In this document: in pieces, positions 1 to 35,439 of the stretch
How positions within the stretch are numbered: the first letter of the stretch is position 1
Layout of the letters: the number at the start of each line of letters is the position of its first letter
Assembly (NCBI GenBank): GCA_947488685.1
Contig: CANLAH010000004.1
Coordinates: 1 to 35,439 of the forward strand
Origin: Acidimicrobiaceae bacterium
GTDB taxonomy: Bacteria; Actinomycetota; Acidimicrobiia; Acidimicrobiales; Ilumatobacteraceae
DNA: 35,439 nt
Direction: 5' to 3'
Notes under the pieces: model-generated
The model's database searches: none
Told to the model about the DNA's origin: nothing
Seen by the model: the letters and a program-made list of their open reading frames with translations, nothing else
Position numbers and translations under genes: made by a program

Positions 1-1827
1 GGTGTACTTGTGGACCCACAATTTGGACCAACTGTCATGCTGGGCGTGGGTGGAGTCTTGGCCGAGGCAATCGCCGATGTTGTTTTTAGACCGGCACCTT
101 TGCAAGAAGGTGATGCGATGGCGATGATTCGCCAAATGAGATCACAAAAGCTTCTCGGAGATTTTCGCGGTGAGGCTGCAGTAAACAATGACGAACTGAT
201 CAGAATCTTGATGGGCCTGTCTGCTCTTGCTTGCGAGCGTGACGACATTTTGTCTGTCGACATCAATCCGCTCATCGTGCAGGCAGATGGTTCTGTCCTG
301 GCTGTCGATGGCCTCGTCGAACTAGGCGAGCGACAGCTGCCCCCCTCGACAAGTCGCACACCGTTTACATCTCAACAGTTTCATGCACTATTTGAGCCAA
401 AAGGTGTCTTAGTTGCAGGAGCCTCAAGTCATCCTGGCAAGTTCGGATTTGTATCACTGCATAATATTTTGGCAAGTGGTTATGCAGGTGCCGTCTTTGG
501 AACAAACCTTCATGGCGAAGAAGTGCTCGGGATTTCTACGGTTGCAGACATCGCTGATCTACCTGACAATTGCATTGATCTTGTCTTTGTCTGTACACCA
601 GCGGCGGCCAACATTGAACTCCTGCGTGCGTGCGCGAGCAAAGGAATCAAGGCAGCATTCTTAACATCGGCTGGGTACGGAGAGGCTGGTCCTGAGGGCC
701 GACTCGCCGAAGCAGAGCTGGTGCGTGTGGCCGATGAACTCGGAATCTTGATGGCCGGACCCAATGGCCAGGGAGTGGTGTCAACTCCAGTTAATTTGTG
801 TGCCCAGATCGTGGCCCCGTATCCACCTCGTGGTGCGATCTCGGTCGCAAGTCAGAGCGGAAACTTCGTCTCAAGTTTTTTGAACTATGCCCGACAAACC
901 GGAGTTGGTATTTGCCGCGCCGTGTCGGCCGGAAATGCGGCGTCTCTGGGGGTCGCAGACCTATTGGAGTTCTACGCGAGTGACGCCGAGACAAAAGTTT
1001 CACTTGCCTATGTTGAGGGCATCACGGATGGGCGTGAATTGATGCAACGCATTGGCTCTACAGTTCGCAACAAGCCTGTCGTGTTGGTCAAAGGTGGTGC
1101 AACTCAGATCGGCGCATTGGCTGCTGCAAGCCACACTGGCGCATTGGCTGCTGACGATGCGGTCTTTGACGGGGCTTGTCGACAGTGGGGAATCTCGCGC
1201 GCCGCAACCGTGGAAGAGGCGTTTGAAGCAGCGGCAACGTTTGCAACGCAACCATTGCCACGCGGTCCACGCGTTGTGGTGTTGACAACTGCAGGCGGAT
1301 GGGGTGTTGTCACGGCCGATGCGATTGCACGTGACGGTTTACTGGTGCTGACGGAATTACCTGATGACTTAAAGGCAGCGATTGATCAAAAGTTGCCACC
1401 ACGTTGGAGTAAAAACAATCCCGTCGACTGCGCAGGTGGGGAAGTTCGCGACACGATCCCGGAGGTGATGGCGTTAATCGCAGAGCACGACAGTGTCGAC
1501 GCGATCATCTATCTAGGACTCGGAATTCAAGCCAATCAGGCCCGGCTCATGCGCGAGGGTTCGTATTACCCCGATCATGGGCTTGAGAGAATCGTGACGT
1601 ATCACGAACGACAAGATGCGCGCTTTGCTCAAGCGGCGCACGAGCTGATTGTTTCGGTGAATAAGCCGATCCTTGTCGCTACAGAATTGGCAGTCGCAGA
1701 TCCGCTCAACAGTGGTGTCGTGACCGTTATGAATACTGGTCATATGTGTTACGCAAGCGGCAATCGTGCCGTCACCGCGCTGGGGCACCTCTACCGATAC
1801 GCAACCTTTATCGGGAAGGCGCAGTAG
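1..1827 (+). CDS. Acyl-CoA synthetase (ADP-forming), 5' end outside window
   Basis: This is the ADP-forming acetyl/acyl-CoA synthetase family, which interconverts acyl-CoA, ADP and phosphate with acid, CoA and ATP. The frame is open to base 1. The first visible residues (DPQFGPTVMLGVGGVLAEAIADVVFRPAP) fall inside an ATP-grasp domain, so the GTG at 10 is not the real start. Visible order: end of ATP-grasp (about residues 1-105), CoA-binding Rossmann domain (about 130-225, beginning PKGVLVAGASSHPGKFG), then a succinyl-CoA-ligase-like region with SQSGNF and SHTGALA, the latter near the usual phosphohistidine segment. ATP-grasp before the CoA-binding domain is one of the known domain orders. The true substrate cannot be told. 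The stop lies 4 bp before the proposed dacB start. Confidence 0.85.
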   Translation, partial: GVLVDPQFGPTVMLGVGGVLAEAIADVVFRPAPLQEGDAMAMIRQMRSQKLLGDFRGEAAVNNDELIRILMGLSALACERDDILSVDINPLIVQADGSVLAVDGLVELGERQLPPSTSRTPFTSQQFHALFEPKGVLVAGASSHPGKFGFVSLHNILASGYAGAVFGTNLHGEEVLGISTVADIADLPDNCIDLVFVCTPAAANIELLRACASKGIKAAFLTSAGYGEAGPEGRLAEAELVRVADELGILMAGPNGQGVVSTPVNLCAQIVAPYPPRGAISVASQSGNFVSSFLNYARQTGVGICRAVSAGNAASLGVADLLEFYASDAETKVSLAYVEGITDGRELMQRIGSTVRNKPVVLVKGGATQIGALAAASHTGALAADDAVFDGACRQWGISRAATVEEAFEAAATFATQPLPRGPRVVVLTTAGGWGVVTADAIARDGLLVLTELPDDLKAAIDQKLPPRWSKNNPVDCAGGEVRDTIPEVMALIAEHDSVDAIIYLGLGIQANQARLMREGSYYPDHGLERIVTYHERQDARFAQAAHELIVSVNKPILVATELAVADPLNSGVVTVMNTGHMCYASGNRAVTALGHLYRYATFIGKAQ

Positions 1828-1831
1828 ATCG

Positions 1832-3223
1832 GTGCAGCGAGCCGCACGTCCCGTTCGAGTAGTTGGTGTCGTTGGTCTGTTCGTGCTGATTGTTCTGCTT
1901 GGAGCCCTCAGCATCAGTTCACAGCTTGCCACGCGAGTCAATGCCAACGACACTGCTGTTACCGAAGTTGTGATGGCGGTGCCGTTGTTGTCAGCGAGGC
2001 GCACACCAACCGTGCTCTCGGCGACTACACGTATCGGCAAAATAACATCATCTATTACTGCATTAGAAAAAAAATTACCTACTAAATCATGTCTAACAGT
2101 CTCTTGGATGGGTCGAACACTGATGGCGCACAAACCTGACGTGTCGTACACGCCTGCAAGCGTCATGAAATTATTCACAGCGCTTGCAGCGTTGCAATCC
2201 TTAGGTCCTACGCATACCTATACGACAACTGTCAAAGGAGTAATCAAAGACGGTGTTGTAACTGGCGATTTATACCTTGTAGGCGGTGGAGACCCCCTGT
2301 TGGCGCGGCGCGATTATGTTGCCAATGAGAAATATCCAACCCTGACGCCGAGTTACTTGGAGATTTTGGCAGATGCGATAGTTGCTGCTGGCGTTCGATC
2401 GATCGCCGGCACAATTGTGGGCGTTAACGAACGTTACGACGATATTCGCTACCTAGCCACATGGCCGGAATCGTTCTATGGTTCCGAAGGCGGACCACTT
2501 GGTGCATTGATGTCAAGTGATGGCGCAGCCCTTGGGCAGTCTCTCAAGCCAGATGATCCAGCAATTGGCGCTGCCGATGATCTGCACGCACTTTTAGGTT
2601 TACGAGGCGTCATCATGACCGGGCAATCGCAACGCGGAACAGTTCCTGATTCTGTACCTACTATTACCGAACTCACATCGGCACCACTCATAGACATAGT
2701 ACGCGAGATGCTCGTAAATAGCGACAACAACACTGCTGAACTACTTGTCAAAGAGATGGGTTACGTTGTGAAGAAATCAGGTACAAGCGTTGACGGCCTA
2801 GGTGTTATTGCTGATGAGTTACAAAAAGCAAATGTTCCAGTCACTGGCGTCAGCATGTTGGACGGCTCAGGGCTCACGCCCCAAAACACAACAACATGTT
2901 CGGCGTTGATGAGTGTTCTCACAGCCCAAAGCGCAACTTTTCCTGCGTTGCTTGCAGTCGCTGGTGAAACCGGGACCTTGGGAGCAGTATTCAAAGATCA
3001 ATCGATCAAAGGGCGCCTTGTTGCTAAAACCGGAACATTACGAAATGTGAAAAGTATCGCTGGATATATTCCGCTAAAAGGTGCTGATCCAGTGATTTTT
3101 TCTATGATTCTCAACAAAACCGGAATTGATAATCAAAGTCAATACCGACCACTCTGGTACGAGCTTGGCGACGCATTGAGTCGCGCCTCGAGTGATCCGC
3201 GTCCGGAGGATCTCGCGCCGTAG
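1832..3223 (+). CDS. dacB: D-alanyl-D-alanine carboxypeptidase/endopeptidase, PBP4 type (peptidase S13)
   Basis: A periplasm-side enzyme that trims or hydrolyses peptidoglycan peptide cross-links. After a basic stretch there is one hydrophobic segment (VVGVVGLFVLIVLLGALSI), a signal anchor or signal peptide. The three penicillin-binding motifs are present: SVMK (SxxK), SDNN (SxN) and KTGTL (KTG). VSYTPASVMKLFTALAAL and DGSGLTPQNTTT are typical of S13. I prefer the GTG at 1832, which has GGGAAGG about 12 nt upstream and follows the previous stop by 4 bp. The ORF-track ATG at 1766 would overlap the upstream gene by 62 bp. At about 463 residues it is a normal size for short actinobacterial S13 proteins. 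Confidence 0.88.
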   Translation: MQRAARPVRVVGVVGLFVLIVLLGALSISSQLATRVNANDTAVTEVVMAVPLLSARRTPTVLSATTRIGKITSSITALEKKLPTKSCLTVSWMGRTLMAHKPDVSYTPASVMKLFTALAALQSLGPTHTYTTTVKGVIKDGVVTGDLYLVGGGDPLLARRDYVANEKYPTLTPSYLEILADAIVAAGVRSIAGTIVGVNERYDDIRYLATWPESFYGSEGGPLGALMSSDGAALGQSLKPDDPAIGAADDLHALLGLRGVIMTGQSQRGTVPDSVPTITELTSAPLIDIVREMLVNSDNNTAELLVKEMGYVVKKSGTSVDGLGVIADELQKANVPVTGVSMLDGSGLTPQNTTTCSALMSVLTAQSATFPALLAVAGETGTLGAVFKDQSIKGRLVAKTGTLRNVKSIAGYIPLKGADPVIFSMILNKTGIDNQSQYRPLWYELGDALSRASSDPRPEDLAP

Positions 3224-3248
3224 CCAAAAGTGTGATTGGATAATCATC

Positions 3249-3926
3249 ATGATTGTCCCGATGTTTCCCCTCGGTTCAGTATTTTTACCGGGCGACATAG
3301 TTCCTCTTCGTATTTTTGAGCCTCGATATGTAGAAATGATGCAGCAGATGTTGGCCGGACAAACAGAACTCGATATGTCGTTTGCCTCTGTTCTGATCGC
3401 GCGTGGGTCTGAGGTTGGTGGTGAAGACCAGAGACGACAACTTGGAGTCGTAGTGCATGTTGAACAATGCGTTGCCACACCTGAGGGCGGATACGGAATC
3501 GTCGGATTGGCTAGCGATGTCGTTGAGATTGAAGAGTGGTTAACCGATGTGCCGTACCCGCAAGCGAAGATCACGATTCGCCCAGACCTGACTAGCGCTG
3601 AAGGAAGCGCCATTGACTTGGAACGACGAATAAAAGTTGCTGCGGACGCGATTGATCAGATGTTGCAAGAGATGTACGGTCCAAATACGCAATCTGAGAT
3701 TTTGGGAAGCAATTATCTTGATACTGTCGAATTAGAGCGCATGATTGCCAATAGTGAGTCGCTTAACGATGCGCTGTGGTTTGTGGCTCGGCATTTGCCT
3801 GCTGGACCAGACATTCGCTACGACTTTTTGTCCTGCATGACGTCAAACGACCTGATGGCTGCACTTGACTCTGGCATCACCCACACTCAGGAAATGCTTA
3901 CTTTTTTACAACTTGAGACCGACTAG
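3249..3926 (+). CDS. Lon N-terminal-domain (LON substrate-binding) protein
   Basis: A stand-alone LON N-terminal domain: MIVPMFPLGSVFLPGDIVPLRIFEPRYVEMMQQML is the classic opening of this fold (MFPLG..LFPG..LPLHIFEPRY in relatives). There is no AAA or protease domain, so this is not Lon protease itself. Such proteins are thought to bind peptides or substrates; the molecular role is unknown. I moved the start to the ATG at 3249 because homologues begin right before the PLG motif and the upstream 19 codons overlap dacB. The product is about 225 residues, normal for the family. A GATAAT box lies just upstream, but the start signal is otherwise weak. Confidence 0.85.
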   Translation: MIVPMFPLGSVFLPGDIVPLRIFEPRYVEMMQQMLAGQTELDMSFASVLIARGSEVGGEDQRRQLGVVVHVEQCVATPEGGYGIVGLASDVVEIEEWLTDVPYPQAKITIRPDLTSAEGSAIDLERRIKVAADAIDQMLQEMYGPNTQSEILGSNYLDTVELERMIANSESLNDALWFVARHLPAGPDIRYDFLSCMTSNDLMAALDSGITHTQEMLTFLQLETD

Positions 3927-3994
3927 CGCCTTGTAGGCCCTCGCTGATCAAGCCTTGCGTGTGAATGCGCATTTGTGACGGTATCCATATAGGC

Positions 3995-4330
3995 GTGACT
4001 ACATCAGAATCATCTCGACACATGGGCTCCGTTGACCGCGTCGCAGACCTTGTTGAGTCCGTCAAGCAGTACGCCAAACAAGAAACCCTTGGTCCGCTCA
4101 GAGGTGCTGGACGTTGGTTGGCATTTGGCACAGTGGCTGCACTTTTGCTTGCAATGGCGATGCTGATGGCTGTGCTTGGCGTTCTGCGACTGTCACAGGA
4201 TCTCGGCGGAGCAGCTCTTGATGGATCGTGGTCATTTGTGCATTACCTCATTGCCGGTGTTTTTAATCTTGTGCTTGTTTACATTGCATTGACTCGCGTC
4301 AGCCAGACGTCTTTAGCGAAGGAGAAGTAA
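3995..4330 (+). CDS. Small two-helix membrane protein, holin-X/phage-holin-like family
   Basis: A short protein with an amphipathic N-terminus (DRVADLVESVKQYAKQE) followed by two hydrophobic segments, roughly WLAFGTVAALLLAMAMLMAVLGVL and FVHYLIAGVFNLVLVYIAL. This pattern resembles the actinobacterial holin-superfamily III (Holin-X) membrane proteins. The assignment rests on topology and general resemblance only, and the function is unknown. The start is uncertain: ATG 3965, GTG 3995 and ATG 4022 are all in frame and none has a clear ribosome binding site. Its stop abuts the next ATG, so these small genes are probably co-transcribed. Confidence 0.7.
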   Translation: MTTSESSRHMGSVDRVADLVESVKQYAKQETLGPLRGAGRWLAFGTVAALLLAMAMLMAVLGVLRLSQDLGGAALDGSWSFVHYLIAGVFNLVLVYIALTRVSQTSLAKEK

Positions 4331-4543
4331 ATGACTCAGTCCGATAGTCGCATTAGTCGAGACGATCTCGAAGAGAAATTTCATGCCCTACAGTCAGATC
4401 TACAGGGAAAACTTGGCGCCAAAAAGGATTCTCTACTCGCCATAGGGTCGGCGATTGGCGTGGTGGTTGTTGTTGTGTCTTACTTGTTCGGAAAACGGCG
4501 CGGCAAACGTAAAGGTGGCCGCGTCGAAATTCGTCGCTTCTAA
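4331..4543 (+). CDS. Small membrane-anchored protein, unknown function
   Basis: A 70-residue protein with a charged, helix-prone N-terminus (ISRDDLEEKFHALQSDLQGKLGAKK), one transmembrane segment (LLAIGSAIGVVVVVVSYLFG) and a very basic tail (KRRGKRKGG). The positive-inside rule would put the tail in the cytoplasm. The ATG follows the preceding stop directly, with AAGGAGAAG as ribosome binding site at the end of the upstream gene. That is good evidence that it is real and translated with its neighbour. I do not recognise a named family. Confidence 0.75.
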   Translation: MTQSDSRISRDDLEEKFHALQSDLQGKLGAKKDSLLAIGSAIGVVVVVVSYLFGKRRGKRKGGRVEIRRF

Positions 4544-4549
4544 AGCATC

Positions 4550-4747
4550 ATGTTTCATCTTCTCAGACGGTTGATCTTCAATCGCGTGCTCTTTCGTATG
4601 GTGCGTCGATATAAAAGGTTTTCTTTTCCATTCATGACCATTTGGGCTCTTCGTGCAATGGCCAAGAAACGCAAGACATCGTCAATCACCGCTGATCTCG
4701 CTGCCGGAGAAACCCTTGTCGTCAGCAGAAAGCAGCAACATGTCTGA
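4550..4747 (+). CDS. Small basic protein, unknown function
   Basis: A 65-residue basic protein (MFHLLRRLIFNRVLFRMVRRYKR...). It exactly fills the gap between the previous gene and trmI, and its stop overlaps the trmI start by 8 bp. That fit supports a real gene in the same operon. No ribosome binding site is obvious and I recognise no domain. The alternative is that this stretch is a long trmI leader. Confidence 0.55.
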   Translation: MFHLLRRLIFNRVLFRMVRRYKRFSFPFMTIWALRAMAKKRKTSSITADLAAGETLVVSRKQQHV

Positions 4748-5549
4748 TTACAAAGCATCAACTTTCGCGTCAGGGGAGAAAGCACTCTTCATTGATAGCA
4801 AGCAACGGCGTTATCTGCTGACTCTTGATGATGAGGGTGAGTTTCACAGTCACTCGGGCTTCGTTCCGCATGCAACCGTGATTGGTCAAGAGACTGGCAT
4901 CATTGTGGAGTCCACCAAGGGCGCTCGCTATTTGGTTTTGCGTCCAACTCTTGAGGACTTTGTAGTTGAGATGCCACGAGGTGCTCAAGTTATTTATCCA
5001 AAAGATCTGGCTCCGATTTGCATGCTTGGCGACATTCATCCAGGCGTTCGCGTCTGGGAGACAGGTGTCGGATCAGGAGCACTGTCGATGACAATGCTGC
5101 GCTGGGGGGCCAACATCGTTGGCACTGAATTGCGTGAAGATTTTTTAAATCGAGCACGCATCAACGTTCGGTCATTCTTAGGTGAAGAGGCACTGAGTCG
5201 TTATGACGTGTCGTTGGGAGACAGTTATCTTGCACCGCCTCCAGGTCGCTTTGACAGAGTCGTACTGGATTTACCAGAGCCCTGGCAGGTCGTGCCGCAC
5301 GCCGAGAGCGTCATGGTTGGTGGTGGCATTTTGGTCGCCTACACGCCGTCGATAACTCAAGCCGTGCAGGTACGCGAAGCTCTCAGCAAATTTTGGGTAG
5401 ATCAAAGAACCCTTGAAGTTTTGCATCGAACGTGGCATATCGAAGGAATGGCAGTGAGGCCAGATCATCGAATGGTTGCTCACACGGCGTTTTTAACCAC
5501 CGCGCGGTTTGTAGGTGCTAAAAGAATTATTGAATCTACGGTTCAATAA
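4740..5549 (+). CDS. trmI: tRNA (adenine(58)-N1)-methyltransferase TrmI
   Basis: A SAM-dependent methyltransferase that makes m1A58 in the T-loop of tRNA; bacterial TrmI works as a homotetramer. The N-terminal small beta domain (FASGEKALFIDSKQRRYLLTL) is followed by VIYPKDLAPICMLGDIHPGVRVWETGVGSGALSMTML, the SAM-binding motif I. LDLPEPWQVVPHA is the TrmI motif IV. I set the start at ATG 4740 (MSDYKAS), 29 codons into the ORF-track frame. The 269-residue length is usual. The gene meets the ferredoxin gene tail to tail with a 14-bp overlap. In Mycobacterium trmI also sits close to mpa. Confidence 0.93.
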   Translation: MSDYKASTFASGEKALFIDSKQRRYLLTLDDEGEFHSHSGFVPHATVIGQETGIIVESTKGARYLVLRPTLEDFVVEMPRGAQVIYPKDLAPICMLGDIHPGVRVWETGVGSGALSMTMLRWGANIVGTELREDFLNRARINVRSFLGEEALSRYDVSLGDSYLAPPPGRFDRVVLDLPEPWQVVPHAESVMVGGGILVAYTPSITQAVQVREALSKFWVDQRTLEVLHRTWHIEGMAVRPDHRMVAHTAFLTTARFVGAKRIIESTVQ

Positions 5550-5781
5550 AGATGCATTCGCCGGGGCACTCCTCGGCGGATTCGACCACGGCATCAAGTT
5601 GACTGTCGGCAAAATTGGCTACACCCTCAGCACCTTGGGCTTGACCCTTGGCGGTGGCGTACACGGTTGAGCCTTCTTTGACATATGCCAACCCATCGTC
5701 GAGAAGGGTAAAGACGTCAGGGGCAATCTCTTCGCAGAGACCGTCTCCGGTACAGAGGTCTTGGTCAATCCATACCTTCAT
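5536..5781 (-). CDS. Small ferredoxin with a single Fe-S cluster (3Fe-4S type)
   Basis: An 81-residue electron carrier, MKVWIDQDLCTGDGLCEEIAPDVF..., with Cys spacing C-x5-C near the N-terminus and CPGEC near the C-terminus. This is the pattern of small acidic actinobacterial ferredoxins that usually carry one 3Fe-4S cluster and serve cytochromes P450 or other oxidoreductases. The start is ATG at 5781, with AAGGAG 10 nt upstream; the ORF-track extension of 17 codons has no such support. No obvious redox partner lies nearby. It is divergent from mpa across a 175-bp gap. Confidence 0.88.
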   Translation of the reverse strand: MKVWIDQDLCTGDGLCEEIAPDVFTLLDDGLAYVKEGSTVYATAKGQAQGAEGVANFADSQLDAVVESAEECPGECIFIEP

Positions 5782-5944
5782 GTTCTTGGTACTCCTTATG
5801 TGGCTGTCGTGGGGGAATTGGCAGTCTTTCAACGTGATCCCAATATTGCGGTCGATTTACTTTACACAACGAAGCGCCAAAACCTAGGTTGCTGAGAGGA
5901 TTATTCACCTTGAGGACCATGTGGTCTCGTTCCCGTCAAAGGAA

Positions 5945-5956
5945 TAGGGTTGGGTT
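5945..5956 (+). promoter_or_regulatory. -10 box of a probable leaderless mpa promoter
   Basis: TAGGGT at 5945-5950 lies 6 nt before the mpa ATG, and there is no Shine-Dalgarno sequence. This spacing would start the transcript at or next to the start codon, as in leaderless actinobacterial mRNAs. No clear -35 is seen. Confidence 0.5.
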
Positions 5957-7720
5957 ATGACGGACGGGACATCAGATAGCGGCGCTCAGAGTCCGGCTCC
6001 ACAAGACGCCCTCGAGATAACGCAATTACAACTTGAAATAGTTGAACTTCGAAATAGGTTGGCCGAACTGCCCAAGCGCACACAAACAATCGAAACACGC
6101 TTGCTAGAAACCAAAGGACGACTCAGTCAGACCGAAGCTCATAATGAAAAATTGACGCTTTCGTTGAAAGAGACTCGCAGTCAAGTTGCATCCCTTCGAG
6201 AAGAGGTCGACAAATTGTCACAGCCTCCCTCGGCCTATGGCGTTGTACTCGGACTCAATGACGACAACACCATTGACGTTCTTACGAGCGGTCGCAAGAT
6301 GAGAGTGAATTGCACACCGGAAATAGATAGAGAAGAATTGGTGCGCGGCGCAGAAGTTGTGCTCAATGAGAGTCTTAATATCGTCGTTGCTCGGCGCCCC
6401 GAAAGCACTGGAGAGGTAGTGACTCTTAAAGAGATTCTCCAAGACGGAGTACGCGCCATTATCAGCGGTCGCGCCGATGAAGAACGAGTCTGTGAGCTTG
6501 CCGATTCGCTACGTGGCGTGTATTTAAGAGTCGGAGACCAATTGCGACTTGATTCGCGAACAAATCTTCTTTTAGAGCGCCTTCCACAGCCAGAAGTTGA
6601 CAATTTATTGTTAGAAGAAGTTCCCGATATTACTTATGCGGATATCGGTGGTCTAGATGAGCAAATCGAGCAAATCGCTGACGCAGTGGAACTACCGTTT
6701 CTTCATCGTGATTTATTTGCTGAGCACCTGCTGCCAGCACCAAAAGGAATACTTCTTTATGGACCACCCGGATGTGGCAAGACACTGATCGCTAAGGCTG
6801 TTGCTAATAGCTTGGCAAAAAAAGTAGCGGCAAACAACGGAGATGAAAAAGGCCGCTCGTACTTTATAAATATCAAAGGGCCAGAGCTTTTAAATAAATA
6901 TGTCGGCGAAACTGAACGACAGATCCGATTGGTTTTTCAGAGGGCGCGCGAGAAAAGCGAAGAAGGCTGGCCAGTCATAATATTCTTTGATGAGATGGAC
7001 TCGATGTTTCGCACACGCGGTAGCGGCATCTCATCCGATATGGAGTCGACGATAGTTCCACAATTGCTCGCAGAGATTGACGGAGTTGAGGGCCTTCGCA
7101 ACGTCATCGTCATTGGAGCAACTAATCGAGAAGACCTCATTGACCCTGCAATATTGCGGCCGGGAAGACTTGACGTCAAAATCAAGATCGAGAGGCCAAC
7201 TGCTGTTGCAGCACATCAGATTTTTGCACGCTATCTGACCACTGATCTACCCCTCAATGAAGAAGAAGTTCTTAGCATCGGAGGCGGGGACAGAGAAGTC
7301 GCGGTGACGCGAATGATCGAGAGCAGTGTTGCTGAGATGTACAGACAGGACGCAGATAATAAGTTTCTTGAGGTCACGTATCAAAATGGCGATAAAGAAG
7401 TTCTGTACTTCAAAGATTTTTCCAGTGGCGCAATGATCGAGAACATCGTTCGTCGGTCAAAGAAACTTGCAATCAAGCGCGTGATCGCTGGTGGTGCAAA
7501 AGGAATCACCACTCAAGATCTTGTCCTCAGCGTTCGACAGGAGTTTGTCGAACATCATGATCTGCCCAACACGACCAACCCTGATGACTGGGCTCGGATT
7601 TCTGGGAAGAAAGGGGAGCGCATTGTCTTTATTCGAACACTTGTGACTCCTGCAAGTGACTCTGACACCACAGAAGGTGTGCGCGCAATTGAGCCTGCCG
7701 CTACGGGTCAATACCTGTAA
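5957..7720 (+). CDS. mpa: Proteasome-associated AAA+ ATPase (Mpa/ARC)
   Basis: The hexameric unfoldase that captures pupylated proteins and feeds them into the 20S proteasome. The N-terminal coiled coil (about residues 18-92), which binds Pup, is followed by OB-fold domains (about 95-245) and one AAA+ module. Walker A is GPPGCGKT and Walker B is IIFFDEMD, with ATNRED and RPGRLD further on. The C-terminus ends ATGQYL, the conserved penultimate-Tyr docking motif for the proteasome alpha ring. At 587 residues it matches family size. It is the first gene of the Pup-proteasome cluster, and dop begins 4 bp after its stop. Confidence 0.97.
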
Positions 7721-7724
7721 CGAC

Positions 7725-9242
7725 ATGGCGATCTTAAAAGTTTGTGGGATCGAGACAGAATACGGGATCGTCACCAGGGGTTTTGATGTGTCTCCGGTTA
7801 CATCGTCATCGATGTTGATTAATGCCTACGCAGGTTCGATGAGACAAAAAATCGGTTGGGACTTTTTGGACGAACATCCATCCGTTGACGCGCGCGGAAC
7901 CGTGACGGAAACGTCCTTCCCCCCAGAGATTGAGACGCACCTCGTAAATGCCGTTCTCACAAACGGTGCTCGGTACTACGTCGATCATGCTCATCCCGAA
8001 GTGTCAACGCCCGAGTGCCTGACGCCACGCGATGTTGTTCTGTACGACCGCGCCGCTGAGGAAATCATACTTCGCAGCATTGCTTCGGTTAATGCGCTTC
8101 TTCCGGATGGACAAGAGATCGGAACCTTTAAAAACAACTCGGATGGAAAAGGCAATAGTTACGGATGTCATGAGAACTATTTAGTTTCCAGAGAACTTGC
8201 CTTTGGACGTCTGGCTTCTCACATCACCACTCATTTCGTGACACGCCAAATCTATTGCGGAGCAGGAAAAGTAGGAAGCGAAAATGGCGCACCAGATGTG
8301 CCCTTTCAAATATCTCAACGTGCTGATTTCTTCGAGGAAGAAGTTGGACTCGAAACCACTGTTAAACGTCCGATCGTAAATACAAGGGATGAACCCCATT
8401 GTGATCCTTTGAAGTATCGACGGCTTCATGTCATTGTTGGCGATGCGAATATGAGCGAAGTCGCTACATTTTTGAAAGTCGGCACAACTGCACTGATTCT
8501 CGCCATGATTGAAGATGATCAGTTTCCGGACTGGCTCACTCTTCGTCACCCTGTGGCACATATTCGGTCTGTGAGTCACGATATTTCCCTGACGTCAACC
8601 TGTGAACTTCAAGACGGTCGCACGATGTCTGCTCTCGAGATCCAGGAACAATTGCTGGGTCTGTGCCAACGCTATGTACACAGGTATGGCGACCCCACGT
8701 CTGGTGATGCAGACGAAATTTTGCGTGAATGGGAGTCAGTTCTTGATTGTCTCAAAAACAATCCGGAGGACGCTGCTGATCGCGTCGACTGGATCGCTAA
8801 ACGGCGAGTCCTCGAAGGATTTGCTCTTCGTCACGGAGTCTCGCCACTGAGTGCCCAATTACGTGCGATTGATTTGCAGTACCACGACATGCGACTGGAT
8901 AAATGTCTCGCTCTTCGAGTGGGTCTGCGAACTCTCGTCAGCATCGAAGACGTTCACCGTGCGGTGACGAATCCGCCACCGGACACACGGGCGTATTTTC
9001 GGGGAACGTGCTTAGCCCGTTGGCCTCAAAATATTGTCGCCGCAAATTGGGACAGCATTGTTATTGATACTGGAGATGAGATTCTGAGGCGGATTCCGAT
9101 GATGGAGCCGCTGAAGGGGACTCGTGCGATTGTGGGTGAACTCTTGACTGCTGTCAACTCCGTGGAAGATCTTCTCTTGAGTTTGGGCTCGGCTGATACA
9201 CCAGGCTGGGATCCGCTCATGACGCCTGAACCCGGGTGGTAA
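7725..9242 (+). CDS. dop: Deamidase/depupylase of Pup (Dop)
   Basis: Dop converts the C-terminal Gln of Pup to Glu before ligation and also removes Pup from substrates. It belongs to the carboxylate-amine ligase/glutamine-synthetase-like fold shared with PafA. Visible motifs are the N-terminal [10 protein letters not shown] (catalytic Glu strand), [18 protein letters not shown] (catalytic Asp region) and [17 protein letters not shown]. Between residues about 30 and 60 ([24 protein letters not shown]) lies the Dop-specific loop that PafA lacks. The start is ATG 7725, 4 bp after the mpa stop; the ORF-track start at 7656 lies inside mpa. The product is 505 residues, normal length. Confidence 0.96.
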
Positions 9243-9291
9243 TTCGGGCTGGCGATGGCAAGACGTGTTGGCGGTGGCTACGGTTGAGGGT

Positions 9292-9489
9292 ATGGCAGAT
9301 CGGATTCGCAAAACCACCCCTCAGACAGAATCTCAAAACGCACCGGCAAGTGCCGACATGGATGTTTCGACTGCGAGCGGTCAACGTCTCAAAGCAGAAC
9401 TTGATGACTTGCTGGATGAGATCGACGAGGTTCTCGAAACTAACGCAGAAGACTTTGTCAACAATTACGTTCAAAAGGGTGGGCAGTAG
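9292..9489 (+). CDS. pup: Prokaryotic ubiquitin-like protein Pup
   Basis: The small protein tag for proteasomal degradation. The C-terminal half ([32 protein letters not shown]) carries the Mpa-binding helix and ends in GGQ, so Dop deamidation is needed before PafA can use it. I chose ATG 9292 (MADRIRKTT), which gives 65 residues, the usual Pup size, with GAGGG just upstream. The ORF-track start at 9265 adds nine residues without support. It sits between dop and prcB as in other actinobacteria. Confidence 0.95.
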
Positions 9490-9506
9490 CTTTTCTGCAA
9501 TTCTTT

Positions 9507-10289
9507 ATGTCAATGCCTTACTTCACGCCTAGCCAAGATCCGGGCGCAAATTTTCAAGAACTCTTGTCGCGCGTTGGGCTCGTCCCTCGAAACGTGCAAG
9601 GTCACTCAATTGTTGACATTCCGCATGCAACAACCTGTGTTGCAGTGACATATCAAGACGGTGTCGTCATGGCCGGAGATCGACGTGCAACCGCTGGCAA
9701 CCTCATTAGTCATCGTGATATGGAAAAAGTTGTCAAGGCCGACACGTATAGCGGCGTCGGAATAGCGGGTGCAGCGGGTCCGGCGATGGAGATGATCAAG
9801 TTGTTTCAATTGCAGCTCGAACACTACGAAAAAATGGAAGGCCAGCAGCTCTCCCTTGAAGGTAAAGCAAACCAACTCTCAACAATGGTGCGTGCAAACT
9901 TGCCGTCTGCGATGCAAGGCCTAGGAGTAGTTCCTATTTTTGGGGGCTTCGAACCCCGTCAGTCAAAAGGACGTCTGTGGGACTACGACATGACTGGTGG
10001 ACGATACGAGGAGCGTGAGTTTGTCGCCATTGGTTCTGGCAGTTTGCACGCCGGAACTGTCATCAAGATTGGTTGGCGCGCCCAGATGACCAAGAGCGAT
10101 GCAGTGTCGCTCGTCTGTCGAGCCCTCTGGGAAGCAGCAGATGCGGATAGCGCCACTGGAGGACCAGATGTGATGCGTGGGATTTATCCGATTGTGGCGG
10201 CTATCTCTCAAGACGGTTGGGTGCCAGTTCCAGACGACGAACTCGCACAAGTGTTTGAGTCAATTATCGCGCAAGTGAGATCACGATGA
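9507..10289 (+). CDS. prcB: 20S proteasome beta subunit PrcB
   Basis: The catalytic beta subunit of the 20S core. A propeptide of 41 residues ends DIPHA and is followed by TTCVAVTYQDGVVMAGDRRAT. Thr42 should therefore become the N-terminal nucleophile after self-cleavage, and GDRR contains the conserved Asp. LEHYEKMEGQQLSLEGKAN and MVRANLPSAMQGL match actinobacterial PrcB closely. The 260-residue length is typical. The stop overlaps the prcA start by 4 bp (ATGA), suggesting translational coupling that would help equal subunit supply. Confidence 0.96.
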   Translation: MSMPYFTPSQDPGANFQELLSRVGLVPRNVQGHSIVDIPHATTCVAVTYQDGVVMAGDRRATAGNLISHRDMEKVVKADTYSGVGIAGAAGPAMEMIKLFQLQLEHYEKMEGQQLSLEGKANQLSTMVRANLPSAMQGLGVVPIFGGFEPRQSKGRLWDYDMTGGRYEEREFVAIGSGSLHAGTVIKIGWRAQMTKSDAVSLVCRALWEAADADSATGGPDVMRGIYPIVAAISQDGWVPVPDDELAQVFESIIAQVRSR

Positions 10290-10963
10290 CGATGCCGTTT
10301 TACGTTCCTCCAGAACAACAGATGAAAGATCGAGCAGAATTTGCTCGAAAGGGAATCTCACGCGGACGCTCACTGGTGGCATGCCAATATCAAGACGGCA
10401 TTCTGTTTGTTGCAGAGAATTTAAGTAATACTCTTCGCAAGATTTCAGAAATCTACGACCGTATAGCGTTTGCAGGAGTCGGTAAATACAACGAATTCGA
10501 TCAACTACGCCAGGCGGGTGTACGCGCAGCCGACTTAAAGGGTTATCAGTACGCCCGTGACGACGTCGATGCGCGCAGTCTCGCTAATCAATATGCCCAG
10601 ATGATGGGACACATCTTTACTCATGACCAAAAACCGCTTGAAGTCGAGATTCTTGTGGCAGAAATCGGTTATGACGCTTCTCAGGATCGACTGTTTCATA
10701 TCTTGTACGACGGAACAGTCATGGACGAAAGCAGATTCTCTGTACTCGGGGGAGATGCAGACCCAATTAGTGAGCGCATGAATACGTCATTTACCGTCGG
10801 GGCAACTTTGTCCGCCGCCCTCAAAGCGTGTGCGCAGTCCTTGAGTGGCCCCGATAAAACACTGGCAGCAGTTGATCTTGAAGTAGCGGTAATTGAGCGT
10901 GGGAACAATCGTCGCTGTTTTCGACGGATCGAGGCGATCGAAGCCACGTCGTTGATGGGGTGA
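10286..10963 (+). CDS. prcA: 20S proteasome alpha subunit PrcA
   Basis: The structural alpha-ring subunit that gates the 20S core and receives the QYL tail of Mpa. The N-terminus [30 protein letters not shown] corresponds to the gate peptide and first helix. There is no N-terminal Thr nucleophile, as expected for alpha. The start overlaps prcB (ATG at 10286); a second in-frame ATG at 10292 is equally possible. At 225 residues it is slightly shorter than the mycobacterial protein because its C-terminal tail is short. Confidence 0.95.
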
Positions 10964-10970
10964 CGTTTTA

Positions 10971-12329
10971 ATGGACCGTCGGATTTTTGGTCTCGAAAAC
11001 GAATACGGCATCACGTGTACCTTGCGTGGTCAACGGCGCTTAACTCCAGATGAGGTAGCACGTTACCTATTTCGAAAAGTAGTGTCGTGGGGCCGTAGCT
11101 CCAATGTCTTTTTGGAGAACGGTGCTCGTTTGTATCTTGATGTTGGATCCCATCCTGAATACGCAACACCTGAATGTGACTCTATCTACGACGTTGTTGT
11201 TCACGATAAGGCCGGAGAGCGCTTGTTGCAAGATCTGGTGCACACCGCAGAAGAGCGACTTCAAGACGAAGGCATACGAGGGACGATCTATTTATTCAAA
11301 AACAACACCGACTCTGCGGGCAATAGCTACGGATGCCATGAGAATTATCTCGTTCATCGCACAGAAGCAAGTCTGAGATACGACGATATTTTCATTCCGT
11401 TTCTAGTCAGCCGTCAGATTTTTACGGGGGCTGGGAAGGTGCAGATTTCTCCACGCGGAGCTTCCTATACGATTTCTCAACGAGCGGAACATATTTGGGA
11501 AAGTGTGTCGTCAGCGACAACACGTTCGCGGCCCATCATTAATACTCGAGATGAACCACACTCAGATGCAGAACTATATAGACGTCTCCATGTCATTGTT
11601 GGCGATTCAAACATGAGTGAATACACAACATTTGTCAAGCTAGGAAGCGCTGCGTGTGTATTGCGAATGATGGAAGACGATTCAGTCAGCCTGCGAGACA
11701 TGACTCTTGAGAATCCCATCCGTGCGATACGCGAGATTAGTTCTGATACGACATGTCGCAGAACAGTCCGCCTCGAGAGTGGGCGAGAAGTAAGCGCCCT
11801 TGACATTCAACGTGAATACCTGAATGCAGCGTTGCGATACGCCGAAACAACTGGATTCTCTGACATGGAAACAAAGGCCCTTGAGATGTGGGAACACTGT
11901 ATTTCCACTATTGAAAATGACCCTCTCAAACTTGACAGAGAAGTTGATTGGGTCATTAAGTTGAAATTGATTGAAGCCTTCAGAGCGCGGCATAACTTGT
12001 CACTCGATGATGCAAGGGTGCAACTGTTAGACCTGCAGTACCACGACATTGACATTCAACGCGGCGTGTTTTACAAGATGCAAAATAATGGACTTGTCGA
12101 ACGAGTCTGCAGTGATGATGACATTATGCGAGCTATGAATGAAGCCCCTACTGGTACTCGTGCACACTTACGAGGCTCATTCATCAAGGCGGCAAAACTT
12201 AAGAAACGCGACTACACCGTTGACTGGGTTCATCTCAAACTCAACGATCAACAGCAACGCACTGTTCTATGCAAGGACCCATTTGCATCAGTTGACGAGA
12301 GAGTAGAGCGACTAATCGCCGGTTTATAG
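10971..12329 (+). CDS. pafA: Pup-protein ligase PafA
   Basis: PafA uses ATP to join the C-terminal Glu of Pup to substrate lysines. Conserved motifs are [17 protein letters not shown] (catalytic Glu strand), [19 protein letters not shown] (the Asp that activates the lysine) and [17 protein letters not shown]. The Dop loop is absent, which separates it from the dop paralogue in this window. At 452 residues it has the family length. It follows prcA by 7 bp and is probably in the same operon. In Mycobacterium pafB and pafC follow; here a signal peptidase follows instead. Confidence 0.96.
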
Positions 12330-12350
12330 TCAAGTTCGTAGTTCTGACAC

Positions 12351-12364
12351 TAGAATTGGGCGCT
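12351..12364 (+). promoter_or_regulatory. Possible -10 box before lepB
   Basis: TAGAAT at 12351-12356 lies 8 nt before the lepB ATG at 12365, with no Shine-Dalgarno between them. This is consistent with a leaderless or near-leaderless start separate from the proteasome operon. Confidence 0.4.
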
Positions 12365-12973
12365 ATGTCGTCGTCCGTGGAGCCAGATGAAACGCATCAA
12401 GACGATGCGCCTCACCAGCCCATTGGAAAACTTCTGAGAGATTGGTTAGTAGTAATCTTTATTGCGCTTTCAGCGGCACTTTTGGTTCGGATGTATGTAT
12501 TGCAGCAGTACTACATTTCAGGTCCGTCGATGGAAAGTACTCTTTTTGAGAACGATCGCGTTCTTGTGAACAAACTGAGTTACCGATTACATGACATTCG
12601 ACACGGCGACGTCATAGTTTTTGACAGAGTGACCAGCAACGGAGCGAGTGTCGCTCACGATGACCTCATCAAACGCGTTATCGGTCTTTCGGGAGACAAG
12701 GTAGAAATTAAGTCATGCGTTGTATATGTCAATGGGGCTGCCTTAAAAGAACCGTATCTCGACAAAGGAAACCTGTCGCAGGTCATTCTTGAGGACAGAT
12801 GTCGTCAGCCAAACATGGCTTCCGTTGCAGTAACAGCCGGTCAAATATTTGTAATGGGGGATAATCGACCTGAGTCATTTGACAGTAGGTCCTTTGGAAC
12901 AATCAGCGAAAGCCTTGTCGTCGGGCGTGCATTTATTGTTGTGTGGCCATTTGATAGCTGGAAACTTCTTTAG
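12365..12973 (+). CDS. lepB: Signal peptidase I
   Basis: A membrane-bound serine protease that removes signal peptides from exported proteins. One N-terminal transmembrane segment (WLVVIFIALSAALLVRMYVL) is followed by the catalytic Ser motif SGPSMESTL. The Lys general-base motif is DDLIKRVIGLSGD, and the conserved box D is GDNRPESFDSRSFG. The start is ATG 12365 (MSSSVEPD); TTG at 12356 is in frame but lies in the apparent -10 box. At 202 residues it is a short single-TM form. It ends 5 bp from the convergent gdpD gene. Confidence 0.93.
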   Translation: MSSSVEPDETHQDDAPHQPIGKLLRDWLVVIFIALSAALLVRMYVLQQYYISGPSMESTLFENDRVLVNKLSYRLHDIRHGDVIVFDRVTSNGASVAHDDLIKRVIGLSGDKVEIKSCVVYVNGAALKEPYLDKGNLSQVILEDRCRQPNMASVAVTAGQIFVMGDNRPESFDSRSFGTISESLVVGRAFIVVWPFDSWKLL

Positions 12974-12978
12974 AATTC

Positions 12979-13704
12979 TTAGAGAAGCGGGTCGATCTCT
13001 CGCACAAATGAGTCCATCATTCGGTCGACATGGTCGCTGTACACCCCGTCAAGTCCCATTCGAAAACCATTGTCAAGCACTTGATCAAATTGCATGTCCC
13101 AGCCAAATGCAAGCCGCTCAAATCGATGCACAAGAGTTGTGAGCCCACCGCTCCAGTCACTGTGGTGCATGTTGAGACAATCGATCCCGGCTTCACGCAA
13201 AGAAGCGGCTCTTCGCTCAGGACCTTCAGTGATTTTGGCTAGACGCGTGGAGTCAACTAGGCGCACGTCAGGGTGTAATGCACGTCGAGTGGCCAGTTCT
13301 AGCCAATCGGGATGACAGAGCCACAAATGATCTAATGGAAACCCTGCATTGCTCGCGCTACGGCATACTGGCGTAAACGCCTTGAGATCTTTTATGTCAA
13401 GACTGACATGAGTAGTGATGTCTAACGACACGATGAAGTCGTCGAATGTGGGGATGTGTTGCGGGAGGTTCTTGGCATTAATTTCACTTATGGGCTTCTT
13501 TCGAAGACCATTGCGAACAACACCATCGTGATCAAGAACCGCAACGCCATCGGCTGTTGTCCATACATCGCTCTCGAGTCCAGTTGCCCCGAGGCGCAGA
13601 GCCAGGGCGAACGATGGCAATGTATTTTCGGGAGCGTGCGCACGGGCTCCGCGATGCGCAAATGCAATCGGGGGGTTCATGAGGGAAGGAAGTCTTTGTT
13701 GCAC
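12979..13704 (-). CDS. Glycerophosphodiester phosphodiesterase
   Basis: Hydrolyses glycerophosphodiesters to glycerol-3-phosphate and an alcohol. The opening IAFAHRGARAHAPENTLPSF carries the HRG and ENT active-site motifs; GLESDVW supplies a metal ligand and VLDHDG the second catalytic His. No signal peptide is seen, so it is probably cytoplasmic. The ORF-track start at 14031 is antisense to tatB and unlikely. Two starts are plausible: GTG 13704, preceded by TACGCT with a 6-nt gap (leaderless pattern), and ATG 13680 (MNPPIAF). The gene is divergent from tatB with only 37 bp between the GTG starts. Confidence 0.85.
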   Translation of the reverse strand: MQQRLPSLMNPPIAFAHRGARAHAPENTLPSFALALRLGATGLESDVWTTADGVAVLDHDGVVRNGLRKKPISEINAKNLPQHIPTFDDFIVSLDITTHVSLDIKDLKAFTPVCRSASNAGFPLDHLWLCHPDWLELATRRALHPDVRLVDSTRLAKITEGPERRAASLREAGIDCLNMHHSDWSGGLTTLVHRFERLAFGWDMQFDQVLDNGFRMGLDGVYSDHVDRMMDSFVREIDPLL

Positions 13705-13710
13705 CGCGTC

Positions 13711-13734
13711 AGCGTAGGCGATGAGTCCTACACT
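13711..13734. promoter_or_regulatory. Back-to-back -10 boxes for gdpD (-) and tatB (+)
   Basis: On the minus strand TACGCT (13711-13716) lies 6 nt before the gdpD GTG. On the plus strand TACACT (13729-13734) lies 7 nt before the tatB GTG. Only 12 bp separate the two boxes, so two RNA polymerases could not bind together. Confidence 0.5.
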
Positions 13735-13741
13735 TGCAGTC

Positions 13742-14062
13742 GTGTTCAATCTTTCCAGTAGCGAGATGATCTTTTTACTCATTATGGGTCTCGTAGTGCT
13801 GGGGCCTGACCGCTTGCCAAGTGTCATCCGCAAGGTTGGTCGCGTGTATAGCGAGGTGCGTCGAATGGCCAATGGCTTTGAAGCCGAGATGCGCGAGACA
13901 TTCAAGGAGCCGTTAGAAGAACTTCGGGGCACTGCTAACACGCTGAAGCACGGCTTTGGAGAAGTGGATACCGAGCCATCTCCTCCGATGCGGCCAGAGA
14001 CAGCCGAACCCAACGATTCGCCCACCACCATCGATGCGCACGAGGACCCGGATGCGCTTTAG
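13742..14062 (+). CDS. tatB: Twin-arginine translocase subunit TatA/TatB
   Basis: A single-pass Tat component. A short N-terminal segment (FNLSSSEMIFLLIMGLVVL) is followed by GPDRLPSVIRKVGRVYSEVRRM, the hinge and amphipathic helix. The GPDRLP hinge is closer to TatB than TatA, so I favour TatB, but the split is not certain. The tail is acidic and disordered. I chose GTG 13742 because TACACT lies 7 nt upstream and the protein then begins immediately at the transmembrane helix. Its stop overlaps the earliest possible tatC start. Confidence 0.88.
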   Translation: MFNLSSSEMIFLLIMGLVVLGPDRLPSVIRKVGRVYSEVRRMANGFEAEMRETFKEPLEELRGTANTLKHGFGEVDTEPSPPMRPETAEPNDSPTTIDAHEDPDAL

Positions 14063-14093
14063 AAAAACACAAACTATTCCGCAGGAGATGACC

Positions 14094-14825
14094 ATGGTGC
14101 AGCATCTTCGTGAGCTGCGTAAGCGCATTTTTCGGTCGCTTCTTGCAGTTGCGATTGGCGCGATAACACTGCTCTTGTTATACGAACCAGTGCTGAGAGT
14201 TTTGACGAAGCCATATCGCAATGTCTGCGCTCATAGACCTGATTTTAATTGTGATGGCAGCCTGTTTACATTAGGTCCACTCGACGGTCTGACCGCTCGA
14301 ATGAAAGTGGCAACATATGGTGGCCTAATCCTGGCGCTGCCTATTATTTTGTGGCAGATCTGGAAATTCATTGTTCCGGCACTCGACAAACGCGAAAAAC
14401 AATACGCGATTCCATTTATCGCGTCGTCGCTCGTTTTATTTAGTACGGGCGGATACCTAGCTTATTGGACTCTTGACAGGGCTCTTGAGTTTCTTATCTC
14501 GTGGTCAGGACCTGACGTCACGCAGGCGTATCAAATAACAAAATATATCAGCCTCGTTTCGCTGATGGGACTTGCGTATGGCATCGGATTCTTATCTCCA
14601 GTATTGATCGTGTTCTTGCAACTAGTCGGAATAGTGACACCGCGTAAACTTGTAAAGAATTGGCGAAATGCAATCATGTTTATTTTTCTCACCGCGGCTG
14701 TCATTACACCGAGTGGTGATCCAATCAGCATGTTGGCTTTGGCTATTCCGATGAGTCTTTTGTTTGCGGTCGCGGTTTTAATTGGGTGGCTTCTTGTTCG
14801 CCGTCGTCCGTCAGCATCTATATGA
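14094..14825 (+). CDS. tatC: Sec-independent translocase TatC
   Basis: The polytopic Tat receptor for twin-arginine signal peptides. MVQHLRELRKRIFRSLLAVAIG is the diagnostic TatC N-terminus, and several hydrophobic helices follow (for example YGGLILALPIILWQIWKFIVPAL and WRNAIMFIFLTAAVITPSGDPISM). The start is ATG 14094 because AGGAG lies 6 nt upstream; ATG 14088 and ATG 14052 (overlapping the tatB stop) are alternatives. About 243 residues. Its stop overlaps the helY ATG (ATGA), so the two are probably co-translated. The tat-tatC-helY order is the same as in Mycobacterium. Confidence 0.94.
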   Translation: MVQHLRELRKRIFRSLLAVAIGAITLLLLYEPVLRVLTKPYRNVCAHRPDFNCDGSLFTLGPLDGLTARMKVATYGGLILALPIILWQIWKFIVPALDKREKQYAIPFIASSLVLFSTGGYLAYWTLDRALEFLISWSGPDVTQAYQITKYISLVSLMGLAYGIGFLSPVLIVFLQLVGIVTPRKLVKNWRNAIMFIFLTAAVITPSGDPISMLALAIPMSLLFAVAVLIGWLLVRRRPSASI

Positions 14826-17401
14826 CGCAACTCTCAGCGGAGGCTGTGCGTAGTCAATTCATTAAGCGACTGAAATATGCCCCAGACCGTTTTCAAGTAG
14901 ACGCAATGAACTCTCTCGATGCTGGTGCCTCTGTCCTTGTGGCAGCGCCAACTGGCTCTGGCAAAACGCTAGTTGCGGAATACGCAATCGACCAAGCAAT
15001 GGCCTCTGAACAACGATCTTTTTATACGGCTCCCATTAAGGCGCTCTCGAATCAAAAATATCGTGACCTCTGTGACCTCTACGGATCAGAAAAGGTTGGT
15101 CTAGTCACAGGGGATAACGCGATCAACTCAGAAGCACCGATCGTCGTGATGACAACGGAGGTGCTTCGAAACATGATCTACTCTTCGTCGCCAAGACTCG
15201 AGCAATTAGGGGTCGTCGTCCTTGATGAGGTGCATTTTTTGCAAGATACATACCGCGGCCCTGTATGGGAAGAGGTAATCATTCAACTTCCGCTCGAAGT
15301 GCAACTCGTGTGTTTGTCTGCAACGGTTTCCAATGCCGACGAAGTCGGGACGTGGTTGACAACGGTTCGAGGACGTACCGACGTAATTATTGAAAGCAAG
15401 AGACCTGTCGAACTGGTGAACCATTTTGCCCTAGGAGACTCAAGTACCGAACGTGTTTCGATGTACGACACGATTGTCAACGGTGAGGCAAATGGTTCGG
15501 TTCGTCGCTTGCTTGACTCTGAGCGTTCGATGGGTCGCTCAGGCAAGGTTCGCGGACGAGGACATCGTCAACGTTTTTATACTCCGTCGCGACCTGATTT
15601 AGTTGATCTACTCTCGAGCGAGGATCTTCTACCGGCCATCGTGTTCATCTTTAGTCGCGCTCAATGCGAAGATGCTGTCAATGCATGCATTCGAGACGGA
15701 ATCGTCTTGACCGATCCAGAAGAAGAAGCCCGAATAATTCAGATCATTAATGACAAAACATCTGATTTGACCTCTGATGACCGCATTGCGCTTCGTTATG
15801 ACGACTTTCTTGAGCAAGCCGGGGCAGGAATATCGTGCCATCACGCCGGAATGATCCCAATGTTTAAAGAAGCAATCGAACAATGTTTTATCGAGGGCCT
15901 TGTCAAGGTTGTTTTTGCAACTGAGACCCTTGCAGTTGGTATCAATATGCCTGCGCGAGCAGTAGTGATTGAGAAATTAACAAAATTTACAGGCGAGAAT
16001 CATATGTTGTTAAAGGCCAGCGAATTTGCTCAATTGACAGGACGCGCAGGAAGACGTGGTCTTGATGACATTGGGCATGCCCTCACGTTGTGGAATCCAT
16101 TCATCACCTTCGATCAAATTGTTGCGTTAGCTTTGAGTCGAAGTTTTCGCCTGTCTTCAGCATTTCGGCCAACATTTAATATGGCCGTCAATTTGGTGCG
16201 GGCTCACACGCGGCAGGGCACACACCATGTCTTGAATCTTTCGTTTGCGCAGTTTCAAACTGACAAAGACGTGGTTTTGTCTGAAGCGAATTTGCAAAGC
16301 AAGAAACTGGCGGCACTTGAATTATCAAGAACAGAGACAGGATCTTTGCAAGACATCGACGACACTCTCCCGATTTCAATCTCTGCAACTGAACTAGAGA
16401 TTGCGTTGCGAGGTCTCAGGCCAGGGGATGTCGTTCTTTTTGAATCTTCGATTCTGCGTGGGCGCGGCGCCATCATCGCTACTGCCACCCGAAAATCAGG
16501 CACACGGTTGACTGTTGTCACCGCGTCGCGAAAGGTGCTGCAACTGTCAGCAAGTGACTTACAAAGCCTGCCACGACGGTCTGGCGGAATCGACTTGCCA
16601 GTTCCGTATGAGCCAACCCAGACAGAGTTCTTGCGTGAGACCGCTAAGCGCTTGACGAAGGCCAAGATCTTTGAAGAAGTCATTGTGGAACCAATACTCC
16701 CTGAGTCGGGCGCAGAGACGGCTCCGCGCAGCACAAGAGAACGACGTCAACAACGACTGTTGAATGAAATAGCTCAAATGGAACAGCGAATGGCTACTCG
16801 CGCAGGCTCAGTGAGCGCTCGCTTTGATGATGTTGTTGTAGTGCTCGAAGAGTTGGGTTATATCCAAGACTGGAAACTCACCGATAAGGGAGTACTGCTC
16901 TCGCGGGTTTTTCATGAATCTGATCTCCTGATCGTCGAAGTGATTTCGAGCGGAATGCTCGACTCTTTGTCGCCGGTTGACCTTGCATCGGTGTTATCAA
17001 CGGTTGTATTTGAAACTCGTGGTCCCGATAGCGGAGGTCCAGTGCGGTGGCCCAATGAGACAGTGACAAACAGATTTAAACGAATAGAACGACTCACTCT
17101 GCGTCTACACGAAATTCAAAGGGCACATTCAATGAATCTCTATCGCAAGCCTGATGGGGGGTTGGCGTTTGAGATCTCGCAGTGGGTGGCCGGCAAAAAT
17201 CTCTCAACGGTTTTACATCCCGACCTTACGCCCGGTGACTTTGTTCGATCTGTGCGTCAATTGATCGACCTCTTGAATCAAATTGCATCTGCGGCTCCTG
17301 ACGAAAAGCTTCGCGAGTCAGCAGCGCAAGCAGTCAACATGATGAATCGTGGTGTCGTAGCGGCTGGCATGAGTTCCGAATCGGTGCAACTGGATCAATA
17401 A
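14822..17401 (+). CDS. helY: Ski2-like DEAD/DEAH-box helicase HelY
   Basis: A superfamily 2 RNA/DNA helicase of the Ski2/Mtr4 group. Motif I is AAPTGSGKT, motif II is LDEVHFLQD (DEVH), the SAT motif is CLSATVSN and motif VI is QLTGRAGRRGLDD. Residues about 440-640 look like the beta-rich arch/KOW-like part, and the C-terminal 250 residues form the DSHCT-type helical domain (VVVLEELGYIQDWKLTDKGVLLSRV). ATG 14822 overlaps the tatC stop; the ORF-track start at 14786 lies inside tatC. The 859-residue length is normal. The substrate in the cell is not known with confidence. Confidence 0.94.
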   Translation: MTQLSAEAVRSQFIKRLKYAPDRFQVDAMNSLDAGASVLVAAPTGSGKTLVAEYAIDQAMASEQRSFYTAPIKALSNQKYRDLCDLYGSEKVGLVTGDNAINSEAPIVVMTTEVLRNMIYSSSPRLEQLGVVVLDEVHFLQDTYRGPVWEEVIIQLPLEVQLVCLSATVSNADEVGTWLTTVRGRTDVIIESKRPVELVNHFALGDSSTERVSMYDTIVNGEANGSVRRLLDSERSMGRSGKVRGRGHRQRFYTPSRPDLVDLLSSEDLLPAIVFIFSRAQCEDAVNACIRDGIVLTDPEEEARIIQIINDKTSDLTSDDRIALRYDDFLEQAGAGISCHHAGMIPMFKEAIEQCFIEGLVKVVFATETLAVGINMPARAVVIEKLTKFTGENHMLLKASEFAQLTGRAGRRGLDDIGHALTLWNPFITFDQIVALALSRSFRLSSAFRPTFNMAVNLVRAHTRQGTHHVLNLSFAQFQTDKDVVLSEANLQSKKLAALELSRTETGSLQDIDDTLPISISATELEIALRGLRPGDVVLFESSILRGRGAIIATATRKSGTRLTVVTASRKVLQLSASDLQSLPRRSGGIDLPVPYEPTQTEFLRETAKRLTKAKIFEEVIVEPILPESGAETAPRSTRERRQQRLLNEIAQMEQRMATRAGSVSARFDDVVVVLEELGYIQDWKLTDKGVLLSRVFHESDLLIVEVISSGMLDSLSPVDLASVLSTVVFETRGPDSGGPVRWPNETVTNRFKRIERLTLRLHEIQRAHSMNLYRKPDGGLAFEISQWVAGKNLSTVLHPDLTPGDFVRSVRQLIDLLNQIASAAPDEKLRESAAQAVNMMNRGVVAAGMSSESVQLDQ

Positions 17402-17413
17402 CAGGAGCGGCTG

Positions 17414-18052
17414 ATGACAATAAAGAAAAATACCGAGTGGGGACAAGAAGTAACGCAATGTCCGCCCCATCAATGCGTGGGTTCAGACCATGAAATGGGC
17501 ACTCACCTCAATAATCGAACGGCCAACGTATTTGTTCTCGCAGGTGGTTCTCTTTTTGAAACTTTAGGTCGACCTAGTGCACCAGTCGTCGGAGGCGTGG
17601 CACGCTGCCTGCCTTGTGACGCTATTTCGGTGTCCATCGTTGCAAGGGGCACGCAAACCGAACTCACTGCAGTCAATGACGTTGCGATCCGCAATTCTTG
17701 GTCCCATGGCGGTTGGTTGCGTGGCCCTGTGCTGGTGGTAACAAACACAGGCATGCGGCGTGGTCGCCAGATCGCTACACGAGCACATCCAAATGACGGT
17801 CATCTTGATGTCGTATCCGTAGCGACAATGAATATACGCCAACGCGTTATTGGCTGGTCTAAAGCCAAGACTGGCAATCATGTGCCACACCCAAAAATCG
17901 CAATTTCAAGGACAACGCATCTAGATCTGACCGTGTCTCCAAAGCAGTTGCTCGTGATCGATGGACGGCGCCACAAGCACGTTTCGCGCGTCACGCTTAC
18001 TATTGCCTCTGACGCTGCCCATGTGTTGATTGCGTCGGGCACTAATCTGTGA
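17414..18052 (+). CDS. YegS/diacylglycerol-kinase-like C-terminal domain protein (no catalytic half)
   Basis: A 212-residue protein whose middle resembles the C-terminal beta-sandwich of lipid kinases of the DagK/YegS group. The best match is MRRGRQIATRAHPNDGHLDVVSV, like the family signature GGG..PxAxxxDGxLDVV. The N-terminal nucleotide-binding domain with its GGDGT motif is missing. The resemblance is my reading of the motif, not a search result. AGGAG precedes the ATG by 6 nt. It follows helY by 12 bp and precedes the M20 gene by 33 bp. A regulatory or binding role is possible; kinase activity by itself is unlikely. Confidence 0.7.
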   Translation: MTIKKNTEWGQEVTQCPPHQCVGSDHEMGTHLNNRTANVFVLAGGSLFETLGRPSAPVVGGVARCLPCDAISVSIVARGTQTELTAVNDVAIRNSWSHGGWLRGPVLVVTNTGMRRGRQIATRAHPNDGHLDVVSVATMNIRQRVIGWSKAKTGNHVPHPKIAISRTTHLDLTVSPKQLLVIDGRRHKHVSRVTLTIASDAAHVLIASGTNL

Positions 18053-18085
18053 TGCATAAAGCAAGAAGTAACGAAAGGTCTCACT

Positions 18086-19285
18086 ATGACAACTGACGCA
18101 GAGATCCTAAAGCAAAAAGCGTGCTCAGTAATCGACTCGTTAGCTTCTGAACTAGTTGAGATAAGTCATGATATTCACGATCATCCAGAACTTAATTTTG
18201 AAGAACACTATGCAGCAGAGCGGCTTGCACGCTTTGCAACACAAAAAGGTCTAGACACAACAATTGGCGCTTACGGCGTTGCGACTGGCTTTGCAGCGCA
18301 ACACGGAACTGGTCCAACTGTTGCAATCGTGTGTGAGTACGACGCGTTGCCTGGTATCGGACACGGATGCGGCCACAACATAATTGGAGCAGCCGGAATC
18401 GGGGCAGCGCTCGCGGCGGCTGCTGTGTGTGATTCTGCTGGTGGTTCTGTGCGCCTACTCGGAACACCCGCCGAAGAAGGTGGTGGTGGCAAAATTTCAA
18501 TGGGACGCAACGGTGCCTTTGAGGATTTGTCCGTCGCGATGATGGTGCATCCAGCAGATGCTGATTTGACAACGATTGATGCAATCGCGATACAACAACT
18601 TTTGGTCGAATACACAGGACGCGCATCACACGCCGCTGCGGCGCCCCAATACGGCCGTAATGCGCTAGACGCTGCGGTCATGGGTTACATGGGTGTTGCG
18701 GCATTGCGCCAACACATCGCACCTACCGAACGAGTTCATGGGATATTTCTTAAAGCAGGTGACAAACCAAATATCGTTCCTCGAGAGTCGTCAATGGACT
18801 GGTACGTGCGCTCTGACACGATTGCAAGTTTGCAACCGCTCAAGCAACGAGTGTTGGCGTGTCTTGAAGCGGGAGCGTTGTCTTGTGGTTGCACAATGAC
18901 TCATCAGTGGGATGATCGCCCATACGCCGACATGCTCACCAACGGTCCGCTCGTTGCGTCATATGTCACAAACTCGGCCGCACTTGGTCGAGTCGTGCGA
19001 GACCCGCGCGAGAGCGGTCATGCAGTGGTGGGAAGCACTGATATGGGAAACGTCAGCCATCTTGTGCCATCGATTCATCCGATGATTGCCATTGCGCCGG
19101 CAGGCACCGCTATCCACACGGAAGAATTCGCAAAATGTGCTCGCAGCAAAACTGCTGATCAGGCAATCCTTGATGGAGCCAAAGCCATGGTGATGACGGC
19201 AATCGACTTTTGGACCTCCGCCTCCAGGCAGGCGCTTGTTGCCCAAGTTTTTTCACAAGAGAACTTATCTCGCGATGTTTTGTAA
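18086..19285 (+). CDS. M20-family amidohydrolase (AbgB/HipO-like peptidase M20D)
   Basis: A metal-dependent amidohydrolase of the M20 peptidase family. ISHDIHDHPELNFEEHYAAERLARF is the typical N-terminus, followed by EYDALPGIGHGCGHNIIGAA (metal ligands), TPAEEGGGGK (catalytic Glu) and the lid-domain region SHAAAAPQYGRNALDA. The pattern is closest to p-aminobenzoyl-glutamate or indole-3-acetyl-amino-acid hydrolase-like members, but the substrate cannot be assigned. The start is ATG 18086 with GAAAGG 7 nt upstream. At 399 residues it is normal. It is on the same strand as the preceding kinase-like gene. Confidence 0.9.
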   Translation: MTTDAEILKQKACSVIDSLASELVEISHDIHDHPELNFEEHYAAERLARFATQKGLDTTIGAYGVATGFAAQHGTGPTVAIVCEYDALPGIGHGCGHNIIGAAGIGAALAAAAVCDSAGGSVRLLGTPAEEGGGGKISMGRNGAFEDLSVAMMVHPADADLTTIDAIAIQQLLVEYTGRASHAAAAPQYGRNALDAAVMGYMGVAALRQHIAPTERVHGIFLKAGDKPNIVPRESSMDWYVRSDTIASLQPLKQRVLACLEAGALSCGCTMTHQWDDRPYADMLTNGPLVASYVTNSAALGRVVRDPRESGHAVVGSTDMGNVSHLVPSIHPMIAIAPAGTAIHTEEFAKCARSKTADQAILDGAKAMVMTAIDFWTSASRQALVAQVFSQENLSRDVL

Positions 19286-19331
19286 CCAAATCTTGATGAA
19301 TGGTATCCACAGTCAGCAACACGTTGACTCG

Positions 19332-19345
19332 TAGGCTATTGAACC
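19332..19345 (+). promoter_or_regulatory. Possible -10 box before the ThyX-like gene
   Basis: TAGGCT at 19332-19337 lies 8 nt before the GTG start at 19346, and no ribosome binding site is visible. A one-mismatch DnaA-box-like sequence (GTATCCACA, 19303-19311) lies about 20 bp upstream; it may be chance. Confidence 0.35.
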
Positions 19346-20941
19346 GTGACCGTCTACGTTCCTGAAGAATTTACAGAGTCCGAGCAACAGATTCTGTGTC
19401 GTTATTTCACGAACCTAGACCTACCCGTTTTTGCTCTTGTCAACCTTCCAGAGGTTGTCAAGGGAGCGTTGTTCGCGCGCTACAGCCGTAGTCCACGAAG
19501 TCTACGAAGATTATTTTTGGATGAGTTTGTCGGTGATCTGGACATTAGTGGAGACCAAAACGTCGATGCCACGATCGGACTTGAACGGGCCGAAGGATTG
19601 TATGAAAAAGTATTTTTTGAATACGGAGACGACTCGGTAGCCCAACTAGGTGGCGTGCATTTGGCGTGCGAACAAGCGTCAAATATTTTAACGAAAATCC
19701 TTGAGTGGGGCCGTCTTATGAGTTATCTCGAGCAGAGTACTCGTTACATTTCATATGACGAAAGACTCGGTGGTAGATATCGTTTTTTTCGAGATCCAGA
19801 AATCTTGGCGAGCAAGCTTGCTAATCGATATGTGGGTGACATGGATCGAATGTTCGATTCGTATAGCGCGTTAGCCAACACTGTCACCGAACATGTTCGT
19901 CAATCTGTTCGCCAAGCCGATGGCGTCAGTGATTTTGTATTTCGCCAAGCGACTCGTGCTAAAGCCCTTGACGCAGTGCGCGGTGCATTGCCTGCGGCCT
20001 CATTGTCGAATGTCGGCATCTACGGAAGTGGACAGGCCTATGAACATTTGCTTCTTCGGATGCGAGCACATCCATTGCCAGAGGCTCGCCACTATGCCGA
20101 TCTGATGTTGGGGGAGTTACGCAAAGTAGTTCCGAGTTTTTTGAAGCGTGTCGACATCCCGGAGCGTGGCGGAGAATGGTCTCAATATATTTCAGATACC
20201 CATGAAGACACTGCTGTATTGGTTGATGAACTTTTTAGCGATCAAATTGCGGATGACTCCGACGAAGTCACACTTGTGGATTTTGATCCTGATGGCGAAA
20301 ACAAAGTCATTGCCGCGATCTGCTATTCACAATCCCACCTTCCGGAGTCACAGATTCTTGCCCTCATTGACGCAATGTCAGCCCAAGACAAGACCTCGCT
20401 TTTGCTGGCTTATGTGGGTGACCGCAAGAACAGACGGCACCGACCCGGTCGAGCATTTGAGCGCACCGATTACCGATTTGATATTTTGTCCGACTACGGG
20501 GCGTTTCGAGATATGCAACGGCACCGAATGCTGACAATTGAGTGGCAGCCACTCACCCCGTATCACGGCTTCACGCGTCCTGAGTTGCTCGTTGAGGCAG
20601 GGTGTGGCGATCAGTTTGATGAGGTCATGGAGCGCTCTAGGGGGCTCTACGAGGCCTTAGGGGATGACTTTAGGCAACAGGCGCCTTATGCGGTCTCAAT
20701 GGCCTACAGGATGCGCTATGTCATGCAATTCAATGCCAGGGAAGCCATGCACATGCTCGAATTGCGGTCGTCTCCTCAGGGGCACCCGTCGTATCGGCGA
20801 GTCTCTCTCGAAATGCATCAACAGATCGCTCGCGTCGCGGGACACACGGCTATTGCCGCAGCGATGATCCACATGACAACTGAAGCACCTGAACTTGAGC
20901 GTCTTGACTCTGAGCGTCGAGCAGAGCAGCGCCGTTCGTAG
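19346..20941 (+). CDS. Double-domain ThyX-like (FAD-dependent thymidylate synthase-like) protein
   Basis: Two ThyX-like modules in one 531-residue chain. The N-terminal module has LEWGRLMSYLEQSTRYISYDE, matching the second half of the ThyX motif (SxNExSxRY) but without the RH before it. The C-terminal module has DMQRHRMLTIEWQPLTPYHGF, with RHR but not the Ser/Asn/Glu part. Ordinary ThyX is about 220-260 residues and has one complete RHRxxSxNExSxRY. Proteins like this are often annotated as thymidylate synthase, but activity is doubtful from the motifs. The GTG start at 19346 has an upstream TAGGCT. No classical thyA or thyX is in the window. Confidence 0.75.
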   Translation: MTVYVPEEFTESEQQILCRYFTNLDLPVFALVNLPEVVKGALFARYSRSPRSLRRLFLDEFVGDLDISGDQNVDATIGLERAEGLYEKVFFEYGDDSVAQLGGVHLACEQASNILTKILEWGRLMSYLEQSTRYISYDERLGGRYRFFRDPEILASKLANRYVGDMDRMFDSYSALANTVTEHVRQSVRQADGVSDFVFRQATRAKALDAVRGALPAASLSNVGIYGSGQAYEHLLLRMRAHPLPEARHYADLMLGELRKVVPSFLKRVDIPERGGEWSQYISDTHEDTAVLVDELFSDQIADDSDEVTLVDFDPDGENKVIAAICYSQSHLPESQILALIDAMSAQDKTSLLLAYVGDRKNRRHRPGRAFERTDYRFDILSDYGAFRDMQRHRMLTIEWQPLTPYHGFTRPELLVEAGCGDQFDEVMERSRGLYEALGDDFRQQAPYAVSMAYRMRYVMQFNAREAMHMLELRSSPQGHPSYRRVSLEMHQQIARVAGHTAIAAAMIHMTTEAPELERLDSERRAEQRRS

Positions 20942-21113
20942 CAACTTTGGGCAAGTTTCTGCCGGAGAGAACGTAAATCACACAAACTTGGCAGATTATT
21001 CGGTGCAATACGCCTATTGGCTCGATTTTGTGCCTAGTATCCCGCCGCACGCTTTGTTACGGAACACACTGTGACCGAGTGGGCAAGACGCAATACATCA
21101 GAAAGGCAACCTC
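20942..21113. other. Intergenic region with candidate promoter
   Basis: This 172-bp gap holds an inverted repeat (CAAGTTT at 20952-20958 and AAACTTG at 20984-20990), which lacks a T-tract and is weak as a terminator. A possible -10 box TAGTAT lies at 21035-21040, and the ribosome binding site of the next gene (AAAGG) at about 21101-21106. No RNA gene is visible. Confidence 0.35.
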
Positions 21114-21608
21114 ATGGCTGCAAAGAAAAAAATAGTGCCGAAGAAACTGGTTGAAGCAATCGATCCAGAAGACGACGAAATAGAGGCGACAGACCTCGAG
21201 GGACTTGAAATCGATCCAGAAGCACTCGACGACGAGGTTGACGAAGATGATGAGTTTGGCGATGAGGTCGATGACTCAGGCGACATAGACGACGATGCCA
21301 GCATGGGCGCCACCATTGTGGCTCGTCCTGGTGCAAGTGATGACGACGATGAAGACGATCTCACTACACCTGATGACGTCGAAGACGATCTCAGTAAAAT
21401 TCTGAAAGAGAAACTCGTTGCGACAGAGGACGAAATCAACGAAGACGATGAAGTCGAAGTTGACGAGCGTGGACTAGCCGATGATCACTTGCAGCCCAAA
21501 CGAGAAGATGAGCAACTGTGCTCAAGTTGTTTCTTACTCGTTCGAAGCGCCGCACCTATATGTCCCATAGGTGACGACGACTGTCCTATTTTTGCTAAAA
21601 GATCATGA
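21114..21608 (+). CDS. Highly acidic protein with C-terminal Zn-ribbon-like motif (DUF4193-like)
   Basis: The first 130 residues are dominated by Asp and Glu after a lysine-rich start (MAAKKKIVPKK). The end, EQLCSSCFLLVRSAAPICPIGDDDCPIF, has four Cys (CxxC and CPx5CP) that could hold zinc. Acidic proteins ending in a CxSCFLV motif are a known actinobacterial group (DUF4193); this one differs in its second Cys pair. The segment DLSKILKEKLVATEDEINEDDEVE also fits that group. Function unknown. The ATG has GAAAGG 8 nt upstream. Its stop overlaps the next ATG, so the pair is translationally coupled. Confidence 0.78.
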   Translation: MAAKKKIVPKKLVEAIDPEDDEIEATDLEGLEIDPEALDDEVDEDDEFGDEVDDSGDIDDDASMGATIVARPGASDDDDEDDLTTPDDVEDDLSKILKEKLVATEDEINEDDEVEVDERGLADDHLQPKREDEQLCSSCFLLVRSAAPICPIGDDDCPIFAKRS

Positions 21609-21985
21609 CCTCCACTGCGTCGCTTTCTGAGATGGCCACAAAAGCCGAGGCTTACCTCGCTGAGTTGCGCCGTCAAGCGCCAGCAGCACGCATGATCGGC
21701 GAGTTCGCCGTCAAGAAGGGCATCGAGACAGTCATGCAAAGGCTTCAAACGGTCGCGCCGAGTTCTGTGCGTTCTGACGTCAAGCCAACAACAGTTGTCA
21801 CCGATTCACAAATTCAGGTTGAGCCTCTCGATAATTACGACACACTGACAGCCCGACAGATAATCGAAACGCTTGGCACGCTGACATCGGCTCAACTGCA
21901 GAGCATTCTCGATTACGAAATCCTTCATCGCAACAGAGTCACTGTGGCGCAAGCCTGCAGACGAGCTCTCAAAGACTCGATTTAG
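21605..21985 (+). CDS. Conserved helical protein, unknown function
   Basis: A 126-residue protein. The C-terminal part, YDTLTARQIIETLGTLTSAQLQSILDYEILHRNRVTVAQACRRAL, resembles a helical module common in actinobacteria (Y(D/E)xLsAxqVvxxLxxLsxxeLxxvxxYExxHRxRxTVL). That module is appended to many otherwise unrelated small proteins. The N-terminal half is helix-prone (MATKAEAYLAELRRQ). The start overlaps the acidic Zn-ribbon gene by 4 bp (ATGA). The precise function is unknown; coupling suggests it works with the upstream protein. Confidence 0.75.
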   Translation: MTSTASLSEMATKAEAYLAELRRQAPAARMIGEFAVKKGIETVMQRLQTVAPSSVRSDVKPTTVVTDSQIQVEPLDNYDTLTARQIIETLGTLTSAQLQSILDYEILHRNRVTVAQACRRALKDSI

Positions 21986-21986
21986 C

Positions 21987-22433
21987 GTGTCTCTCGTATC
22001 GGTAGAACGTGGTCAAGATACCGATCAAGACGTTCTGCTAGATCATCGTGGGCGATCTCGAGCGGAGGGATCATCGATGCGCGGAGACATTGATGTCTTT
22101 GTTACGGATGACATCACGGACGATGCCTTTTTTGTCGCCAGACTTGGAGACACTGTTGTGGGTACATTGGTGTGCTCTCGTTGGCGACTGAATCATTGGT
22201 GCATCAGTCATGTCTACGTCGAACCAGATGCGAGAGATATCGGCACAGCAGACGCGCTTATGCATGCAGCGCTTGATTCACTGCGATCTTCTGCAGGACG
22301 CATTTATGCTCAGGCATTGCCAGGGGACAGAGCGATGAAGAATCTCTTTGAACGGCACGGACTCACTGCGCGCACCATTGTTGTAGGACGCGAACTTAGC
22401 GACCCTTCCACTGAGGCGCACGCTTCTCAATAA
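21987..22433 (+). CDS. GNAT-family N-acetyltransferase
   Basis: An acetyl-CoA-dependent acyltransferase fold. FFVARLGDTVVGTLVCSRW and HWCISHVYVEPDARDIGTADALMHAALDSLRSSAGRIYAQALPGDRAMKNLFERHGLTARTIVVGREL match GNAT motifs D, A and B. In motif A the usual Q/RxxGxG/A loop is reduced to ARDIGTAD. The acceptor cannot be told. The GTG start lies one base after the previous stop. The 3' end overlaps the convergent enoyl-CoA hydratase gene by 38 bp. About 148 residues. Confidence 0.8.
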   Translation: MSLVSVERGQDTDQDVLLDHRGRSRAEGSSMRGDIDVFVTDDITDDAFFVARLGDTVVGTLVCSRWRLNHWCISHVYVEPDARDIGTADALMHAALDSLRSSAGRIYAQALPGDRAMKNLFERHGLTARTIVVGRELSDPSTEAHASQ

Positions 22434-23181
22434 AGGCAGTCAGACCCTCTTTGGTGTCTTCTGACTGCAACACAACAGCAAATTCTGCGTTGGTCATTTT
22501 TTTGAGAACATCGTCAGTTTCATATGCGGCAGCAAGGACAACCTTTCGACTCGCATAAACGGCAAGGGGAGCAGCAAGGCAAATCTTGTTCGCAAGTTCT
22601 AGTGCTACCTCAACTGTTTTACCTGGCTCTGTGATTCGATTAACTAGACCCAGTTCATAGGCCCGCTGCGCAGGGAGTGGCTCACCAGTCAAGATGACTT
22701 CCATGGCAACAGCCTGTCCGATAGCGCGTGGCAATCGGAACAAACCGCCTGCACCCGCGATGAGATTGCGTTTTACTTCTGCCAATCCGAAAGCAGAAAT
22801 AGACGAGGCCACCACCATGTCAGAAGCAAGAACAATTTCGCATCCACCTGCTGTTGCAAGCCCGTCGACAGCAACGATGACTGGCTTTGTGCGCTCCCGA
22901 TATGCGTAGCCACCAAAACCACCGCGCTTCGTGTTGAGTGCGCCTGCGTCTCCGGAATTAATTGCTTTGAGGTCTGCTCCCGCACAAAATACTGGATTTT
23001 TTTGACCGTCAGTATTTGCAGTTAACACACCGACCCACACATCAGGGTCTGCTTCCATTTTGTCAATGGCTGCTTCTAAGCCTTGGGCAACATCACCGTT
23101 GACGGCATTTCGTGCTTCGGGTCGGTTCAGGGTGATGATTGCTACTTGACCACGACGTTCGTACTGGACTATTTCTGACAT
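22396..23181 (-). CDS. Enoyl-CoA hydratase/isomerase (crotonase family)
   Basis: A crotonase-fold enzyme, probably hydrating enoyl-CoAs in fatty-acid or amino-acid catabolism. VAIITLNRPEARNAVN is the N-terminal signature. PVFCAGADLKAI and GLATAGGCEIVLASD form the oxyanion hole, with a Glu in the position of one catalytic glutamate. AFGLAEVKRNLI supplies the second, so both Glu expected of a true hydratase are present. The length of 261 residues is normal. The start is ATG 23181, with no Shine-Dalgarno but a TACCGT box 7 nt upstream. Confidence 0.92.
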   Translation of the reverse strand: MSEIVQYERRGQVAIITLNRPEARNAVNGDVAQGLEAAIDKMEADPDVWVGVLTANTDGQKNPVFCAGADLKAINSGDAGALNTKRGGFGGYAYRERTKPVIVAVDGLATAGGCEIVLASDMVVASSISAFGLAEVKRNLIAGAGGLFRLPRAIGQAVAMEVILTGEPLPAQRAYELGLVNRITEPGKTVEVALELANKICLAAPLAVYASRKVVLAAAYETDDVLKKMTNAEFAVVLQSEDTKEGLTAFIEKRAPQWKGR

Positions 23182-23194
23182 GCCCTACACGGTA
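23182..23194 (-). promoter_or_regulatory. Leaderless-type -10 box of the enoyl-CoA hydratase gene
   Basis: TACCGT (complement of 23189-23194) lies 7 nt before the ATG at 23181. A TTGCCA sequence 16 bp upstream of it could be the -35. Confidence 0.5.
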
Positions 23195-23229
23195 GTTGCC
23201 CACGGGTGAGTGGCAAGATTCGGACGAAA

Positions 23230-23443
23230 TCAGGCTTCAGGTTCGGGAACTATTGGCTCTTGTGAATCGATATTGCTCTCGATGATTTCAGCCACAGGCG
23301 CCACGACTTCTGCGACCACGTCTGCACTGACTTCGACTGCTTCTGGTGTTGCCTCGATGACAGGTGTTGCCTCGATGACGGGCGCTGATTCGATGACAGG
23401 CGTTGCCTCAATGACAGGCGTTGCCTCAATGACAGGCGTTGCC
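23230..23443 (-). pseudogene. Frame-shifted C-terminal tail of the upstream 24.8-kb gene
   Basis: Beyond the early stop at 23444 the minus strand keeps an open frame in the register expected if two bases are restored. It reads PVIEATPEAVEVSADVVAEVVAPVAEIIES... and ends EPIVPEPEA at a TGA (23230-23232). The length from ATG 24805 to 23230 plus 2 nt is exactly 526 codons. The tail has the same A/P/V/E composition as the repeat. It is therefore probably a real part of the protein, detached by the short repeat unit. Confidence 0.7.
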
Positions 23444-23507
23444 TCAATGACAGGTTGCCTCGATGACAGGCGTTGCCTCGATGACAGGTGTTGCCTCGAC
23501 GACAGGT
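23348..23507 (-). repeat. 18-bp minisatellite, 9 units, one of 16 bp
   Basis: Nine tandem units with plus-strand consensus GTTGCCTCRATGACAGGY encode the hexapeptide ATPVIE on the minus strand. Eight units are 18 bp. The sixth (23438-23453) is 16 bp because it lacks two bases at its end, and this shifts the frame. Units 2 and 3 have diverged slightly; units 4 and 5 are identical. Confidence 0.9.
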
Positions 23508-24805
23508 GTTGCCTGGGTTTGAACCGTGGTTGTTTTGTTGGGAGTCTTGCTTGTGACGCGTGTTGGCCTGAGTGGTCGAGGCATCTGCTTTTTAGTCGCC
23601 ACAGTCACGCCGAACAAGGTCGCAACCTGAGGCATTAGTGGTGCAAGGCGAGTAACAGTTTTGGTGAGTTCTTCCGTCACTGTCACTGGTAACACAGGTG
23701 GCAAAATGCGAGCATGTACAGGTGAGAACGCTGCAGCCTCTAACACAATGATCCAACGATCTACTGGCAGATCAACAGTCAATGACGAACTAGCAGCAGC
23801 GGCGAGTTGATTTCCGAGTTCAGCCGGGAACGGATGCCCAGCCTTTGGTGGCAACGAAGATGCGTTAAGAGCACGTACAACTCTGCCGACCTTTAGTGCC
23901 ATCGCAATGTCTTCAAGCCAGTTCTTGATCTCTTCTTCTTGACGTCGCGCAAGTGACAACTTGATAGCGGCTGCAAGTGTTCGAGTGGATTGATCGCGCG
24001 CAATTGCGGGGTCATCGCCGGCAACGATCAGCGCACGAAGATCTCGAAGATCGATATCTGACATTATCTTTTCGGCTGCTTGAGCACGGTCAAGCCATTC
24101 GGCAACTCGCAAACGGGGGAGCAATTGTTCTGCAATAGCAACAAGACCATCAGCAGGAACTACATCGCGTCCGGCTGCAACAGCATCTGCGTTTTGTTGG
24201 GCCACTGCTGCACGAACGGCTGGCACGCCACCTTGCAATACACGCTCCGCAACTGCGCGATGTGCTTCGGGCAAAGTGCCCAGAACTATGTCGACGTTGA
24301 TTCGTCCAGCATGAATGCGTCGAGCTTTTGGACGCTGTGGAATCTCTTCAGGAGTTTCAAAACGCGGACGACGCGGACGATCCGAGACAGGCTTATCTGA
24401 GCGTGGTTTATCTGAGCGTGTGCGATCGCTTGTTGGCTTGTCAGAACGTGGGCGTGATGGTCGATCGCGATCTGGTGCACCATCAGCACGATCACGACGA
24501 GGGCCATCGCTGCGTCCACTCTTTTTTTGCAACACAGATGTCACTGGTTCGAATTTTTTTTCACTTGGAATCAAGTCCAACATGCCTGCACGAGCAGCCT
24601 TGGCCTTGAGAGATGTCATCGTCAACACACGACTTCCGTCAAGGTCGGTCTCTATCTCGGCACGCAAGGTCTCGTTGACGACTGCACCGTTAGGTACGAC
24701 GTCTGCCTCAACCACGCCCTTGGGCTCACGGGCTCCGGCGGCACGCCATGTCCATGTTCCGTCTGGACGTTTACTGGTGAGTTCAATTTCAATTCTGCGA
24801 GACAT
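23444..24805 (-). CDS. Large unknown protein with Arg/Asp-rich linker and repeat tail (prematurely terminated)
   Basis: A 453-residue protein as it stands, about 525 if a 2-bp loss is repaired. The N-terminal region (about 1-85; MSRRIEIELTSKRPDGTWTWRAAGAREPKG) looks like a small beta domain. A disordered linker follows, rich in Arg, Asp, Ser and Pro (SDGPRRDRADGAPDRDRPSRPRSDKP). A long helical core then runs from about 165 to 400 (INVDIVLGTLPEAHRAVAERVLQGGVPAVRAAV). The tail has ATPVIE repeats and stops early at ATCH. I do not recognise the family; the charged linker suggests RNA or ribosome contact, which is a guess. The start is ATG 24805, not the ORF-track 24859. Confidence 0.75.
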   Translation of the reverse strand: MSRRIEIELTSKRPDGTWTWRAAGAREPKGVVEADVVPNGAVVNETLRAEIETDLDGSRVLTMTSLKAKAARAGMLDLIPSEKKFEPVTSVLQKKSGRSDGPRRDRADGAPDRDRPSRPRSDKPTSDRTRSDKPRSDKPVSDRPRRPRFETPEEIPQRPKARRIHAGRINVDIVLGTLPEAHRAVAERVLQGGVPAVRAAVAQQNADAVAAGRDVVPADGLVAIAEQLLPRLRVAEWLDRAQAAEKIMSDIDLRDLRALIVAGDDPAIARDQSTRTLAAAIKLSLARRQEEEIKNWLEDIAMALKVGRVVRALNASSLPPKAGHPFPAELGNQLAAAASSSLTVDLPVDRWIIVLEAAAFSPVHARILPPVLPVTVTEELTKTVTRLAPLMPQVATLFGVTVATKKQMPRPLRPTRVTSKTPNKTTTVQTQATPVVEATPVIEATPVIEATCH

Positions 24806-24812
24806 AGCGGCA

Positions 24813-24851
24813 ACACGGTACCTGCTGATCAGCGAATTGGTACGGTAGGGC
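24813..24851. promoter_or_regulatory. Divergent -10 boxes between the 24.8-kb gene and the carbonic-anhydrase-like gene
   Basis: Only 46 bp separate the two ATGs. TACGGT (24841-24846) lies 5 nt before the plus-strand ATG 24852, and TACCGT lies about 9 nt before the minus-strand ATG 24805. Neither gene has a Shine-Dalgarno sequence. Confidence 0.4.
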
Positions 24852-25370
24852 ATGCCCATTTATGCACTCGGTGATCAAATTCCCAATATTCACGAATCCG
24901 CCTATGTTCATCCCGATGCCGTTGTCATCGGCTCGGTCACTATTGGCGCAGAGAGCACGATCTGGCCAAATGCTGTTCTGCGTGGCGATGATGGCGAGAT
25001 CTTTATCGGGGCACGCACAAGTATCCAAGACGGAACTGTGGTGCACACAACGCCTCAACACCCGACAACAGTGGGAGATGATTGCGTCATCGGTCATCTC
25101 GTGCATCTTGAAGGGTGTCGCATTTCCGACAAGGCCCAAGTAAGTTCTGGTGCTGTTGTGCTGCACAATGTGAGCGTCGGATCCGGAGCGATTGTTGCTG
25201 CAAATGCCGTGGTTCTCAACAACTCCGTGGTTCCGCCTGGTGCACTCGCCGTTGGTGCTCCAGCAATAATCAAGCTTGATCGAGCACGTCAAGAAGACAT
25301 TGAGTTTGCAGCAATGGCGTATGTTTCCAAGGGAAAACGCTTTAGCGCGTCTCTGCGATTAATTAAATAA
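24852..25370 (+). CDS. Gamma-carbonic-anhydrase-like left-handed beta-helix protein
   Basis: A hexapeptide-repeat protein of the gamma-CA/YrdA/PaaY group. It opens IPNIHESAYVHPDAVVIGSVTIGAESTIWPNAVLRGD, continues ISIQDGTVVHT-like (TSIQDGTVVHT) and ends VPPGALAVGAPA. Two of the three expected metal-binding His are visible (VVHT and IGH). The third, normally in HGC, is Glu here: the segment reads IGHLVHLEGC, with a His three residues earlier instead. Carbonic anhydrase activity is therefore uncertain. At 172 residues it is of usual length and should form a trimer. It ends 4 bp from the convergent whiB stop. Confidence 0.88.
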   Translation: MPIYALGDQIPNIHESAYVHPDAVVIGSVTIGAESTIWPNAVLRGDDGEIFIGARTSIQDGTVVHTTPQHPTTVGDDCVIGHLVHLEGCRISDKAQVSSGAVVLHNVSVGSGAIVAANAVVLNNSVVPPGALAVGAPAIIKLDRARQEDIEFAAMAYVSKGKRFSASLRLIK

Positions 25371-25373
25371 ACG

Positions 25374-25679
25374 TCATCCAACATTGCGAGCGCGAACACC
25401 GATTGGAGCAATCAATCGATATCCGGCACTGTGGCGTTCTTCTTCAGATTCTCCACCCCAGAATCCGTACTCGCGGTGACGTCGTGCAAACGACCTGCAA
25501 TCGTCCATCACTGAACACGAAAAACAAACATCGCGAGCTTGAGACTCGCGTCGTTCACGCGCCTGAGGCCTTTCGGCGGCTGCGGGAAAGAAAATATTCG
25601 AGAGTCCGCGACATGCAGCTTGGACTTCCCACGATGTTTCTTCCCATGGTCGTGCTGAAAAAAAATCCCCAATTGCCAT
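25374..25679 (-). CDS. WhiB-family Fe-S transcriptional regulator
   Basis: A small actinobacterial redox-sensing regulator that binds a 4Fe-4S cluster. Four Cys are present with family spacing (C23, C52, C55, C61; CFSCSVMDDC). They are followed by the G(F)WGG turn (YGFWGGESEEER) and a basic C-terminus. The N-terminus SWEVQAACRGLSNIFFP matches WhiB proteins. Which Wbl subgroup it belongs to cannot be set from the sequence alone. The ATG is preceded by a G-rich stretch (GGGGGGCGAG) and a promoter-like TTGTGC-N16-TAAGGT. At 101 residues it is normal. Confidence 0.92.
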   Translation of the reverse strand: MAIGDFFSARPWEETSWEVQAACRGLSNIFFPAAAERPQARERRESQARDVCFSCSVMDDCRSFARRHREYGFWGGESEEERHSAGYRLIAPIGVRARNVG

Positions 25680-25703
25680 CTCGCCCCCCGTTAGTTCGTC
25701 CCA

Positions 25704-25731
25704 ACCTTACCCCAAAGGTTGTACAGCACAA
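25704..25731 (-). promoter_or_regulatory. Candidate whiB promoter
   Basis: On the minus strand TTGTGC, a 16-bp spacer and TAAGGT (complement of 25704-25709) precede the whiB ATG (25679) by about 25 bp. This leaves a short leader with a G-rich ribosome binding site. Confidence 0.45.
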
Positions 25732-25747
25732 AGAAATTCTCGCAGTC

Positions 25748-25766
25748 AATGGCACGCTATGCCATT
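25748..25766. repeat. 19-bp perfect dyad upstream of whiB
   Basis: AATGGCA-CGCTA-TGCCATT is a 7-bp inverted repeat with a 5-nt loop, upstream of the proposed whiB promoter. No T-tract follows on either strand, so an operator is more likely than a terminator. Confidence 0.5.
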
Positions 25767-25782
25767 CTCGGGTGGGCACAAG

Positions 25783-25791
25783 TTATCCACA
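25783..25791 (+). promoter_or_regulatory. Consensus DnaA box sequence
   Basis: TTATCCACA is an exact match to the DnaA box consensus. It is isolated, since no other exact box was found in this gap, and lies 5 bp before a 13-bp tandem repeat. It could be chance or a DnaA-responsive site for whiB. Confidence 0.35.
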
Positions 25792-25796
25792 GCACC

Positions 25797-25848
25797 GGAC
25801 TGATTCGCCGGTCTGATTGGTTGGACTTATTGGCTGGTCTAATCGGTT
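25797..25848. repeat. Four tandem degenerate 13-bp repeats
   Basis: Units at 25797, 25810, 25823 and 25836 are contiguous and 13 bp each, with consensus GG(A/T)CTnATTSGST. The third base alternates A, T, A, T, so a 26-bp higher period is also visible. The array ends 4 bp before the threonine aldolase stop codon. Confidence 0.7.
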
Positions 25849-25852
25849 TGCG

Positions 25853-26926
25853 CTAGCCACCCAAAACGTGATCAACGCCAGCAATAAAGGCATCAATGTC
25901 GGCGGGGGAGGTATCCCAAGATGTCATCCACCGCACTTGGTGACGATCAATGTCCCAGTCCCAAAAAAATGACCATTCCTGAAGTTTAGTTTTGGCTGGA
26001 TCAAGCATGGTGGGGAACAGACCGTTGACGGCTGGTTTTGCTATCTGCAGGGATGCAAAAGATTTGGACTTTTCATACAGTGTCTGCGCCGCCGCGTTCG
26101 CCGCAGAGGCAGTTGAGAGCCAGAGATCATCGCGCAAAGCCTGCACATACTGAGCAGACGTGAAGCGCATTTTTGACGGCAACTGTGTTACTTGTTTGTG
26201 CAGATACTGAGCGCGTCGGCCTCGATACTGAGGAGCAATTAAAACTGCTTCTGCGTTGAGCATTGCATTTTTCGTTCCGCCAAAACTCAGCGCATCGACA
26301 CCAGCCGCAAACGTCAGTGCTCGAAAAACTTCTCGCGTCGCTCCCATTGCGGAAACGGCATTTGCGATACGTGCTCCGTCAACATGGACACGCATGCCGT
26401 ATTGATGTGCCGTCTGACAAAGAGCCTCAATTTCTGCGACGGTGTAAAGCGTTCCTAACTCTGTAGGTTGCGAGATTGATACCACTCCTGGCTGAGCATG
26501 ATGAATACTGCCGAGCGCGTTTGCTGCAGACACAATCTGTTCAGGTCGCATTTTGCCGTCGGGGGATACAACCGTTTGTAACTTCACGCCAAGAATGCGC
26601 TCAGGTGCACCGGTTTCGTCGACTGCTATGTGAGACCACTCTGTACATAACACTGATTCCGCTCGGTCAAGCAATATTGCAAGAGCCAAAATATTGGCAC
26701 CCGTGCCACCGAATGTAAACAACACGTCAACATCACAATCAGCAAGTTCACCAAAAGCACTTACCGCAAGTGGGGTAAACCGGTCATCGCCGTAGGCGAG
26801 TTCGTGGCTGTCATTGGCCTGGGTAATTGCCTCCAAATACGCTGGATGAATGCCACTTGCATTGTCGCTAGCAAATAACCGTTGTGGAGGAGTTGGCATT
26901 GACACTTTGTCAATTGTAGTCGTCAT
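25853..26926 (-). CDS. ltaE: Low-specificity L-threonine aldolase (PLP beta-eliminating lyase family)
   Basis: Splits threonine or allo-threonine into glycine and acetaldehyde. RLFASDNASGIHPAYLEAI is the N-terminus of this family, FGGTGANILAL the PLP phosphate region, VHVDGARIANA the Asp that contacts the PLP nitrogen, and LSFGGTKNAM carries the Schiff-base Lys. The length is normal (about 350-357 residues). Two starts are possible: ATG 26926 (MTTTIDKV), or GTG 26905 (VSMPTPP), which has TACAAT 7 nt upstream. The ORF-track extension to 27082 overlaps the divergent Zn-protein gene. It makes glycine, so it is thematically linked to the glycine cleavage genes 3 kb away. Confidence 0.88.
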   Translation of the reverse strand: MTTTIDKVSMPTPPQRLFASDNASGIHPAYLEAITQANDSHELAYGDDRFTPLAVSAFGELADCDVDVLFTFGGTGANILALAILLDRAESVLCTEWSHIAVDETGAPERILGVKLQTVVSPDGKMRPEQIVSAANALGSIHHAQPGVVSISQPTELGTLYTVAEIEALCQTAHQYGMRVHVDGARIANAVSAMGATREVFRALTFAAGVDALSFGGTKNAMLNAEAVLIAPQYRGRRAQYLHKQVTQLPSKMRFTSAQYVQALRDDLWLSTASAANAAAQTLYEKSKSFASLQIAKPAVNGLFPTMLDPAKTKLQEWSFFWDWDIDRHQVRWMTSWDTSPADIDAFIAGVDHVLGG

Positions 26927-26932
26927 TAGTAT
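26913..26932. promoter_or_regulatory. Back-to-back -10 boxes for ltaE (-) and the Zn-finger gene (+)
   Basis: TACAAT on the minus strand (26913-26918) lies 7 nt before GTG 26905. TAGTAT on the plus strand (26927-26932) lies 6 nt before ATG 26939. The boxes are 8 bp apart. Confidence 0.45.
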
Positions 26933-26938
26933 TTCGTC

Positions 26939-27310
26939 ATGACGAAAATCAATAAACGTCCTGATGAGGGATCGGAGAGGTGTCGATGGTGCCGCCGAAT
27001 ACTGACCGCAAAATCCGGTCCAGGACGACCCCGGGAGTTCTGTAGTCAGGTCTGCCGCCAGTGGGATTGGGTGGCCAAACAACGGTCAAAAGAATTGGCC
27101 CTGACAGAGAACGAATTAGTGATTGCACGGGACGAACTCGACGGTTTAAAAGACATGATTTATGTACTGAGTTGCGCCGTCGAAGACGTTCGATCCGACA
27201 TAGATTCCGCATCTCGTGCGACCAGAGAAACGTTGCAAGACGACCTCAGATGGCTGATCGAGTCAGCAGAGCCCGTCATTGCAAGTGATCTCAGGCCACG
27301 GCCTACATGA
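26939..27310 (+). CDS. Small protein with CxxC...CxxxC zinc motif and helical C-terminus
   Basis: A 123-residue protein. The N-terminal half, ERCRWCRRILTAKSGPGRPREFCSQVCRQWDWVAKQR, has four Cys in a probable zinc knuckle. The GRPR-x-FC-x3-CRQ pattern is shared with small actinobacterial proteins of unknown function. From residue 50 on it is a charged helix (LALTENELVIARDELDGLKDMIYVLSCAVEDVRSDI), a likely coiled coil. I know no assigned role. The start ATG 26939 is supported by TAGTAT 6 nt upstream. Confidence 0.8.
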   Translation: MTKINKRPDEGSERCRWCRRILTAKSGPGRPREFCSQVCRQWDWVAKQRSKELALTENELVIARDELDGLKDMIYVLSCAVEDVRSDIDSASRATRETLQDDLRWLIESAEPVIASDLRPRPT

Positions 27311-27380
27311 GTGTTTCATTGGGTTTGCCAATCCAGCCCATAATTCCCGTTATGTAATATTAAGATCACAAGGCGGGATC

Positions 27381-27393
27381 AGGCTTTAAGCCT
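27381..27393. repeat. 13-bp palindrome in the promoter of the SPL-like gene
   Basis: AGGCTT-T-AAGCCT lies 3 bp upstream of the TAGAGT box (27397-27402), which is itself 6 nt from the ATG at 27409. Its position in the promoter spacer suggests an operator. It is too short and lacks a T-tract for a terminator. Confidence 0.45.
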
Positions 27394-27396
27394 TCG

Positions 27397-27408
27397 TAGA
27401 GTGCTGAT
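27397..27408 (+). promoter_or_regulatory. Leaderless-type -10 box of the SPL-like gene
   Basis: TAGAGT at 27397-27402 lies 6 nt before ATG 27409. No Shine-Dalgarno is present in the last 20 nt. Confidence 0.45.
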
Positions 27409-28671
27409 ATGACATTCCCGGTTCTTGGTCCTGGCCGTGACCAACACAGCATCCAAGAACAACTCGAAGAAATGCGCGTGAACGACGTTTCGTGGCGCGA
27501 TGGTCGCGCATTTACATTGGCATATAGCGCTGGTCAAGATGTCTTAGATGTTGCCCAAGATGCGTACCAAAGATTTGCCAATGAGAACGCCCTCAACACA
27601 GACGCTTTTCCGAGCCTTCGCACGATGGCAAATGATGTCGTCAATACTGTCCTGGGCTGGACACATGCGCCAGATACTGGTGCTGGTTTCATGACGTCCG
27701 GGGGCACCGAAAGCCTCCTCCTGGCGGTTCGCGCCGCACGCCAACGACGTCGACGTCAAGACAAGCGCCAGTCAGATCTCAATGTCGTTCTGCCGACATC
27801 TGCGCACGCAGCCTTTGAGAAAGCCTGCTCGTATTTTGATGTCGCGAGTCGTCGTGTTGATGTTGGACAAGATTGGCGTGCAGATTCTGATGCCATGTCA
27901 AACGCAGTTGACGACGGCACCATTTTGCTCGTCGCCTCTGCACCTCAATACCCCCAGGGCGTCATTGACCCAGTCGCAGAGATTGCCCAACTCGCCCACA
28001 ACTCGCAGATTAATTGTCACGTCGACGCGTGTATGGGTGGAGTCACACTCACCTATCTTGAGCAACTCGGGAATGAGATTTCTCCTTGGGATTTTCGTGT
28101 TGATGGCGTGACATCTATTTCCGTCGACCTACATAAATACGGTTACACGTCAAAAGGTGCAGGAGTTCTTGTGCATCGAACAAAAGAGTTGCGCAATGAT
28201 CAAACTTTCGTCACTGACAATTGGCTAGGCGGCGCATATGGCTCCAGCGGCATCCTTGGAACAAAATCTGGCGGACCTATTGCATCTGCGTGGGCAGTCA
28301 TGCATTACCTCGGCGATAACGGCTACCAACGAGTAACTGCATCCGCGCGTACGACGGCTCTTACAATCGCAAAACACATTGATCAACATCCGTCTTTGGT
28401 TTTGCTAGCGCAACCTGAGGCGACTCTCCTTTCGTTTGCAAGCAACGATGAACGATTAGATATTTTTACACTTGCTGACAACTTGAGACGACGGGGTTGG
28501 TATCTCGACCGACAAAGCCCTCCCCCCTCGCTGCATCTCACTGTCAACGCGATTCACAATAACGTCATGACGTTATTCCTTCAGCACCTCGATGAAGCCG
28601 TATCTGAGAGCATTTTGGGCGCTGATACAACCCATGGCGCGACTCAAGGCGCCTACGGAACTATCGACTAA
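27409..28671 (+). CDS. PLP-dependent enzyme, sphingosine-1-phosphate lyase / group II decarboxylase-like
   Basis: A fold-type I PLP enzyme. MTSGGTESLLLAVRAAR is the phosphate-binding turn, NCHVDACMGG carries the Asp that pairs with PLP, and SVDLHKYGYTSKGAGVLVHR carries the Schiff-base Lys. The HKYGYTSKG segment is characteristic of sphingosine-1-phosphate lyase relatives rather than glutamate decarboxylases. It has no N-terminal membrane anchor. At 420 residues it is a bacterial-size member. Bacterial relatives are often annotated broadly as aspartate decarboxylase-like, so the substrate is open. Confidence 0.85.
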   Translation: MTFPVLGPGRDQHSIQEQLEEMRVNDVSWRDGRAFTLAYSAGQDVLDVAQDAYQRFANENALNTDAFPSLRTMANDVVNTVLGWTHAPDTGAGFMTSGGTESLLLAVRAARQRRRRQDKRQSDLNVVLPTSAHAAFEKACSYFDVASRRVDVGQDWRADSDAMSNAVDDGTILLVASAPQYPQGVIDPVAEIAQLAHNSQINCHVDACMGGVTLTYLEQLGNEISPWDFRVDGVTSISVDLHKYGYTSKGAGVLVHRTKELRNDQTFVTDNWLGGAYGSSGILGTKSGGPIASAWAVMHYLGDNGYQRVTASARTTALTIAKHIDQHPSLVLLAQPEATLLSFASNDERLDIFTLADNLRRRGWYLDRQSPPPSLHLTVNAIHNNVMTLFLQHLDEAVSESILGADTTHGATQGAYGTID

Positions 28672-28694
28672 CACGCATCGCCAATTAGTGGTAA

Positions 28695-28895
28695 TTATTT
28701 GTGAGCACGCTCGAGTTCTTCGAGTGGTTCATCAAGGGACTTCTCTTTGCGTCCAATAAGCATGCCGTGACGAAGTTTACGGATTCCGAGCTTGGCTCCC
28801 ATGGTGAGAGCCGAGATGCCACCAGCAGCAGCCGTTACCGCCATGCTTCCTGATCCGGCATCAATGCACTGCAGACAACCAAACAAACTAGCCAC
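28695..28895 (-). CDS. Small hypothetical protein, possibly membrane-associated
   Basis: A 66-residue product, MASLFGCLQCIDAGSGSMAVTAAAGGISALTMGAKLGIRKLRHGMLIGRKEKSLDEPLEELERAHK. It has a CLQC pair, a weakly hydrophobic Ala/Gly-rich stretch and a charged tail. The main evidence that it is real is the start: TAGAAT lies exactly 6 nt before the GTG at 28895, the pattern seen at other genes here. It fits the gap between two genes. I do not recognise a family. Confidence 0.6.
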   Translation of the reverse strand: MASLFGCLQCIDAGSGSMAVTAAAGGISALTMGAKLGIRKLRHGMLIGRKEKSLDEPLEELERAHK

Positions 28896-28907
28896 GACAA
28901 AATTCTA
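28896..28907 (-). promoter_or_regulatory. Leaderless-type -10 box of the small 28.9-kb gene
   Basis: On the minus strand TAGAAT (complement of 28902-28907) is followed by 6 nt and the GTG start. Confidence 0.45.
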
Positions 28908-28912
28908 CTCAA

Positions 28913-29674
28913 TTAATGCGATAGCACGTCGACAATCACGCCAACAACGGCAACGAACTCCGCCCTCTCCTCGGGACTCAGTGCCGACTCATACACAGAC
29001 TCTTGTAGAACATCTGTGAGTTGCTCTGCTGCAGCACGAGTCACCACAAGATGCTTCACATCCGCAAACGGAGGCTGCCAACCAAACTTAGTGGCAGTCT
29101 CGACTCCATCACCTGAATCGAAATACCGTGTCAGGATTGCCTGTACCGGGGTCAAACCACTCGCTGCTACGGCCATGATGTGAGCACTTCCTCTCCACTC
29201 ACGCAAGAGATGCATCAATAAATATGCACGCGCAGCGTTGTCAGTTGGTCGGGGCATCACTCTCCAGCCGACAAAAAGAGAATGACCACTGATTGGAACA
29301 GCGGCAATGACTCTTTCGCCAAGTTCAATAAAACGCTCAAGACCTGCCGTATCTGCAAGACGTTTACGTCCATATGCGGCGCATGCATCTGCAAAACGTT
29401 GGGCGCCGGCTTTTGCTCCTTCGACACCAATTCCTGCCTCCCACATCACACGAATAAGTGAAGGCGCAAACGGTCCAAATGCCGCTGAAACGACATCGGC
29501 GTCAACGTCGCCCAGTACTCCCCCACGACCGACTACGTAATACGCAAAGCCATTGGGGTATCCGAAATCCTTACAAGCCGCGATGGTTTCGGGGTGCAAC
29601 ATAAATTTGCCACCGACATCACCAATAGGTTGAGCAAGTGCTCGAACAGTTTCTTGAGCGGTCAGAGTTGTCAT
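28913..29674 (-). CDS. SCO6745-family protein, unknown function
   Basis: An actinobacterial family of about 250-290 residues with no settled biochemical role. KDFGYPNGFAYYVVGRGGVLGDVDADVVSAAFGPFAPSLIRVMWEAG matches its N-terminal signature (fGy...aYy.GRaaplG.v...vV.A.F..F.p..v...wpa). A helical body follows. There is no membrane segment and no metal motif I can assign. The start ATG 29674 is supported by TAGTTT 7 nt upstream; the ORF-track TTG two codons earlier is less likely. It is divergent from the glycine riboswitch and gcvP. Confidence 0.82.
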   Translation of the reverse strand: MTTLTAQETVRALAQPIGDVGGKFMLHPETIAACKDFGYPNGFAYYVVGRGGVLGDVDADVVSAAFGPFAPSLIRVMWEAGIGVEGAKAGAQRFADACAAYGRKRLADTAGLERFIELGERVIAAVPISGHSLFVGWRVMPRPTDNAARAYLLMHLLREWRGSAHIMAVAASGLTPVQAILTRYFDSGDGVETATKFGWQPPFADVKHLVVTRAAAEQLTDVLQESVYESALSPEERAEFVAVVGVIVDVLSH

Positions 29675-29687
29675 ATACAAAAAACTA
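29675..29687 (-). promoter_or_regulatory. Leaderless-type -10 box of the SCO6745-family gene
   Basis: TAGTTT (complement of 29682-29687) lies 7 nt before ATG 29674, with no ribosome binding site. Confidence 0.4.
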
Positions 29688-29734
29688 ACCGCTTGGTGCG
29701 CTCAAAGCAGTTGTCCAAGATGTACTCTGTGGAG

Positions 29735-29930
29735 TGCTATAACCCGTTTGGGAGAGCATCATTACACAGCCAGTGCAATGATCGCCGAAGGAGCAACCAC
29801 CCCGGAACCTCTCAGGCCCAAGGACCGAACGGACTGGCAACGCTGGAAAGAAGGGACTCGTCCCTCGCCGACGGGGAAAGCCCTCACGGGTGAAGCTCTC
29901 AGGCACAAAAGACAGCGGGGGTGCACATAG
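29735..29930 (+). ncRNA. Tandem glycine riboswitch upstream of gcvP
   Basis: Two adjacent glycine aptamers. Aptamer 1 begins GGGAGAG (29750), has CGCCGAAGGAGCAA and GGAACCTCTCAGGCCCAAGGACCG, and ends near 29830. Aptamer 2 (about 29842-29924) has GGGACTCGTCCCTCGCC, GACGGGGAAAGCCC and GAAGCTCTCAGGCACAAAAGACAG. These are the conserved cores of the gcvT-type riboswitch. The gcvP ribosome binding site AAGGAG (29939-29944) follows by about 15 nt, so control could be on translation or by nearby termination. In known cases glycine turns expression on. The RNA lies in frame with the ORF-track start at 29890, which is therefore a false start. Confidence 0.95.
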
Positions 29931-29952
29931 TTCTCTATTAAGGAGCCGCACC

Positions 29953-32376
29953 ATGCCACATGTTTTTGACCGCGAACAATTTCTTGATCGCCACCTTGGT
30001 TTGTCGTCAGACGACCGGGCCGAAATGCTCAGAGTTATCGAGCGAGATTCGATCGATGATCTGCTGAGCGCAACTATCCCCGAGCAGATTCGCCTGCGTG
30101 CATCGTTAGCCCTTGGCTCAGCAGTGCCAGAAGCAGAAGTTCTCAGCATGTTGCGAGACAAGTTCAACAACGATGTCGTGCGACGTAACTACATCGGTCA
30201 GGGCTATTACGGAACAATTACACCGCCGGTGATCAAGCGAAATGTTCTGGAAAACCCGGCCTGGTATACCGCGTACACGCCATATCAACCAGAGATTAGC
30301 CAGGGCCGACTTGAAGCGATTCTGAACTTTCAAACAATGATTGCCGAACTCACTGGACTTGCACTTGCTAATGCGTCATTACTTGACGAAGCAACCGCTG
30401 TAGCCGAGGCCGTAACGATGGCACGTCGCGTGAGCAAGAACCCTTCGAACATTGTCCTGGTCGAAAAAGATATTCACCCCCAGACTCTTAATGTTTTACG
30501 AACCCGCACCGAACCTGTGGGTATTGAAATTATTCTCGGTGGACTCGACGACTTTACTGACGTGGATGCCTTTGCATTAGTTGTCTCCTGGCCTGCAAGT
30601 TCTGGAGCCTTAGCTTCACCACAAAGTGTTGCAGCCTCTGTCGCTCACCATCGTTCTCGTGGGGTCATCACTATTGCAAGCACCGACCTGTTGGCGTGCG
30701 CCCAGATTATTCCACCGGGACAACTTGGCTTTGATGTTGCAGTTGGCTCGGCACAGCGGTTCGGAGTTCCGATGGGTTTTGGTGGACCTCACGCCGCATT
30801 TATGGCAGTCGCCACAGAACATGCACGATCGTTGCCAGGCCGCCTTGTCGGAGTCAGCACCGACACTGCTGGTCGTCCAGCACTGCGATTGAGTCTGCAG
30901 ACACGCGAACAACATATTCGACGCGAAAAAGCCACATCAAACATATGCACAGCGCAGGTGCTGCTCGCCAATATCGCTGGCTTCTACGGAGCATGGCATG
31001 GTCCAACTGGGCTACAAGCAATTGCTCGTCGCGTGCATGCATTGGCGTCTGCATTTGCGTCTTTGGCTGCCAGTAAAAACTTGAGTCTCGTGTCAACTGA
31101 TTTCTTTGACACCGTTGCATTACAAACACCTGATGCACAAGGCTTGGTGTCACAAGCCAGGCAGCACGGTTGCAACATCCGACAAATCGACGAACGAACA
31201 GTTTCAGCGAGTTTTGACGAAACAATGACCGCACAAGATGTCGTCACACTGCTACTTGCGATTGGCGTCAACGCCACGCTTCAAGATGTCAACAACAGCG
31301 CCAGGGCCGATCAGAACGCGTCTCTTGTACGTACAGATCAATTCATGTCTCAGAGCGTTTTTGGGAGATACCACACCGAACACGAAATGCTTCGATATGT
31401 CCGCCGTCTCTCAGATAAAGACTTGGCACTTGATCGAACAATGATTCCACTTGGTTCTTGCACAATGAAACTCAACTCCACCACAGAGATGGAACCGATC
31501 ACATGGTCTCTTTTGGCCGATCTGCACCCGTATGTACCAGCAGATGAAAGCGTTGGCTATCGCTCTTTGATTACAGATCTCGAAACAATGTTGTGTGCCA
31601 TTACTGGCTACGACGCAGTCAGCCTTCAACCTAATGCGGGTAGTCAAGGCGAGTTTGCCGGCCTTCTAGCAATCCGTGCGTACCACCGTTCGCGTGGCGA
31701 CATCAATCGCACGATCTGTCTTATTCCGTCAAGCGCTCACGGCACGAATGCCGCAAGCGCAGTCATGGCAGGAATGGGCGTCGTCGTTATTGCCTGCGAC
31801 GAAAGCGGCAATGTTGATGTGCAAGACCTGCGTGAAAAAGCAGACGCAGCCGGAGAACGTCTTGCGGCGTTAATGGTGACATACCCATCGACTCACGGTG
31901 TTTTTGAAACTGCCATCAGTGAGATCTGTGAGATTATTCATCAACGCGGTGGTCAGGTGTATGTAGACGGTGCAAATCTCAATGCTCTCGTTGCAGTCGC
32001 TCAGCCGGGCAAATTCGGCGCCGATGTCAGTCACCTCAACTTGCATAAAACTTTTTGTATTCCTCATGGCGGTGGTGGCCCAGGAGTTGGCCCTGTTGCG
32101 GTGAGATCTCATCTTGCACCGTTCCTGCCAGGGCACCCACTCGCTCACCATGACGACTCCACTGTTGGGGCCGTGTCAGCAGCGCCCTTTGGCTCAGCGG
32201 GCATCTTGGCTATTCCATGGGTGTATATCTCAATGATGGGACCGGACGGGCTATTGGCGGCAACTGGAGACGCCATACTCTCGGCCAATTATGTCGCACG
32301 TCGATTGGTGTTTTTGAAACTGCCATCAGTGAGATCTGTGAGATTATTCATCAACGCGGTGGTCAGGTGTATGTAG
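29953..32376 (+). CDS. gcvP: Glycine dehydrogenase (decarboxylating), GcvP - 5' part, frame broken by duplication
   Basis: P-protein of the glycine cleavage system; it decarboxylates glycine with PLP and loads the aminomethyl group onto Gcv[27 protein letters not shown] is the normal N-terminus, with AAGGAG 8 nt before ATG 29953. [50 protein letters not shown] and [18 protein letters not shown] (Schiff-base Lys) match GcvP. After ...YVARRL the frame enters the second copy of a 410-bp tandem repeat out of register and stops 22 codons later, giving about 807 residues. Without one copy the gene would encode 958 residues, the standard length. Confidence 0.93.
31897..32306 (+). repeat. 410-bp tandem duplication inside gcvP, copy 1
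   Basis: First copy of a direct repeat, beginning GGTGTTTTTGAAACTGCC and running to the junction at 32306/32307. It covers the PLP-lysine segment of GcvP. 410 is not a multiple of 3, so two copies break the frame. Confidence 0.95.
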
Positions 32377-33239
32377 ACGGTGCAAATCTCAATGCTCTCG
32401 TCGCAGTCGCTCAGCCGGGCAAATTCGGCGCGGATGTCAGTCACCTCAACTTGCATAAAACTTTTTGCATTCCTCATGGCGGTGGCGGCCCAGGAGTTGG
32501 CCCTGTTGCGGTGAGATCTCATCTTGCACCGTTCCTGCCAGGACACCCACTCGCTCACCATGACGACTCCACTGTTGGGGCCGTGTCAGCAGCGCCCTTT
32601 GGCTCAGCGGGCATCTTGGCTATTCCATGGGTGTATATCTCAATGATGGGACCGGACGGGCTATTGGCTGCCACTGGAGACGCCATACTCTCGGCCAATT
32701 ACGTCGCCCGTCGACTGCGCGACGTATACCCCACTCTTTACTCTGGACCATCAGGCACAGTTGCCCATGAGTGCATCCTTGATATTCGGGGGATCACTAA
32801 AGACACTGGAGTGAGTGTTGACGACATCGCCAAGCGATTAATGGACTTTTGTTTCCATGCACCCACAATGAGTTTCCCTGTGACCGGAACACTGATGGTT
32901 GAGCCAACCGAGAGTGAATCCTTGGCCGAAGTCAATCGTTTCATTGAAGCAATGCTTCAGATCGGTGTCGAGATTGATTCAGTGCGCCAAGGCAAGGTTG
33001 ACATTGAAGACTCTCCATTGAGACATGCACCTCACACCGTTGAAGATGTTGTCTCAAGCAACTGGGCTCGGCCCTACTCTCGCGAGACAGCCTTGTTTCC
33101 AACACCACTCCTGCGAACACGCTCGTTTTACCCAGCCGTGTCACGCATCGATGCTGTATTTGGAGACAGGAACCTAGTCTGCAACTGCGCACCAATCGAG
33201 GAGTACGCGATGTCGTTAGAGAGTATTACTCTGTCGTAA
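32217..33239 (+). pseudogene. gcvP: gcvP - 3' part after the duplication
   Basis: The frame that carries the rest of GcvP. Its first 30 codons from ATG 32217 are out-of-frame reading of copy 1; true GcvP sequence starts at 32307 ([13 protein letters not shown]). It runs through [24 protein letters not shown] and [33 protein letters not shown] to the stop. This holds the GcvP C-terminal domain, which is missing from the 5' product. It is unlikely to be translated on its own, since no ribosome binding site precedes 32217. If the duplication is an assembly error, this and the 29953 entry are one intact gene. Confidence 0.85.
32307..32716 (+). repeat. 410-bp tandem duplication inside gcvP, copy 2
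   Basis: Second copy, offset exactly 410 bp from the first. About ten base differences separate the copies, all synonymous in the gcvP frame, and half of them cluster in the last 60 bp. The two copies encode the same peptide, GVFETAISE...YVARRL. Confidence 0.95.
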
Positions 33240-33490
33240 TGACCACTGACGACAAAAGTTCTGATCAAACTCATCCACTTTCGGGCATCGAGGAACTTCT
33301 CAAACTACTCGTCCAAGTCGACCCCATCACTCTAGGAACCCAGGCACTCGACGGTACTCGTCGCTTAGCGGATGAAATTTTTGCCGCAATTGCAGCATTC
33401 ACAACCACGATGGACAATCTCAACGCGACTGCTACCCGACTCAATGTTTTTATGGATCGCATGCAAGAGCGGTATCTAGGGGACGACTAA
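33239..33490 (+). CDS. Small helical protein downstream of gcvP, unknown function
   Basis: An 83-residue protein (MTTDDKSSDQTHPLSGIEELLKLLVQVDPITLGTQALDGTRRLADEIFAAIAAFTTTMDNLNATATRLNVFMDRMQERYLGDD), mostly helical and amphipathic, with no recognised domain. Its ATG shares a base with the gcvP stop (TAATG), so it would be translated by coupling to gcvP and come under the riboswitch. It ends 2 bp from the convergent gcvT stop. The coupling supports a real gene. Confidence 0.7.
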   Translation: MTTDDKSSDQTHPLSGIEELLKLLVQVDPITLGTQALDGTRRLADEIFAAIAAFTTTMDNLNATATRLNVFMDRMQERYLGDD

Positions 33491-33492
33491 AC

Positions 33493-34548
33493 CTATTTCT
33501 TTTTGGCAACAAAAGGCAGTGCGGTGATGACGCCCTCTATCAGCGAGCCGCGTACATCTAGATCTACTTTTTGACCTACTGATACTTCAATCGTCACGAA
33601 CGCCATCGCTATGCAATGACCAAGCGTTGGAGAAAAGTTACCGCTCGATACGTATCCGATTGACTTGCCTTCAGAGAGAACTTCTGTGCCATCGCGTGCC
33701 GGACGTCGACCTTGTATTTCGATACCTACAAGTCTCTTTGACAAACCTGACTCTTTTTTGGCCAATAGTGCATCACGTCCGCGAAAAGCACCCTTATCCC
33801 ATGACACGACCCATTCAAGACCCGCCTCAAGAGAGTTGATCCCTTTGCCTAGTTCGTGCCCATGCAGCGGAAGACCTGCCTCAAGGCGCAAAGTATCGCG
33901 AGCACCTAGTCCCGCAGGCACTCCACCGGCCTGCACGAGTGCGTTCCAGATGGAGGTTGCGTGCGCAACCGGCACTGCAAGTTCAAGACCGTCTTCGCCC
34001 GTGTAGCCAGTTCCGGCGACGGTGCAGGCCACGCCCATGAGTTCTAGCTCTTTGACGCGAAACCGACCAACATCTGCTGCATCACGAGAGAACGCACCAA
34101 CAACTTTTCGCGCCGTTGGCCCTTGCACGGCAATGATTGCCCGTGTATTTGTGGTGTCAACTCCGCCAATTGCTTCTTGCACGCCAGTTGTATTAGAGGC
34201 ATTAGGCATGACATCAAACACGTCATCACCTACCCACCACACAATGATGTCATCCAATACGCAAGCATCGTTTACGTCGAGCAAGTGCGTGTACTGCGCG
34301 CGACCAACAGAGATCTTATTTAGATCATTTGTCAGTGCTTTTTGCAATAGGTCAAACGCCTTGTCACCAGACACTCGAACTGTGCCCAAGTGCGACACAT
34401 CAAATAGCGCCGCACCTTGACGACACGCTTCGTGCTCTAACAGCGTTCCGCTCGGATATGAAATTGGCATTTCCCATCCACCGAACGGAGCCATCTTGGC
34501 CTTCAGTTCTCGGTGCACCGCATCTAGCGGAGAAACTTTGTCACTCAT
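33493..34548 (-). CDS. gcvT: Aminomethyltransferase GcvT (glycine cleavage T-protein)
   Basis: Transfers the methylene group from aminomethyl-GcvH to tetrahydrofolate, releasing ammonia. SPLDAVHRELKAKMAPFGGWEMPISYPSGTLLEHEACRQGAALFDVSHLGTVRVSG is the typical N-terminus. GYTGEDGLELAV and GLGARDTLRLEAGLPLHGHEL are folate-site and core motifs. The length (351 residues) is normal. It is on the opposite strand to gcvP and has no riboswitch of its own in this window. ATG 34548 lies 2 bp after the ftsR stop; TAACTT 6 nt upstream (34555-34560) could be a separate leaderless promoter. Confidence 0.93.
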   Translation of the reverse strand: MSDKVSPLDAVHRELKAKMAPFGGWEMPISYPSGTLLEHEACRQGAALFDVSHLGTVRVSGDKAFDLLQKALTNDLNKISVGRAQYTHLLDVNDACVLDDIIVWWVGDDVFDVMPNASNTTGVQEAIGGVDTTNTRAIIAVQGPTARKVVGAFSRDAADVGRFRVKELELMGVACTVAGTGYTGEDGLELAVPVAHATSIWNALVQAGGVPAGLGARDTLRLEAGLPLHGHELGKGINSLEAGLEWVVSWDKGAFRGRDALLAKKESGLSKRLVGIEIQGRRPARDGTEVLSEGKSIGYVSSGNFSPTLGHCIAMAFVTIEVSVGQKVDLDVRGSLIEGVITALPFVAKKK

Positions 34549-34550
34549 TG

Positions 34551-35003
34551 CTACAAGTTAGCGACATTCGCAGCAATAAGAATCTCTTCTTTAGCCTTAC
34601 GTATCGAGATAATTGTGGCGTCGACTTCATCTTTGATTGGCGCAAGAGGCAACACGTTGAAGACACCTTGCCCTTTACGCATGACATCAATCAACTCATC
34701 GCCTTTACACAACACAACACTCGAACCGCTAATAACAATATGCGCCGACACAATGTCACTATCAAGATGATCCCTCATGTAATTGAATACATCACGAACC
34801 GATGCGAGCCGAATACCAGCATCAAGAAGCATCTTTACGACTTTGAGTTCGAGTAAGTCTTGATAGTTATACACTCGTCGACTACCACAGCCTGCGGCAT
34901 CAATGACACTTGGTCGGATCAAATTTGTGCGAGCCCAATAGTCCAATTGTCGATAAGTAATTCCGACAATATTCGCAGCATGCTTTCCGGTAAAGCTTTC
35001 CAT
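34551..35003 (-). CDS. ftsR: MerR-family regulator, FtsR (Rv1828)-like
   Basis: A winged-helix DNA-binding protein of the MerR family. GKHAANIVGITYRQLDYWARTNLIRPSVIDAAGCGSRRVYNYQDLLELKVVKMLLDAGIRLASVRDVFNYMRDHL is nearly the classical N-terminus of the actinobacterial Rv1828/FtsR group (GITYRQLDYWART). The C-terminal part (VLCKGDELIDVMRKGQGVFNVLPL) is the small ligand-like domain of the same family. FtsR is a regulator of ftsZ in corynebacteria; the target here is inferred by family. A GGAG ribosome binding site precedes ATG 35003 by 7 nt. Neighbours (bifunctional nuclease, GCS genes) match the Rv1826-Rv1832 region. Confidence 0.88.
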   Translation of the reverse strand: MESFTGKHAANIVGITYRQLDYWARTNLIRPSVIDAAGCGSRRVYNYQDLLELKVVKMLLDAGIRLASVRDVFNYMRDHLDSDIVSAHIVISGSSVVLCKGDELIDVMRKGQGVFNVLPLAPIKDEVDATIISIRKAKEEILIAANVANL

Positions 35004-35054
35004 TATCAGACTCCAAAATCTCGTAGTACACGCAAGTAACTACGCGGATGTAAC

Positions 35055-35083
35055 ACGCTAGAGGCGACAATTGATTTCGTCAA
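35055..35083 (-). promoter_or_regulatory. Sigma-70-type promoter of ftsR
   Basis: On the minus strand TTGACG (complement of 35078-35083), a 17-bp spacer and TAGCGT (complement of 35055-35060) form the best -35/-10 pair in the window. The leader to ATG 35003 would be about 45 nt and contains GGAG. Confidence 0.65.
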
Positions 35084-35111
35084 GAGAACATTCGTTCGTA
35101 ACGTCTTGACG
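35078..35111. repeat. Inverted repeat overlapping the ftsR -35 box
   Basis: CGTCAAGA (35078-35085) and TCTTGACG (35104-35111) are perfect 8-bp inverted arms around 18 bp, with an inner GAAC-GAAT-GTTC pairing. One arm contains the -35 hexamer. No T-tract follows, so an operator seems more likely than a terminator of the upstream nuclease gene. Confidence 0.55.
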
Positions 35112-35124
35112 CATTTCGGTCTAC

Positions 35125-35439
35125 TTATGCCAGGAAATCCTCTGGTTTGATCGTGTCAATGAAGTCTTTGAACTCCTCGAGGATGTTTTCTTCATCAGCC
35201 TCGGGTGAAACTTTGCCGACATCATCTATCAAGGAATCCTGAATGTAGATCGGGCAATGTGCTCGCAGCGCCAGCGCCACGCCATCAGAGGGGCGACATG
35301 AGATGACATTGTCTACACCCTGAGATGTCAGGGTCATCTCTGCGTAATAAGTACCACTCACCATCTCAGTGATGACAACCTGTTTCAGTACTACTTCAAT
35401 CTTGCGTAACGCCAAGACGAATAAATCATGTGTTAAGGG
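35125..35439 (-). CDS. Bifunctional nuclease family protein (DUF151), 5' end outside window
   Basis: The DUF151 (bifunctional nuclease) fold, related to plant BBD nucleases with reported RNase and DNase activity. Visible sequence reads PLTHDLF..., then RKIEVVLKQVVITEMVSGTYYAEMTLT, then ISCRPSDGVALALRAHCPIYI (family signature RPSDAIALALR). It ends EEFKDFIDTIKPEDFLA. The frame is open to base 35439 on the minus strand, and the residues before the ORF-track TTG start (PLTHDLF) are conserved in the family. The gene is therefore cut by the window edge and lacks about 50 N-terminal residues. Its mycobacterial counterpart neighbours the FtsR-type gene. Confidence 0.88.
   Translation of the reverse strand, partial: PLTHDLFVLALRKIEVVLKQVVITEMVSGTYYAEMTLTSQGVDNVISCRPSDGVALALRAHCPIYIQDSLIDDVGKVSPEADEENILEEFKDFIDTIKPEDFLA

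Follow-up and report, generated by a model that had tools for sequence, protein, structure and literature searches.

The window, that is, the whole stretch of 35,439 nucleotides analysed here, carries a gene encoding two Thy1 (ThyX-family) domains on one chain, which we refer to as a double ThyX (Table 1). The open reading frame begins with a GTG codon and remains open for just one codon further upstream. A search of Pfam-A with the protein returned PF02511 (Thy1) as the sole match, with both halves above the 24.8-bit cut-off and an E-value of 4.8e-36 for the whole protein; the PF00303 (ThyA) domain was absent. The protein also matches TIGR02170, the equivalog model of single-domain ThyX, but falls below its cut-off (50.1 versus 87.9 bits). 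The motif region of the N-terminal half is ILEWGRLMSYLEQSTRY (aa 118-134) and that of the C-terminal half, which contains the RHR, is RDMQRHRMLTIEWQ. The canonical signature RHRxxSxNExSxRY is found on no single segment of the chain, its ExSxRY and RHR parts lying in different domains. Elsewhere in the window, a pupylation/proteasome cluster at 5957-12329 encodes a proteasomal ATPase of the Mpa/ARC type and two Pup-ligase family proteins. The glycine cleavage P-protein (29890-33239) is split over two overlapping reading frames, 29890-32376 and 32217-33239, which could reflect either a frameshift in the gene or an error in the sequence. GcvT is encoded at 33493-34548 on the opposite strand.

Table 1. 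Coordinates of the double ThyX gene, its domains and its active-site residues in the window (residue equivalents are those of T. maritima ThyX)
Feature	Position	Strand	Details
Double-length ThyX gene	19346..20941	+	531 aa; encodes two Thy1 domains in a single polypeptide
N-terminal Thy1 domain (dUMP-side half), aa 80-264	19583..20137	+	PF02511 58.3 bits, profile 36-191; hhalign to canonical ThyX, probability 97
EQSTRY, aa 129-134 (E86, S88, R90, Y91)	19730..19747	+	52/52 N-halves; absent in C-halves
R212 (R147, dUMP site)	19979..19981	+	52/52 N-halves; mostly P/Q/S/A in C-halves
C-terminal Thy1 domain (FAD-side half), aa 310-498	20273..20839	+	PF02511 65.1 bits, profile 2-189; hhalign probability 98.6
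RHR, aa 392-394 (R78, H79, R80)	20519..20527	+	52/52 C-halves; H79 in 0/52 N-halves
NAR, aa 463-465 (N163, A164, R165; FAD contacts)	20732..20740	+	Core-set C-halves: R165 48/48, N163 46/48
R474 (catalytic R174)	20765..20767	+	52/52 C-halves; role of R174 from PMC8316439

To place the known active-site residues on the two halves, profiles of each half, built from a core set of 48 diverse doubles, were aligned to a canonical ThyX profile that included the T. maritima (residues 55-197), M. tuberculosis and PBCV-1 sequences. Conservation was scored over the window protein and 51 relatives with 23-79% identity to it, a set that spans Actinomycetota, jumbo phages, and Bacillus and Paenibacillus plasmids. 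The N-half of the window protein supplies E86, S88, R90, Y91 and R147 as E129, S131, R133, Y134 and R212; H79 is replaced by G122, R78 by W121, and N163 and R165 by Ser and Gln, and R123 aligns with the second Arg of the RHR. The C-half supplies R78, H79, R80, N163, R165 and R174 as R392, H393, R394, N463, R465 and R474, lacks the S88-Y91 segment and has Pro in place of R147. The main catalytic residues R78, S88, R90, Y91 and R174 are all found on the polypeptide, as R392, S131, R133, Y134 and R474, and are invariant among the 52 sequences. The ExSxRY set is kept in none of the 52 C-halves, and most core-set N-halves have S/T and Q at the N163 and R165 positions. The partition is incomplete, since R78 is retained in 17 and R80 in all of the 48 core N-halves, and the R174 column of the N-halves is mostly basic. 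Some canonical positions deviate in the window protein; among them, Q75 is D389, N85 is L128, and H53 is conserved in neither half. In most further viral doubles, a motif scan found both motifs, again in this order; a few doubles were not recovered by the scan. Direct alignment of the N-half with the C-half gave almost no signal (probability 6), as expected if the halves have lost opposite residues.

An earlier note on this DNA had described a ThyX-like fusion with a split signature motif, and the two Thy1 domains and the identical partition in 52/52 sequences bear this out; being the same in every sequence of a diverse set, the partition is not due to chance. Both motifs that the note had cited are present as quoted, LMSYLEQSTRYISY in the first half and QRHRMLTIEWQ in the second. 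Its statement that the first half keeps only SxxExSxRY and the second only RHR holds in that the N-half has no RHR and the C-half no ExSxRY, but is too narrow: the N-half also retains R123 and the R147 equivalent, and the C-half the NAR and the R174 equivalent. Decay of a pseudogene in a single genome was ruled out, the reading frame being intact and conserved throughout the order.

Canonical ThyX is a homotetramer, and its R147 contacts dUMP on the same side as S88. According to a structure review (PMC6514825), a single active site draws on three subunits: A contributes the RHR and R199 (R174), B contributes R190 (R165), and C holds S105, R107 and Y108 (S88, R90 and Y91) together with dUMP; subunit B also provides the FAD contact Ser71 (T55 in T. 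maritima). PBCV-1 ThyX agrees, with Q75 and R182 on one monomer and S88 and Q89 on the other (PMC3498832), and in T. maritima R174 activates dUMP and mutants in S88, R90 and Y91 slow the dUMP reaction (PMC8316439). If A and B are taken as C-halves and C as an N-half of the double, all the listed RHR/R174, R165 and S88/R90/Y91 residues are kept. The other two sites of a tetramer would need the FAD side from N-halves and the dUMP side from C-halves, where these residues are lost. An exception to this rule is the subunit-B contact Ser71/T55, which is R369 in the C-half and S97 in the N-half. Because the losses otherwise fall along the division between subunits in the known active site, there is strong support for the proposal of complementation between two half-sites.

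With one pair of composite sites kept and the other lost, a dimer of fused chains should form a pseudo-tetramer, and two complete and two dead composite sites would be the simplest reading of the conserved sequences. We think it highly likely that the protein is a flavin-dependent thymidylate synthase in which two ThyX domains, fused and asymmetrically degenerated, act as a pseudo-222 tetramer with two live sites. The C-half would form the FAD-holding side of each site through its RHR and NAR, and would contribute R474 as the dUMP-activating Arg, and the N-half would form the dUMP-holding and lid side through E129, S131, R133, Y134 and R212. Two chains would assemble with pseudo-222 symmetry, each complete site being composed of one N-half and two C-halves, and FAD would accept the methylene from CH2-THF and pass it to dUMP, as in ordinary ThyX.

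A structure prediction of the monomer, which the earlier note had proposed as a check, gave an AlphaFold2 model (38 sequences; mean pLDDT 86, pTM 0.85) with the ThyX fold and the same strand-helix-strand core in both halves. The best 50 PDB matches to the model are all ThyX-family chains (E 4e-5 to 2e-4; TM by target 0.54-0.71) and include the UMP/dUMP methylase PolB (4p5a/4p5b). A direct search of the PDB with the window protein sequence returned nothing relevant, and a profile of 16 relatives reached ThyX chains at E 0.01-1 only, with the C-half only. That the monomer is modelled with confidence would also suit a working thymidylate synthase whose sites are completed only within one chain, as a pseudo-dimer, or with an added partner protein, and the oligomer of the fusion may differ from the homotetramer of canonical ThyX. 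We regard such an arrangement as unlikely, however, and the conserved R165 equivalent of the C-half fits a second C-half from the other chain completing the FAD pocket, as the pseudo-tetramer would have it.

To assess the role of the double ThyX, we surveyed the thymidylate synthase genes of related genomes. The double is found in 32/32 high-quality genomes of the window's order, ThyA in 0/61 genomes of the order, and no separate canonical ThyX was found there; one genome (G019) has a weak third Thy1 match. Thymidine kinase is present in 8 of the 32 high-quality genomes, leaving 24 without it. The earlier note had asked whether the genome has a normal thyA or thyX; PF00303 has no match anywhere in the window's own genome, and neither ThyA nor a separate canonical ThyX was found in the order as a whole. 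Among 148 genomes of the class, 114 have the double, 13 a ThyA match and 133 some Thy1 match. When only the 118 high-quality genomes are considered, 100 have the double, 8 a single ThyX and 10 ThyA only, so that none is left without a thymidylate synthase; the eight with a single Thy1 constitute the 1-Mb genus g52, with frames of about 220 aa. The double and ThyA occur together in only 2 of the 114 class genomes, the ThyA being full in G165 and split in G069; in G121 the ThyA match is weak and partial. Across the phylum sample, a full ThyA was found in 2/131 genomes with the double versus 69/266 without it, a comparison for which Fisher tests ignore shared ancestry.

We also detected a second double ThyX gene in the window's assembly, on the 3.1-kb contig C184. 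This copy is 98% identical to the gene of a genome from another genus in the family (G036), which led us to reject the idea of two paralogues in one genome; the contig is probably mis-binned.

The absence of the full RHRxxSxNExSxRY motif from either half would be expected of a pseudoenzyme, with both sites dead, a regulatory or structural role and dTMP obtained from another source. We consider this very improbable: the catalytic residues are precisely the invariant ones, each in one half, and in the order neither ThyA nor a separate canonical ThyX was found and thymidine kinase is mostly absent. The suggestion that the protein had become a pseudoenzyme with a new role is not supported, given the presence of the gene in all 32 good genomes of the order and its class-wide alternation with ThyA or a single ThyX. 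Since another thymidylate synthase gene hardly ever accompanies it in its class, the double very probably functions as an enzyme whose active sites are shared, and is not a dead remnant. Judged from the sequences and the gene census, it is most likely the cell's thymidylate synthase and would serve as the sole one of its genomes. The caution that calling it a thymidylate synthase would be unsafe appears too strong in the light of this genomic inference.

By fold and domain the double is a member of the ThyX family (PF02511, TIGR02170; T. maritima TM0449, M. tuberculosis ThyX and PBCV-1 ThyX), although it fails the single-chain motif and the equivalog cut-off. Like canonical ThyX it has the FAD-side RHR/NAR/R174 set and the dUMP-side ExSxRY/R147 set, and probably an active site shared between subunits. 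It differs in carrying these two residue sets on separate domains of a single chain, in an expected half as many sites per ThyX domain, in changes at the Q75 and N85 positions and in the loss of H53. ThyA (PF00303) performs the same cellular task and alternates with the double between genomes, but is unrelated in fold and mechanism. RefSeq/PGAP entries named FAD-dependent thymidylate synthase, of about 530 aa, share the double architecture and owe their name to homology; those of Euzebya (WP_164711104), Miltoncostaea (WP_217924789) and Parabacteroides (WP_009276148) are 45-46% identical over 92-99% of the window protein. PHROG 36506, a phage family of double length (491 positions), is likewise named thymidylate synthase. 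We found no report of a fused or double ThyX, of the split motif or of its activity in the literature searched.

ThyX-fold relatives with other substrates exist, as PolB among the PDB matches illustrates. Together with the changed Q75 and N85 positions and the many deep-branching doubles that are viral, this raises the question of whether the double is a flavin-dependent enzyme that methylates or hydroxymethylates pyrimidines but whose main substrate or product is a different one, for example a PolB-like UMP/dUMP methylase or an enzyme for a hypermodified phage base. For the cellular protein we find this quite improbable, since the only recognised thymidylate synthase in most genomes of the class has to produce dTMP at the least; some phage doubles may be enzymes of this kind.

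The double ThyX resembles a natural subunit-complementation experiment, in which the FAD-side and the dUMP-side residues have come to lie on different domains in the course of evolution. Which residues belong to which subunit, and whether all four ThyX sites are needed, thereby become directly testable questions. Most sampled genomes of the class, many others in the phylum and a number of jumbo phages seem to depend for thymidylate synthesis on this uncharacterised enzyme, which annotation by motif would class as dead.

Doubles are also present in other actinobacterial classes and on records of Parabacteroides, Euzebya, Miltoncostaea and 200-kb Bacillus/Paenibacillus plasmids, as well as in jumbo phages of Tunturiibacter and Vibrio and on many large viral contigs. 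The double of the Tunturiibacter jumbo phage adjoins a dCMP deaminase gene and is near a dUTPase gene, and that of Euzebya is near a dCTP deaminase gene. In an unrooted tree with long branches, the cellular doubles cluster in one shallow group, next to several viral lineages that are much deeper; this fits a phage origin of the doubles, but such a tree fits either direction of transfer. One tentative scenario, which we consider possible but rather doubtful, starts with a duplication followed by complementary decay, which gave rise to an obligately asymmetric thymidylate synthase with two live and two dead composite sites per four ThyX domains. This enzyme would have diversified for the most part in jumbo phages and then moved from them into cells, displacing ThyA and ordinary ThyX as the sole thymidylate synthase of large actinobacterial lineages.

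Several individual records deserve mention. In Parabacteroides distasonis (NZ_OY725790.1, a 277-kb record termed a plasmid that has housekeeping-like genes), the double lies four genes before dihydrofolate reductase (DHFR) and shares 45% identity with the actinobacterial protein, which suggests that the gene has crossed between phyla. A single-contig genome of 2,158,157 bases (G074) has a strongly diverged double on a long branch, 41% identical to that of the window, which retains the split residue set. Within genus g172, three genomes (G276, G462 and G483) have the double and no ThyA match, and a fourth (G457) shows the reverse, ThyA without a match to the double, which may reflect a recent natural replacement. 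Finally, in many genomes of the phylum sample (families f60, f71, f73, f77 and others) the ThyA matches are all weak and partial (about 32-47 bits, covering roughly positions 110-226 of the profile), mostly in frames of 220-330 aa and some running past a stop codon, which possibly represent a divergent ThyA-like family.
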